From the NCBI GenBank assembly GCA_003242085.1, contig QBML01000040.1:1-47746 (forward strand): a DNA stretch of 47,746 nt, written 5' to 3'. Source of the DNA: Pseudanabaena frigida (GTDB taxonomy: Bacteria; Cyanobacteriota; Cyanobacteriia; Pseudanabaenales; Pseudanabaenaceae). Of this stretch, positions 1-47,746 are shown piece by piece; position 1 is the stretch's first letter, and every line of letters starts with the position of its first letter. Made by a program: the position numbers and the translations under genes. The notes under the pieces are model-generated. The model searched no databases. It saw only the letters and a program-made list of their open reading frames with translations, and had not been told where the DNA came from.

Positions 1-70
1 AGAAGGATTGCGGCGCTTCGCGCCGCAATCCTTCTTTGGGTTTTAAGTCCTGATACACTTGGCAGCTATA
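1..70. repeat. Palindromic interspersed element, copy A (cut by window edge)
   Basis: A perfect 16-bp stem (1-16 with 20-35) around a ttc triloop, followed by ttgggtttt and a flank ending in cagctatag. The missing left side would carry the complementary aaaacccaa seen in the other copies (28062, 32645, 33230, 36306, 40219, 47591). The right flank (gtcctgatacacttgg) matches the reverse complement of the left flank of the copy at 33230. Confidence 0.8.
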
Positions 71-116
71 GCGGAATCTTGGCTTAATCTGAAATGCAGC
101 CAAGATTCCGCTATAG
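66..116. repeat. 19-bp perfect inverted repeat upstream of sbcD
   Basis: Positions 66-84 are perfectly complementary to 98-116, with a 13-nt loop between them. It begins at the ctatag that ends element copy A, so it may be part of that insertion or a terminator for an upstream gene outside the window. There is no strong T-tract on the plus strand. Confidence 0.6.
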
Positions 117-196
117 TTAAATCTTAGGAACTATTTAAATTTAACTAATGCGGTCTCAAGAAATATAATTTCTACGAACTGCACATACATCAAATT

Positions 197-1363
197 ATGC
201 GTTTAATCCACACTTCCGACTGGCATTTGGGTAGAAAGTTGAAAGGAGTCGATCGCACACCTGAAATTGCCTTGGCTTTGGACGAAATCCTCAAATATGC
301 TAAAGAGTTTGAAGTTGACGCAGTATTAGTGTCAGGCGATATCTTTGACGTGCCAAATCCCACGACTGAGGCAGAACGGATAGCCTATGACTTTTTCTAT
401 AAGCTCAATCAGTTAAGTATTCCCTCAGTAGCGATCGCAGGAAATCATGACTCGGCAAATCGGATTGATAGCCTTGCACATTTGCTATCTCTAGCAGGAG
501 TGAGAGCGTTAGGCAGACCGAGAATTGCTGAAGAAGGTGGTGTAGTTAACATTGATACAGCCAGCGGCAAGCTTTGCGTTGGTGCAATGCCTTTTGCTTC
601 AGAACGCAAATTATTAGCTGCTGAGGATGTCTGGAATAAGGATGCTCTAGAGCAGCGCAGTGATTATAAAACCCTTGTATCTTTTGTTCTCCAAGATCTT
701 GCTAATGCCTTTAAAACTGATGTGGTAAATGTGATGATGGCGCATATGACTATTGAGGGAGCAAAGTTTACAGGCTCTGAGGCAGCTTTTTATAGTGGTG
801 ATGTTTATAGTCTTTCAGGTCAATCGATTCCTTCGGAATGTCAATATATGGGCTTAGGTCATATCCATCGACCGCAACAAATTCCTAACGCTGTGCCTAC
901 TTATTATGCGGGGTCTTTGATTCAAGTGGATTTTGGTGAGGTGGGCGAAGAGAAAGGATTTAATTTAATTGAAGTGGAAACTGGTAGACCCGCAAAGGTA
1001 CAATTTCAACCTCTTATCTGTCAGAAACCACTCAAGCGTGTGGAATGTCATCTCGATCAACTTGATGAGAATTTAGAAGTCCATCGCGATTATGAAGGCT
1101 ATTTGAAATTTGCGATCGCTGTGGATACGCCGCCCATCGGACTCGCGGATCGAGTTAGAAAGGTTTGCCCTCAAGCAGTAATGGTGGAACCAAAATTAAT
1201 TGTGAATGAATCATCTCAACCTTCAGAAATCAAAGATTATGATCGCTTCGATCCGATCGCGGAGTTTCAAAAGTTTTATAGCGATCGGGAAAAGACGCTA
1301 TCACCAGATGTAATTGCTGCATTTAAGGATTTGTATATGGAGTTTAGCGATGCGTCCAATTGA
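197..1363 (+). CDS. sbcD: Exonuclease subunit SbcD (Mre11-like)
   Basis: Nuclease subunit of the SbcCD (Mre11-Rad50-like) complex, which opens DNA hairpins and processes blocked double-strand ends using Mn2+. The calcineurin-like phosphoesterase motifs are visible: DWHLG near residue 8, GDIFD near 47, GNHD near 82, a metal-binding histidine in MMAH, and GHIHRPQ near 221. The length of 388 aa is normal, and the C-terminal capping region is present. The ATG start gives the canonical MRLIHTSDWHLG opening. The gene overlaps sbcC by 14 bp, so the two are probably translationally coupled. A hairpin nuclease is a natural partner for a genome carrying many long palindromes like those here, but that link is inference. 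Confidence 0.96.
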   Translation: MRLIHTSDWHLGRKLKGVDRTPEIALALDEILKYAKEFEVDAVLVSGDIFDVPNPTTEAERIAYDFFYKLNQLSIPSVAIAGNHDSANRIDSLAHLLSLAGVRALGRPRIAEEGGVVNIDTASGKLCVGAMPFASERKLLAAEDVWNKDALEQRSDYKTLVSFVLQDLANAFKTDVVNVMMAHMTIEGAKFTGSEAAFYSGDVYSLSGQSIPSECQYMGLGHIHRPQQIPNAVPTYYAGSLIQVDFGEVGEEKGFNLIEVETGRPAKVQFQPLICQKPLKRVECHLDQLDENLEVHRDYEGYLKFAIAVDTPPIGLADRVRKVCPQAVMVEPKLIVNESSQPSEIKDYDRFDPIAEFQKFYSDREKTLSPDVIAAFKDLYMEFSDASN

Positions 1364-4300
1364 GCTAATTGTCGAAGGATTTACTAGTTTCCGCACTCGT
1401 CAAGTCTTAGATTTCTCTGGTCTCGATTTGTTTGCGATTACAGGCGCAACAGGTGCGGGGAAAACTTCGCTATTAGATGCGATTACCTTTGCCCTTTATG
1501 ACGAAGTATCTCAAAAGCCCAGCTCCCCAAAGGAATTAGTCAGTCAGGGAGCTAAGCAATTAAAAGTGGAATTTCGGTTTGTGATGCGACAAACTGAATA
1601 CAAGGCTGTACGCTCATGGCGCAATCGAGGCAAAACATCTGTTCCAAATTTCATGTTGGAAGAATTAGTTGGCGAAGAATGGAAAAGATGTAATACCCAA
1701 AATGTCGCAGAGATTATCGGAATGGATTTTAAGACCTTTACCCGTGTGATTATTTTACCGCAGGGACAGTTTGATGAATTCCTCAAGGGTGAGGCTACGA
1801 AAAGACGAGAAATATTAAGGCAGTTGGCAGGATTTCAGATTTTTGAGCAAATGCGGAAGGAGGCAAGCGATCGCACTAGCCGTTTTAAAGCCGAGCGCGA
1901 AGGATTAGACAAAGTTCTTGAAGGGATGCAAGCACCAACTAGTGAGGATGTAAAAACTCAACAAACAGAATTAGAAAATCTCGAAATTACCATTCCCGAG
2001 TTAGATGTTAAAGCCAAACAAAGTCGTAAATTACTAGAATCAGAAGAAAGATTATTTACACAAATCCAGCAACATGGTCAGCTTTTGGCAAATTTAGCTA
2101 AGTTGCAACAGGAAGATCGTAAAATCAAGGCTTTAGAAACTAGGGCGCATAATGCTCAATTAGCTAATTCTATCGTTGGGACTTGGACAGTTTTACAAAC
2201 TACTCGTAAGCGTCTAGAAAATGCGATCGCCGATCTCGTAAACGCTAATCAAAACCTCGTTACATCCAAAATTGAGCTAGAAAAACAACAAAAAATTCTC
2301 GAACAATCTCGCGCCGTCAGTATCGAAGCTCAAAGCCAAATTGCAGCTCAAGAGAAAAATCTAGCTTTAGCGGAATCTCTGCATACCCAACAGCAGCAAA
2401 GTGAATTGGAATTAGAACGGGCTAATAACAATGCTTTAGAGCGATCGCAAGTTCTCGAAAAAGCGGTCAAAGCTACAAAGAAAGCAGAATTAGATTTACA
2501 AGTAGCAATTCAAAAATCGCAAACTATTGAAATAGCGATCGCCAATTCTGATAACGATACAGATCGTCTTGAAAACCTACGTCAAATTGCAGAACCTCTA
2601 GCACAATGGCAAATTCTGCAAGAGAATCTGGCTAAACAACAACAAAAAAACAAACAAGTTCAAACGGAAATTGAGAAGCTCTCTCAGCAATTGGAGAAAT
2701 CCCAACAGGCGATCGCTAAAGCTGAAAGTGAATTCCAAACTGCCAATATCGCTCTTAAGCAAGCAGAAGACTCTAATTTACAAGCTGTACAGAGTAGTCA
2801 TGTTAGTGCTTTACGCGTAGAATTGCATGAGGGCGACAACTGTCCTGTTTGTAATAATCTATATTCGCTGGCAGGATTATCTGAACTTGTCAAAATAGAA
2901 ATAATTGATACGGTAAATTTATTAGAACAAAAGGATGTAGCTGAAAGACATTTATCTACATTCTTGCAAGATCGCATCAAAATAGAGACAAGCCTAGAAG
3001 CATCGCAGCAACAATTGCAAAGGCAAGCACAGGAAATTACTGAATTAGAAATACAGATATCTAAATTACAAAAACAGATCGATCGAATCCTCAAAAGCCC
3101 TTGGCTAGTAGAAGAAATCGTTCGCGATCGCCAAGAACTTGAAGCTCAAGAGTTAGCCTACCAAAAGTTAGTTAGCGAGCAAAAAGAAATCGCGATCGCC
3201 TATCAAAATGCCGAGAATAAACTTAAAGCCAGCCAAGAAAATTGGCAATTAGCCCAAACAGAATTCGATAAATCAGATCGGGAAAAAGTACTCAGAGCGT
3301 CGCAACTACAGGAAATTTCGCAACGGTTGCTAGAAATTACAAATGGCAAGAGTTACGAATCCTTACGTCAAAGTATTTTACAAGCAAAAGCGGAATTAAG
3401 CGATCGCTTACAAATCGTCGAATCAAGCTATCAAAAAGCCCGTGAAACCTTTGTCAAATGTGAAGCTGCTGCAACTACAGCTCAAGAGAATCATGATTTA
3501 GCAATTTCGGAATGCTCTCAACAGGAAGTAAATTGGCAGATAGAACTAAAATCTCTCAATTTCTCAGAATCAGAATTTCTAGATGCCCAGGCTTCGCGAT
3601 CGCAAATAGAATCATGGCAAAAAGAAATCGACAACTATCAACGCCAAGAGCAAGACTTAACCACTCGCCTGCAAATGTTTACTGAAGCGATCGCCGATCG
3701 ATATACCGATGAACAGGCGATCTCGAAACTTCGGGAAGAATCTCAACTAGCAGAACAAGCATTACAACTAGCTAGTGAAAATCGCGCCTCGATCAAAGCA
3801 TGGCTGGAACAAGCACAGCAAAAACGTCAAGAATCACAGGAATTAGAAGATCGTAAAATCGCCTTACAGTCTCAAGAAAAAACATATTACACCCTTGCCC
3901 AAGACCTGCAATCTAATAAATTCCAAGAATATATTCTTGATAGTCTCCAACAAGAACTTGCTAATCGTGCCTCAGTTCTCTTACAACAACTTTCTGAAGA
4001 TCGCTATATTCTCCAAATTGAAAGCGGCGATTATTGGGTGTCTGACAACTGGAATGGTGGCGAAAAGAGACGAGTAAGAACCCTGTCAGGTGGTGAAACC
4101 TTTGCGGCTTCGCTCTCGATGGCTCTAGCATTATCCGAAAGATTATCTATAGGAATTGAACTTGGTAGTCTTTTCCTAGATGAAGGATTCGGCACTCTTG
4201 ATAGTGAAACTCTAGAAAGTGTTACTCAAATTCTTGAGTCCTTACGTCAGCAAGATCGTCTTATTGGTGTCATTACACATATCCAATCTCTTGCTGAGCG

Positions 4301-4367
4301 ATTACCCACTCAAATTCACGTTTGTAAGGCTATTAATGGATCGGAACTTATTAATGTGAGTAGATAA
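1350..4367 (+). CDS. sbcC: Exonuclease ATPase subunit SbcC (Rad50-like)
   Basis: SMC-like ATPase partner of SbcD. Walker A (GATGAGKTS) is at residues 32-40. Two long coiled-coil arms rich in Gln, Glu and Leu flank a zinc hook, CPVC, at residues 498-501. The ABC signature LSGGE is near 912, with Walker B (LFLDEGFGTLD) about 30 residues later. I chose the ATG at 1350 (MRPIELIVEGF, the usual SbcC opening) over an in-frame upstream codon at 1314, which would add 12 unrelated residues inside sbcD. The product is 1005 aa, normal for the family. The gene converges on the tRNA nucleotidyltransferase gene, and the stop codon lies inside the shared hairpin at 4365-4392. Confidence 0.95.
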   Translation: MRPIELIVEGFTSFRTRQVLDFSGLDLFAITGATGAGKTSLLDAITFALYDEVSQKPSSPKELVSQGAKQLKVEFRFVMRQTEYKAVRSWRNRGKTSVPNFMLEELVGEEWKRCNTQNVAEIIGMDFKTFTRVIILPQGQFDEFLKGEATKRREILRQLAGFQIFEQMRKEASDRTSRFKAEREGLDKVLEGMQAPTSEDVKTQQTELENLEITIPELDVKAKQSRKLLESEERLFTQIQQHGQLLANLAKLQQEDRKIKALETRAHNAQLANSIVGTWTVLQTTRKRLENAIADLVNANQNLVTSKIELEKQQKILEQSRAVSIEAQSQIAAQEKNLALAESLHTQQQQSELELERANNNALERSQVLEKAVKATKKAELDLQVAIQKSQTIEIAIANSDNDTDRLENLRQIAEPLAQWQILQENLAKQQQKNKQVQTEIEKLSQQLEKSQQAIAKAESEFQTANIALKQAEDSNLQAVQSSHVSALRVELHEGDNCPVCNNLYSLAGLSELVKIEIIDTVNLLEQKDVAERHLSTFLQDRIKIETSLEASQQQLQRQAQEITELEIQISKLQKQIDRILKSPWLVEEIVRDRQELEAQELAYQKLVSEQKEIAIAYQNAENKLKASQENWQLAQTEFDKSDREKVLRASQLQEISQRLLEITNGKSYESLRQSILQAKAELSDRLQIVESSYQKARETFVKCEAAATTAQENHDLAISECSQQEVNWQIELKSLNFSESEFLDAQASRSQIESWQKEIDNYQRQEQDLTTRLQMFTEAIADRYTDEQAISKLREESQLAEQALQLASENRASIKAWLEQAQQKRQESQELEDRKIALQSQEKTYYTLAQDLQSNKFQEYILDSLQQELANRASVLLQQLSEDRYILQIESGDYWVSDNWNGGEKRRVRTLSGGETFAASLSMALALSERLSIGIELGSLFLDEGFGTLDSETLESVTQILESLRQQDRLIGVITHIQSLAERLPTQIHVCKAINGSELINVSR

Positions 4368-4392
4368 AGATATCCCGATCGCGATATCTTTA
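4365..4392. terminator. Bidirectional hairpin between sbcC and cca
   Basis: A 10-bp perfect stem (4365-4374 with 4383-4392) around an 8-nt loop. The sbcC stop (4365-4367) and the stop of the convergent minus-strand gene (4390-4392) are the two ends of the stem. Confidence 0.65.
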
Positions 4393-5640
4393 CTTACTAA
4401 TTATTGATTTAATAAAAGCGATCGCCTCTTCTTTAGATTTAATTTTGCCTTCAACTTGAGCAATTTTTGTGAGTTCTAGCAGTTCTCCAATCTTGGGACT
4501 TGGGGCAATTCCCAATTCCTGTAATAACACATCCCCAGTAATTAAAGCTATAGGATAAGCGATCGCATCGTGAGGATTGAGCCAACGCTCTAACCAAGGT
4601 GAGATCTTCTCAAACTCATGACCACTAGCCAATGCCAGCACAGCGATCGCAGGGAAATACTCCAAAGTATGCTGAAAGAATTTATATTGCTCTTTTGGTG
4701 AAGAATTTTCCAAAAGAACTATAAATTGTGGTAAGTAGCGCAAAATTCCTACTAACCAACGCTGTTCTGCACGACTCAAACCTAGTGTCTCCAAAGCATT
4801 TGCGCTATTGGTTAGAGCTGCTAACTTTACAATTACCTGTGCATAGCGATCGCCAGCTAATTGTTTGCTAAAAAATAGTTCTAGATTGGGGAATTTGGTC
4901 AACAGTATTGTAATTGCGCCTTCAATTTTGGCAAATCGCTCTAAATTTAAATGTTTTGATGGTAGCCAATCTTCTAAAATACGGTCGCCAATTGCTTCTA
5001 GCATCCATTGACTTCCATTTCTCATTGACAAAAGATAAGCTAATTCTGTCTTAACTCGTTCAGCTGCTATAGACTTTAGCTTCGGTGCAAATTTAATCAG
5101 AACCTGTCTCGTTAAGCTTTCTATCTCAAATCCCAACTGTGCAGCCTGTCGATATCCACGCAAAATCCGTAATGGATCTTCTGCCAAATTTTCAGGAGCG
5201 ACCATCTTAATTCTATGCGCTTCTAAATCCCCAATTCCATCAAATGGATCGATATATGCCGATCGCAAATCCAACTTCGAATCCTGATCGTCGGTCATCA
5301 ATAACTGGTGGCATTCCAAGGCGATCGCATTCATGCAAAAATCGCGTCTTCCTAAGTCTGCCTCTAAGCTCCCACCCATTTGCTGTGCAAAATCTGCAGT
5401 TCCATTTTTAAAAACGACTCTCGCTATTTGCCGTTCTGCATCTAAAACTACAAATCCTGCTTCATATTTACGAGCGATTGCCTGAGCTGTTTCCACCGCT
5501 TTTTCTGGTAAAATAAAATCAAGATCGAGATATTTGCTTTGGCGATTGAGTATGCGATCTCGCACCCATCCACCTACTAGGTAGGTAGGCGCTGGTAAAT
5601 CATTAAAATCAAAGGGAAACTGTTGCAAAATTGATGACAA
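4390..5640 (-). CDS. cca: tRNA nucleotidyltransferase / poly(A) polymerase family protein (class II)
   Basis: Adds nucleotides to the 3' CCA end of tRNA, or poly(A) to RNA. Class II motifs are in order: LVGGWVRDRIL near residue 21, the LDLDF catalytic acidic pair, RRDFCMNAIAL, EDPLRILRGYRQAAQLGF (motif D) and AAERVKTEL (motif E). The C-terminal half is helical. Motif D reads RGYRQAAQ rather than the classic RAxRFA. Several bacteria, including cyanobacteria, split the job between CC-adding and A-adding enzymes. Sequence alone does not tell which this is, so the symbol is a family label. At 416 aa it is typical. An HD domain is not obvious. Confidence 0.88.
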   Translation of the reverse strand: MSSILQQFPFDFNDLPAPTYLVGGWVRDRILNRQSKYLDLDFILPEKAVETAQAIARKYEAGFVVLDAERQIARVVFKNGTADFAQQMGGSLEADLGRRDFCMNAIALECHQLLMTDDQDSKLDLRSAYIDPFDGIGDLEAHRIKMVAPENLAEDPLRILRGYRQAAQLGFEIESLTRQVLIKFAPKLKSIAAERVKTELAYLLSMRNGSQWMLEAIGDRILEDWLPSKHLNLERFAKIEGAITILLTKFPNLELFFSKQLAGDRYAQVIVKLAALTNSANALETLGLSRAEQRWLVGILRYLPQFIVLLENSSPKEQYKFFQHTLEYFPAIAVLALASGHEFEKISPWLERWLNPHDAIAYPIALITGDVLLQELGIAPSPKIGELLELTKIAQVEGKIKSKEEAIAFIKSIISK

Positions 5641-5748
5641 AAACTGCTGGGGTTTTACAAGGAAAATTAGTAAATAAATACGATTCGATTGGATCGTTGC
5701 TGTAAAGAGATGCTTTAACTAAATGAAATTAGCGATACGAGTATATTT

Positions 5749-6504
5749 TTATGCAGGATTATGTAATTCTGGAGTTTCCTCTATGACTATTTCTTGGAAC
5801 TCTGTAGACTTAGGTAAATCTAGCGATAGTTCTAATTGATCGCCTGACGGCTCTGGCAAAGGATCTTCCAGTTGTTCGCGATTACTATTCATGTCAGCTT
5901 CTACTAACTTTTCAGGAGATATACAGGCAGAATCTCCATGATTAAGTGTTTGTGGAGTTTTATCTATTTCTAAGGTAGTGTCTACTACTTCATAGATTTG
6001 AGACTTATTTGCGGCGGTTCTTAGTTTGCTTGTTACTTCAGTAGTACGCTCAGCAATTCCTGCAATATTTTCTGGAGCATAATTATCTGATGCAGATTTT
6101 GCATTTTCTTTGGCGGCGATCGCATCTAGTGCGGCTTCTGCGGATAAGTCCATTTCTAAGGCAGATGCATCGGTTTGCTTATTTTCTGCGCTAGTTGGGA
6201 CATCAGATTCTCGATCGAAGAGAGCCTCAAGATCGGGCATATCTTCCCGTACCATCCGAATCGGCAAATTTGCAATTAAAGCCGTCATCCGTTTATCAGA
6301 TTCTAAACGGATATCGAGCGAACCTTCGTCAAGTTCGACGTATTTAGAGACTACACGCATAATCTCATGGCGCATATTGTCAAATACCTGTGGCTCGATC
6401 GCTGCTCGGTCATGCGCCAAAATAAATTTCAAACGCTGCTTGACTTTCGCTCCACTAGGAACGTTACTTCTTTGAAATAGGCGATCGAGCAGTGTTGAAA
6501 TCAT
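5749..6504 (-). CDS. minE: Cell division topological factor MinE with long acidic C-terminal extension
   Basis: Residues 1-96 look like complete MinE: an N-terminal amphipathic membrane segment (STLLDRLFQR), the MinD-contact helix (RLKFILAHDRA), and the beta-strand dimerisation domain ending near ALIANLPIRM. MinE stimulates MinD ATPase and drives Min oscillation that excludes FtsZ rings from the poles. About 155 further residues follow. They are acidic and rich in Ala, Ser, Thr and Glu, with no recognised domain, and contain LELSLDLP and QEIVIEETPE near the end. Ordinary MinE is about 90-100 aa, so the tail is unusual. Last gene of minCDE, 8 bp after minD. The reading frame is open throughout, so a chance fusion by frameshift is unlikely. 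Confidence 0.93.
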   Translation of the reverse strand: MISTLLDRLFQRSNVPSGAKVKQRLKFILAHDRAAIEPQVFDNMRHEIMRVVSKYVELDEGSLDIRLESDKRMTALIANLPIRMVREDMPDLEALFDRESDVPTSAENKQTDASALEMDLSAEAALDAIAAKENAKSASDNYAPENIAGIAERTTEVTSKLRTAANKSQIYEVVDTTLEIDKTPQTLNHGDSACISPEKLVEADMNSNREQLEDPLPEPSGDQLELSLDLPKSTEFQEIVIEETPELHNPA

Positions 6505-6512
6505 GTTAATCC

Positions 6513-7316
6513 TCAGGCATTCCCACTAATCCAATTTGTCAGCCTTGCAAAAAATCCTTTTGGCGGTGCTTCGAGCTGTAAAAACTCAATATTCCGACCT
6601 TCAAGTCTTTTTGCTACATTTTCATAAGCAGTGCCTGCGAGGGATGCCTTGTCTGACAAAACCAATGGTTCCCCTTTATTGGTAGAAACGATCACCTGTT
6701 CATCATCGGGAATTACGCCAATTAATTTAACTGACAAAATATCCAGTACATCCTCGACACTCATCATGTCATTGTTCTTTACCATAGCAGGACGGATGCG
6801 ATTCAGGATCAGTTTAATGTCAGTAATCCGATTTGCTTCTAAGAGTCCTACCACGCGATCGGCATCACGCACCGCCGAAATTTCGGGAGTTGTCACCACG
6901 ATCGCTTCTTTTGCCCCAGCGATCGCATTTTGAAACCCTGACTCAATCCCTGCGGGACAATCAATCAATACATAGTCAAAATATCGACTTAAAACTTCCA
7001 CCAACGCCTTCATGTGCGCTGCTGTAATTGCAGTTTTATTGCGAGTTTGCGGAGCCGCTAACAAAGACAAATTGGGCTGACGTTTATCTTTGACTAAGGC
7101 TTGGTCGAGTTTACATTCTCGCGCAATCACCTCTAGGGCTGTGTACACGATGCGATTTTCTAATCCCAATAAGAGATCGAGATTTCGCAAGCCAAAGTCA
7201 GCATCCACCAAAACCACTTTGCGTCCTAGTTTGGCGAGTGCCATGCCGAGATTTGCTGAAGATGTGGTCTTGCCGACACCACCTTTACCAGAGGTAACAA
7301 CGATAATGCGACTCAT
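6513..7316 (-). CDS. minD: Septum site-determining ATPase MinD
   Basis: Membrane-binding ParA/MinD ATPase that recruits MinC to the membrane. It has the deviant Walker A GKGGVGKTT at residues 10-18, switch residues in VLVDADFGLRNLDLLLG, and DYVLIDCPAG as Walker B near residue 115. The C-terminal amphipathic targeting helix GFFARLTNWISG is intact. Length 267 aa is standard. It lies 9 bp after minC and 8 bp before minE, so the three form one operon. Confidence 0.97.
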   Translation of the reverse strand: MSRIIVVTSGKGGVGKTTSSANLGMALAKLGRKVVLVDADFGLRNLDLLLGLENRIVYTALEVIARECKLDQALVKDKRQPNLSLLAAPQTRNKTAITAAHMKALVEVLSRYFDYVLIDCPAGIESGFQNAIAGAKEAIVVTTPEISAVRDADRVVGLLEANRITDIKLILNRIRPAMVKNNDMMSVEDVLDILSVKLIGVIPDDEQVIVSTNKGEPLVLSDKASLAGTAYENVAKRLEGRNIEFLQLEAPPKGFFARLTNWISGNA

Positions 7317-7325
7317 GTTTAGGGG

Positions 7326-8399
7326 TTACTGATTAAGCGAGGGATAGTTTAAGGGGAAATGATTAAATGATGAAAAGTCAACAACTTGGACGATTTGAAT
7401 CGCGGGAACACCTTGAGTACTCACAAATGCGACCTCAGGGCAGAAAGAAGTACTAGGACTTTCTACACGGGCAATGAAATTGGCAATCCTGATCTGAGTT
7501 GCATCTAAATGCAAAGCCATAACTACGGCTTGAGCATTGCCTTTGACACCTGCATGGGCCATGCCTTTTAGCTTGCCGCATACTATAATATCGCCTTCAG
7601 AGATCAGTTCTGCGCCAGCATTAACATCACCGAAGACAATAATACTGCCTGAATGCCGAATTTCTGTACCAGATCTTACTGTCATCTTAATGTATAGCGG
7701 ATCGTCAGTCGGTGCATCAGGAATTGGGTTAAACCCTAAAATTTCTCGAAAGATTGTCCCCTGCTCGACTGAGAAACCCATACTAGCAGCATTAATTGCG
7801 GTCTGACGACGATTTGTAACGATACAGTGCAATAAAAGCTGATAATTTTGTAGCGACTCGAATACTTCTTGGAGTTGGCGCGTATCTAATAGGCGATCGC
7901 CCGTTTGTAAATATACTTGTGTGCGTGGTTTCCAGTCATGCCCACTTGCTGCCATGCGTTGCTCTAATTGAGAAAGGATCTCTTCCCAAGTTAAAGTTAG
8001 CAGTGAAGTCACAGGGTTTGACTGGTGACCTTCTGTGTTAATTGTCTGGGTTTCGGCATGATTATCCGATTGACCAAACGCTAACTTTCTATTTCTCTCA
8101 GTAGGCAATAAAAGGTTCAGCTTGCTATCTAGAGTTTTAAATCTTACCTGCCATATCTCAGGATCGGGTGTTGGCTCTGGTTGAGATTTTTTAGCAGGCT
8201 TACTAGGAATCGGTTTGAGTTCTCCCCCTTCTACATCCGCAACTGTAAGTGGGGCAAGAGTGATAGATTCCTCATTTTTGTCCGCCACGACAACGATCTC
8301 AGGCATCTCCGCAGATGACAAATCCCCTGCGCCTGACTTTAACTTTGTAGGAGGCAGAGGATTTGTTCTCACGGCAGTACTACGCTCGTTTGCATTCAT
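7326..8399 (-). CDS. minC: Septum site-determining protein MinC
   Basis: FtsZ-polymerisation inhibitor delivered by MinD. The C-terminal beta-helix domain is clear (MTVRSGTEIRHSG, then VFGDVNAGAELISEGDIIVCG and a GNAQAVV turn). The MinD-contact motif RSGQ of E. coli reads RSGT here. An alpha/beta FtsZ-binding domain precedes it (WEEILSQLEQRM, TGDRLLDTRQLQEV, residues about 150-200). The first 90 or so residues are a low-complexity Pro/Ser/Glu-rich extension without a recognised fold. The start is uncertain because the N-terminus is poorly conserved; the ATG at 8399 is the longest. First gene of minCDE. Confidence 0.93.
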   Translation of the reverse strand: MNANERSTAVRTNPLPPTKLKSGAGDLSSAEMPEIVVVADKNEESITLAPLTVADVEGGELKPIPSKPAKKSQPEPTPDPEIWQVRFKTLDSKLNLLLPTERNRKLAFGQSDNHAETQTINTEGHQSNPVTSLLTLTWEEILSQLEQRMAASGHDWKPRTQVYLQTGDRLLDTRQLQEVFESLQNYQLLLHCIVTNRRQTAINAASMGFSVEQGTIFREILGFNPIPDAPTDDPLYIKMTVRSGTEIRHSGSIIVFGDVNAGAELISEGDIIVCGKLKGMAHAGVKGNAQAVVMALHLDATQIRIANFIARVESPSTSFCPEVAFVSTQGVPAIQIVQVVDFSSFNHFPLNYPSLNQ

Positions 8400-8469
8400 G
8401 AAGCTTCTTTTAAATTACCTACTATCTGCGATCGCGATCGCTAAAGCAGCCGAAAAATTCAAAAATCAG

Positions 8470-8507
8470 AAAACAAGGCAAGGGGCGTTAGCCCCTTGCC
8501 TTGTTTT
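8470..8507 (-). terminator. Intrinsic terminator of clpC
   Basis: A perfect 17-bp stem (8470-8486 with 8491-8507) with a 4-nt loop, an A-run on one side and a T-run on the other. It begins at the clpC stop codon and ends the minus-strand clpC transcript just before minC. Confidence 0.85.
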
Positions 8508-10995
8508 AAGCTGAAGGCAGCAACTGAAGGTTATTTTCAGAACCGCTTAAAGCTTCTTGTTCGATTACTTTAACCTTACCATCGTCGTCAACATCAACCT
8601 GCACTGATGCACCTTCTCTTACTTTGCCAGTCAGAATCTCCTCGGCGAGAGAGTCTTCGAGTAAGCGCATAATTGCTCGGCGTAATGGACGTGCACCATA
8701 GCTGGGATTGTAGCCTTCTTGTACTAGAAGATCCTTGAAGCGCTCGGTGACTGACAAGGTAATATTCTTGTCGAGCATCCGCTTGAAGAACTCGTTAAGC
8801 ATGAGATCGGCGATCTCCTTAACTTCGGGCTTGGTCAACTGACGGAAGACAATGATTTCGTCAAGACGATTGAGGAACTCTGGACGGAAGTACTGCTTCA
8901 GTTCTTCGTTAACCAGCGATCTTATGCGGGTATAAAGTGCATCTTCTTGGCTGGCAGCGAAGTCGAAGCCTAGTCCACCACCGCCTTTTTCAATTACCTT
9001 CGATCCGACGTTGGAGGTCATGATCAACAAGGTGTTTTTGAAATCAACGGTACGACCTTTAGAGTCAGTCAAACGACCATCTTCAAGGACTTGTAAGAGC
9101 AAGTTGAAGACATCTGGGTGTGCCTTTTCGATTTCGTCAAATAGCACCACGGTGTAAGGACGGCGACGCACAGCTTCAGTAAGCTGACCACCTTCGTTAT
9201 AGCCAACATATCCTGGAGGCGAACCGATCAATTTAGATACGGTGTGACGCTCCATGTATTCGGACATGTCGAGGCGAATCATCGCATCTTCGGAACCGAA
9301 GAAATAAGCAGCGAGCGCTTTGGTTAACTCAGTTTTACCAACGCCTGTGGGACCTGAGAAAATGAAGCTAGCGATCGGACGATTGGGACTTTTCAGTCCA
9401 ACGCGAGCACGACGGATGGCACGAGAAATTGCTTTTACGGCTTCATCCTGACCGATGACGCGACTATGCAGGGTCTCTTCCATCTGCATCAGCTTGACGG
9501 ACTCAGATTCCGTAATCTTGAGAACGGGAACACCAGTCCAAGAACTGACAATGTAGGCAATGTCCTCTTCGGTTACGTGAATCTCAGGCGCATCTTCGAC
9601 AGGGGTTTCTGCTTTTTTGGTTTGACTAAGAGCGCGAATTTGTTGTTTGAGATCGATTTCGCGATCGCGCAATTCAGCAGCACGGTCAAAGTCTTGCTTG
9701 CGAACTGCATCGTCCTTATCTTTAAGGGCTTGACGCAACTCTTTGTCAAGTTCTTTAGCAGCAGGAGGTAATTGTGAGTTGATTAGACGAACGCGAGAAC
9801 CTGCTTCGTCGATCAAGTCGATCGCCTTGTCTGGCAAGAAGCGATCGCTAATGTAGCGATCGGCTAATTTAGCTGCCGCAACTAGCGCTTCATCATCAAT
9901 CTTGAGCTTATGATGCTCTTCGTAGCGCTGACGCAATCCGATGAGAATTTCGATGGTTTCTTCAACGCTAGGCTCACCGACCATGACTGGCTGGAAGCGG
10001 CGTTCGAGGGCAGCATCGCGTTCAATGTGCTTGCGATATTCATCAAGTGTTGTCGCACCGATGCATTGTAGTTCACCACGCGCAAGGGCTGGCTTAAGGA
10101 TATTGGCAGCATCGATCGCGCCTTCTGCAGCACCTGCACCGATCAAGGTATGAACTTCATCAATTACCAAGATTACATTTCCAGCTGTACGGATCTCTTC
10201 CATGATCTTTTTGAGGCGTTCCTCAAATTCACCACGGTATTTTGTCCCAGCAACTAGTAAGCCGATATCTAAAGTAACAACCCGCTTTTCTTGGAGAATG
10301 TCGGGAATATCACTGTTAGAAATACGCTGAGCCAAACCTTCAGCGATCGCAGTTTTACCGACACCTGGTTCACCAATTAGTACTGGGTTATTTTTGGTGC
10401 GGCGACCGAGAATTTGGATGACTCGTTCAATCTCTTTCTCACGACCCACAACAGGATCGAGTTTGCCATCTTGGGCTAGCTGAGTTAGATTAGAGCCGAA
10501 CTCGTCAAGGGTGGGCGTTTTGGTACGTCCTGATGAGCCACCACCTGCGGAAACTTCGGCAGTCTCGCCCAACATACGAATCACTTGGGTGCGGACTTTG
10601 GACAAATCTACGCCCAAATTTTCTAAAACTCTAGCTGCTACACCTTCGCCTTCGCGAATTAACCCTAGCAATAGATGCTCAGTACCGATGTAGTTATGCC
10701 CCAATTGGCGAGCTTCTTCCAAAGATAGCTCTAGGACTCTCTTGGCGCGAGGAGTGAAAGGAATTTCGACTGCGACAAAACCAGAGCCGCGTCCGATGAT
10801 CTTTTCAACCTCAATCCGAGCGTCTTTGAGGTTTACACCCATGGACTTAAGTACTTTGGCGGCAACGCCAGTTCCTTCTCCGATCAGACCCAATAGGATT
10901 TGCTCTGTGCCGACAAAGTTATGACCGAGGCGGCGAGCTTCCTCTTGAGCCAGCATGATGACTTTAATTGCTTTTTCTGTAAAGCGTTCAAACAT
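8506..10995 (-). CDS. clpC: ATP-dependent Clp protease ATPase subunit ClpC
   Basis: HSP100 unfoldase that feeds proteins to ClpP; essential in several cyanobacteria and plastids. Two Clp_N repeats are present ([18 protein letters not shown] and the matching unit near residue 83). They are followed by AAA-1 with Walker A GEPGVGKT at 208-215 and IDEVHTL. A UVR motif ([18 protein letters not shown]) in the middle domain separates ClpC from ClpA and ClpB. AAA-2 has GPTGVGKTE near 550, the [12 protein letters not shown] region and a C-terminal D2-small domain. Length 829 aa is typical. MFERFTEKA is the standard start. The upstream 388 bp contain a nested hairpin structure. Confidence 0.98.
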
Positions 10996-11384
10996 GGCGT
11001 TTCCCCATACTTTGCTGCGTTCTGGTTAAAGTTAATACTAGCACAGCCTTAACAGCATTCTGTGTGTACGGATCTCACTCCTTTTAACCAAAACTTAAAG
11101 CTATGTCTTAGGGATAATTTTGGGGTTTTATAGTCAATTTACATATTATTTTCAGGTAACTAGTCTCTTTTTGTTATCCACAGAACAGATTAAATGACCT
11201 TAATAATATGTAAACAAGCGAAGTCAGCTCATTCCAGCAATTCTCACCATGCAATCGATTTTGTTGTTTTCAGAGCCTATGGCTCTGAAAACAACAAAAT
11301 CAGTTTTTTGAAAGCTAGCCTTAGGCTGGCTTTCAAAAAACTGATTTTTATAGTGAGAATTGCCGATCTCATTTATTAACAAAA
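10996..11384. other. Intergenic region between TSUP gene and clpC
   Basis: No credible gene. It should hold the clpC promoter (minus strand) and the 3' end of the TSUP transcript. The right half is filled by the nested inverted repeats at 11237-11363. A short open frame at 11194-11379 is a by-product of those palindromes. Confidence 0.6.
11237..11363. repeat. Nested inverted repeats: outer stem enclosing two long hairpins
   Basis: Outer arms 11237-11247 and 11353-11363 are 11 bp and perfect. Inside are hairpin 1 (11257-11277 with 11281-11301, 21 bp perfect, 3-nt loop) and hairpin 2 (11296-11320 with 11324-11348, 25 bp with one wobble-type mismatch, tta loop). The two hairpins share the six bases 11296-11301, so they cannot both be fully paired. 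Confidence 0.85.
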
Positions 11385-12389
11385 CTAAAACAAGTTAAGA
11401 AATAAATCTCTTTGTCCCCATAACATCCAAGTTCCACCGATCGCCATGAAAGCAAGAACAAGTTGGCGAAATTGATGTGGACTCATGCGACTGAGGATAT
11501 ATTTACCGACTAGATTGGCAGGTATGGCAGCTAACCCGATCGCTAAACCTGCAATCACTTGTTCTTTAGATATTGCCGCTAATGCGCCATAGGTGGCAAT
11601 TTTAACTAGATGGATAATTGTCATGTGGCTTGCCTTAGTGCCGAGCATTTTCTCTTTGACTAAGCCGTACCTTAGATAAAAAGGATTTAAAACTGGACCA
11701 GTTGTACCGACTAAGCCAGAAACATAGGCTTTGAGAAATCCTGCAGGCATGATATGCCAAGCCTGAAGTTGAAACTTGGGTTTGACTTCTTTCGGGATTA
11801 GCTCCGATCGTTCTAACTCACTCAAATCGTTTAATTCACCTAACTGATTTAATTCAATTAGCTCTTCCAACTCTTCTAGCTGATTGGAGTCATTGACAAT
11901 TTTGATGTCGGCTTTAATGTCGGTGAATGTTGTAGTTGATGATTCTTTGGCTATACCTATTTTGGTTAGTTCGGGAGATTGTGAGGAAGTTTTGGCTTGA
12001 TTCTGAAGATTTTTTTCAACAACCTTGTCAGGGCTTTTCTCTAGCTCAAACAAAACTGCACTGATAATCAGGAAAATGCCAATAACTAATTGCAACCAAT
12101 CGAGATGGATTTTGGTAAAGGTATAAGCCCCTAGAACAGCACCTGCGATCGCGCCAGGTGCATACCAAGCTGTCAAAACCCAGTCAATATCACGCCAAAA
12201 CAGTAAAACTCGATGGGCATTACCAAAAAACATGCCAATCGTAATCACAGGTGGAACGGATGCTGCTCCCATTAGTAAGTTAACTAAAGGAATTAAAACG
12301 AAGGGACTGCCTCCACCAGCCAATGTGCTAACTATCCAAGCAAAAAAGCTAACTACACTGAGATAGACAATTGGCATGATTTCTGACAT
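11385..12389 (-). CDS. TSUP (TauE/SafE) family permease with large cytoplasmic insertion
   Basis: Membrane protein of the sulfite exporter TauE/SafE family, whose members move sulfite, sulfonates or other small anions. The N-terminal half has hydrophobic segments around residues 6-24, 30-52, 75-92 and 100-114, with the family-type loop STLAGGGSPF. The C-terminal half (about 207-334) has the second set, including FLKAYVSGLVGTTGPVLNPFYLR. Between them lies an unusual 90-residue hydrophilic insertion (about 117-206) with a Leu/Glu-rich stretch (LEELEELIELNQLGEL). The start may be the second Met (12377, MPIVYLSV). Substrate unknown; it stands alone on its strand. Confidence 0.85.
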   Translation of the reverse strand: MSEIMPIVYLSVVSFFAWIVSTLAGGGSPFVLIPLVNLLMGAASVPPVITIGMFFGNAHRVLLFWRDIDWVLTAWYAPGAIAGAVLGAYTFTKIHLDWLQLVIGIFLIISAVLFELEKSPDKVVEKNLQNQAKTSSQSPELTKIGIAKESSTTTFTDIKADIKIVNDSNQLEELEELIELNQLGELNDLSELERSELIPKEVKPKFQLQAWHIMPAGFLKAYVSGLVGTTGPVLNPFYLRYGLVKEKMLGTKASHMTIIHLVKIATYGALAAISKEQVIAGLAIGLAAIPANLVGKYILSRMSPHQFRQLVLAFMAIGGTWMLWGQRDLFLNLF

Positions 12390-12506
12390 TGATATCGATA
12401 AATCCGTTTGTATAGGGTTAGGATAAACAGGGCTTTTTGCAGCCTGTCCTAAACTTGAATCGTCTTGGCTGAGTTAAATTTTGCTGAGCTAAATATTTAT
12501 TACCAC

Positions 12507-13046
12507 ATGAATCTATCAGCCCGAATCTATCTAAGAGAGATCGATCGAAAATTTTTAGCGCAACTAAGGGCGATCGATTGTGCTTGTCTAGGGGACTTTT
12601 GGAGCTTAGAAGCATATCAACGTGAAATTGATAATCCCAGTAGCTGTGTATTGGGCTTGACGACTGAAAATAACGAGCTAATGGGTTTTGGTTGCCTTTG
12701 GGCAATTCTTGAAGAAGCACATATAACAGTCTTAGCCGTGCGACCTGAATATCAAGGTCAGGGTTTTGGTAAAGCCCTTGTCTGGGGCTTACTCAAAAAA
12801 GCTCGCGATCGGCATTTAGAATGGGCAACCCTAGAAGTACGAGCCTCCAACCATGTGGCGATCGCTCTATATGAAAGCTTTGGCTTTAAAGAAATTGGGA
12901 GAAGACCTAATTATTATGAAGTGACGGGCGAAGATGCACTGATGTTATGGTGCAAAAGTATACATACTCCAGAATTTTCAAGATTATTAGAGCAATGGCA
13001 TGAGTCAATCTCGGCAAGTTTGTTATCTAAAGGATGGAATTTATAA
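12507..13046 (+). CDS. rimI: GNAT N-acetyltransferase, RimI-like
   Basis: Acetyl-CoA-dependent acetyltransferase resembling RimI, which acetylates the N-terminus of ribosomal protein bS18. The N-terminal region (ACLGDFWSLEAYQREI) matches the RimI pattern. Motif A, VLAVRPEYQGQGFGKALVWGLL, contains the QGQGFG acetyl-CoA loop. Motif B follows with LEVRASNHVAIALYESFGFKEIGRRPNYY. I chose the ATG at 12507 because the in-frame upstream TTG (12465) would add 14 unconserved residues. The C-terminal 30 residues (HTPEFSRLLEQWHESI) are an extra tail. Divergent from the TSUP gene. Confidence 0.85.
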   Translation: MNLSARIYLREIDRKFLAQLRAIDCACLGDFWSLEAYQREIDNPSSCVLGLTTENNELMGFGCLWAILEEAHITVLAVRPEYQGQGFGKALVWGLLKKARDRHLEWATLEVRASNHVAIALYESFGFKEIGRRPNYYEVTGEDALMLWCKSIHTPEFSRLLEQWHESISASLLSKGWNL

Positions 13047-13079
13047 ATTTAGAGATATGCTTTGCACCGCTCTAAATTT
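13045..13079 (+). terminator. Hairpin at end of rimI
   Basis: A 10-bp perfect stem (13045-13054 with 13070-13079) starts inside the stop codon and ends in a short T-run. Confidence 0.6.
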
Positions 13080-13153
13080 TCTAGGGATTGCTATAGAATT
13101 AATTTAGGTTTAAGAGCAATTGAGTCGCTTTAAGCATTAAAGGTCTAAAAACG

Positions 13154-13768
13154 ATGAGGAAATCCGATTGGGTAAGGCGAGCTGCAACCCAAACTATCAC
13201 TCTAGCGATCGCCAGTTTAGGATTTTGGAATATGGCGATTGTTAACGTCAATGCCCAAACTAGCAAAATTCTAGTCTATGTTGCAGGTAGCAATCCTGTG
13301 ACTCTAAATGTTGCAAGGCAAGTAGTTACTAATCCTGTGATTGCTTCAGTGAATGGGCAGACTTCGATAGTTGCAGGGGCTTTCGATACTCAGACCGCAG
13401 ATTTTGTAACTCGCGAATTGCAACGCCGTGGCTTAGCTGCACAACAGGCTTATCAAACTGCTCAGACTTTTCCGTCTAATCAACCCGTTAATGCTTCACC
13501 TTATGTAACATTGCCGAGTTATTTGCCTAGTAATCCCTCTACGACCAATATTGAGAATTTGGCACAATATCGCTACGTTACAGCAGTTCCTGTGAGATCG
13601 ATCTCAACGCTAGATCAGGTTAGACAGCTTATTCCTAGTGCTTTTATATCGAAGTCAGGTCGTGGCGACTATGTTTACGCTGGAGGATATACAAATCGCG
13701 ATGCAGCCGAATCCTTGAAATATTTCTTGCGATCGCAAGGACTAGATGCTCGTGTACTTTATTTCTAG
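13154..13768 (+). CDS. Exported protein with SPOR-like repeats
   Basis: An N-terminal signal peptide is visible: charged MRKSDWVRR, a hydrophobic core to about residue 32, and a likely cut after VNAQ or VNA. The mature part holds two similar modules, one around residues 40-95 and one around 140-204. The second reads YVYAGGYTNRDAAESLKYFLRSQGLDARVLYF. The pattern of a beta strand, a residue-counting helix and a final strand resembles SPOR domains, which bind denuded peptidoglycan glycan strands. The first module has a matching helix, TADFVTRELQRRGL. The SPOR call is inference from pattern. The next gene encodes a peptidoglycan-binding protein, which fits an envelope role. Confidence 0.7.
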   Translation: MRKSDWVRRAATQTITLAIASLGFWNMAIVNVNAQTSKILVYVAGSNPVTLNVARQVVTNPVIASVNGQTSIVAGAFDTQTADFVTRELQRRGLAAQQAYQTAQTFPSNQPVNASPYVTLPSYLPSNPSTTNIENLAQYRYVTAVPVRSISTLDQVRQLIPSAFISKSGRGDYVYAGGYTNRDAAESLKYFLRSQGLDARVLYF

Positions 13769-13778
13769 GCAAGATCGG

Positions 13779-13817
13779 GAATTTTAGAGGTTACACAGAG
13801 CGTGGATTCTAAAATTC
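13779..13817 (+). terminator. Hairpin between SPOR-like and peptidoglycan-binding genes
   Basis: 10-bp perfect arms (13779-13788 with 13808-13817) around a 19-nt loop, with no T-run after. It may be a weak terminator or a processing site. Confidence 0.4.
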
Positions 13818-13878
13818 TGGGATCGGTGTTGATTTTGAGTCAATTGCAGACTATTAATTTGGGAAAATTGGGTTAATT

Positions 13879-15141
13879 ATGGACTCTATACTGAGACAAG
13901 GTAGTAAAGGTAATGCTGTAGCCGAGTTACAGCAACTTTTACTCAGTAAAGGATTTTATAGCGGTAAGGTTGATGGTGATTTTGGTGCTGGCACTACAAA
14001 TGCCGTCTTGAAATTTCAAAAAGAGAATGGTTTGACGACCGATGGTATTGTGGGGAGCTCTACTTGGTCAAAGCTTCGCACTGTAAGTACTCCCCCAGTC
14101 ATAGTATTACCAACCTTATTGCCCGGCTCAAAAGGTTCGGCTGTCGCTCAAGCTCAACAACTCCTCAAGGCTAAGGGATATTACCAAGGTCGGATTGATG
14201 GTGACTTTGGCATGGGTACAAGAGATGCAGTTGCCACATTTCAACGTGCTAATGGCTTGGCTGTTGATGGCAAAGTGGGCGAACAGACATGGAAAAAGCT
14301 GCAAGCACCAGCGATCGCCGACAGCACAACGCAACCTCCAGTAACTATCGAGATCGTGCGTCCAACACCTGTAACCCCAACGCCCACAACGACAGTACCA
14401 ACCCCAACCCCAACTCCATCTTCGGTTTTTGTCCCCGATTCAACAGGCACAGCTTCTACTGGTACGCCTTCTTCAGTCCCTCCAGCAAGTGCGATCGGCT
14501 TAGTTGACGCGGCAAATAGTTATAGTCGAGCTAAGTTGCCCAATCAAACTGCCGCGATCGACAATCTACAGTCAAATGTCTCTCCAGAAATATTGCCACA
14601 ATTTTTTCAGCGTTGGCAAATTGCCTCTGGACAAACAACAACGTCTTTATCAGAAGCATTTGGTAGTTATAACAGTAGCCAAATGCTAAATCAGAATCTG
14701 GCTTTACAGTGGTTGCAAAGTCAACTCTTGCCGCAAGTGCTCAATCAATTTCGACAAGATTGGTCGAATCTGAACACTGGAGTCAGCACACCACCCACAG
14801 GCACCCCATTTACGCCTTCCCAGCCAAGTACTCCGCCAACGAGCACCACTCAATTGCTCAATCTTACGGATGCGGTAAAAGTTTACGATCGCAATAAATT
14901 CCCAAACCAAGTGACGGCTTTAGAAAAACTTCAATCTGCAATACCAGAGCAAACTCTGCAACAGTTCTTCCAGCGTTGGTCGCTTGCCTCTGAGCAAAAT
15001 GCGATCGCCATTTCTTTGGTTGATGTTTTCAATGACTACGATAGTCAGAAATATCCCAGTCAAATAACTGCTTTGCAATGGCTAGAAAAAGAGTTAACTA
15101 CAGCTCAACTAGAGCAATTCTCACGAGATTGGTTGACCTAG
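13879..15141 (+). CDS. Peptidoglycan-binding protein with four C-terminal repeats
   Basis: Two PG_binding_1 domains come first (residues about 1-67 and 76-144). Each follows LxxGSKGxAVAxxQQLLxxKGxYxGxxDGDFGxGT and ends in DGxVGxxTWxKL. A Pro/Thr linker follows (about 150-205). The C-terminal part is four copies of a unit of roughly 43 residues with the pattern LxDAxxxYxxxKxPNQxxALxxLQS, then LxQFxxxW. Anchor words are LVDAANSY, LSEAFGSY, LTDAVKVY and LVDVFNDY. I do not recognise this repeat. No signal peptide is visible, which is odd for a cell-wall binder; export may be non-classical, or the start may be further upstream. The stop lies inside the terminator at 15138-15175. Confidence 0.85.
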   Translation: MDSILRQGSKGNAVAELQQLLLSKGFYSGKVDGDFGAGTTNAVLKFQKENGLTTDGIVGSSTWSKLRTVSTPPVIVLPTLLPGSKGSAVAQAQQLLKAKGYYQGRIDGDFGMGTRDAVATFQRANGLAVDGKVGEQTWKKLQAPAIADSTTQPPVTIEIVRPTPVTPTPTTTVPTPTPTPSSVFVPDSTGTASTGTPSSVPPASAIGLVDAANSYSRAKLPNQTAAIDNLQSNVSPEILPQFFQRWQIASGQTTTSLSEAFGSYNSSQMLNQNLALQWLQSQLLPQVLNQFRQDWSNLNTGVSTPPTGTPFTPSQPSTPPTSTTQLLNLTDAVKVYDRNKFPNQVTALEKLQSAIPEQTLQQFFQRWSLASEQNAIAISLVDVFNDYDSQKYPSQITALQWLEKELTTAQLEQFSRDWLT

Positions 15142-15175
15142 AAAAAAGGGTGCTGCTTTGCACCCTTTTTTCTAG
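15138..15175. terminator. Bidirectional terminator containing both convergent stop codons
   Basis: A 16-bp perfect stem (15138-15153 with 15160-15175) with a 6-nt loop, and A6 and T6 runs in the arms. The plus-strand TAG (15139-15141) and the minus-strand TAG (15172-15174) sit at mirror positions. Confidence 0.88.
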
Positions 15176-15750
15176 AATCTGACTGCACCTTGACGGCGCA
15201 CTATCCAGCCATCTGTAGTCCATTCCACTACTGTTGATGGCAAGCCGCTACCTGATAGCTCCGTAGTAACGATCGAATCACCTAACGACATTACAGAAGG
15301 AAAAATAGTATCAATTTCTAGCATTTTGCGTAATGGCGGCTCATTGCTTTTATTCGCACTTGTTGTAAGCATTACTCCCGTCTGCTGCAAGATCGCAAGT
15401 GCAGTTTTACTATCGGGAATTCTTACGCCTAGAGTTGTAAAGTCCTGATTTAACCTCGCACCGCGATCGCTAGCTGGTAAAACTAAAGTCACTGCCCCTG
15501 GAAAAACTTTCTGAGCTATCTGCTGCCAAATACTTACAGAAGGATTACCTATGTCTATATAGGGTAGTAATTCTTGCCAGCTAGCCGACATCAAAATCAA
15601 TGGTTTATTTGGCGATCGCTGTTTGAGTTCAAAGATGTCAGTGCTGCGATCGGGACGCACAGCTAAAGCAGGAACTGTATCAGTTGGAAAACTTACTAAC
15701 TTGCCAGATCTTGCACCTGCAACCAATGCTGCTAGAGAAACTAAAGCCAC
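15172..15750 (-). CDS. tsaC: Threonylcarbamoyl-AMP synthase (Sua5/YrdC/TsaC family)
   Basis: Makes threonylcarbamoyl-AMP from threonine, bicarbonate and ATP for the t6A37 modification of ANN-decoding tRNAs. The YrdC fold signatures are present: VSFPTDTVPALAVRPD near residue 18, the KQRSPNKPLILM segment, PGAVTLVLP, LGVRIPDS, and TSANKSNEPP. Length 192 aa fits the short TsaC form without a Sua5 C-terminal domain. ATG start. It is 39 bp downstream of the DUF2854 gene on the same strand, so the two may be co-transcribed. Confidence 0.9.
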   Translation of the reverse strand: MALVSLAALVAGARSGKLVSFPTDTVPALAVRPDRSTDIFELKQRSPNKPLILMSASWQELLPYIDIGNPSVSIWQQIAQKVFPGAVTLVLPASDRGARLNQDFTTLGVRIPDSKTALAILQQTGVMLTTSANKSNEPPLRKMLEIDTIFPSVMSLGDSIVTTELSGSGLPSTVVEWTTDGWIVRRQGAVRF

Positions 15751-15789
15751 TGAATTTTAACTTATTCCTAACTTTATATTGTTAACTTG

Positions 15790-16374
15790 CTAACTGCCGA
15801 TTTCTACTGTTTTGTGTGAAATTAGGCGTAAATCAATTTCTTTGTTTGCCAGTTCAACGACATTTGCCACAATTCCCGGACCAAAAAAACGAGTTAATTT
15901 TTCTTGCTTTTGTTGCCAAGCATCAAAACCCATCAAAGGCGAATGAAATCGTAAAACTAAGCTATAAGCTCCTTTGGTCTCCTCGGCTTCAGATATCTCT
16001 TCATAGATGGCAATTAACACAGGTCGCTCTTCATCTGTTGGGCTCATGCCCAATTTTTCTAAAACTTCATCTAAATGGGCCTTGATTCCATAGCGATAAC
16101 GAGTTAAATCTCTGCGTAACTGCTTTTGTGTGGAAGTTTCCTGTAACTTGCGTAGAGCCAAAATAGTATCAGATTCAGCCACAATTACAGGTACTGGCAG
16201 TACTTCTGAAGACTTGAACGCAAAACCACCTAACAAAATTGGAAATCCGTAAAAAAATCCAACCAAATTTAAAGTGGAATTTCCTTTGGCGTAAGCCCAA
16301 AATCCCACTAAAAACAGTATCCCACCCACATACAAACCTATTGAAGCTAGAGATATTTTGTTGAGTTTAAGCAT
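15790..16374 (-). CDS. DUF2854 family membrane protein
   Basis: Resembles the DUF2854 family shared by cyanobacteria and plant plastids; function unknown. Two hydrophobic segments at the N-terminus (about residues 9-28 and 34-52) form a hairpin. A soluble domain of about 140 residues follows, with LRRDLTRYRYGIKAHLDEVLEKLGM, RPVLIAIYEE and FFGPGIVANV. The soluble part probably lies on the cytoplasmic side of the thylakoid or plasma membrane, by inference from the topology. Length 194 aa. The family name is from memory of the pattern, not from a search. Confidence 0.7.
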   Translation of the reverse strand: MLKLNKISLASIGLYVGGILFLVGFWAYAKGNSTLNLVGFFYGFPILLGGFAFKSSEVLPVPVIVAESDTILALRKLQETSTQKQLRRDLTRYRYGIKAHLDEVLEKLGMSPTDEERPVLIAIYEEISEAEETKGAYSLVLRFHSPLMGFDAWQQKQEKLTRFFGPGIVANVVELANKEIDLRLISHKTVEIGS

Positions 16375-16740
16375 ATTTAAAATTTAATAATACTTAATAA
16401 ATGTATCTGCTAAGCGGTGCAATTTTTTAGGTAAATGCGGTGAGCACCAAAAAGGAGGAGAATATTTACTCTGAATCGCTTCTTTTTTGAAAATGATGAC
16501 AAAAAACTTTTAGCTCAAAATTCTGTCACAATTGCGTCTACCATCGTTAGACTATAAATGTATGGATTAGGATTACACAATTTAGAACTAAATCCAAAAA
16601 TTGTGAATGAACTAATTAGATAGTATCTTCATAATTTGATGTAGTGCAAACCACCACTTTTGTGCCTAGCAAGTTACAATCGTCTAGGTGTAATCCCCCG
16701 TAGATGAAGTTTAGGATAGTACGGATCTGAGGAATCTGGC
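16375..16740. other. Intergenic region upstream of sigA
   Basis: 366 bp between divergent genes without a credible ORF. It should hold the promoters and a long leader for sigA. A possible promoter lies at 16532-16558. Confidence 0.5.
16532..16558 (+). promoter_or_regulatory. Candidate sigma-70 type promoter upstream of sigA
   Basis: TTGCGT at 16532-16537 and TATAAA at 16553-16558, 15 bp apart. The spacing is short and the -35 is imperfect. It would give a leader of about 175 nt. Confidence 0.3.
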
Positions 16741-17928
16741 ATGAGCAAAGCAGCCATCGACCTACCTATTGAAATTAAGTTGCCAGTAGGCAAACTTGGT
16801 GGAAATCTTGAAGAAATTGAAGAAGACCTTGAAGAAATTGATGATGAAATCGAACTCGAAAAGGACGATTTAATTGATGACTCAGACGACGACTCTGATG
16901 TTGACGACGACCCTGATAAAGCTGGCAAAACGAGGGGAACTAAAAAAAGAGCCAGTCAGACTAAGAAAAAGCATTTTACCGAAGACTCGATTCGTCTCTA
17001 CTTACAAGAGATTGGTCGTATTCGCCTACTCAGAGCTGATGAAGAGATTGAGCTTGCCCGAAAAATTGCCGATCTTCTAGAGCTAGAGCTAAAGCGCGAA
17101 GAAATTGCTACCGAAGTTGATTGCCATCCCGATGACGTAAGGGAGTCAGACTGGGCAGTCAAAATGAGTATGCCGCTCGGAGAATTTCGCAAGCGTCTCC
17201 ACTCTGGTCGTCGTGCCAAAGACAAAATGGTACAGTCCAACCTGCGACTAGTGGTATCGATCGCCAAAAAATATATGAATCGAGGGCTTTCCTTCCAAGA
17301 TTTGATCCAAGAAGGTAGTTTGGGCTTGATTCGCGCCGCCGAGAAATTTGACCATGAAAAGGGTTACAAGTTTTCGACCTACGCGACTTGGTGGATTCGT
17401 CAGGCGATTACAAGGGCGATCGCCGATCAATCTCGCACGATACGCCTACCAGTTCACCTTTACGAAACCATTTCACGGATCAAGAAAACTACCAAGTTAC
17501 TTTCTCAAGAAATGGGGCGCAAGCCAACTGAAGAGGAAATCGCCACCCGCATGGAGATGACGATCGAAAAGCTTCGGTTTATCGCCAAATCCGCCCAGTT
17601 GCCGATCTCGCTGGAAACGCCAATCGGTAAAGAAGAAGACTCCCGCCTCGGTGACTTCATTGAATCTGAAGGCGAAACTCCTGACGATCAAGTTGCTAAG
17701 AGTCTTTTGCGCGAAGACCTTGAAAGCGTTCTGGGAACTCTTAGCCCCAGAGAGCGCGATGTTTTAAGGTTGCGTTATGGTCTTGATGATGGTCGGATGA
17801 AGACTCTCGAAGAGATTGGACAAATCTTTAACGTTACCCGCGAACGCATCCGCCAAATTGAAGCTAAAGCTCTCCGCAAGTTGAGACATCCTAATCGCAA
17901 TAGTGTGTTAAAAGAGTACATTCGTTAA
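16741..17928 (+). CDS. sigA: RNA polymerase principal sigma factor (group 1, RpoD/SigA type)
   Basis: Directs RNA polymerase to housekeeping promoters. The N-terminal 70 residues are very acidic (Glu/Asp runs). Region 1.2 starts at [14 protein letters not shown], near residue 81. Region 2 contains [37 protein letters not shown] and [19 protein letters not shown] (the -10 recognition helix). Region 3 holds [15 protein letters not shown]. Region 4 ends with [20 protein letters not shown], the -35 helix-turn-helix, and [11 protein letters not shown]. The very high match in region 2.4 and the complete set of regions support group 1 rather than a group 2 paralogue. 395 aa. Confidence 0.95.
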
Positions 17929-17965
17929 AAAGTAAAGGTAGCGCTTAGCGCTACCTTTACTTTTT
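17927..17965 (+). terminator. Terminator of sigA
   Basis: An 18-bp perfect stem (17927-17944 with 17948-17965) with a tta triloop and T5, starting in the stop codon. The apex GCGC-tta-GCGC matches the apex of the interspersed palindromic elements. Confidence 0.88.
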
Positions 17966-18013
17966 AGGTTTTAAATTTTATTGTCTTCTTATAAAAGATT
18001 CTTGTTGGCGTTC

Positions 18014-18739
18014 ATGCTCGTATTTTTAATTCACGGGGTCGCGACTCAAGATGCTGGTTATGGCGACCAATTCAAGAGAAAAGTTAAGGAAAACCTTAGC
18101 AAAAAGAATGTTGAGTCACCCATTTTTTTCTCAAGTTTTTGGGGACATACTTTTAAAAGTAAAACCGATCAATTGTTTAATTGGGTTCGAGCTAACGTAA
18201 AAGATTTGTCTGATAAGTGTAGAGAACTCAATAATTGCGGTAATGATATTTATCGTTATCAAGAAGCTCTTGAAGACTTCATTGCCAAATTTTTTGGTGA
18301 CTTCCTGACTTATCTCAACGTTGACAAAGGTGTAGCAATTCGCAAACAAATCTTGAGTCAATTCCAAGATTTTATTGATAATCATCCTGAAGATAAGGAA
18401 ATCACGATAGTTTCACACTCGCTTGGCACATTAGTTTTATGGGATCTACTCTTCGCTAAAGATTTACCTGAAAACGATCCCGCCAACGAATTTCGCAAAT
18501 TTTTCAACTCTAATGGGCTGAAATTGTCTGGCTTAGTAACGATGGGTTCACCACTTTTATTTATGCGATTAAAGCAATCTATCGACTTCTCAGCAGTTGA
18601 TGATTTTGTAGAAAAAAGCAATGAGGCTCTTACTTGGTTAAATATTATCCATGCTTCAGACCTAATTGCTTATCCTTTAGGCAATGCAATTAAGCATGAC
18701 AAGGCTAATAACTTTCTATTCACCAATCAATTTCTATAG
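18014..18739 (+). CDS. Alpha/beta hydrolase, N-terminal part (ends at an in-frame amber codon)
   Basis: A lipase-like alpha/beta hydrolase. It opens with MLVFLIHGVATQDAGYG, where HGVATQ would form the oxyanion region. The nucleophile elbow SHSLGT (GxSxG-like) lies near residue 140, and later strands read LVTMGSPLLF and WLNIIHASDLIAYPL (candidate catalytic Asp). I prefer the ATG at 18014 over an upstream TTG (17981) because the family starts just before the first strand. The frame stops at TAG 18737-18739 and continues open in the same frame to 19003. The downstream part carries what looks like the missing C-terminal lid and histidine region. Probably a gene broken by one nonsense change; read-through is possible. 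Confidence 0.7.
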   Translation: MLVFLIHGVATQDAGYGDQFKRKVKENLSKKNVESPIFFSSFWGHTFKSKTDQLFNWVRANVKDLSDKCRELNNCGNDIYRYQEALEDFIAKFFGDFLTYLNVDKGVAIRKQILSQFQDFIDNHPEDKEITIVSHSLGTLVLWDLLFAKDLPENDPANEFRKFFNSNGLKLSGLVTMGSPLLFMRLKQSIDFSAVDDFVEKSNEALTWLNIIHASDLIAYPLGNAIKHDKANNFLFTNQFL

Positions 18740-19003
18740 ATGCACGCAAATGCTTCAGATTCAGGAGCCTTGCGGTTTGGTCAAGGTCATGCTGGTATGG
18801 CTTTAGGAATGGCAGATGCTCATGCTGGTTACTGGAGTAACGATGTTGTAGCAGATTTGATAGCATCTCTTGTGGGTGGCAACTTAACCATTCTTGCTAA
18901 TAAGCGAGTTCATACAGGCTGGCGAAGCTACACTGAAGACGCGGAAAAATCAACTTCTCAGGGAATACATGGCTTTGTAGACCACCTAAGGGATACAAAG
19001 TAA
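18740..19003 (+). pseudogene. Alpha/beta hydrolase, C-terminal part after the in-frame stop
   Basis: Same frame as the upstream hydrolase and directly after its TAG. It contains GMADAHAGYWSNDVVADLI, the pattern expected near the catalytic histidine and end of this hydrolase type. The first codon happens to be ATG, so it could be translated alone by re-initiation, but there is no ribosome binding site of its own. The final 40 residues are hydrophilic. Confidence 0.6.
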
Positions 19004-19151
19004 GGAAAATTCATGAATTTTTTTACTTTGTAACAATATGAGAATTGCCATGCTTTGTGAGTAAAACTATACATAGGCTAAACACAGGTGTTATACTGAG
19101 AAGCCTGTGAAAAAATGACATCCTTTGAAACTAAATAAGTAAGTAACGGTT

Positions 19152-19292
19152 ATGACAAAACGTACTCTACGCGGTAGTGTCCGCAAAAAGAAGCGCACCT
19201 CTGGTTTTCGCGCCAGAATGGAAACACCTACAGGCAGACGAGTAATTAGAGCTCGCCGTAGTAAAGGTCGCGTTCGTTTGACAACTGTATAA
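19152..19292 (+). CDS. rpmH: 50S ribosomal protein bL34
   Basis: 46-residue, very basic ribosomal protein starting [20 protein letters not shown]. It contains the family core [18 protein letters not shown] and ends in [14 protein letters not shown]. First gene of the rpmH-rnpA-PH-yidC-jag-DUF177 cluster, conserved in part across bacteria. The leader has a short inverted repeat, cacagg/cctgtg, at 19083-19109 followed by five A, which may be regulatory. Confidence 0.97.
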
Positions 19293-19352
19293 GCTACCCT
19301 CGGACTTAACTCACAATATTATTTGTAACTGATTTGCGGTCGTTAATCTCTA

Positions 19353-19706
19353 GTGCTTCCTAATCAAAACCGCCTGCGGCGGCGTGAAGATTTTGCAAAA
19401 GTATATGCCAATGGCGATCGCTACAGAGGCAATTACTTAAATTTGCGAGTTCTTTTTGATAACAATCCCACCCTAGACACAAGGATAGGCATAGTTGTAA
19501 GCAAAAAAGCTAGCAAGTTGGCGGTAACCCGTAATCGATTTAAGCGCCAGCTTCGTGCCATTTTTCGACAACTTCTGTCACAATTGAAACAAGGAATGCA
19601 AATTGTTGTAACGATAAATACCGTTCAACACAGGCCAAGTTATCAAGAAATTTGGGATGATTTACATAAGTTATTAGCAAAGGCGAAGGTTTTGAATGGC
19701 AATTAA
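19353..19706 (+). CDS. rnpA: Ribonuclease P protein component
   Basis: Protein cofactor of RNase P, which trims the 5' leader of pre-tRNA. The opening LPNQNRLRRREDFAKVYANG is typical. The basic RNR helix KLAVTRNRFKRQLRAIFR is at residues about 57-74, preceded by IGIVVSKKAS. 117 aa, normal. A GTG start at 19353 fits the conserved N-terminus. The 3' end overlaps the next gene by 11 bp. Confidence 0.94.
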   Translation: MLPNQNRLRRREDFAKVYANGDRYRGNYLNLRVLFDNNPTLDTRIGIVVSKKASKLAVTRNRFKRQLRAIFRQLLSQLKQGMQIVVTINTVQHRPSYQEIWDDLHKLLAKAKVLNGN

Positions 19707-20094
19707 TGAGGAAGTTTATTACGAAGGCGCACCTCACATTGGCGATCTAATCATTAGCTTGCTGGTGAGTATTTTTGTGATCACAATTCCTTTTGGTATT
19801 GCAGCGATCGCAAGAGCGCTTTGGTTGCGCTATCGAATTACCAACCGACGCATTACCGTCACAGGGGGATGGAGAGGTCAAACCCGTACCGATGTTGTAT
19901 ATGCTGAAATTGCCAAAATTGTCACCGTCCCTCGTGGTTTAGGCAGTTGGGGCGATATGGTGCTTACTCTTAAGGATGGCTCTCGTCTTGAGTTAAAATC
20001 TTTACCCAAATTTCGAGAAACATACGAATATATCGAATCGAAGTTAAGCTTGAAAGCGCAAGATAGTAGTGGCGCGATCGGTAGTAAAGTCTAA
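19696..20094 (+). CDS. PH-domain (YdbT/bPH-like) membrane protein
   Basis: A membrane-anchored protein with a bacterial PH-like domain. Residues 16-43 are hydrophobic (LIISLLVSIFVITIPFGIAA). The rest is a beta-rich domain, YRITNRRITVTGGWRGQTRTDVVYAEIAKI, then GDMVLTLKDGSRLELKSLP and a closing helix. This type is commonly found between rnpA and yidC in cyanobacteria, so a role around the insertase is possible but not shown. It overlaps rnpA by 11 bp. 132 aa. Confidence 0.82.
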   Translation: MAINEEVYYEGAPHIGDLIISLLVSIFVITIPFGIAAIARALWLRYRITNRRITVTGGWRGQTRTDVVYAEIAKIVTVPRGLGSWGDMVLTLKDGSRLELKSLPKFRETYEYIESKLSLKAQDSSGAIGSKV

Positions 20095-20104
20095 AACATT
20101 TGAA

Positions 20105-20136
20105 GATCGCCTTAGAAAATTTAATCTTAGGCGATC
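20105..20136 (+). terminator. Hairpin after the PH-domain gene
   Basis: Arms 20105-20116 and 20125-20136 pair except for one T-T mismatch; gtaatttt follows. A weak terminator or attenuator before yidC. Confidence 0.45.
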
Positions 20137-20195
20137 GTAATTTTAATGAGTGATTTAGTTATCATTCGGATGCAAACCCAACAGTAAAGTAGAAA

Positions 20196-21488
20196 ATGGA
20201 TTTCGGCGTAGGTTTTCTTTCCAACAACATAATGTTGCCTTTCCTAGATTTTTTCTACGGCATCGTGCCGAGCTATGGATTGGCAATTATAGCTCTCACA
20301 TTAGTTGTTCGCTTTGTGTTGTTTCCTGTTAGTGCTAATCAGCTACGCAGTATGCGACGCATGAAAATTGCTAATCCTGTGATGCAACAAAGAATTAAAG
20401 AAGTTCAAGAGCGTTATAAAAGCGATCCTGCTAAGCAGCAAGAAGAGCTAGCCAAGGTTAACTCCGCAAACTTCAAAGAATTTGGAAATCCTCTATCAGG
20501 ATGCCTACCTGCTATCATCCAACTGCCTATCCTGTTTGCTTTGTTTGCAACTCTCAGAGGATCGCCTTTTGCGGATATCAACTATTCTCTTAACTTCCAA
20601 ATTTCGCCATCGGAAAGTCAAGCTCAGATTCAGCATCAGCCTTTTACATCGCCTAGTCAAAACGTTTATTTTGCCGATCGCATTCACTTCCCAGTTCTTG
20701 CCACTGCAGTCAACGGTACTAGTTTAGGTATAGGTGAGCAATCTAAAATCATTTTGCAAACTGCTCAAGGACAAGACTTTAAGACTCTAGCCACGGAATA
20801 TCCAGACGCTGAGCTTAATCCTTCTTGGAAAGTTACTAAAGGACAAGAATTAGTTGAAATTCTAGATGATGGCACAGTAATTGCTAAACAAGCTGGTGAT
20901 GTCACCGTTCAAGTAACAGTTCCAGGACTAGCATCAAATAAAGGGTTTCTATTTATTAAAGCTCTTGGCAAAACTGGTGTAACCAATGCTGATGGCAGCA
21001 TTAACTGGGACATTGTGATTATGGTATTGGGCTTCGGTATTAGTCTTTACGCTAACCAGTCAATCTCAAGCGGTTCTACTCCAAAAAGTAGTGCTACTAC
21101 ACCTGAGTCTTCACAGCAAGATACGATGAACAAACTTACGCCAATCATTTTTTCTGGCATGTTTTTGTTTTTCCCACTGCCATCTGGGGTGATGCTCTAT
21201 ATGCTGATTGCAAATATTTTTCAGACATTGCAAGCATTTATTGTGGCTAAAGAACCACTTCCCGAAAATCTACAAAAGCTAGTTGCGGTTTCAGCTAATG
21301 CTTCTGTCAAGCCTAGTGCTAAATCCGATACAAAGTCTATTGGCTCAAGTAAAGCTGAATCAAGCAAAATTCCATTTGATGCAAAATCTAACTCTACAAC
21401 CGTAGTAGATGATAAAAGCAATAGCACTCCAACAAAATCTGCTCTGCCTTTTGAGCCTAATTCTTCTAAGAAAAAGAAAAAGAGTTAA
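20196..21488 (+). CDS. yidC: Membrane protein insertase YidC/Oxa1
   Basis: Inserts proteins into the plasma and thylakoid membranes; plastid Alb3 homologue. The first helix and core follow the family: PSYGLAIIALTLVVRFVLFPVS, the cytoplasmic coiled hairpin (MRRMKIANPVMQQRIKEVQERY, with its conserved basic charge), then FGNPLSGCLPAIIQLPILFALFATLRG. A lumenal insertion of about 150 residues has a small beta domain (ILDDGTVIAKQAGDVTVQVTV), which looks like a bacterial Ig-type fold. The last helices are ITWDIVI-like (INWDIVIMVLGFGISL) and MFLFFPLPSGVMLYMLIANI. The tail is Ser/Lys-rich and ends in KKKKKS. 430 aa. Confidence 0.93.
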   Translation: MDFGVGFLSNNIMLPFLDFFYGIVPSYGLAIIALTLVVRFVLFPVSANQLRSMRRMKIANPVMQQRIKEVQERYKSDPAKQQEELAKVNSANFKEFGNPLSGCLPAIIQLPILFALFATLRGSPFADINYSLNFQISPSESQAQIQHQPFTSPSQNVYFADRIHFPVLATAVNGTSLGIGEQSKIILQTAQGQDFKTLATEYPDAELNPSWKVTKGQELVEILDDGTVIAKQAGDVTVQVTVPGLASNKGFLFIKALGKTGVTNADGSINWDIVIMVLGFGISLYANQSISSGSTPKSSATTPESSQQDTMNKLTPIIFSGMFLFFPLPSGVMLYMLIANIFQTLQAFIVAKEPLPENLQKLVAVSANASVKPSAKSDTKSIGSSKAESSKIPFDAKSNSTTVVDDKSNSTPTKSALPFEPNSSKKKKKS

Positions 21489-21493
21489 ATATT

Positions 21494-21525
21494 AAATATG
21501 TGCGGTTATTTAACCGCACATATTT
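21494..21525 (+). terminator. Palindrome after yidC
   Basis: 15-bp perfect arms (21494-21508 with 21511-21525) with almost no spacer. A hairpin terminator or attenuator between yidC and jag; the T-run is weak. Confidence 0.6.
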
Positions 21526-21574
21526 AGCCTGTGGAGAGTATTTTAGTAATAAATTGAGTAAACAGGTAGGGTTT

Positions 21575-22102
21575 ATGGAAGATGCTTCAGCCAGTTCAGA
21601 TTGGTTTCAAGAACTTTTAAGTTTGATGGGTTATGTAGCATCGGTTAATATTCGTATTGATGAACCATCTCCAGAACAAGCTACAGATAACTCAATTAAT
21701 TTTTGGCTAGAAATAAATTCTGATAATTTACAACCTCAACAAATTCAAAGATTAATTGGCTCAAATGGTATCGTAATCGACTCTCTACAATATCTTGCAA
21801 ATATACTTTTGAATCGTCACGGATCGTCTGAGCTAGATCGTGATGTTAATCACCAAAACCACAATTTTTATACAGTTGAATTAGATGGTTATCGGTCAAA
21901 ACGTCTAAATGATTTGCAGGCTTTGGCAGATGAAGCAGTTCAGCAAGTTCGAGAAAAACAAGGTGAATTTGTAATTAAACAGTTGTCCTCTGCCGATCGC
22001 CGACATATTCATCAGCTTTTGGAAGAATTTCCAGATATCGAAACTTATAGCCAAGGCAGAGAACCAAATCGTCACTTAATTGTTAAGTTGGTGCAGGTCT
22101 AA
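21575..22102 (+). CDS. jag: Jag/KhpB-like RNA-binding protein (KH and R3H)
   Basis: Small RNA-binding protein usually found next to yidC. A KH domain is seen (NFWLEINSDN, then the loop LIGSNGIVIDSLQYLANIL). It is followed by YRSKRLNDLQALADEAVQQV and the R3H domain SADRRHIHQLLEEFPDIET, with its conserved Arg and His, and GREPNRHLIVKL at the end. I chose the ATG at 21575 (MEDASASSDW) over a GTG at 21500, because the latter lies inside the hairpin that follows yidC. There is no N-terminal Jag domain. The stop overlaps the next ATG in a TAATG arrangement. 175 aa. Confidence 0.88.
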   Translation: MEDASASSDWFQELLSLMGYVASVNIRIDEPSPEQATDNSINFWLEINSDNLQPQQIQRLIGSNGIVIDSLQYLANILLNRHGSSELDRDVNHQNHNFYTVELDGYRSKRLNDLQALADEAVQQVREKQGEFVIKQLSSADRRHIHQLLEEFPDIETYSQGREPNRHLIVKLVQV

Positions 22103-22605
22103 TGGAAAAGTTACACATACCTCAAATAGCTAGGGCTGTAGATGCTACTGAGTCATTTGAATTTAAGGAATTTATCGAAGGTCTTGATACATTGACTCCT
22201 GTACAGGGGGTTATTAGTGTTAATCACGCAGGCTCGTTTATTGAAGTTACATCAAAAGCATCAACGATTATAACTTTGACATGCGATCGCACCTTGGTTC
22301 AGTTTAACTATCGTTTGGCGATCGACACTTCAGAAATGATTTTATTAGCTGAAGCAATACCAGAGAGTGAGTATCAAAAAGAAAGAGAGATAGAAACAGA
22401 CGAGCTAGTGGAGTCTTTACCTCCTAATGGATATTTCGACCCTTCTGCATGGCTTTATGAGCAACTGGTTTTGGCTATTCCCTATCCAAAGATCGCGCCT
22501 GATGCTCCAGCCCTTGAATTGACGGATACTAACTCTAATCTAAATTTAGAGGATTCTGTCGATAAACGTTGGGCAGTTCTAAGTTCTTTGCAACTATCTG
22601 AATGA
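22102..22605 (+). CDS. DUF177 (YceD-like) protein
   Basis: YceD/DUF177 protein; relatives are linked to 23S rRNA processing and to bL32 in other organisms. Visible features are an early beta domain, GVISVNHAGSFIEVTSKASTI, a cysteine in TLTCDRTLVQF, and the conserved FDPSAWLYEQLVLAIPYP segment. The usual Cys pair near the C-terminus is not seen. It starts one base before the end of jag (translational coupling). Ends with KRWAVLSSLQL, which fits the family. 167 aa. Confidence 0.8.
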   Translation: MEKLHIPQIARAVDATESFEFKEFIEGLDTLTPVQGVISVNHAGSFIEVTSKASTIITLTCDRTLVQFNYRLAIDTSEMILLAEAIPESEYQKEREIETDELVESLPPNGYFDPSAWLYEQLVLAIPYPKIAPDAPALELTDTNSNLNLEDSVDKRWAVLSSLQLSE

Positions 22606-22645
22606 TGCCTTAATACCGAGGTTTATCTCTAAAATCTAAAACTAC

Positions 22646-22682
22646 AAAAACACAAGGGTCGCGAAGCGACCCTTGTGTTTTT
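22646..22682. terminator. Bidirectional terminator between DUF177 gene and repeat protein
   Basis: A 17-bp perfect stem (22646-22662 with 22666-22682) with a gaa triloop, five A and five T at the ends. Apex is tcGC-gaa-GCga. It serves two convergent genes. Confidence 0.88.
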
Positions 22683-22683
22683 A

Positions 22684-24237
22684 TTAACTAGCGCAAGCGA
22701 ATAACTTGCCTAATTGTTCTTTTTCAGAGGCGTTTTCGATGTCTTGAGCGATTTCCTTAGCTTTGTCTTTCTGACCGATCGCCCAGTAAGTACTACTAAT
22801 ATCCGATAAGGCTCTGGAGCGAATATTGGGATCGGGGGAAGATTTAGCGATTACTAGGCTTTCTTGTAAAATCGGGGTAGCTTTTTCAGATAAGCCGAGT
22901 TCACCATAAATGCTCGCAATATTGTTTAGAGCAAAGAGTTTTTCCGATGGTTGAGTGAGACCTCGCGCAATTGTAGTGGCTTGCTCTAGAGCTCCAACAG
23001 ACATTTGCGGAGCTTTAATAATTTGATATTGACGACTTACTTCGATTAGTAAAGTGGCTACATCGATCGACGGCGCAACTGTACTTAGCCCCTTGAGACT
23101 TTTTTCAAATAGCTTGGCGGCTTCATCAGCTTTCTTGTCTTTGGCATAGGCGATCGCCACATTTGCGATGCCAACACTTTTCTCAATAGATTTATCATCA
23201 AGATTGCTAATTACTTCTAGTGCTTTGTCATACTGTTTTGACACTAAATATTGACTTGCAACTAGAAATAAAGATCGCGTTTTCAAGAGGTCGTTATTAG
23301 CGATCGCTGCTTGTTCAACGACTTTAGGATCTGGTTTAGGTGATTCTTTTTCTACTTTGAGGACATTTTTAGAATCATCCTTTGGCAATGATTTAGTTGC
23401 CACTTTAGGGTCGGATTTCTTGGTTGATGTTTTAGTGCTTTTTGCAGATTCTTTGGCAGTTGCGATCGTATTATCTCGAATTGCGTCAAACTCTTGGAAA
23501 ACTGCCGCTAGCGAAGCAGCTGCTTTAGGATGATTTCCTGATTGTGCGTAACTACCTGCAATCTCAACACGCGCTCTAGCTTTGATATTGCGATCTTCGA
23601 TCATCGATAGCAAATCAGTTGCTGCTGAGATTGAAGCTTCAGAGTTGAAGTCATCACCTAGCTCTGTGTAGATATTTGCGATCGCCGAAAAAGCTCGCGA
23701 TCGGACATAGGCATCAATAATTTCAGGCGTTGCTTTGGTTGCATCAGCTAGTAAATTTTGAGCATTTTCTTTTTTACCTGCTTCGCCATAAGCTTGTGCG
23801 ATTTTGATATTGGCAAAAACTCTATCTACTGGATCGGGTAGTGATTTTGCAATCACTAAGGCGCTATCTAGAGTATCAGATGCCAATTTAGGTTGCACCG
23901 CCTTATTAAAACGACCTGCTGTATCTAATAGAGCAAAGGCTTTAAGCGAAGGAGTAGCGATCTCTTTAGCAGTCGCTACACTGTTTTCTAAAACCTTTTT
24001 TGCTCGCTCTGGGTATTCTAATTCTAAATATTTGCCTGCGATTTCAGTATAAGCGGCAACCTTGGCTTCAGGGGAAGTTCCCGCATCAGCTAAAGATACA
24101 TAGCACTGAAGAGGTATACCCTGAAATTTTGGATCTTTAGCATTCTTAGGGCTAGCTGCCCAGACGGTACTGGTTGTCATCAAATTGACTAGCACTGCTA
24201 GGCAGCCAGCTAGAAGCCGTATCCATATCTTTCGCAT
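22684..24237 (-). CDS. Exported TPR-like helical repeat protein
   Basis: A signal peptide is present (MRKIWIRLLAGCLAVLVNLM, likely cleavage at VWA-ASP). The mature protein is made of helical repeats of about 38 residues with the theme LARFNKIAxxYxELGDxxKAxxxLxxAxxIA (for example NNIASIYGELGLSEKATPILQ and SDISSTYWAIGQKDKAKEI). Such scaffolds hold partner proteins. A Lys/Ser-rich stretch (about residues 270-310) breaks the repeats. I chose the ATG at 24237 over one at 24294 because the latter would put 19 residues before the signal peptide. Substrate or partner unknown. A histidine or enzyme motif is not visible. Confidence 0.72.
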   Translation of the reverse strand: MRKIWIRLLAGCLAVLVNLMTTSTVWAASPKNAKDPKFQGIPLQCYVSLADAGTSPEAKVAAYTEIAGKYLELEYPERAKKVLENSVATAKEIATPSLKAFALLDTAGRFNKAVQPKLASDTLDSALVIAKSLPDPVDRVFANIKIAQAYGEAGKKENAQNLLADATKATPEIIDAYVRSRAFSAIANIYTELGDDFNSEASISAATDLLSMIEDRNIKARARVEIAGSYAQSGNHPKAAASLAAVFQEFDAIRDNTIATAKESAKSTKTSTKKSDPKVATKSLPKDDSKNVLKVEKESPKPDPKVVEQAAIANNDLLKTRSLFLVASQYLVSKQYDKALEVISNLDDKSIEKSVGIANVAIAYAKDKKADEAAKLFEKSLKGLSTVAPSIDVATLLIEVSRQYQIIKAPQMSVGALEQATTIARGLTQPSEKLFALNNIASIYGELGLSEKATPILQESLVIAKSSPDPNIRSRALSDISSTYWAIGQKDKAKEIAQDIENASEKEQLGKLFACAS

Positions 24238-24424
24238 AATTGATTCTGTCCTTGCCTGAATTATTGCTTGTAATGTCTTTTGGATTCTACCCAATTCATT
24301 AGCGATCGCACCAAAATATGATGTTTTGAGCTCTGACTTACTTTATTAAGTTGTCTGGTTAAAGTAATTGCAATGCTTCTCTCTGCATAAGTTTGATAGC
24401 ATTCCGATCTTCCCTAAGACTGAG

Positions 24425-24479
24425 AATGTAAAGAAAGATTGCGAACACTTTAAAAATCTGTTACATTCCTCAATGTAAA
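24425..24479 (+). promoter_or_regulatory. Three HLR1-like half sites upstream of hli
   Basis: Octamers matching the HLR1 half-site pattern (G/T)TTACA(T/A)(T/A), on one strand or the other, lie at 24425-24432, 24460-24467 and 24472-24479. The last two form an inverted pair with a 4-bp spacer. HLR1 is bound by RpaB and normally consists of two direct half sites, so the inverted order is atypical. Confidence 0.5.
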
Positions 24480-24506
24480 GTAATTAATTCATAAGGTAAA
24501 TCGATT

Positions 24507-24659
24507 ATGTCTGACGAAAACCGTAATGTATGGAACTGGGGTTTCACTTCTGGTGCTGAAAATTGGAACGGACGCTTAGCAATGATTGGCTTTGTATCAG
24601 CACTAGCAATCGAACTAATTAGCGGTCAAGGAGTATTACATTTCTGGGGAATCCTGTAA
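24507..24659 (+). CDS. hli: High-light-inducible protein (Hli/Scp, one-helix)
   Basis: 50-residue one-helix protein of the chlorophyll a/b-binding superfamily. The core [23 protein letters not shown] holds the conserved Glu, Asn, Arg and Met that bind chlorophyll and pair helices. HLIPs bind chlorophyll and carotenoids in photosystem II assembly and dissipate energy under stress. A short N-terminus ([14 protein letters not shown]) precedes the helix. An AAGG-type ribosome site is about 10 nt upstream. Expected to be light- and stress-regulated. It lies between two diverging or converging neighbours without an operon. Confidence 0.92.
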
Positions 24660-24677
24660 TTTTTTTGATATTCTCTT

Positions 24678-24748
24678 AAAACAAAGAACTCCTCACTTTT
24701 GTGAGGAGTTCTTTGTTTTGTGTACTAAGCAAAACTTGCATTGCCATA
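24678..24748 (+). terminator. Terminator of hli, with a flank like the palindromic elements
   Basis: A 19-bp perfect stem (24678-24696 with 24701-24719) and tttt loop, with A4 and T4 arm ends. The following 29 bases match the right flank of element copy C (32645-32737): over 34 aligned positions starting at tttt, 29 are identical, ending in ttgccataa versus ttgctataa. Confidence 0.8.
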
Positions 24749-24783
24749 ACATGACTAGCGATAGCTATACCTGACTTATTTGT

Positions 24784-24824
24784 AAAAAATTAGAGGCAGC
24801 ATAAGTAGCTACCTCTAATTTTTG
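24784..24824 (-). terminator. Terminator of rpsF
   Basis: A 16-bp stem with one mismatch (outer ends 24785 and 24823) flanked by an A-run that becomes the U-run of the minus-strand transcript. Confidence 0.7.
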
Positions 24825-24857
24825 TTTTTGATTACTGCGATTTATAGAAAGGGATTT

Positions 24858-25220
24858 TTATTCAGCAGTTTCTTCTACGGGCGCTTCTGCATCAGGAATT
24901 TCTTCTGCATTTTCTTCAATGGCTTCTGGTTCAAGTTTGATGGTCATGTAGCGAATTACGTCATCAGCTAGACGCATTGACTTCTCTAAACTTTCAATAG
25001 TTTTTGGAGTCGCTGTGTAATTTACTTGAATGTAAATGCCTTCGCGATGTCCCTTAATGTCATAAGCTAATCTCCGTCTACCACGATGCTGAATCGTGAT
25101 GTCTTCTGATTCTTGTTGCACTAAAAAGTCTTGATACTTAGCGATCGCTGCGTCAGCTTCCTGATCTGGAAGATCAGGGCGCAAGATATACATAGTTTCG
25201 TATAAACGTTTAACAGTCAT
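24858..25220 (-). CDS. rpsF: 30S ribosomal protein bS6
   Basis: Primary 16S rRNA-bound protein of the platform. The core [39 protein letters not shown] and [17 protein letters not shown] is fully typical. It has an acidic tail [15 protein letters not shown], as in many bacterial S6 proteins, which elsewhere receive glutamates. 120 aa. It stands alone here rather than with rpsR. Confidence 0.96.
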
Positions 25221-25344
25221 TTAGTTGTTTCCTTACGGGCTGTAGTTGGCTTCTGTTAATTTGTTAGAAGCAAGGATCTCACATTATATCGCGACAGTGC
25301 AAAAAAATCACAACTAGTGGTAGAGGTTTACCTAATATCTAATT

Positions 25345-25372
25345 TTTGGATTTTATATAGTAATCGTATAAT
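25345..25372 (+). promoter_or_regulatory. Candidate promoter of the receiver-kinase gene
   Basis: TTTGGA (25345-25350) and TATAAT (25367-25372) are 16 bp apart. The -10 is perfect and the -35 weak. A small inverted repeat, atcgt/acgat (25363-25380), overlaps the -10. Confidence 0.4.
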
Positions 25373-25425
25373 TAAACGATAAGTACTGCAAAAAGTCGCT
25401 TATCCTGTTTGCAAAAAAAGCCGAA

Positions 25426-26553
25426 ATGGAAAACATGGCATTAAAGAATAATACAGCCGCGAAGATTTTGATTGTAGAAGATGAGCTTGTTACTGCAAAT
25501 GCACTTTCAGATGTTCTGTCCGACCTAGGCTATAAAGTTTTAGAAATTGTCGATAGTAGTGATAGCGCGATCGCCTCTATTCATCATCAGGCTCCCGATA
25601 TCATTTTAATGGACATTAAATTGAGAGGATCTGATAGTGGTATTGCTGCGGTTAGCGAGATTCAGAAAATAGCTTCAATCCCAGTAATTTACTTAACAGC
25701 TTTCAGCGATCCTGAGACATTAGAACGCGCGATCGCTACTTCTCCCTACGGATATTTAACTAAGCCACTTAGATATGCTGAAGTAAATATTGCGATCGTG
25801 CTTGCTCTAAAGAAACATCATGAAGAGAAAATATTACAAGAAGCTTTAGATAAAGAGAAAGAGCTGCATATATTGAAATCTCGTTTATTGGCAATGGCAT
25901 CTCATGAATTCTCAACACCAATGTCAGTAATTAGGTTGTTAATTTGGAAATTACAAAACTTTGAAGATCAATTAACTAAAGAAAGCAGATATAAAAATTT
26001 AGCTTCGATTCAATCAGCTATTAAAGATATTAATTGGCTACTTGAAGAAGTAAAGTTTATTTCCTGTTCTGAGTCAGGTAAGTTCCCATTTCATCCAGAG
26101 ACTGTCGATGTGAAAGCTTATTGCCAGCAACTAGTTGAAAGTTTTCAGACAGAGGATAATATATGTAAATGCCGCATCCAATTTCGGAGCTATGGTAAAT
26201 GTCATAAGTTAAAACTTGATAAAAAACTGCTATGGCATATATTTATGAACTTAGTTTCAAATGCTATTAAATATTCCTATGATGGAGGGACGATTGATGT
26301 TGAAGTGAATTGCGACTCACAAAAGTTGATCTTAATTATTTGCGACCATGGAATTGGTATACCTAACGAATATTTGAATAATCTATTTTTGCCATTTTTA
26401 AGAGCTGAAAATGTTGGTAATGTTAAAGGTCTGGGGATGGGATTATATATAGCTAAGCAAGCTGTAGAAGCTCATCAGGGCAAGATAGCTGTTGAGAGCG
26501 AGTTAAATATGGGGACAAAATTTACAGTTGTATTGCCTTCTGCTAATAGTTAA
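25426..26553 (+). CDS. Hybrid response receiver and histidine kinase
   Basis: A two-component sensor with a receiver in front of a kinase. The receiver spans about 14-125, with acidic pocket ED 18-19, phosphoacceptor Asp63 (LMDIKL), Thr91 and Lys113 (TKP). A short coiled linker leads to HisKA with His160 in MASHEFSTP. The ATPase domain has N-box NLVSNAIKYS, G1 CDHGIGIP and G2 GLGMGLYIAKQ. There is no membrane segment or sensor domain, so it is soluble. It probably relays a phosphate received on the receiver to its kinase or to another regulator, by analogy with such REC-HK proteins. The start may be the second Met (25435). Confidence 0.9.
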   Translation: MENMALKNNTAAKILIVEDELVTANALSDVLSDLGYKVLEIVDSSDSAIASIHHQAPDIILMDIKLRGSDSGIAAVSEIQKIASIPVIYLTAFSDPETLERAIATSPYGYLTKPLRYAEVNIAIVLALKKHHEEKILQEALDKEKELHILKSRLLAMASHEFSTPMSVIRLLIWKLQNFEDQLTKESRYKNLASIQSAIKDINWLLEEVKFISCSESGKFPFHPETVDVKAYCQQLVESFQTEDNICKCRIQFRSYGKCHKLKLDKKLLWHIFMNLVSNAIKYSYDGGTIDVEVNCDSQKLILIICDHGIGIPNEYLNNLFLPFLRAENVGNVKGLGMGLYIAKQAVEAHQGKIAVESELNMGTKFTVVLPSANS

Positions 26554-26928
26554 TTAAATCACATCGTTTTGCACTTCTCAAAACCCAAGAAATTGTTTGA
26601 ATGTATTGTGAAATAATGCTTTTAAATAATTTCTTGTACTACATGAAGCCTAAACAGGCTGTATTAATCTTTTTAGAGAAATAAGGTTTATTAATTTTTG
26701 CCGCCTTATTTTTAGTTGTTTATTCATTTAGGCATAAGTCTTTAGACTTATTTTTTATACTGTCCCTGTAGCGATTATTCGTAAAGTTTAGTGTGGATGA
26801 AATCCTGAAAGTTAGATAGGTAAAGAGATGCCTTCTCTAAGTTATTTGTCGATTGCTAAATATAATCCTATCGTAACTGTATTTAACAATACTTTACATA
26901 TAACAAAAACAGTTGTAAGGTTCTAAAC
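26554..26928. other. Intergenic region after the receiver-kinase
   Basis: About 375 bp with no credible gene. It has two weak inverted repeats (agcct/aggct at 26647-26660; aaataagg/ccttattt at 26689-26711), which could end the upstream transcript. Confidence 0.5.
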
Positions 26929-27030
26929 ATGTTAAAAGTCCGTATAAATTTTTTCTTTATTCCTGCATTGTTAACGTTTACCAAAGGAGGTAACGACATG
27001 ACAGAACTAGAGACTGACTGGAAAGATTAA
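26929..27030 (+). CDS. Possible 33-codon ORF with a strong internal ribosome binding site
   Basis: ATG 26929 to TAA 27028-27030 encodes MLKVRINFFFIPALLTFTKG followed by 13 residues ending ELETDWKD. A TAAGG-like site precedes it. An in-frame ATG at 26998 has a very good Shine-Dalgarno, AAGGAGG at 26984-26990 with 7-nt spacing, unusually strong for this window. It would make a 10-residue peptide, MTELETDWKD. The N-terminus is hydrophobic and the end acidic. I do not recognise it. It could be a small membrane protein, a leader peptide for the SDR gene 212 bp downstream, or chance. Confidence 0.35.
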   Translation: MLKVRINFFFIPALLTFTKGGNDMTELETDWKD

Positions 27031-27063
27031 TCTATTTCGACTTATGTTTATTAATTTCTAGCA

Positions 27064-27116
27064 TCGTGACTAAACAAACTTTTTAAAACTCAACGAATAT
27101 AGAAGTTTAGTCATGA
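27064..27116 (+). promoter_or_regulatory. Inverted repeat in the SDR leader region
   Basis: Arms 27064-27075 and 27105-27116 pair over 12 bp with one wobble-type mismatch, around a 29-nt loop. It lies between the small ORF and the SDR gene. The function is not clear. Confidence 0.35.
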
Positions 27117-27242
27117 GTTGCTTGAAATGAAATCATTTCTAGTCTCACAAAATTTACTTAAGTAAGTTTTAATTTAGCGGCATAGGCTGTAAAACTTGCA
27201 TCAATAGAAAAAAGTTGTGAGACCTCAATATTTGGAGGTTTT

Positions 27243-28016
27243 ATGAATGTACGTGGAAAAACGGCTCTAATTACTGGAGCTTCGAGGGGTATTGGTCGAG
27301 CGATCGCTCTAGAGCTAGCTCAACAAGGCGCAAAATGCTTGATTTTGGTGGCTAGAGATCGCGAACGTTTAAACTCTGTCGCTTCAGAAATAGAAGCTTT
27401 GGGAATAGAGGCAATAAGTTTGCCTCTGGATCTATCGCATACAGTTGAAGTAAATATTGCGATCGCCCAAGTATGGCGAGATTTCGGTCCAATTGACTTA
27501 CTAATTAACTGTGCGGGTGTGGCGCATCAATCATCCTTTTTGCGATCGCGCTTACAAGATGTGCAATCAGAAATTGAAGTCAACTTACTTGGCATGTATG
27601 CGATCACCAGAATGGTTGCGAGGCGGATGGCCGTGCAGCGTAATGGCAGGATTGTCAATGTCTCTAGTCTTATGGGCAAGGTTGCTGCGCCAACTATGGC
27701 AACCTATTCAGCAACAAAATTCGCGATCGTGGGATTTACTCAAGCCCTGCGTGGCGAACTAGCGGCTTACAACATCAAAGTGACTGCTCTGCTACCTTCA
27801 CTTACTGATACTGACATGGCTCAAGATCTGCAATGGTTTCGCTGGGTTTCACTGATGACCCCCAAGCAAGTTGCAAGGGCATTGATTTCTGGGTTAGATC
27901 GAGAAGCTCCTGAAATCCTCGTTGGATGGCAGAGCCACCTATCAGTATGGTGTCATCGCCTCTTTCCATCTCTAATGGAAAAAATCCTGCTATATGCTGC
28001 GCCTAAGGTTATCTAA
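27243..28016 (+). CDS. Short-chain dehydrogenase/reductase
   Basis: Classical SDR with a Rossmann fold. The cofactor loop TGASRGIG is at residues 12-19, the NCAG motif near 90, and catalytic residues lie in VNVSSLMG (Ser) and YSATKFAIVG (Tyr, Lys). The C-terminal helix DTDMAQDLQW follows the family's PGxVxTDM position. NADP preference is likely from the Arg after the glycine loop, but not certain. A strong GGAGG site stands 5-6 nt before the ATG. Substrate unknown. 257 aa. Confidence 0.88.
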   Translation: MNVRGKTALITGASRGIGRAIALELAQQGAKCLILVARDRERLNSVASEIEALGIEAISLPLDLSHTVEVNIAIAQVWRDFGPIDLLINCAGVAHQSSFLRSRLQDVQSEIEVNLLGMYAITRMVARRMAVQRNGRIVNVSSLMGKVAAPTMATYSATKFAIVGFTQALRGELAAYNIKVTALLPSLTDTDMAQDLQWFRWVSLMTPKQVARALISGLDREAPEILVGWQSHLSVWCHRLFPSLMEKILLYAAPKVI

Positions 28017-28030
28017 ACCCCAACTAGATA

Positions 28031-28058
28031 TTGAGAAATTGCTCGAGTAATTTCTCAA
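28031..28058 (+). terminator. Hairpin after the SDR gene
   Basis: 10-bp perfect arms (28031-28040 with 28049-28058) around an 8-nt loop, directly before element copy B. Confidence 0.5.
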
Positions 28059-28061
28059 TTC

Positions 28062-28105
28062 AAAACCCAAATAAGAAAGGCGGCGCGAAGCGCCGCCTTT
28101 CTTAT
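28062..28105. repeat. Palindromic interspersed element, copy B (right flank missing)
   Basis: aaaacccaa followed by a 16-bp perfect stem (28071-28086 with 28090-28105) and a gaa loop. The expected gggtttt and right flank are absent; the stop codon of the convergent acetyltransferase lies just beyond (28107). Confidence 0.8.
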
Positions 28106-28106
28106 G

Positions 28107-28676
28107 CTAACCATAGTTGCTTAGGCAATCGAGCGATCGCACGACCGCGTACATCTTGACATCCCAAGTACGTTCTTTAGTGAAAACATAATTATGCAAA
28201 ATCCCTTCAAACTGCATTCCTGCTTTCTCTAGAACTCTTGCTGAACCAACATTTTCTACAGCACAAAATGCTTGAATTCTGAGTAATTGCATCACGTGAA
28301 AGCCAAAGGAGATTGCTGCCTGTGCTGCTTCAGTCATTAATCCCTGTCCCCAATAATCCCTTGCCAGGACGTAGCCTAGCTCAGCGCGTCGATGTATGGG
28401 TGTAGTATGCAAACCGCAAGTTCCAATCAGTTTATTACTTCCTTTTTCGACGATGCCGAAATCTATGCCTTTGCCAGAACGATATAGTTCAAAGGCAATA
28501 TTGTTTAAATATTCGTAGGTATCTTCAATTGATTGATGGGCTTCCCATAGGGTGTAAGTGGTGACTTGCGGATCGCTTGCATAGGCAAAAATATCCTCTG
28601 CATCTTCAATTACCAATTTACGAAGAATTAGTCGTGGTGTTTGCACGATTAGAAATTGCTCTGGCAGATCTAGCAT
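28107..28676 (-). CDS. GNAT acetyltransferase, RimJ/RimL-like
   Basis: Begins with the RimJ/RimL-type opening LIVQTPRLILRKLVIEDAEDI. It contains IGTCGLHTTPIHRRAELGYVLARDYWGQGLMTEA (acetyl-CoA motif A, with GQG reading QGLMTEA) and QAFCAVENVGSARVLEKAGMQFEGIL (motif B). Acetylates protein N-termini or small molecules; the substrate cannot be told from the sequence. 189 aa. Neighbours on both sides are on the plus strand, so it is monocistronic. Confidence 0.88.
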   Translation of the reverse strand: MLDLPEQFLIVQTPRLILRKLVIEDAEDIFAYASDPQVTTYTLWEAHQSIEDTYEYLNNIAFELYRSGKGIDFGIVEKGSNKLIGTCGLHTTPIHRRAELGYVLARDYWGQGLMTEAAQAAISFGFHVMQLLRIQAFCAVENVGSARVLEKAGMQFEGILHNYVFTKERTWDVKMYAVVRSLDCLSNYG

Positions 28677-28924
28677 GGTTTAAATGTCTACAGAGTTAGC
28701 TCTTTGCGGTGACTCTATGCTACGAGCTGGCGATCGCGATAAATTGCTACACAATGCTTTACATTTCACATAGGTTTGCAGACTGAAGGTAAAGTATTTA
28801 AAAGTGATATAGCAATCCTCAATTAATTCTGAGAAATATCCCGCAAGGGGGACAAATCTCAAAACTTGCAAATTTTTATAAAAAAGCCCAATTCCAACCT
28901 CTGAAAAACTAATACGAAACGATT

Positions 28925-29947
28925 ATGACTATTGCCCCTGTCGCTCCTAGTAAGGTTTTACTCAAAGTTCCTGTTGACTCTAAGACTCGTGTGAAACAGT
29001 TCATGCAGAGTTTGCAAGACAGCATTTGCCAAGGTTTAGAAGAACTAGACGGCATAGCCAAGTTTAAACAAGATCAGTGGGAACGTCCTGAAGGCGGCGG
29101 TGGGCGCTCGCGTGTTATTACTGATGGCGACTATTTTGATAAGGGTGGCGTAAATTTTTCTGAAGTATATGGCTCCCAGTTGCCACCAGCAATTTTGCGC
29201 CATCACCCAGAAGTTGCTGGCGAAACATTTTATGCAACAGGGACTTCTATGGTGCTACATCCAAAGAATCCTTATGCCCCAACAGTTCACCTTAACTACC
29301 GTTATTTTGAGGCTGGTCCAATTTGGTGGTTTGGCGGTGGACTCGATCTCACTCCTTACTATGGCTTTGGCGAAGATGCTAAGCATCTGCACACAACACT
29401 TAAAGCTGCTTGCGATCGCCATAATCCTCATTACTATCCTGTATTTAAACAATGGTGTGACGATTACTTTTTCCTCAAGCATCGTGCGGAAACTCGTGGT
29501 GTAGGCGGTATTTTCTTTGACTACCAAAATGGCGAAGACGGACTTTATAAAAATAGTAATGATTCGACCACAGCTCAAGTAATGAGTGATGAGGTCGGTG
29601 ATGTGCATCGTACTTGGGAAGAAATTTTTGCCTTTGTTAACAGTTGTGGTAATTCTTTTCTTCCAGCCTACACCCCAATCGCAAATCGTCGTCGCAATAT
29701 GGAATTTGGCGATCGCGAAAAACAATGGCAGCTATATCGTCGCGGACGCTATGTAGAATTTAATCTTGTCTACGATCGCGGTACTATCTTCGGTCTCCAA
29801 ACCAATGGACGCACTGAATCAATTTTGATGTCACTACCTCCTCTAGTGCGTTGGGACTACGATTATCATCCTGAGCCAAATACTCCTGAAGCTGAACTAA
29901 ATGAAACTTTCTTAAAACCACAAGACTGGATAAACTGGAAAGCCTAA
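28925..29947 (+). CDS. hemF: Oxygen-dependent coproporphyrinogen III oxidase
   Basis: Converts coproporphyrinogen III to protoporphyrinogen IX with O2, for heme and chlorophyll synthesis. Family words are clear: GGGGRSRVI, GVNFSEVYG, HPKNPYAPTVHLNYRYFE, GGGLDLTPYYGF, RGVGGIFFDY, RRGRYVEFNLVYDRGT and LPPLVRWDYDYHPEP. Length 340 aa is standard. The last codons (INWKA and stop) form one arm of a 35-bp inverted repeat. Confidence 0.97.
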   Translation: MTIAPVAPSKVLLKVPVDSKTRVKQFMQSLQDSICQGLEELDGIAKFKQDQWERPEGGGGRSRVITDGDYFDKGGVNFSEVYGSQLPPAILRHHPEVAGETFYATGTSMVLHPKNPYAPTVHLNYRYFEAGPIWWFGGGLDLTPYYGFGEDAKHLHTTLKAACDRHNPHYYPVFKQWCDDYFFLKHRAETRGVGGIFFDYQNGEDGLYKNSNDSTTAQVMSDEVGDVHRTWEEIFAFVNSCGNSFLPAYTPIANRRRNMEFGDREKQWQLYRRGRYVEFNLVYDRGTIFGLQTNGRTESILMSLPPLVRWDYDYHPEPNTPEAELNETFLKPQDWINWKA

Positions 29948-30004
29948 TGAATAAAAAAGCACCCCTTGTGGGGTGCTTTTTTATTCATTAGGCTTTCCAG
30001 TTTA
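29931..30004. terminator. 35-bp perfect inverted repeat spanning the hemF 3' end
   Basis: 29931-29965 is perfectly complementary to 29970-30004, with ttgt as the loop. The inner part (AAAAAAGCACCCC and its complement) is a normal terminator with T6. The outer 17 bp repeat hemF coding sequence, so the minus-strand small ORF ends in the same NWKA-stop. Confidence 0.85.
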
Positions 30005-30161
30005 ATAGATCGATCTGTTCGCGATGTAAATCACTTTTCAATTCTTGCTCGTCACTGGATAAGTCAGTGGGGGGACATTTAATCTCATCAATAAGTTCTT
30101 CATCAATCTCACTGAACAGATTTTTGCTAACCGATAGTGAGTTGACATTCAAAAGAACCAT
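29988..30161 (-). CDS. Small acidic hypothetical protein, C-terminus shared with HemF
   Basis: 57 residues from the ATG at 30161, with a GGAG site about 7 nt upstream. The sequence is MVLLNVNSLSVSKNL, then Glu/Asp-rich (SEIDEELIDEIKCPPTDLSS), ending in LLNWKA. The final NWKA-stop is created by the inverted copy of the hemF 3' end. I do not recognise a domain. It might be a real short gene that gained or lost its end through the inversion. The good ribosome site supports it; the lack of recognisable homology weakens it. Confidence 0.45.
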   Translation of the reverse strand: MVLLNVNSLSVSKNLFSEIDEELIDEIKCPPTDLSSDEQELKSDLHREQIDLLNWKA

Positions 30162-30227
30162 TGCAAGTCTCCATAGCAATATTCGTTTTAGTATAGCTTA
30201 GGCTAAAAACTTGGGAGATGAGATTCA

Positions 30228-30929
30228 GTGTTAGAGATTAACAACCTTAGTGTTAACTATGGCGGCATTCAAGCTTTACAGGATATTAATCTAACGGTCA
30301 ATGAAGGTGAAATTGTGACTTTAATTGGTGCTAATGGGGCGGGTAAAACGACTACTTTACGCACCATTTCCCGATTAGTTACACCGAGATCGGGACAGAT
30401 TATTTATAACGGTAAAAATGTTACGAATTTACGTCCAGATCGAATTGTCCAAGTTGGTATTGCCCATAGTCCAGAGGGGCGAAGAGTATTAGCAAGACAG
30501 ACTGTGCTGGATAATTTAGAATTAGGAGCCTTTTTAAGGAGCGATCGCTGGGGTATCAAAGCTGATATTGAAAAGCAATTTCAGATTTTTCCACGTCTCG
30601 GTGAACGTCGCGATCAATTAGCGGGAACTCTGAGCGGTGGTGAACAGCAAATGTTAGCGATCGCTCGTGCGGTGATGAGTCGCCCTAAATTGTTATTGTT
30701 AGACGAACCAAGCTTAGGATTAGCCCCCCAAATTGTGCGTGAAATTTTCAAAACAATTGATGAGCTAAATAAATCAGGTGTGACTATTTTATTAGTAGAG
30801 CAAAATGCTACCCTAGCTCTACAACATGCTAATCGGGGTTATGTGATGGAGTCAGGGATGATTACGATTGCTGGGCAAGCCTCCGATCTGTTAGTTGATG
30901 AAAGGGTGCGTCAGGCATATTTAGGCTAG
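30228..30929 (+). CDS. livF: Branched-chain amino acid ABC transporter ATPase (LivF-like)
   Basis: ATP-binding subunit of a high-affinity branched-chain/neutral amino-acid importer (N-I type in cyanobacteria). Walker A is GANGAGKTT near residue 34. The LivF-type segment SPEGRRVLARQTVLDNLELGAF is present, then LSGGEQQMLAIARAVMSRPKLLLLDEPSLGLAP (signature plus Walker B) and LLVEQNATLAL (switch His position occupied by Asn-Gln). Starts with GTG. 233 aa, normal for LivF. No livG, livH or livM is in the window, so it acts with proteins encoded elsewhere. Confidence 0.93.
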   Translation: MLEINNLSVNYGGIQALQDINLTVNEGEIVTLIGANGAGKTTTLRTISRLVTPRSGQIIYNGKNVTNLRPDRIVQVGIAHSPEGRRVLARQTVLDNLELGAFLRSDRWGIKADIEKQFQIFPRLGERRDQLAGTLSGGEQQMLAIARAVMSRPKLLLLDEPSLGLAPQIVREIFKTIDELNKSGVTILLVEQNATLALQHANRGYVMESGMITIAGQASDLLVDERVRQAYLG

Positions 30930-31080
30930 AAGCGAGTAAAGCTCACTCTTAGACTAAATAGGACAATTATATTTTGAGGAAACCTTAAGCTTTGCTGGAA
31001 ACTTTTCCTAAATTTGTGTTTTAACCAACACTTTTAACGCACAATTTTAAGTAGATACCTAGCGCGTCATATTGTTTCGT

Positions 31081-32169
31081 ATGATTGAGACCCTCAATAA
31101 GCTGCCTCGTTGGTTTTCCCTAGGCTTGACTTTTCCGTTGATTTTTCTCAACGGATGGTTATTGCTGCTGCTATGCCGAGAATTACAACCATTAGTCAGT
31201 ATCCTCATTACAGCGACAGTTATCTCATTTTTACTAGATTATCCCATTCGCTTTCTGATCAAACTCAAGGTAAAGCGTGGTATTGCTGCAGGACTGGTTA
31301 TCCTCATATTTTTCATGTTGCTGGGTACGTTAGCAATTTTTCTTGTACCGTTGATTTTGGCGCAGGCTAATGAACTGATTGTACGCTTGCCAGAATGGAT
31401 TAAGTCGGGTCAGCAACAACTACAAACTCTTGAGACTTGGGCAATCGCGCAACAATTGCCGATTGATATTAGTAGTACCTTTAATCAACTGATCGAAAAA
31501 TTGACAGGTGTCTTAAGATCGATCACCAGTCAACTTTTTAGCATTGTATTTGGGGCGATCGGCAGCCTCGTCAATATCTTTTTGACATTGATATTTTCAA
31601 TTTTTCTCGTTCTGAGAGGTGAATCTCTGTGGAACGGCTTGCTAAGCTGGTTACCTCAAAAATGGAACGATCGGGTTCGCAATTTACTACCACGAAACTT
31701 TGAGCGTTTCATTGTCGGACAGGTAACTCTAGCGACCATTCTTGGTGTGTCTCAAACCACTGCCATGCTGATTTTAGGTGTTCCCCTTGCTCAACTATTT
31801 GGCTTTGGGATTGGGATTGCGAGTTTGATTCCACTTGGTGGCTCTAGCACGATCGTTACTGTCAGTCTATTGATAGCACTACAAAACTTTTGGTTAGGTG
31901 TAAAGGTTTTATTAGTGGCGGTCGCGATTATTCAAATTGTCGAGAATGTTCTAGGGCCTCGGATTGTTGGCGAATTGACAGGACTAAATCCAGTATGGAT
32001 GTTAGTTTCTTTGGATATTGGATTTAAATTAAATGGAGTTCTCGGCTTGTTAGTTGCTGTACCGATCGCAGGTTTTATTAAAGGAACCTTCGATACAATC
32101 CGTGGCGTAAATAGCTCTGCACCGCCTAAAGCAATCGCTGAAGCCCACACTGAAGTTTCGGTTAAATGA
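31081..32169 (+). CDS. AI-2E family transporter (PerM/YdiK-like)
   Basis: Polytopic membrane protein of the UPF0118 / AI-2E exporter family. Hydrophobic segments occur near residues 10-50, 62-90, 145-180, 205-235, 235-270 and 290-330. The conserved loop LPIDISSTFNQLIEKL is amphipathic. The late motif VENVLGPRIVGELTGLNPVWML is typical of the family. Members export AI-2 or other small molecules or Na+; the substrate is unknown here. I chose the ATG at 31081 (MIETLNKLPRWF) over an upstream TTG at 31072. The terminator is at 32228. Confidence 0.87.
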   Translation: MIETLNKLPRWFSLGLTFPLIFLNGWLLLLLCRELQPLVSILITATVISFLLDYPIRFLIKLKVKRGIAAGLVILIFFMLLGTLAIFLVPLILAQANELIVRLPEWIKSGQQQLQTLETWAIAQQLPIDISSTFNQLIEKLTGVLRSITSQLFSIVFGAIGSLVNIFLTLIFSIFLVLRGESLWNGLLSWLPQKWNDRVRNLLPRNFERFIVGQVTLATILGVSQTTAMLILGVPLAQLFGFGIGIASLIPLGGSSTIVTVSLLIALQNFWLGVKVLLVAVAIIQIVENVLGPRIVGELTGLNPVWMLVSLDIGFKLNGVLGLLVAVPIAGFIKGTFDTIRGVNSSAPPKAIAEAHTEVSVK

Positions 32170-32227
32170 CAAGTTATGGCATAAAAACCCGACTTATTGT
32201 ATAAATAATTCTTTTTAATAACTTATC

Positions 32228-32260
32228 AAATCCATGTAAGTATGATTTACATGGATTTTT
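32228..32260 (+). terminator. Terminator of the AI-2E family gene
   Basis: 12-bp perfect arms (32228-32239 with 32247-32258) with a T5 run at the 3' side. Confidence 0.75.
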
Positions 32261-32337
32261 ATTGTTGAAATAAAGGTAAGATTAGTTTTTAGAGGGAGAT
32301 GCCTAATAATTAACTTACAATATTCTAAAAATTAAAA

Positions 32338-32637
32338 ATGATGCTCGATTTACTTCTAAGTACGGCAGTAAACACTGCTCAAATTCAACTCGTAGCTCAA
32401 TCACAATCATCAACTATTTATCTATCAATCTCAACTACACAATCAACCCGACCAAACTGTGTCACTTACATAGCTAAAAATACCACTGGTAGGCAAGTTA
32501 GAGATATTCAAGTCAACCGTCGCGATCTCCAAGGCAAAATTTATAAGTCTTATTTAATGGGATCCTTGAGTGTTGGGAAAACTATAGCTTTTGATATGTG
32601 CGATAGCTCATTTGTAAATGTGGAAGCAAAGCAATAA
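32338..32637 (+). CDS. Hypothetical protein, possibly exported
   Basis: 99 residues. The first 25 are moderately hydrophobic (MMLDLLLSTAVNTAQIQLVAQ) and may be a short signal or anchor. The rest is beta-rich with NCVTYIAKNTTGRQVRDIQV and two Cys (NCVTY and DMCDSS). No recognised domain. A short intergenic spacer and a clean ATG make it plausible. Not linked to neighbours. Confidence 0.55.
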   Translation: MMLDLLLSTAVNTAQIQLVAQSQSSTIYLSISTTQSTRPNCVTYIAKNTTGRQVRDIQVNRRDLQGKIYKSYLMGSLSVGKTIAFDMCDSSFVNVEAKQ

Positions 32638-32644
32638 AACAGTG

Positions 32645-32737
32645 ATAGCTATCGCCTTTAAACCCAAAAGAGAATGGCAGCGCAAAGCGCCATTCTCTTT
32701 TGGGTTTTATGTCCTAAGCAAAATTTACATTGCTATA
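32645..32737. repeat. Palindromic interspersed element, copy C
   Basis: Arms 32660-32678 and 32689-32707 (19 bp perfect), here with a larger loop containing GCGC-aaa-GCGC-like bases. The right flank (gtcctaagcaaaatttac) ends in ttgctata. The left flank begins atagct. Confidence 0.85.
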
Positions 32738-32869
32738 AATGTATCTTTAAGTTTTTGTAACTTATGCCCCAATCAATAGATCTACTGTTAATCTAAGTAA
32801 AAGAAACATGAGTAGCTCACAAGCGCCGCTCATGTTTCTCTTTTAAAGAACTACTGATAATTTGAGTTT

Positions 32870-33190
32870 ATGAAGCGTTTTCGGGATGAGTGGATTGATG
32901 AATGGTGTCAGGAAAATGGTTGGACTGACCTATTTGTTGAACGTTGCTGTAATTATTGGGCGTTTCCACCAAGTTCCGTGATGCCATTGCCAATTCCTAA
33001 CGATACTCTTCGTGCTATCAAAAATGCTAAAGGGATGAGTGATGATGAAAAAGTTTGGACTTTAGGCGCGATCGCTATTTCCTGTTTAGCATCAATATTT
33101 AGCTATGTCCTTCAAAATCCTTTACCAATTACCTGTGCTTTCGGATGTGTTGCCTTCATCGTCGGACAACTAGAAATCGAAGAATTTTAA
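32870..33190 (+). CDS. Hypothetical membrane protein
   Basis: 106 residues. The N-terminal half is soluble and rich in Trp and Cys (DEWIDEWCQENGWTDLFVERCCNYWAFPP). The C-terminal half has two hydrophobic segments (about residues 61-77 and 82-99: LGAIAISCLASIFSYVLQNP and TCAFGCVAFIVGQ). Looks like a conserved cyanobacterial small protein; I do not know a function. ATG start. Confidence 0.65.
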   Translation: MKRFRDEWIDEWCQENGWTDLFVERCCNYWAFPPSSVMPLPIPNDTLRAIKNAKGMSDDEKVWTLGAIAISCLASIFSYVLQNPLPITCAFGCVAFIVGQLEIEEF

Positions 33191-33229
33191 GAATTTTAAG
33201 TATATAAGTAAGGTTTCTCATTCCTGTTA

Positions 33230-33346
33230 TATAGCTGTAGCCAAGTGTATTAGTACATAAAACCCAAGAAGAGAATGGCGGCGCTTAGCGCCGCCATTCT
33301 CTTCTTGGGTTTTGATTTTGTCCTAACGAGAGTGTCTACAGCTATA
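33230..33346. repeat. Palindromic interspersed element, copy D (complete)
   Basis: The clearest complete copy. Terminal repeats tatagctgtag (33230-33240) and ctacagctata (33336-33346) are perfect. The central stem is 26 bp and perfect (33259-33284 with 33288-33313), starting aaaaccca, with a tta loop at a GCGC apex. Confidence 0.9.
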
Positions 33347-33384
33347 AATAAAAAGGCTCGCATTTGCGAGCCTTTTTATTTATA
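33343..33384 (-). terminator. Terminator of opcA
   Basis: 20-bp perfect arms (33343-33362 with 33365-33384), with A and T runs on both sides. It overlaps the end of element copy D by four bases and contains the opcA stop codon. Confidence 0.85.
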
Positions 33385-34501
33385 ACGCTAGTATTTTAGC
33401 CACAAGTGCGAGACTTTCTTCGTATAGAACTTCTCGCCCCCAGCGTTGTAACTGTTGACCTAGCAATGTGTCAGCACTTTGGTCAGATAGAGGTGACACC
33501 TGATGCACGCGGTAATTTTGTGCACCGCCGCCTGCCTCCATCCGCATACAACCTGTAGACTCGGAACAAAAAACATTACAGGCATCGGTATTTTGGTTAG
33601 ATGCGGTTAAGCGTAACCCAATCAGATCGCCGACTACCTCCCCGACATCCCCAATGGGGATCGCGGCAAGTTCTGCCTTAACTTGGATGTTATTACGCCC
33701 TTCAAAAATAACGTGTTGGATATTGTAATCACCACCCTCGATATTCCGCTCAATGGGTTCCCACTCGAGTCGGCTGGCGATCCAGCCCAGAAACATCAAC
33801 GCTTGTGTGCTATTCCCGCGTTCGTAGTCGATGGTAATGCCATCAATTTCCCAAACAGCACTACGGCGATCGGGCTGGTCAAAGGCTTGAGCGGTGAGTT
33901 CTTGCCAAGGAGCCAGACGTTGCCAGTTAAGATCGGCAATTTGGGTGCTTGATTGGATCATGCTGCGGACTTTTAGTAAGTCTGCCTCAGAATTGCTGAA
34001 AGTCGCTGAGTCAAGAATTAGGCGATCGCTTAAATTGACTAGCTTCTCAAACATCCGTGTATTTGGGGCAGGGCTATCTTTCCACCATAGAAATACGGGA
34101 AGATCGGCGATCAGTAGTGCAGGCAAAATACTGTGAACGCGATCGAACGCACGTTTTGCGCCAGTTAGGGTGATGTATTCACCACAAATTAATGAGCTGC
34201 GGGTTTTTTGGATTGGACAATATGCAGCCACCTGTGCTGATATTCCTTGATCTTCTTCATCAAGGGTGACTAGGTCGATTACTCGACATGGACTTTGAGA
34301 GGCGATCGCATCTACCGAAGCCATCCGTGTTGCAGCACCAATGGTTTCTGGTTCATAGACTAGAAGATTAAAAGTAGTGGCACGAGCTGCGGAGGTTTCG
34401 CCGTAGGACTGCCAGATTTTACTAAGCTCAGCTTCGACTTGAGATACCGAAACATCTTTGGGAGCTTGCAAAGATACAACGGAAGTTGCTTGCGTATTCA
34501 T
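33380..34501 (-). CDS. opcA: Glucose-6-phosphate dehydrogenase assembly protein OpcA
   Basis: Redox-responsive effector that activates Zwf in cyanobacteria. The family segments are present: LLVYEPETIGAATRMAS, CRVIDLVTLDEED, AYCPIQKTRSSLICGEYITL, HSILPALLIADLPVFLWWKD, and DNIQHVIF-type VIFEGRNNIQV. Cysteines occur at AYCPI, LICGE, DACNVFCSESTGC near the C-terminus; the last cluster fits the redox-sensing Cys pair of OpcA. 373 aa. 77 bp downstream of zwf on the same strand. Confidence 0.92.
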   Translation of the reverse strand: MNTQATSVVSLQAPKDVSVSQVEAELSKIWQSYGETSAARATTFNLLVYEPETIGAATRMASVDAIASQSPCRVIDLVTLDEEDQGISAQVAAYCPIQKTRSSLICGEYITLTGAKRAFDRVHSILPALLIADLPVFLWWKDSPAPNTRMFEKLVNLSDRLILDSATFSNSEADLLKVRSMIQSSTQIADLNWQRLAPWQELTAQAFDQPDRRSAVWEIDGITIDYERGNSTQALMFLGWIASRLEWEPIERNIEGGDYNIQHVIFEGRNNIQVKAELAAIPIGDVGEVVGDLIGLRLTASNQNTDACNVFCSESTGCMRMEAGGGAQNYRVHQVSPLSDQSADTLLGQQLQRWGREVLYEESLALVAKILAL

Positions 34502-34543
34502 AGGAAATTAAATCAACCCTAAATCAACACCGTTTACATTTGG

Positions 34544-34576
34544 CTTAAATAATTGGGTGTCACCCAATTATTTAAG
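34544..34576 (-). terminator. Hairpin between zwf and opcA
   Basis: A near-perfect palindrome, 16-bp arms (34544-34559 with 34561-34576) with one central base. The U-run is weak, so it may attenuate or process the zwf-opcA message rather than end it. Confidence 0.6.
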
Positions 34577-34578
34577 TT

Positions 34579-36108
34579 TTACAGTCTTCGCCACTGTCGC
34601 CCATCACGTTCGATCAGTTGTTCGGATTCAGTTGGTCCCCACGTTCCCGCTTCATACTGCGGAACTAGGCTGGGATCGCTTGGCATTTCCCACGCAGAGA
34701 GTGCAGGAGTTACTACTTTCCAAGCAGCTTCCACTTCGTCTCCTCGTGTAAATAGTGTTTGGTCTCCCAACATACAGTCTAGCAATAAGCGATCATAAGC
34801 ATCAGAGCCTTCGATCCCAAAAGTTTTGCCATAGCCAAAATCCATCTCAACCGATCTCGTTCGAAGGTCAGCTCCTGGCATCTTTGCCTCGAATCTGAGA
34901 GCGATCCCCTCATTTGGCTGAATTCTCAGCGTCAGCACGTTTGGTGAAACTTGTTTAGCCGCAGACTGAAATAATAAATAGGGCACTTCACGAAACTGGA
35001 TTGCAATTTCGCTTACTTTTTTTGGCATTCGTTTACCTGTTCTCAAATAAAAGGGAACACCTTGCCAACGCCAATTATTTACCTCAAACTTCATTGCTAC
35101 GTAAGTGGGAACAAGAGACTCGGGATTAACATTAGGCTCATGGCGATAGCCTTCTACCTGCTTACCTTTCATCCAACCCGCGCTGTATTGTGCTCTTACG
35201 CACGATCGCTCTAATTTGCGCGTATCAGCGAGTCTGGTCGCCTGAATAACTTTGACTTTTTCGTTTCGCAACGAATCTGCATCCATCGAATTAGGTGGCT
35301 CCATTGCAGTTAAGCAAAAAAGCTGCATCAAATGGTTTTGCAACATATCTCTGAGCGCACCAGAGTTTTCGTAATAACCAGCTCGATCTTCAACCCCAAC
35401 GGTCTCAGCCACCGTGATTTGGATGTGATCGATAAATTGGCGGTTCCATAATGGCTCAAAAATGGCGTTGGCAAATCGCAAAACCAAAAGATTTTGAACG
35501 GTTTCTTTGCCCAAATAATGATCGATGCGATAAATCTGCTTTTCATCACAAGCTTTTTGCACAACGCGGTTGAGGTCTTGACAGGAAGATAAATCTCTGC
35601 CGAAGGGTTTCTCAATCACTACGCGAGTCTTTTGAGCATTTTTGATCATGCCCGCCTCACCCAGTTTCTCGATCGCATCGGTAAAGTAGTTAGGGGAAAC
35701 AGCTAAATAAAAGACTCGGTTACCGCGAGTGCCTCTTTCCTTATCAAGTTGATTTAGAAATTCATCAAGCTTTTGATAATCCTCGAGTTTGCTCATATTG
35801 AGCGATTGATAATACAAGCCTTCAGCAAAGTCTTGCCAGATTGCTTCTGCCCCAATGCCGACTGAGAACTTTTCTACACCCTCACGCATTTGCTCACGAA
35901 AATAATCATGGCTCCAAGGTCTTCTAGCAACACCAACGATCGTGAGTTCGGGCGGCAGCCGACGCTGTTGTTTGAGATGGTAGATTGCTGGAACTAGCTT
36001 TCGGATAGTCAAGTCACCTGACGCACCAAAGATCACGAGGATCAATGGTTCAGGTGTTCTTTCTTGCTGTAAACCAACCCGTAAGGGATTTTCGAGTATT
36101 TGTACCAC
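34579..36108 (-). CDS. zwf: Glucose-6-phosphate 1-dehydrogenase
   Basis: First step of the oxidative pentose phosphate pathway; makes NADPH in the dark. The cofactor loop is [11 protein letters not shown] near residue 29. The active-site segment [15 protein letters not shown] is near residue 195, and later regions read [16 protein letters not shown] and [11 protein letters not shown]. 509 aa, normal. It sits upstream of opcA, its activator, in the standard cyanobacterial order. The upstream region toward the porin gene carries several palindromes. Confidence 0.97.
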
Positions 36109-36250
36109 AGGCTCGGTTGTTGAACGCTAGGTAGATTCTAAGCCAATAAATCTAGTATTCGGTTAATATCCTATGTTTTCCTTTAGGATCGCTAGTCTTG
36201 AATAACAAATATTAAGGCTCAGTAAAGATTAAACAGAAGTTTAACTGAGC

Positions 36251-36285
36251 AAACAGAAAAAGTCGCAAAGCGGCTTTTTCTGTTT
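36251..36285. repeat. Orphan hairpin in the zwf-porin intergenic region
   Basis: 16-bp arms (36251-36266 with 36270-36285) with one wobble mismatch and an aaa loop. Its apex tCGC-aaa-GCGg is like that of the element family, but no gene ends here on either strand. Confidence 0.65.
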
Positions 36286-36305
36286 TTTGATTTTAGTCGT
36301 TATCG

Positions 36306-36412
36306 CAGTAGCTAAGTAGTTAGGCATAATTAAAACCCAGAAGAGAGTTGCGGCGCAAAGCGCCGCAACTCTCTTCTGGGTTTTATGTCTTAACTTACTT
36401 GGCTGTAGCTAC
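36306..36412. repeat. Palindromic interspersed element, copy E
   Basis: Central 25-bp perfect stem (36332-36356 with 36360-36384), aaa loop at GCGC apex, starting aaaaccca. Terminal gtagcta (36308-36314) and its complement tagctac (36406-36412). Confidence 0.85.
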
Positions 36413-36425
36413 ATCTTTAGAATAA

Positions 36426-36440
36426 GAATGATTATCATTC
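36426..36440. promoter_or_regulatory. Fur-box-like site 1
   Basis: gaatgattatcattc, a palindrome with one central base, close to the AATGATAATCATT core of Fur boxes. It is about 260 bp upstream of the porin start. Confidence 0.5.
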
Positions 36441-36661
36441 TGTAAAATCCTGCGAGTAACTACTAAGCATGAAAATAATTTGAAAAATTTATGCAAAAGA
36501 CTTGCAATAAAATTGATTGCATAGTCGAAATAGCTATTGTGTCAAGCGCGTTTTTACAACTTCTATGCTAGTAAGAACAGTGAGCAACAGACAATTTTTG
36601 TAATTAGTCTCGTCATCCAAGAATAATTTGTTCAAAAGATGTTTAAATTAATTCACTGTAC

Positions 36662-36682
36662 TAATGATAATAACTATCATTA
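36662..36682 (+). promoter_or_regulatory. Fur-box-like site 2
   Basis: taatgata and tatcatta (8-bp arms, 5-bp spacer), 19-20 bp before the candidate start of the porin. It is placed to block initiation of transcription or translation when iron is plentiful, by analogy with Fur. Confidence 0.5.
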
Positions 36683-36701
36683 ATTTTAGGTGATATATCA
36701 A

Positions 36702-38384
36702 GTGAGAAAACAATCAATGTCTAATACTCGATTTGAACAAATGCAAAAGTCTTTAGTGGGCACGATCGCTATTTCAGTGATGGGGATCATGCCCAGTGTC
36801 ATATCGGGTGTATCCGCTCAATCTATGCCAGCACCATCTAGTCAATCATCAGAGCGATCGCTTCCGCCCAAACAGGATGTCATTGGACAGAACGTAACAT
36901 CAGTCTCACAACTCAGTGATGTCCGCCCAACAGATTGGGCTTTTACAGCTTTGCAGTCTTTAGTCGAGCGTTATGGCTGTATTGCAGGATATCCTGACCG
37001 CACTTTTCGGGGCAAACAAGCAACTAGCCGCTATGAATTTGCGGCAGGCTTAAATGCTTGTCTCGACAAAATCAATGAAATTATTTCCGCAGGATTAGCC
37101 GACAAAGTTAGCAAGGAAGACCTCGCCACATTGCAAAAACTACAAGAGGAATTTGCCGCCGAACTTGCCACACTGCGCGGTCGAGTCGATGCTCTGGATA
37201 GCAAAACCGCCAAGTTGGAAGCTCAACAATTCTCGCCTACCACCAAGCTCGACGGTCAAGCGATTATGGCTGTATCTGCAAGTGGCTCAGGCACTGATAA
37301 CCTTTTGAGTCCCAATGGAAGCCTATCTGGTAATTTTGGTAAAGCGAATACCACAGTCATTAGTCGTGTGCGGCTAAACTTGAATACTAGCTTTACAGGC
37401 GAAGACTTGTTGTTAACTCGCTTAGAAGTTGGTAATGGGGGAGCTAATGTCGCTAATTCTCTTGATGGAGCAAATAATGTTTTTCGTGGGTTTACGGGGA
37501 TTAGGAATAGCTCCGTTGCCGACTATAGCGAAGTTGGTAATAACTTGACATTAGGTCGGTTACGATATGATTTCCCTATTGGCAAAGACATTCAAGTTTC
37601 AATTGGTCCCGTAATGGCACTAAATGACCATCTGGACAAAAACAGTTTTGCCAACGACGAATCGGTTGATTTCTCAAGTCGTCTATTTATTAATAATCCA
37701 CTTGTACTTCCTGTCAATGACGGGGCTGGAGCCGCGATCTCATGGAATATTGGTGGTAGTGCTTTCACATTCAGAGCAGGGTATGTGGCGGCTAATGCTA
37801 ATAGTCCAACTGCTAATTCTACCGCTCCTAATGGAGCTATTAATCAAGGTTTATTTGGAGATTCTTACCAAGGTACTTTCGAACTAGAATTTGCCCCGAA
37901 AAATAGTGCGCAGGATCAACCTTTTGCTATACGTTTGCAATATACTCGCGCTGCGGTAAATAACCTTGATTACAATACAGGCGGCGTGAATCTTGAGTGG
38001 GCATTTAATAAAGCGATCGCCATTTTTGGTCGCTACGGATTTGGCAATATTAGCAATCGTGGCACGGCTATCTCTACAGCTCTCAGTTCTTATATCAACG
38101 TTGGCGCGACAGGTGATTCGATTAGTCCCCAAACTTGGTCGGCGGGTCTAGCATTCCCAGATTTATTTAAAGAAGGCGCAATGGCAGCGATCGCGGTCGG
38201 ACAGCCTTTCATTGAGAGTAAGATCGGCAACGCTACTCAAACTAATGTTGAGTTGTTCTATCGCTTTCCAGTCTCAAACAATATCAGTATCACGCCAGAT
38301 TTACAGTTTATTTTCAATCCCAACAACAACAGTGGTAATAGCACAATTACAGTTGGTACATTGAGAACCGTGTTTACTTTTTAG
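36702..38384 (+). CDS. SLH-domain OprB-type porin
   Basis: Outer-membrane porin of the cyanobacterial SLH-OprB family. A signal peptide is followed by cleavage near SAQ-SMP. The SLH domain is near residues 70-120 (DVRPTDWAFTALQSLVERYG, then AGYPDRTFRGKQATSRYEFA), which binds pyruvylated peptidoglycan. A coiled coil (KEDLATLQKLQEEFAAELATL) leads into a beta-barrel region ending with the aromatic terminus VGTLRTVFTF. I prefer the GTG at 36702, with AGGTGA about 8 nt upstream; an ATG at 36717 or GTG at 36690 are alternatives. Fur-like sites suggest an iron-controlled porin, by inference. Confidence 0.9.
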   Translation: MRKQSMSNTRFEQMQKSLVGTIAISVMGIMPSVISGVSAQSMPAPSSQSSERSLPPKQDVIGQNVTSVSQLSDVRPTDWAFTALQSLVERYGCIAGYPDRTFRGKQATSRYEFAAGLNACLDKINEIISAGLADKVSKEDLATLQKLQEEFAAELATLRGRVDALDSKTAKLEAQQFSPTTKLDGQAIMAVSASGSGTDNLLSPNGSLSGNFGKANTTVISRVRLNLNTSFTGEDLLLTRLEVGNGGANVANSLDGANNVFRGFTGIRNSSVADYSEVGNNLTLGRLRYDFPIGKDIQVSIGPVMALNDHLDKNSFANDESVDFSSRLFINNPLVLPVNDGAGAAISWNIGGSAFTFRAGYVAANANSPTANSTAPNGAINQGLFGDSYQGTFELEFAPKNSAQDQPFAIRLQYTRAAVNNLDYNTGGVNLEWAFNKAIAIFGRYGFGNISNRGTAISTALSSYINVGATGDSISPQTWSAGLAFPDLFKEGAMAAIAVGQPFIESKIGNATQTNVELFYRFPVSNNISITPDLQFIFNPNNNSGNSTITVGTLRTVFTF

Positions 38385-38411
38385 GTAGCATTAAGGATGG
38401 TATAGATCTAA

Positions 38412-38438
38412 GAAGGGAGGCGCAAAGCGCCTCCCTTC
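38412..38438. terminator. Hairpin after the porin gene
   Basis: 12-bp perfect arms (38412-38423 with 38427-38438) with an aaa loop and GCGC apex. No T-run on the plus strand. It lies between convergent genes, 38 bp before the prfC stop. Confidence 0.6.
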
Positions 38439-38475
38439 AATCAATAAGAGAGTAAAATGTCCCTATTATTGCTTT

Positions 38476-40095
38476 CTAAGCAAGTGGTGTTAACTCCGCA
38501 ATTGGCGCGATCGCTTTTAACCTTAATTTCGGATGATCGGCTTCCACTTGATTCAAATTCCATTGGTTTTTGAATAGAAGCACGGGACGATTCCAGCTAT
38601 CTTTAACTACCATTGTGTTGAAAAGTCTACCAACGGCTTCGAGAGCGTCCCAACCATCCTCAACCCAACGCGCTACAGAATAGGGCATTGATTCAAGAAT
38701 TGTTTCTACACTATATTCACTTTGTAGGCGATACTGAGCAACTTCAAACTGTAGCTGTCCTACTGCGGCAAGAATAGGATCTCGTTTGGATTCATCAACG
38801 GAATACATGATTTGAATTGCGCCTTCTTCTTGCAACTCCGATATACCTTTACGAAACTGTTTGAATTTAGAAGGATTTGGATTGCGGAGAGTACAGAATA
38901 GTTCTGGCGAGAAGCAAGGAATTCCCGCGTATTGACGCTTTTTACCAAGATAAATAGTGTCACCGATCGCAAACATTCCAGGATTATTCAAACCAATCAC
39001 ATCGCCAGCATAGGCAACCTCGATCGCTTCCCGATCCTGTCCGAATAACTTTTGAGCGTGGGATAAGCGAATAACTTTACCACTGCGTAGATGGGTAACG
39101 CTCATATCTTTTTCAAACTTACCAGAGCAGACACGCACAAAGGCAATGCGATCGCGATGGCGGGGATCCATATTTGCTTGGAGTTTGAACACAAAAGCTG
39201 AGAAATCCTCATCAGTAGGCGAGACTTCCCCAGTCGAACTATCGTGAACCGTTGGAGTCATGCCACACTCAAGGAATGATTTTAGGAATAGTTCTACCCC
39301 AAAGTTAGTCATCGCACTGCCGAAGAAAATCGGTGTGAGTTTGCCGCGATGCAAATCTTGAGTATTCCATTCTGCTCCAAGCGAGTCAATAACTTCCAAA
39401 TCTTCTAAGAACTGGTTATAAAGATCTTTGCCAATAAATTTAATCGCTTGGGGATCGTCAAAAGGATAAATGTTAACATCTGCCTCTCTCTGTCCGTGGG
39501 CACTACGCTTAAATAAATGCACAGTCTTACTAGCGCGATCGTACACACCTTTAAACTGATCCCCCGTACCGATCGCCCAATTCATTACATAGGGCGTAAT
39601 TCCTAACTCTTTCTCAATTTCATCTAATAACTCAAGTGGCTCGCGAGTAGGGCGATCCATTTTGTTGATAAATGTAAAAATTGGCAGCGATCGCATCCGA
39701 CAAACTTCAAATAATTTACGAGTTTGTGGCTCAAGCCCCTTTGCGCCATCAACCAACATCACCGCATTATCGGCTGCCGCAAGGGTGCGATAGGTATCTT
39801 CACTAAAATCTTTGTGACCAGGAGTATCCAGCAAATTAATGCAGTAGCCCATATAGTCAAACTGCAACACGGTCGAAGTGATCGAAATTCCGCGCTGTTT
39901 TTCTAATTCCATCCAGTCCGATGTAGCATGACGTTGCGCTGCTCTTGCCTTGACTGCACCTGCAAGATGAATAGCACCTCCATACAGCAATAACTTTTCA
40001 GTTAACGTCGTTTTCCCCGCATCGGGGTGGGAAATAATTGCAAAGGTGCGTCGCCGTTCGACTTCGCGCTCTAACTCTTGCCACATTTGACTCAT
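38476..40095 (-). CDS. prfC: Peptide chain release factor 3
   Basis: GTPase that recycles RF1 and RF2 from the ribosome. G1 is [15 protein letters not shown] near residue 21. It is followed by the switch region [18 protein letters not shown]3 [14 protein letters not shown], and G4 [11 protein letters not shown]. The C-terminal domain has [16 protein letters not shown]. 539 aa, standard. It ends close to the convergent porin gene and stands alone. Confidence 0.97.
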
Positions 40096-40561
40096 GAAAA
40101 TTTTAAAAAACTCTTTTGACTTTATCAGTACTACATCTATTATGCTTATTTTTTAACGCAAATTTTCCTAAACCTAGAAAGTAGAAAAGGATATGAATCC
40201 CCCCTTTTCTAAAAGATTTATAGCAATACAAGTTTTGCTTAGGAAATAAAACCCAAATAAATAGAGGCGGCGCTTTGCGCCGCCTCTATTTATTTGGGTT
40301 TTGATTTGTCCTAGCTATCTCTTTCATTGCTATACATGCACTATTCACTCAAAATGTTTTGTCAGGATTTTAAGTTTAGGATTGTCAACTCGAAGCGCTA
40401 TAGAAATCCTAAATGATATGAGAGGCTTTGACTTCGCTCAGCCTGCGTAGAGCGGCGACTAAACGAAGTTAAAGCCCTGTGATTGTCGAAGTATTGAAAC
40501 CTTGAATCTTACGAATGATTTAGGACTGTTATATGCTGACCGTATCTAACAACAAAAAATA
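40096..40561. other. Intergenic region between prfC and the S4-domain gene
   Basis: 466 bp between divergent genes. It contains the full element copy F and an inverted repeat at 40424-40476 (13-bp arms, one wobble mismatch, 27-nt loop). No gene seen. Confidence 0.55.
40219..40334. repeat. Palindromic interspersed element, copy F (complete)
   Basis: Terminal tatagcaat (40219-40227) and attgctata (40326-40334). Central stem of 26 perfect pairs (40248-40273 with 40277-40302), ttt loop. The left flank reverse-complements to nearly the right flank of copy C. Confidence 0.9.
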
Positions 40562-40801
40562 ATGCAAGAAAACTTTCAAGAAAAATTTGAACTGACTGGC
40601 GAGTATATTACTTTGTGTAACTTATTAAAGGTTTGCGGTGTAGCTGATACTGGTGGTGTAGCAAAGTTAATGATTATCGATGGTGATGTTGAGGTTGATG
40701 GTCAGGTTGAATTACGTAAAGGCTGCAAAATCCGCGCAGGTCAGAGAGTAAGTGGGTACGGGTTTACAATTTATGTAGTAGCTAGTAGCCATTTAGATTA
40801 G
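40562..40801 (+). CDS. S4-domain RNA-binding protein (YbcJ/YaaA-like)
   Basis: 79-residue single S4 domain. The family pattern is clear: ITLCNLLKVCGVADTGGVAKLMI, DGDVEVDGQVELRKGCKIRAGQ and a final beta strand. Members bind structured RNA; the exact target is unknown. It starts with ATG and precedes the cyclase genes by 66 bp, so it may be co-transcribed with them. Confidence 0.85.
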   Translation: MQENFQEKFELTGEYITLCNLLKVCGVADTGGVAKLMIIDGDVEVDGQVELRKGCKIRAGQRVSGYGFTIYVVASSHLD

Positions 40802-40867
40802 GTCAGCAATTGTGCGAATTGACCGCCATGAGTCTTCGAGATAGCATAAATTTGAATTTGCTGATAT

Positions 40868-42487
40868 TTGCATCTCGGTAAGTATAAAAATCTGATCGTT
40901 AATTACCTAGCTAAGCTCTTTAACAATCTGCCGCTAATGGCTACTTTGGCGGTATTTCTGGGCTTGCAAATTATTGCGATATTTTTCTGGCGAAAAGAGC
41001 TTTTTGATGGCAATCTCGATACTAAATTAACTATTCAATCGCAATTTTTAAATATCATTGATGTAAATAAGCCGATGTTGCTTGAGTCGTTGCGCTGGGT
41101 AATTATCTTGATCGCGATCGCAGGTAGCGGCGTTTTGGCGAGATCGGTAATTTTGAACTGGCAGCGCCTGAAAAAGTCGAATCAGGAATTAGAATCACTG
41201 GTCAAAGAAAGAAGCAATGAGTTAGATGCATCCAAATCTTCATTGCAGCGCACTAATTTTCTTTTAAGTCGGCGCGAACAACAACTGCGGAAACAGCAGA
41301 ACGTTTTGTTTGCTTTGACTAAAGATAAAGCGATCAATCAAGGTGATTTTATTGTCGCGGTGCAAAATATTACAAGAACAGGCAGTTTTGCTCTAAATGT
41401 TGAGCGTGTAAGTATTTGGCTATTTAATAAAAATAAAACTGTATTGCATTGCCTCGATCTTTATCAAAAGACTCTCAATTCTCATACTGAAGCCGATATT
41501 TTAACGGCAGAAAAATATCCTAGTTTCTTTAATGCATTACTAGAAAATCGCACTGTTTCTGCCGAAGATCTTCAAGAGGAAAGTATATTCAAAGAACTAC
41601 TCCCATCCTATTGCTTGCCTTTGGGGATTGTTTCGATTCTTCTGTCTAGATTTGATGTGGGTGGTGAGATTATGGGTATTCTTGCTTTTGAGCATACGGA
41701 GATCGAACATCTATGGCTTGAAGAAGAGATAAGCTTTGCTAACTCTCTCTCTGATTTATTAGCTTTAGGAATGGAGGCTCAAGAGCGACGACGAGTAGAA
41801 GAGAGCTTGCGAATTGAGCAAAAAAAATCAGAACGCCTCTTGCTGAATGTCTTACCACCAGAAATAGCTGAACGACTCAAGTCCGTGCAATCTATGACTA
41901 AAGTGCACTTAAAAAGTAGTGGGACAATTGTTGCAGACTCTTTTGATGTGGTTACAGTCTTATTTGCGGATATTGTGAATTTTACTGAATATGCTGCTTC
42001 CATTTCTGCTAGTGAATTGGTGAACGTCCTAAATGAAATTTTTTCGGAGTTCGATTACCTAGTTGAGCAATATGATTTAGAGAAAATTAAAACTATTGGC
42101 GATTCCTATATGGTAGTCGGTGGTTTACCTGTACCCAGTGACGGTCATGCTGAAGCGATCGCGGAAATGGCATTACAGATGCAATCATCAATTAAAAAAT
42201 TTAAGCGCACGGATGGCAGTGACTTTTCACTTCGGATTGGTATTCACACTGGACAGGCGATCGCAGGCGTTATTGGCACTAAGAAATTTATTTACGATTT
42301 GTGGGGTGACACAGTTAATGTTGCAAGTAGGATGGAGTCCTATGGTATTGCTGATTGTATCCAAGTAACTGAAGTCACATATCAACTTTTAAAACATAAA
42401 TATCTTCTAGAACAGAGAAGTGCTATCAATATTAAAGGTAAGGGAGAGATGACAACCTATCTACTAAAAGAGCGAATAGAGATTTAG
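40868..42487 (+). CDS. Class III adenylate cyclase 1 (sensor domain lost)
   Basis: Predicted to make cAMP from ATP. Two membrane segments (about residues 24-42 and 72-95) enclose only about 30 residues, so no CACHE domain is left. There is no clear HAMP domain. A coiled coil leads to a GAF domain (about 150-305), the LLLNVLPPEIAERLK transducer helix, and the cyclase domain. Catalytic residues are intact: metal Asp368 and Asp412, ATP-selecting Lys408 and Asp477, and Asn484 and Arg488. A TTG start at 40868 aligns with the paralogues; the first ATG, at 40937, would cut the first helix. First of three tandem cyclases. Confidence 0.88.
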   Translation: MHLGKYKNLIVNYLAKLFNNLPLMATLAVFLGLQIIAIFFWRKELFDGNLDTKLTIQSQFLNIIDVNKPMLLESLRWVIILIAIAGSGVLARSVILNWQRLKKSNQELESLVKERSNELDASKSSLQRTNFLLSRREQQLRKQQNVLFALTKDKAINQGDFIVAVQNITRTGSFALNVERVSIWLFNKNKTVLHCLDLYQKTLNSHTEADILTAEKYPSFFNALLENRTVSAEDLQEESIFKELLPSYCLPLGIVSILLSRFDVGGEIMGILAFEHTEIEHLWLEEEISFANSLSDLLALGMEAQERRRVEESLRIEQKKSERLLLNVLPPEIAERLKSVQSMTKVHLKSSGTIVADSFDVVTVLFADIVNFTEYAASISASELVNVLNEIFSEFDYLVEQYDLEKIKTIGDSYMVVGGLPVPSDGHAEAIAEMALQMQSSIKKFKRTDGSDFSLRIGIHTGQAIAGVIGTKKFIYDLWGDTVNVASRMESYGIADCIQVTEVTYQLLKHKYLLEQRSAINIKGKGEMTTYLLKERIEI

Positions 42488-42562
42488 AATAGTCTTGGAA
42501 GCGCTAAACACTAAATATTCTAAATCTAAGACCCATTCTTTAGCGCAACTTACCCGTGCATC

Positions 42563-44821
42563 ATGTTTAAAATCCCCAATATAATAGCTACACCATTTAA
42601 AAATGTTCCACTTAAAGTTGTTCTAGCACTTCCATTTGTAATAGAAATTTGCTTGGCAACGGGATTGATTTGGGGATTTACTTTTTATAATGGACAGCAA
42701 ACTGTGGAGATGATGGCAGAGAGTTTGAGTGGTTCAATAGGCGATCTCATTAGCTTAGAACTAAACAACTATTTACACAGAGCGTCACAGATTAAAAAAT
42801 CGAATGCCGATTATATTCCCACCCAAATTAGTATATTTCTTCGCAATCTGAAAATTAGCGAAAAAGGACGGGTTTTTGCGATCGACCGTTCTGGTTTAGT
42901 AATTGGAACTTCTGCACCCGAACAAACCTTTTCAGTAGTAAATGGAAAAACTCAGCGACTAAATATTCTAGATAGTAAAGATGCTCTATCGCAATCAACA
43001 GCACAATATCTTCTTAAAAGGTATGGTAAGTTTGCGATGTTTCAAGGAAATGATCATATAAATACACTTTTAGAAGGTGAAGATCATTTTATTCGCGTAC
43101 AGAATTGGCGCGATGACTATGGATTAGATTGGTTGATCGTAATTGTGGTTCCAGTATCGCAATTTACTGGTTCAATGCACGATCGAACTCAGATCGCGAT
43201 TTTGCTATGTTATGCCGTGTTAGCGATCGCAATTTTGCTCGGCATGATTACTGCAAGATCGATTACTACACCACTACTTAATTTAAGTGAAGCTTCAAAA
43301 GCGATTACTCTTGGCAAAACATTTACTAGCGTGAAAGTCGAGGGAGCTGGTGAAATTAAAATTTTGTCAGAATCATTTAATACGATGGCTGAAATGATAG
43401 CGAATTCATTTTTGCAATTAGAGAATTTAAATCAAGAACTAGAAATGCGAGTACAGGAAAGAACTCACGAACTGAACGCCTCAAAAGCGGATCTACAACG
43501 TACAAATTTCTTATTGAACCGGCGAGAGAGCCTACTCCGAAAACAACAGGATATTCTGTTTAGTCTTACTAAAGACAAATCAATTAATCAAGGAGATTTT
43601 ATTGTTGCAGTTCAAAATATCACCCGTACAGGTAGTCACGCTTTAAATGTTGAAAGAGTAGGTATTTGGCTATTTGATACCGCAAAAACTCTGCTACATT
43701 GCCTCGATCTATATATCAAAAGTACAAATACGCATACAGAAGCAGATTTTTTAACTTCTCAAGAATATCCTAATTTCTTTGCTGCTCTCCGCGCAAAACA
43801 TAGTATAGCTGTAGAAGATATTCAAGAAGATGAAGCTTTACAAGAGCTGATCGAGCCCTACTTCCAGCCTGCTGGAACAGTATCTTTATTGGTCAAAGCC
43901 TTTGAAACTGACGGAGAGGTCACGGGGATGATTTTCTTTGAACATACTGAAATCGAGCATTTATGGCTAGCTGAGGAGCATGGTTTTGCCAGTTCCTTGG
44001 CAGATTTATTATCTTTGGGGATGGAATCGCAAGAACGTCGCCGTGCCGAAGAGAACCTGCGAATTGAACAGATGAAGTCGGAACGATTATTGTTAAATGT
44101 TTTACCCCAAGAGATTGTAGAACGATTGAAATTATCACAGTCAAAGGCTTTAGCAAATAAAATCTCCGAGACCTATACAAGCGATATATTAGATCCCGAT
44201 CCTATATTTGATGGCTTCTCAAATGGAAATGGTGGGGCAATTGTTGCCGATACATTTGATGAAGTTACGGTTTTATTTGCAGATATTGTGAGATTTACTG
44301 AATATGCGGCTTCTATTTCTGCGAGTGAATTAGTCAATCGCCTAAACGATATCTTTTCAGAGTTCGATCGCCTCGTGGATTTATACGATCTAGAAAAAAT
44401 TAAAACTATTGGAGATTCTTACATGGCAGTTGGAGGACTGCCGACACCAAGCAAAGATCATGCTGAAGCGATCGCGGAAATGGCTCTGGAAATGCAAGCA
44501 TCAATTAAAAAGTTTAAACGTGATGATGGTAGTGCTTTTTCTCTGCGGATCGGTATTCATACTGGTCAGGCGATTGCAGGTGTTATTGGCACTAAAAAGT
44601 TTATTTACGATCTTTGGGGCGATACGGTTAATGTCGCGAGTCGGATGGAGTCTAGTGGTGTAGATGGTTGCATTCAAGTAACCGAAGTGACTTATCAACT
44701 TCTAAAAGACAAGTATCAATTTGAAACAAGGAGAGAGATCGAAATCAAAGGTAAGGGTAAGATGACTACTTATTTACTCACTGGAAGGTTATCAATTCCC
44801 CATTTACAAACGATCTATTAG
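42563..44821 (+). CDS. Class III adenylate cyclase 2 (shortened CACHE sensor)
   Basis: Same plan as the next gene but with a smaller extracytoplasmic part. TM1 is near 16-38, the sensor covers about 39-208, and TM2 is near 209-231 (AILLCYAVLAIAILLGMITA). A HAMP domain, coiled coil, GAF, transducer helix (LLLNVLPQEIVERLK) and cyclase follow. Compared with gene 3, about 140 residues that form the first half of a double CACHE sensor are missing between NADYIPTQIS and IFLRNLKISEKG. Catalytic Asp574, Lys614, Asp618 and Asp683 are present. ATG start. 75 bp after gene 1 and 69 bp before gene 3, so likely one operon. Confidence 0.9.
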   Translation: MFKIPNIIATPFKNVPLKVVLALPFVIEICLATGLIWGFTFYNGQQTVEMMAESLSGSIGDLISLELNNYLHRASQIKKSNADYIPTQISIFLRNLKISEKGRVFAIDRSGLVIGTSAPEQTFSVVNGKTQRLNILDSKDALSQSTAQYLLKRYGKFAMFQGNDHINTLLEGEDHFIRVQNWRDDYGLDWLIVIVVPVSQFTGSMHDRTQIAILLCYAVLAIAILLGMITARSITTPLLNLSEASKAITLGKTFTSVKVEGAGEIKILSESFNTMAEMIANSFLQLENLNQELEMRVQERTHELNASKADLQRTNFLLNRRESLLRKQQDILFSLTKDKSINQGDFIVAVQNITRTGSHALNVERVGIWLFDTAKTLLHCLDLYIKSTNTHTEADFLTSQEYPNFFAALRAKHSIAVEDIQEDEALQELIEPYFQPAGTVSLLVKAFETDGEVTGMIFFEHTEIEHLWLAEEHGFASSLADLLSLGMESQERRRAEENLRIEQMKSERLLLNVLPQEIVERLKLSQSKALANKISETYTSDILDPDPIFDGFSNGNGGAIVADTFDEVTVLFADIVRFTEYAASISASELVNRLNDIFSEFDRLVDLYDLEKIKTIGDSYMAVGGLPTPSKDHAEAIAEMALEMQASIKKFKRDDGSAFSLRIGIHTGQAIAGVIGTKKFIYDLWGDTVNVASRMESSGVDGCIQVTEVTYQLLKDKYQFETRREIEIKGKGKMTTYLLTGRLSIPHLQTIY

Positions 44822-44890
44822 CCCGATGATAATTGAGTATTAGACTAGCTATGTTTCTGCTTAAAATGTTACAAGATATGCATCATATAC

Positions 44891-47557
44891 ATGTTTAAAG
44901 TGGCGCTTACTACTCATATCGTCAAAAGCCTAAAAAATATACCTTTAAAGGTGATTTTAGTTGTGCCTTTTGTTGTTCAGATTTGTATAGCTGTCGGAGT
45001 AGTAGGAATATTGTCTTTTCGCAATGGACAGCAATCAGTAAGTGAATTAGCCACGAGGTTAAGCGGCGAAGTCAGCGATCTCATTAGTACAAAGCTGGAT
45101 AATTACTTAAAAATACCGCCACAGATTAATCAAGCTAACGTTGATGCAGTGAAGTTAGGACTTCTAAATCTCAAGAATTTCCAGCAAACTGGTAAGTTCT
45201 TTTGGGCACAACTACATCTATATGAAGTTGGCTATATTAACTTTGCTTTTAATAATCAAGAATTTATTGGTGCTGAGCGAAGAGATAATGGCCAACTAAT
45301 TATTAATGAGACAACTTTAGCAAGAGGAGTCACGAAAACTGCAAGCTTTTCCACCGATAGCGAAGGGAATCGCCAAAAACTAGAAGAAGTTATCGAAACA
45401 TCTAAAGATGTCCGAGAAGAAGCATGGTATGCCGATGCAGTAAAAGCGGGTAAGGCGACATGGACGAGAATTTATCAATGGGACGATCGCCCCGAAGTAT
45501 TATCAATTTCCCATAGCTATCCACTTTACGATCGCGATCGCAAGTTGATTGGTGTATTAGGTATTGATTATATTCTTACGCAATTAAATGCTTTTCTTCT
45601 AGATCTGAAATCCGATCGGTCAAGTCGCATTTTTATTATTGAGCGATCGGGATTAGTGGTGGGAAATTCTAACAATGAGCGTTCTTTTATGTTGATTAAT
45701 GGAAAGCCGCAACGTTTAAATATCCTTAACAGTAATGATCCTCTAACAAGAGCTACTGCTCGTTATCTCAGTAATGAATTTGGTGGTTTTGAGTCGATTC
45801 AAGGGAAGAAGCAACTTGAGCCAATTTTAGAAAATGAAAAGCAGTTTATTCAGTTACAGTCTTGGCGCGATCGCGATGGACTCGATTGGCTAATTGTGGT
45901 CGTTGTGCCTGAGTCTAGCTTTATGGGGCAAATTTACGATCGTACGCAGTTTACAATTTTATTTAGTCTAGCAGCATTGGCTTTAGCAATCTTAATTGGA
46001 ATGATAACAGCACGCTCGATTACAGCTCCACTGCTTAAATTGAGCGGAGCTTCGCAGGCGATCGCGGATGGAAATCTAGATTCTAGAGTATCTATACAGG
46101 GAACCAGCGAAGTTAAGGTTTTATCTGAGTCATTTAATCGCATGGCAGAAATGCTTACGGAATCATTTAATCGTCTAGAAAAAGCGAATACTGAATTAGA
46201 AACAAGGGTGCAACAAAGAACAAGCGAACTGCACGATTCGCAATTATCACTACAAAGAAGTAACTTTTTATTACAGCGACGCGAACAGCAACTGCGGAGG
46301 CAACAAAAGGTCTTGATCGAGCTCACCAGAAATAAAGCGCTCAATCTGGGTGATTTTATTATGGCAGTGCAAAACATTACTAAATCTGCGAGCCAAACTC
46401 TAGATGTTGAAAGAGTTAGCGTTTGGCTATTTGATAATACTAAGACCAGATTGCATTGCCTCGATATGTATGTCAAAAGTAGCAATACTCACAATGAAGC
46501 TGATTTCTTAGGTGCGGAGCAATTTCCGATCTTTTTTGCCGCCCTTCAAGAAACCCGCAGCCTGGCAATAGAAGATGTGCAAGAAGAAGATCCAGTAGTT
46601 GAGCTTCGACAAGACTATCTTAATCCACTTGGAATAGTGTCTCTATTAGTATCTGCCTTCGATCTTGCTGGCGAACTAACAGGGATTTTGATGTTTGAGC
46701 AAGTTGAGATAGAGCGTTGTTGGATGTTAGAGGAAATTAGTTTTGCTAGTTCTTTAGGCGAGTTATTGTCTTTGGGCATGGAAGCTCAGGAACGCCGACG
46801 GGTAGAAGACAACTTGAGGATCGAGCAGATGCGCTCAGAAAAACTATTACTAAATGTTTTGCCAAAAGCGATCGCCGAACGTTTGAAATCCTCTCAGATT
46901 TATACGCCTAACAATATTCCTACCAGTGTCGTTATTAATAGACCTTCTGAACCGCTGACAAATTCCATGTCAAAGTTGAGGAATACTGGCACAATTGTTG
47001 CCGACACCTTTGAGGAGGTAACTGTTCTTTTCGGAGATATCGTCGGATTTACTGAATTTGCATCAGCAGTGTCAGCAACGGAATTAGTAAATATGCTCAA
47101 TGAGGTGTTTTCAGAATTCGATCGCTTAGTAGATTTCTACGGTCTAGAAAAAATTAAAACGATTGGTGATTCCTATATGGCGGTCGGTGGCCTGCCGCTG
47201 CCAAGACCCGATCATGCTGAAGCGATCGCGACAATGGCTTTAGAAATGCAAAAGACGATTAGTAAATTTATCCGCCACGATGGCAGTTCTTTCAAGCTTC
47301 GGATTGGTATTCATACTGGACAAGCAGTTGCAGGTGTAATCGGAAAGAAGAAATTTATTTACGATCTGTGGGGAGATACAGTAAATATTGCTAGTCGGAT
47401 GGAGTCTCATGGAGTTGCAGGTCTAATTCAAGTAACGGAAGTAACCTATCAACTTTTAAAAAACAAATACCAATTTACTCCCAAGAGGGTGATTGAGATT
47501 AAGGGTAAAGGTGAAATGGTTACTTACTTTTTAACAGGAAAACTAGACGTTACATAG
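44891..47557 (+). CDS. Class III adenylate cyclase 3 (full double CACHE sensor)
   Basis: Membrane cyclase with TM1 (about residues 17-40), a dCACHE sensor in the periplasm (about 41-350), TM2 (about 352-374), HAMP, coiled coil, GAF (about 480-640), LLLNVLPKAIAERLK and a C-terminal cyclase domain. The CACHE fold has the WYADAVKAGKATWTRIYQWD and SISHSYPLYDRDRKLIGVLGIDY segments typical of small-ligand binding. Metal Asp716 and Asp760, and ATP-selecting Lys756 and Asp825, argue for cAMP rather than cGMP. 888 aa. cAMP in cyanobacteria controls motility and gene expression through CRP-type receptors. Confidence 0.93.
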   Translation: MFKVALTTHIVKSLKNIPLKVILVVPFVVQICIAVGVVGILSFRNGQQSVSELATRLSGEVSDLISTKLDNYLKIPPQINQANVDAVKLGLLNLKNFQQTGKFFWAQLHLYEVGYINFAFNNQEFIGAERRDNGQLIINETTLARGVTKTASFSTDSEGNRQKLEEVIETSKDVREEAWYADAVKAGKATWTRIYQWDDRPEVLSISHSYPLYDRDRKLIGVLGIDYILTQLNAFLLDLKSDRSSRIFIIERSGLVVGNSNNERSFMLINGKPQRLNILNSNDPLTRATARYLSNEFGGFESIQGKKQLEPILENEKQFIQLQSWRDRDGLDWLIVVVVPESSFMGQIYDRTQFTILFSLAALALAILIGMITARSITAPLLKLSGASQAIADGNLDSRVSIQGTSEVKVLSESFNRMAEMLTESFNRLEKANTELETRVQQRTSELHDSQLSLQRSNFLLQRREQQLRRQQKVLIELTRNKALNLGDFIMAVQNITKSASQTLDVERVSVWLFDNTKTRLHCLDMYVKSSNTHNEADFLGAEQFPIFFAALQETRSLAIEDVQEEDPVVELRQDYLNPLGIVSLLVSAFDLAGELTGILMFEQVEIERCWMLEEISFASSLGELLSLGMEAQERRRVEDNLRIEQMRSEKLLLNVLPKAIAERLKSSQIYTPNNIPTSVVINRPSEPLTNSMSKLRNTGTIVADTFEEVTVLFGDIVGFTEFASAVSATELVNMLNEVFSEFDRLVDFYGLEKIKTIGDSYMAVGGLPLPRPDHAEAIATMALEMQKTISKFIRHDGSSFKLRIGIHTGQAVAGVIGKKKFIYDLWGDTVNIASRMESHGVAGLIQVTEVTYQLLKNKYQFTPKRVIEIKGKGEMVTYFLTGKLDVT

Positions 47558-47590
47558 AAAGCAAGGCATCGCTGCCAGATAGAGTTATGC

Positions 47591-47689
47591 ATAGCAGTAC
47601 ATAAAACCCAAAAGATTAGTAGCAGCGCGAAGCGCTGCTACTAATCTTTTGGGTTTTGATTTGTCCTAATTATCTCTTTCGTTGCTATA
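47591..47689. repeat. Palindromic interspersed element, copy G
   Basis: Central stem 26 bp perfect (47603-47628 with 47632-47657), gaa loop, stem starting aaaaccca. The right flank (gatttgtcctaattatc) ends gctata and nearly matches that of copy F. The left flank is short (atagcagtac). Confidence 0.88.
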
Positions 47690-47732
47690 ACAAATAAAAA
47701 AGCTCCCCGTGAGGAGAGCCTTTTTATTTGTT
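47689..47732. terminator. Terminator hairpin after element G
   Basis: 20-nt arms (47689-47708 with 47713-47732) with two mismatches, one of them a possible wobble pair, and T-runs. It may end the cyclase operon, or a gene beyond the window on the other strand. Confidence 0.6.
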
Positions 47733-47746
47733 AGTGAGGAACTAAA

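Follow-up and report, generated by a model that had tools for sequence, protein, structure and literature searches.

A tandem trio of class IIIa adenylate cyclases in a Pseudanabaena-type cyanobacterium that probably arose by stepwise loss of the periplasmic sensor with retention of the enzyme

The window, i.e., the whole stretch of DNA that was analyzed (47,746 bases), comes from a freshwater Pseudanabaena-type cyanobacterium, and its open reading frames and their Pfam matches reveal three tandem class IIIa adenylate cyclase genes, all on the plus strand (Table 1). Their products comprise 539, 752, and 888 amino acids (genes 1, 2, and 3, respectively), and the spacers are 75 nt between genes 1 and 2 and 69 nt between genes 2 and 3. 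Since the window is an entire contig, the view in this genome ends on the 3' side of gene 3. Flanking hairpin repeats were rejected as the cause of the cluster, as none turned up in 15 of the 18 related loci. cAMP signaling exists in cyanobacteria, as two papers indicate (PMC10117731, PMC4284465). The cluster was not described by title or beginning of the abstract among the literature matches listed, which is no proof of its absence from print.

A coiled coil, a GAF domain, and a catalytic domain are common to the three proteins. Over the aligned columns, gene 2 is 61% and gene 1 is 56% identical to gene 3, and over the catalytic domain the identities are 77 and 69%. Open reading frames, Pfam, and alignment thus bear out an earlier note, made from the sequence, that had described tandem cyclase paralogues sharing the catalytic half, the GAF domain, and the transducer helix. 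A strict regular expression for that helix, written from the window, was unmatched in 29 of 39 orthologue rows. The two transmembrane helices (TM1 and TM2) found by hydropathy are 313, 173, and 38 residues apart in genes 3, 2, and 1, respectively, close to the extracytoplasmic lengths of about 310, 170, and 30 that the note had given.

Table 1. Positions of the three cyclase genes and their features in the window
Feature	Position	Strand	Basis
Gene 1: TM1-short loop-TM2-coiled coil-GAF-catalytic domain, 539 aa, start codon (TTG) uncertain	40868..42487	+	ORF, Pfam, hydropathy
Gene 1 TM1, resembling that of gene 3 (hhalign E 1.6e-4, probability 51%)	40928..40984	+	hydropathy, hhalign
Gene 1 TM2, followed directly by the coiled coil, HAMP being absent	41099..41155	+	hydropathy, orthologue comparison
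Gene 1 GAF domain	41351..41767	+	Pfam
Gene 1 class III catalytic domain	41930..42469	+	Pfam, motifs, alignment to mammalian cyclases
Gene 2: TM1-single Cache-TM2-HAMP-coiled coil-GAF-catalytic domain, 752 aa	42563..44821	+	ORF, Pfam
Gene 2 remaining membrane-proximal Cache module	42818..43177	+	alignment, orthologue comparison, model
Gene 2 HAMP domain	43250..43399	+	Pfam
Gene 2 GAF domain	43601..44017	+	Pfam
Gene 2 class III catalytic domain	44246..44782	+	Pfam, motifs
Gene 3: TM1-dCache_1-TM2-HAMP-coiled coil-GAF-catalytic domain, 888 aa	44891..47557	+	ORF, Pfam
Gene 3 membrane-distal Cache module, stretch absent from gene 2, edges approximate	45146..45568	+	alignment, in-register comparison, model
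Gene 3 membrane-proximal Cache module	45575..45925	+	Pfam, in-register comparison, model
Gene 3 HAMP domain	46007..46159	+	Pfam
Gene 3 GAF domain	46361..46774	+	Pfam
Gene 3 class III catalytic domain	47000..47536	+	Pfam, motifs

The product of gene 3 is a dCache_1 receptor by its PF02743 score (54.7 bits; cut-off, 45) and by the two Cache folds in the model of its ectodomain (mean pLDDT, 83.4), the closest PDB entries being integrative models of the chemoreceptor McpB, followed by dCache crystal structures. Its HAMP match lies above the PF00672 cut-off (51.3 versus 25 bits), and its GAF domain scored 35.5 bits. A hydropathy scan weakly flagged residues 219 to 237, which form a Cache strand in the structure model.

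Gene 2 retained HAMP (29.7 bits, above the same cut-off) and GAF (27.5 bits) but matched only the tail of dCache_1 (profile positions 152 to 225), at 16.0 bits, below the membership cut-off of 45; the distal module is missing. That module is absent in all eight gene 2 rows of a 57-row comparison and stands in register in all 49 related rows other than gene 2, and in the gene 2 orthologues the missing stretch is flanked on both sides by gene-3-like residues. At both edges of the corresponding stretch of gene 3 there is a 5-base repeat, TTGAT, 423 bases apart and in frame, which could have aided the deletion but is too short to count as evidence. What is left of the gene 2 ectodomain was modeled as one Cache fold (pLDDT of >90 in 8 of 10 blocks over residues 101 to 200), with the WalK-YycH integrative model as the closest PDB entry (E 3.1e-11) and weak matches to crystal structures, namely, the two-module KinD (4jgo, E 3e-4) and WalK (7dud and 4ywz, E of about 2e-3). 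No Pfam sCache family matched at an E of ≤1, and Cache_WalK reached 12.6 bits against a cut-off of 27. By its predicted fold and layout, gene 2 is like a single-Cache receptor, yet it stands outside Pfam sCache membership.

In gene 1, Pfam recognized the GAF domain (33 bits) and the catalytic domain and, at an E of ≤1, neither HAMP (PF00672) nor Cache, in line with the absence of HAMP that the earlier note had claimed. TM1 exceeded the hydropathy threshold in 9 of 17 genomes. The N-terminal length is a guess, since the start is uncertain: it is TTG here, and the orthologues in G016 and G011 have no ATG, GTG, or TTG ahead of mid-TM1 and that in G025 has none ahead of the beginning of TM1. In the comparison of N termini, the lengths for gene 2 of G025, G011, and G027 and for gene 1 of G012 and G013 are wrong, the GAF motif being unmatched there.

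We also asked whether the short loop of gene 1 keeps a trace of the proximal Cache module. With hhalign, residues 52 to 70 of gene 1 aligned with residues 267 to 285 of gene 3 (E 0.011, probability of only 3.8%); the alignments excluded gene 3 of G010 and gene 2 of G011 and G027, in which the motif used for cutting is missing. The comparison with gene 2 says little, as a false motif match had reduced its alignment to 59 columns. Placed singly, 6 of 10 loops fitted best at the hhalign-matched stretch of the proximal Cache module in gene 2 or 3; an equal or better result came from 29 (window), 12 (G016), 3 (G025), 2 (G011), 2 (G022), and 4 (G027) of 300 shuffles; these six are related, so their placements are not independent. 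The loops of G030, G018, G008, and G014 were placed elsewhere (75, 76, 236, and 135 of 300 shuffles, respectively). For a clade-weighted consensus loop, 155 of 5,000 shuffles did as well against gene 3 and 135 of 5,000 against gene 2 (p of about 0.03), the loops having been delimited by eye and the shuffle test picked after the match was seen. These results are only suggestive of a relic of the proximal module.

In all three proteins, the output half keeps its domain and motifs. The Guanylate_cyc family (PF00211) scored 218.8, 223.3, and 223.6 bits for genes 1, 2, and 3 against a cut-off of 21.9, and the catalytic domains align with both halves of mammalian cyclases. Class III cyclases use two metal-binding aspartates, a lysine and an aspartate specific for adenine, and an asparagine and an arginine for the transition state; in gene 1 the metal and substrate residues are D368, D412, K408, D477, N484, and R488, with equivalents in genes 2 and 3. 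The earlier note had all of them kept, and the motifs are indeed present in the three proteins and in 39 of 39 orthologue rows (17/17 for gene 1 and 10/10 for gene 2), so a loss of catalytic residues in genes 1 and 2 was rejected. By domain and residues, all three proteins are predicted to form cAMP. As each chain has the metal aspartates and the substrate-binding residues, each is expected to act as a homodimer.

Genes 1 and 2 could instead be regulatory partners of gene 3, the short chains diluting or retuning the sensor-bearing chain in heterodimers. The short spacers, suggesting one transcript, and the catalytic identities to gene 3 make mixed dimers conceivable, but the distribution of the genes makes this reading unlikely. 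Among the 19 genomes with any cluster member, gene 1 is the most widespread (17/19) and is the sole member in four (G032, G023, G012, and G013), gene 3 is the sole member in two (G031 and G010), and genes 2 and 1 occur without gene 3 in G027 and also in G021 and G029, where gene 2 is shortened. Gaps in the assembly could account for G027, whose contig ends 335 bases past gene 2, and perhaps for G031 (76% complete), but they can hardly account for G013, which was assembled as a single contig. The genomes with a lone gene 1 or gene 3 speak against heterodimers as a necessity, a reading that was rejected.

The same survey bears on whether genes 1 and 2 are merely duplicates decaying toward pseudogenes, their lost sensors being functionally meaningless. 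In G018, gene 2 survives as a frameshifted remnant of the catalytic part, several genomes yielded no gene 2, and gene 1 has a fast-evolving N terminus with a nonconserved start codon. Against this, beside the intact motifs and the four genomes left with gene 1 only, stands the catalytic dN/dS of 0.016 to 0.069 in the computable 8 of the 9 gene 1 and gene 2 pairs, so that decay is quite improbable. Between the window and G030, dN/dS was 0.04 to 0.07 for the catalytic domains, 0.08 for the N terminus plus distal module and 0.12 for the proximal module of gene 3, 0.27 for the N terminus plus ectodomain of gene 2, and 0.36 for the N terminus of gene 1; in one pair, the gene 3 catalytic domain reached 0.116, level with the ectodomain there. 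Purifying selection on the catalytic domains is strong, and the N-terminal part is most constrained in gene 3, less so in gene 2, and least in gene 1.

The direction of change was determined from trees. The rooted tree of the GAF plus catalytic domains (46 rows) has the order (outgroup,(gene 3,(gene 2,gene 1))), with supports of 97/83 for gene 3, 99/98 for genes 1 and 2 together, 100/98 for gene 2, 99/95 for gene 1, and 100/100 for the outgroup (7 rows), and that of the proximal Cache module plus HAMP (57 rows) unites genes 2 and 3 (100/99). The catalytic domain alone was less clear: gene 3 was not a supported single group, the divergent G010 row floated at the base, and rooting on distant paralogues was not clean, the chosen outgroup not forming one side of a branch. 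Of the seven rooting proteins, all with GAF plus catalytic domains, only one (L064) has a double Cache, and six carry DAHL, MASE1, CHASE2, or CHASE4, so the evidence for a full-sensor ancestor is the Cache tree and not the architecture of the outgroup. These sensors that come and go, together with the wide occurrence of gene 1, could be read as gain, i.e., a short sensor-less cyclase like gene 1 acquiring the proximal and then the distal module, but this is very improbable, as gene 3 branches first with gene 1 sister to gene 2, the proximal module and HAMP are homologous in genes 2 and 3, so that their ancestor (which is also that of gene 1) had both, and the distal module is also found in all 37 other rows with a proximal module. 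The "stepwise loss" of the earlier note is therefore supported by the branching order of the rooted tree, the Cache tree, and the distal module in register. The observations set beforehand against it were absent: the motifs are intact, and the idea that gene 1 or gene 2 has an ancient architecture of separate origin was rejected, as the two are nested sisters and not an outside lineage.

The GAF domains were examined for candidate ligands. GAF domains of the CyaB2/PDE type, which bind cyclic nucleotides, have the motif NKXnFX3DE; it is absent from the GAF domains of all three window proteins, so cyclic-nucleotide sensing, a case of the nucleotide binding that the earlier note proposed to check, is not supported. 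A cysteine within an H-C-L-D strand was kept in 39 of 39 rows by a looser pattern (the strict pattern H-C-L-D-L-Y, written from the window, was unmatched in 5 of 39), and its position presumably differs from the canonical place of the bilin chromophore cysteine. Profile matches to bilin GAF domains were weak (best E, 0.003), and a bilin-binding domain of the phytochrome or cyanobacteriochrome type is conceivable but not supported.

With the architecture, branching order, polarity of the Cache modules, conserved catalytic motifs, and selection gradient established, it is very probable that a full-sensor ancestor was duplicated in tandem and that sensors were then lost stepwise while the enzyme was kept. 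The ancestor would have been a membrane receptor-cyclase of the order TM1-periplasmic double Cache-TM2-HAMP-coiled coil-GAF-class IIIa catalytic domain, duplicated within the Pseudanabaena lineage beside a prfC-like gene. One branch (gene 3) would have kept the receptor, and the other would have undergone an in-frame deletion of the membrane-distal module (gene 2); gene 1, the sister of gene 2, would have lost the remaining module and HAMP. The distal module may have gone before or after genes 1 and 2 split, the stretch that would tell having disappeared from gene 1. In gene 3, a small periplasmic ligand may bind the distal module and signal through HAMP and the coiled coil to cAMP; gene 2, devoid of the distal site, may sense the outside, if at all, via the proximal module, as do WalK-type receptors; and gene 1, with no outside sensor, may be set by its GAF domain, expression, or basal activity. 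Different inputs may feed one cAMP pool, as the earlier note suggested.

Erosion has gone further in some relatives. In G021 and G029, gene 2 has also lost the proximal module, leaving the last strand and TM2 with no Cache, and in the clade of G021, G029, G032, G012, and G013 no cluster member has a Cache domain. The TM1 count for gene 1 given above (9 of 17) points the same way. We tentatively consider, as a possibility rather than the expected case, that loss was directional and recurrent, moving inward from the distal Cache through the proximal Cache and HAMP to TM1, and that two paralogues shed the proximal module independently of each other. An outside-sensing operon would then be turning into an inside-set one, the five-genome clade would have become blind to the periplasm with its catalytic domains still strongly selected, and the GAF-cyclase core would be the selected unit and the periplasmic sensor dispensable.

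That class III cyclases exchange their sensors is already known, and the cluster is a natural series of truncations, not a novel type of system. Repeated sensor erosion in one tandem cluster is, however, a useful natural experiment: modular sensors are mostly compared between unrelated proteins, whereas one GAF-cyclase core here carries two, one, or no Cache modules, with or without HAMP, in one operon-like cluster, with orthologues at further stages. The role of a membrane-proximal Cache module without the distal one, and the control of a membrane cyclase without periplasmic sensor and HAMP, thereby become testable.

Among known systems, the mammalian-type class IIIa cyclases (AC9 and AC5) and the related adenylate cyclase chains of solved structure 5o5k and 4p2f, which we take to be mycobacterial, share the catalytic domain, with its metal Asp, substrate Lys/Asp, Asn/Arg, and KGKG; these have polytopic membrane parts and differ from the cluster in having no Cache-HAMP-GAF input in that order. 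Gene 3 belongs to the cyanobacterial dCache_1-HAMP receptor cyclases (L064, L068, L070, and others), built as TM1-dCache_1-TM2-HAMP and a catalytic domain farther on, but it has one GAF and no PAS, whereas L064, L068, and L070 have PAS between HAMP and the catalytic domain (L064 also GAF). Gene 2 resembles the single-Cache receptor WalK (TM1-single Cache-TM2-HAMP), and the NCBIfam WalK model matched its residues 12 to 295 (E 1.7e-13, but 50 bits versus a cut-off of 725); WalK is a histidine kinase, unlike gene 2, whose layout was reached by loss of the distal module. A GAF domain before a class III catalytic domain, as in the cluster, is found in cyanobacterial CyaB1/CyaB2 and the bicarbonate-regulated Cya1/CyaB1, but the GAF domains of the cluster differ from those of CyaB1/CyaB2 in lacking the NKFDE-type motif and match the adenylate cyclase GAF structure 1ykd at an E of only 0.43.

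The open reading frames, domain matches, and membrane helices bore out the description of three tandem cyclases with graded sensor domains. Gene 3 comprises, in this order, a first membrane helix (TM1), a dCache_1 sensor, TM2, HAMP, a coiled coil, a GAF domain, and a catalytic domain of class III. Gene 2 shares this layout except for the stretch matching gene 3 residues ~84 to 228, which corresponds to the membrane-distal module of the sensor, and gene 1 consists of two membrane helices, a coiled coil, GAF, and the catalytic domain, with neither a Cache nor a HAMP match in a domain profile search. PMC12415202 describes the distal module of the dCache_1 structure as a central block (residues 57 to 206) and the proximal module as built from both ends, and assigns amino acids, amines, purines, uracil, and dicarboxylates to distal modules and short-chain fatty acids to one proximal module. 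The proximal half is, according to PMC4822843, more similar to sCache_2.

Features of the cyclase cluster and its upstream neighbourhood
Feature	Position	Arrangement	Remark
SLH-OprB iron-uptake-type porin	36690-38384		NCBIfam por_somb, 399.6 bits
prfC-like gene	38476-40095	upstream of cluster, strand opposite to cyclases
Small S4-domain ORF (PF13275, YbcJ/YaaA-like)	40565-40801	between prfC-like gene and gene 1
Gene 1	40868-42487	head to tail with genes 2 and 3
Gene 2	42563-44821	75 bases after gene 1
Gene 3	44891-47557	69 bases after gene 2

In a tree of the GAF plus catalytic domains, with seven further GAF cyclases of cyanobacteria as the root, gene 3 branched first and genes 2 and 1 were sisters, all nodes being supported. 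A catalytic-only tree placed genes 1 and 2 in one group (100/98) and the trio in one group versus the own-genome paralogues (100/98); the gene 3 of one genome (G010) stayed unplaced. The proximal Cache plus HAMP of genes 2 and 3 formed one group (100/99), separate from 37 relatives. The distal module was present in the same register in 37 of 37 relatives and in each of the 12 gene 3 rows; all 8 gene 2 rows lacked it. Since different sensor types (DAHL, MASE1, CHASE2, CHASE4) occur in six of the seven rooting proteins, outgroup architecture alone does not fix the ancestral state; it is the trees and the register of the distal module that point to a common ancestor equipped with HAMP, a proximal Cache module, and very probably a distal one. 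Gene 2 has since shed the distal module, and gene 1 both Cache and HAMP. The GAF plus catalytic tree, the Cache plus HAMP tree, and the distal-module register thus support the loss proposed in the earlier note.

Sensor loss continued among the relatives. The gene 2 product of G021 and G029 has 610 residues: only the final strand of the proximal module is left between TM1 and TM2, and HAMP comes next. Gene 3 was not found in either genome among the matches listed. A DNA tree of prfC covering 16 genomes, displayed with G023 as the root, joined these two with G032, G012, and G013 in one clade (100/100), and no cluster member found in the five has a Cache domain. The hydropathy of the gene 1 TM1 lay above the threshold in 9 of the 17 orthologues, a count that leaves out an extra stretch in G021 preceding its first in-frame start.

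The family search covered 38 genomes, 26 of them of the own genus. Among the matches listed, which reach down to ~235 bits (cluster members having at least 571), cluster members occurred in 19 of the 26 own-genus genomes and in none of the 12 others. All three genes were present in seven genomes (own, G030, G026, G016, G025, G011, G022), genes 1 and 3 in three (G018, G008, and G014, where the two lie on different contigs), genes 1 and 2 in one (G027, with a contig end nearby), gene 1 plus the shortened gene 2 in two (G021, G029), gene 1 alone in four (G032, G023, G012, G013), and gene 3 alone in two (G031, G010). Several of these genomes are draft assemblies, and an individual absence may therefore reflect a gap. 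In G018, gene 2 turned out to be a frameshifted catalytic-domain remnant (locus L144, 7416-7843), and the ~1.6 kb between it and gene 1 showed no cluster similarity.

The neighbour of gene 1, named by eye from the sequence, is presumably peptide-chain release factor 3 (prfC). It adjoins gene 1 in 15 of 17 genomes, the exceptions being G026, where a contig edge is reached near gene 1, and G008, with no window gene within 16 kb beyond gene 1. The window is the entire contig; the nearest named records were Phormidium tenue FACHB-1050, Pseudanabaena sp. UWO311, and Pseudanabaena cinerea FACHB-1277, and gene 3 is present at 93% identity in a metagenome bin, which marks the host as a cyanobacterium of Pseudanabaena type. 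Two hairpin repeats, variable in the stem and constant in the tail, bracket the cluster in the same orientation (40248-40334 and 47603-47689). Their 30-base core has 10 exact copies in the own genome and only 2 in the window, allowing up to 3 mismatches; of 18 related loci, three (L141, L142, L151) have copies close to the cluster.

We predicted the structures of gene 2 residues 1 to 300 (31 sequences) and gene 3 residues 1 to 440 (27 sequences). The former gave a long helix and a single Cache fold (mean pLDDT 83.3) and the latter two Cache folds (83.4); the two models are not independent, because the gene 2 alignment includes gene 3-type sequences. Among PDB entries, the gene 2 model matched best to 9a5d (E 3.1e-11), an integrative, non-crystallographic WalK-YycH model, and matches to crystal structures were weaker (KinD sensor 4jgo, 3e-4; WalK 7dud and 4ywz, ~2e-3). 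The NCBIfam WalK model aligned to gene 2 residues 12 to 295 with a score far under its cut-off. For gene 3, integrative McpB models came first; structures of dCache chemoreceptors, TlpA and PscC among them, followed at ~1e-10.

Ectodomain constraint was graded. Between the window and G030, the gene 3 N-terminus together with the distal module had a dN/dS of 0.08 and the gene 3 proximal module one of 0.12; the gene 2 N-terminus plus ectodomain reached 0.27 and the gene 1 N-terminus 0.36, a value weakened by a doubtful start codon; the catalytic domains gave 0.049, 0.069, and 0.037 for genes 3, 2, and 1, respectively. More distant pairs, most with dS >1 and with 6 of 56 domain comparisons yielding no dN/dS, kept the order (gene 3 ectodomain, 0.10 to 0.15; gene 2, 0.20 to 0.31; gene 1, 0.45 to 0.62). 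In the G022 pair, the gene 3 catalytic domain (0.116) equalled its ectodomain.

The earlier note held that substrate and metal residues are retained, and the metal, substrate, and transition-state motifs were indeed found in genes 1, 2, and 3 and in 39 of 39 orthologue rows (12 gene 3, 8 gene 2, 2 shortened gene 2, and 17 gene 1). Compared with AC9/AC5, each chain has the metal aspartates as in the first mammalian half and the EKIKTIG, YD-WG-TVN-ASRM, and KGKG elements as in the second, the combination that a homodimer with two active sites would be expected to show. The GAF domains of genes 1 to 3 share with four other cyanobacterial GAFs a Cys within an H-C-L-D strand, conserved in all 39 rows. 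The cyclic-nucleotide GAF motif was absent from the three window GAFs, and their matches to solved GAFs were weak (E 2e-4 at best, to a sensor protein, and 0.003 to a bilin-binding one).

The own genome (5,385,214 bases) had 29 PF00211 matches, all above the family cut-off, a large cyclase set for 5.4 Mb. Two class III cyclase matches (C9:50977-51465 and 74470-74958; L015 and L016) lie in identical 3,489-base loci ~23.5 kb apart, which either arose by recent duplication or are an artefact of the assembly.

It is plausible that distinct inputs would feed one cAMP pool, as the earlier note proposed. Sensor exchange and loss are a known theme among class III cyclases; what is unusual here is a complete sensor-loss series within one cluster, with loss ongoing among relatives.
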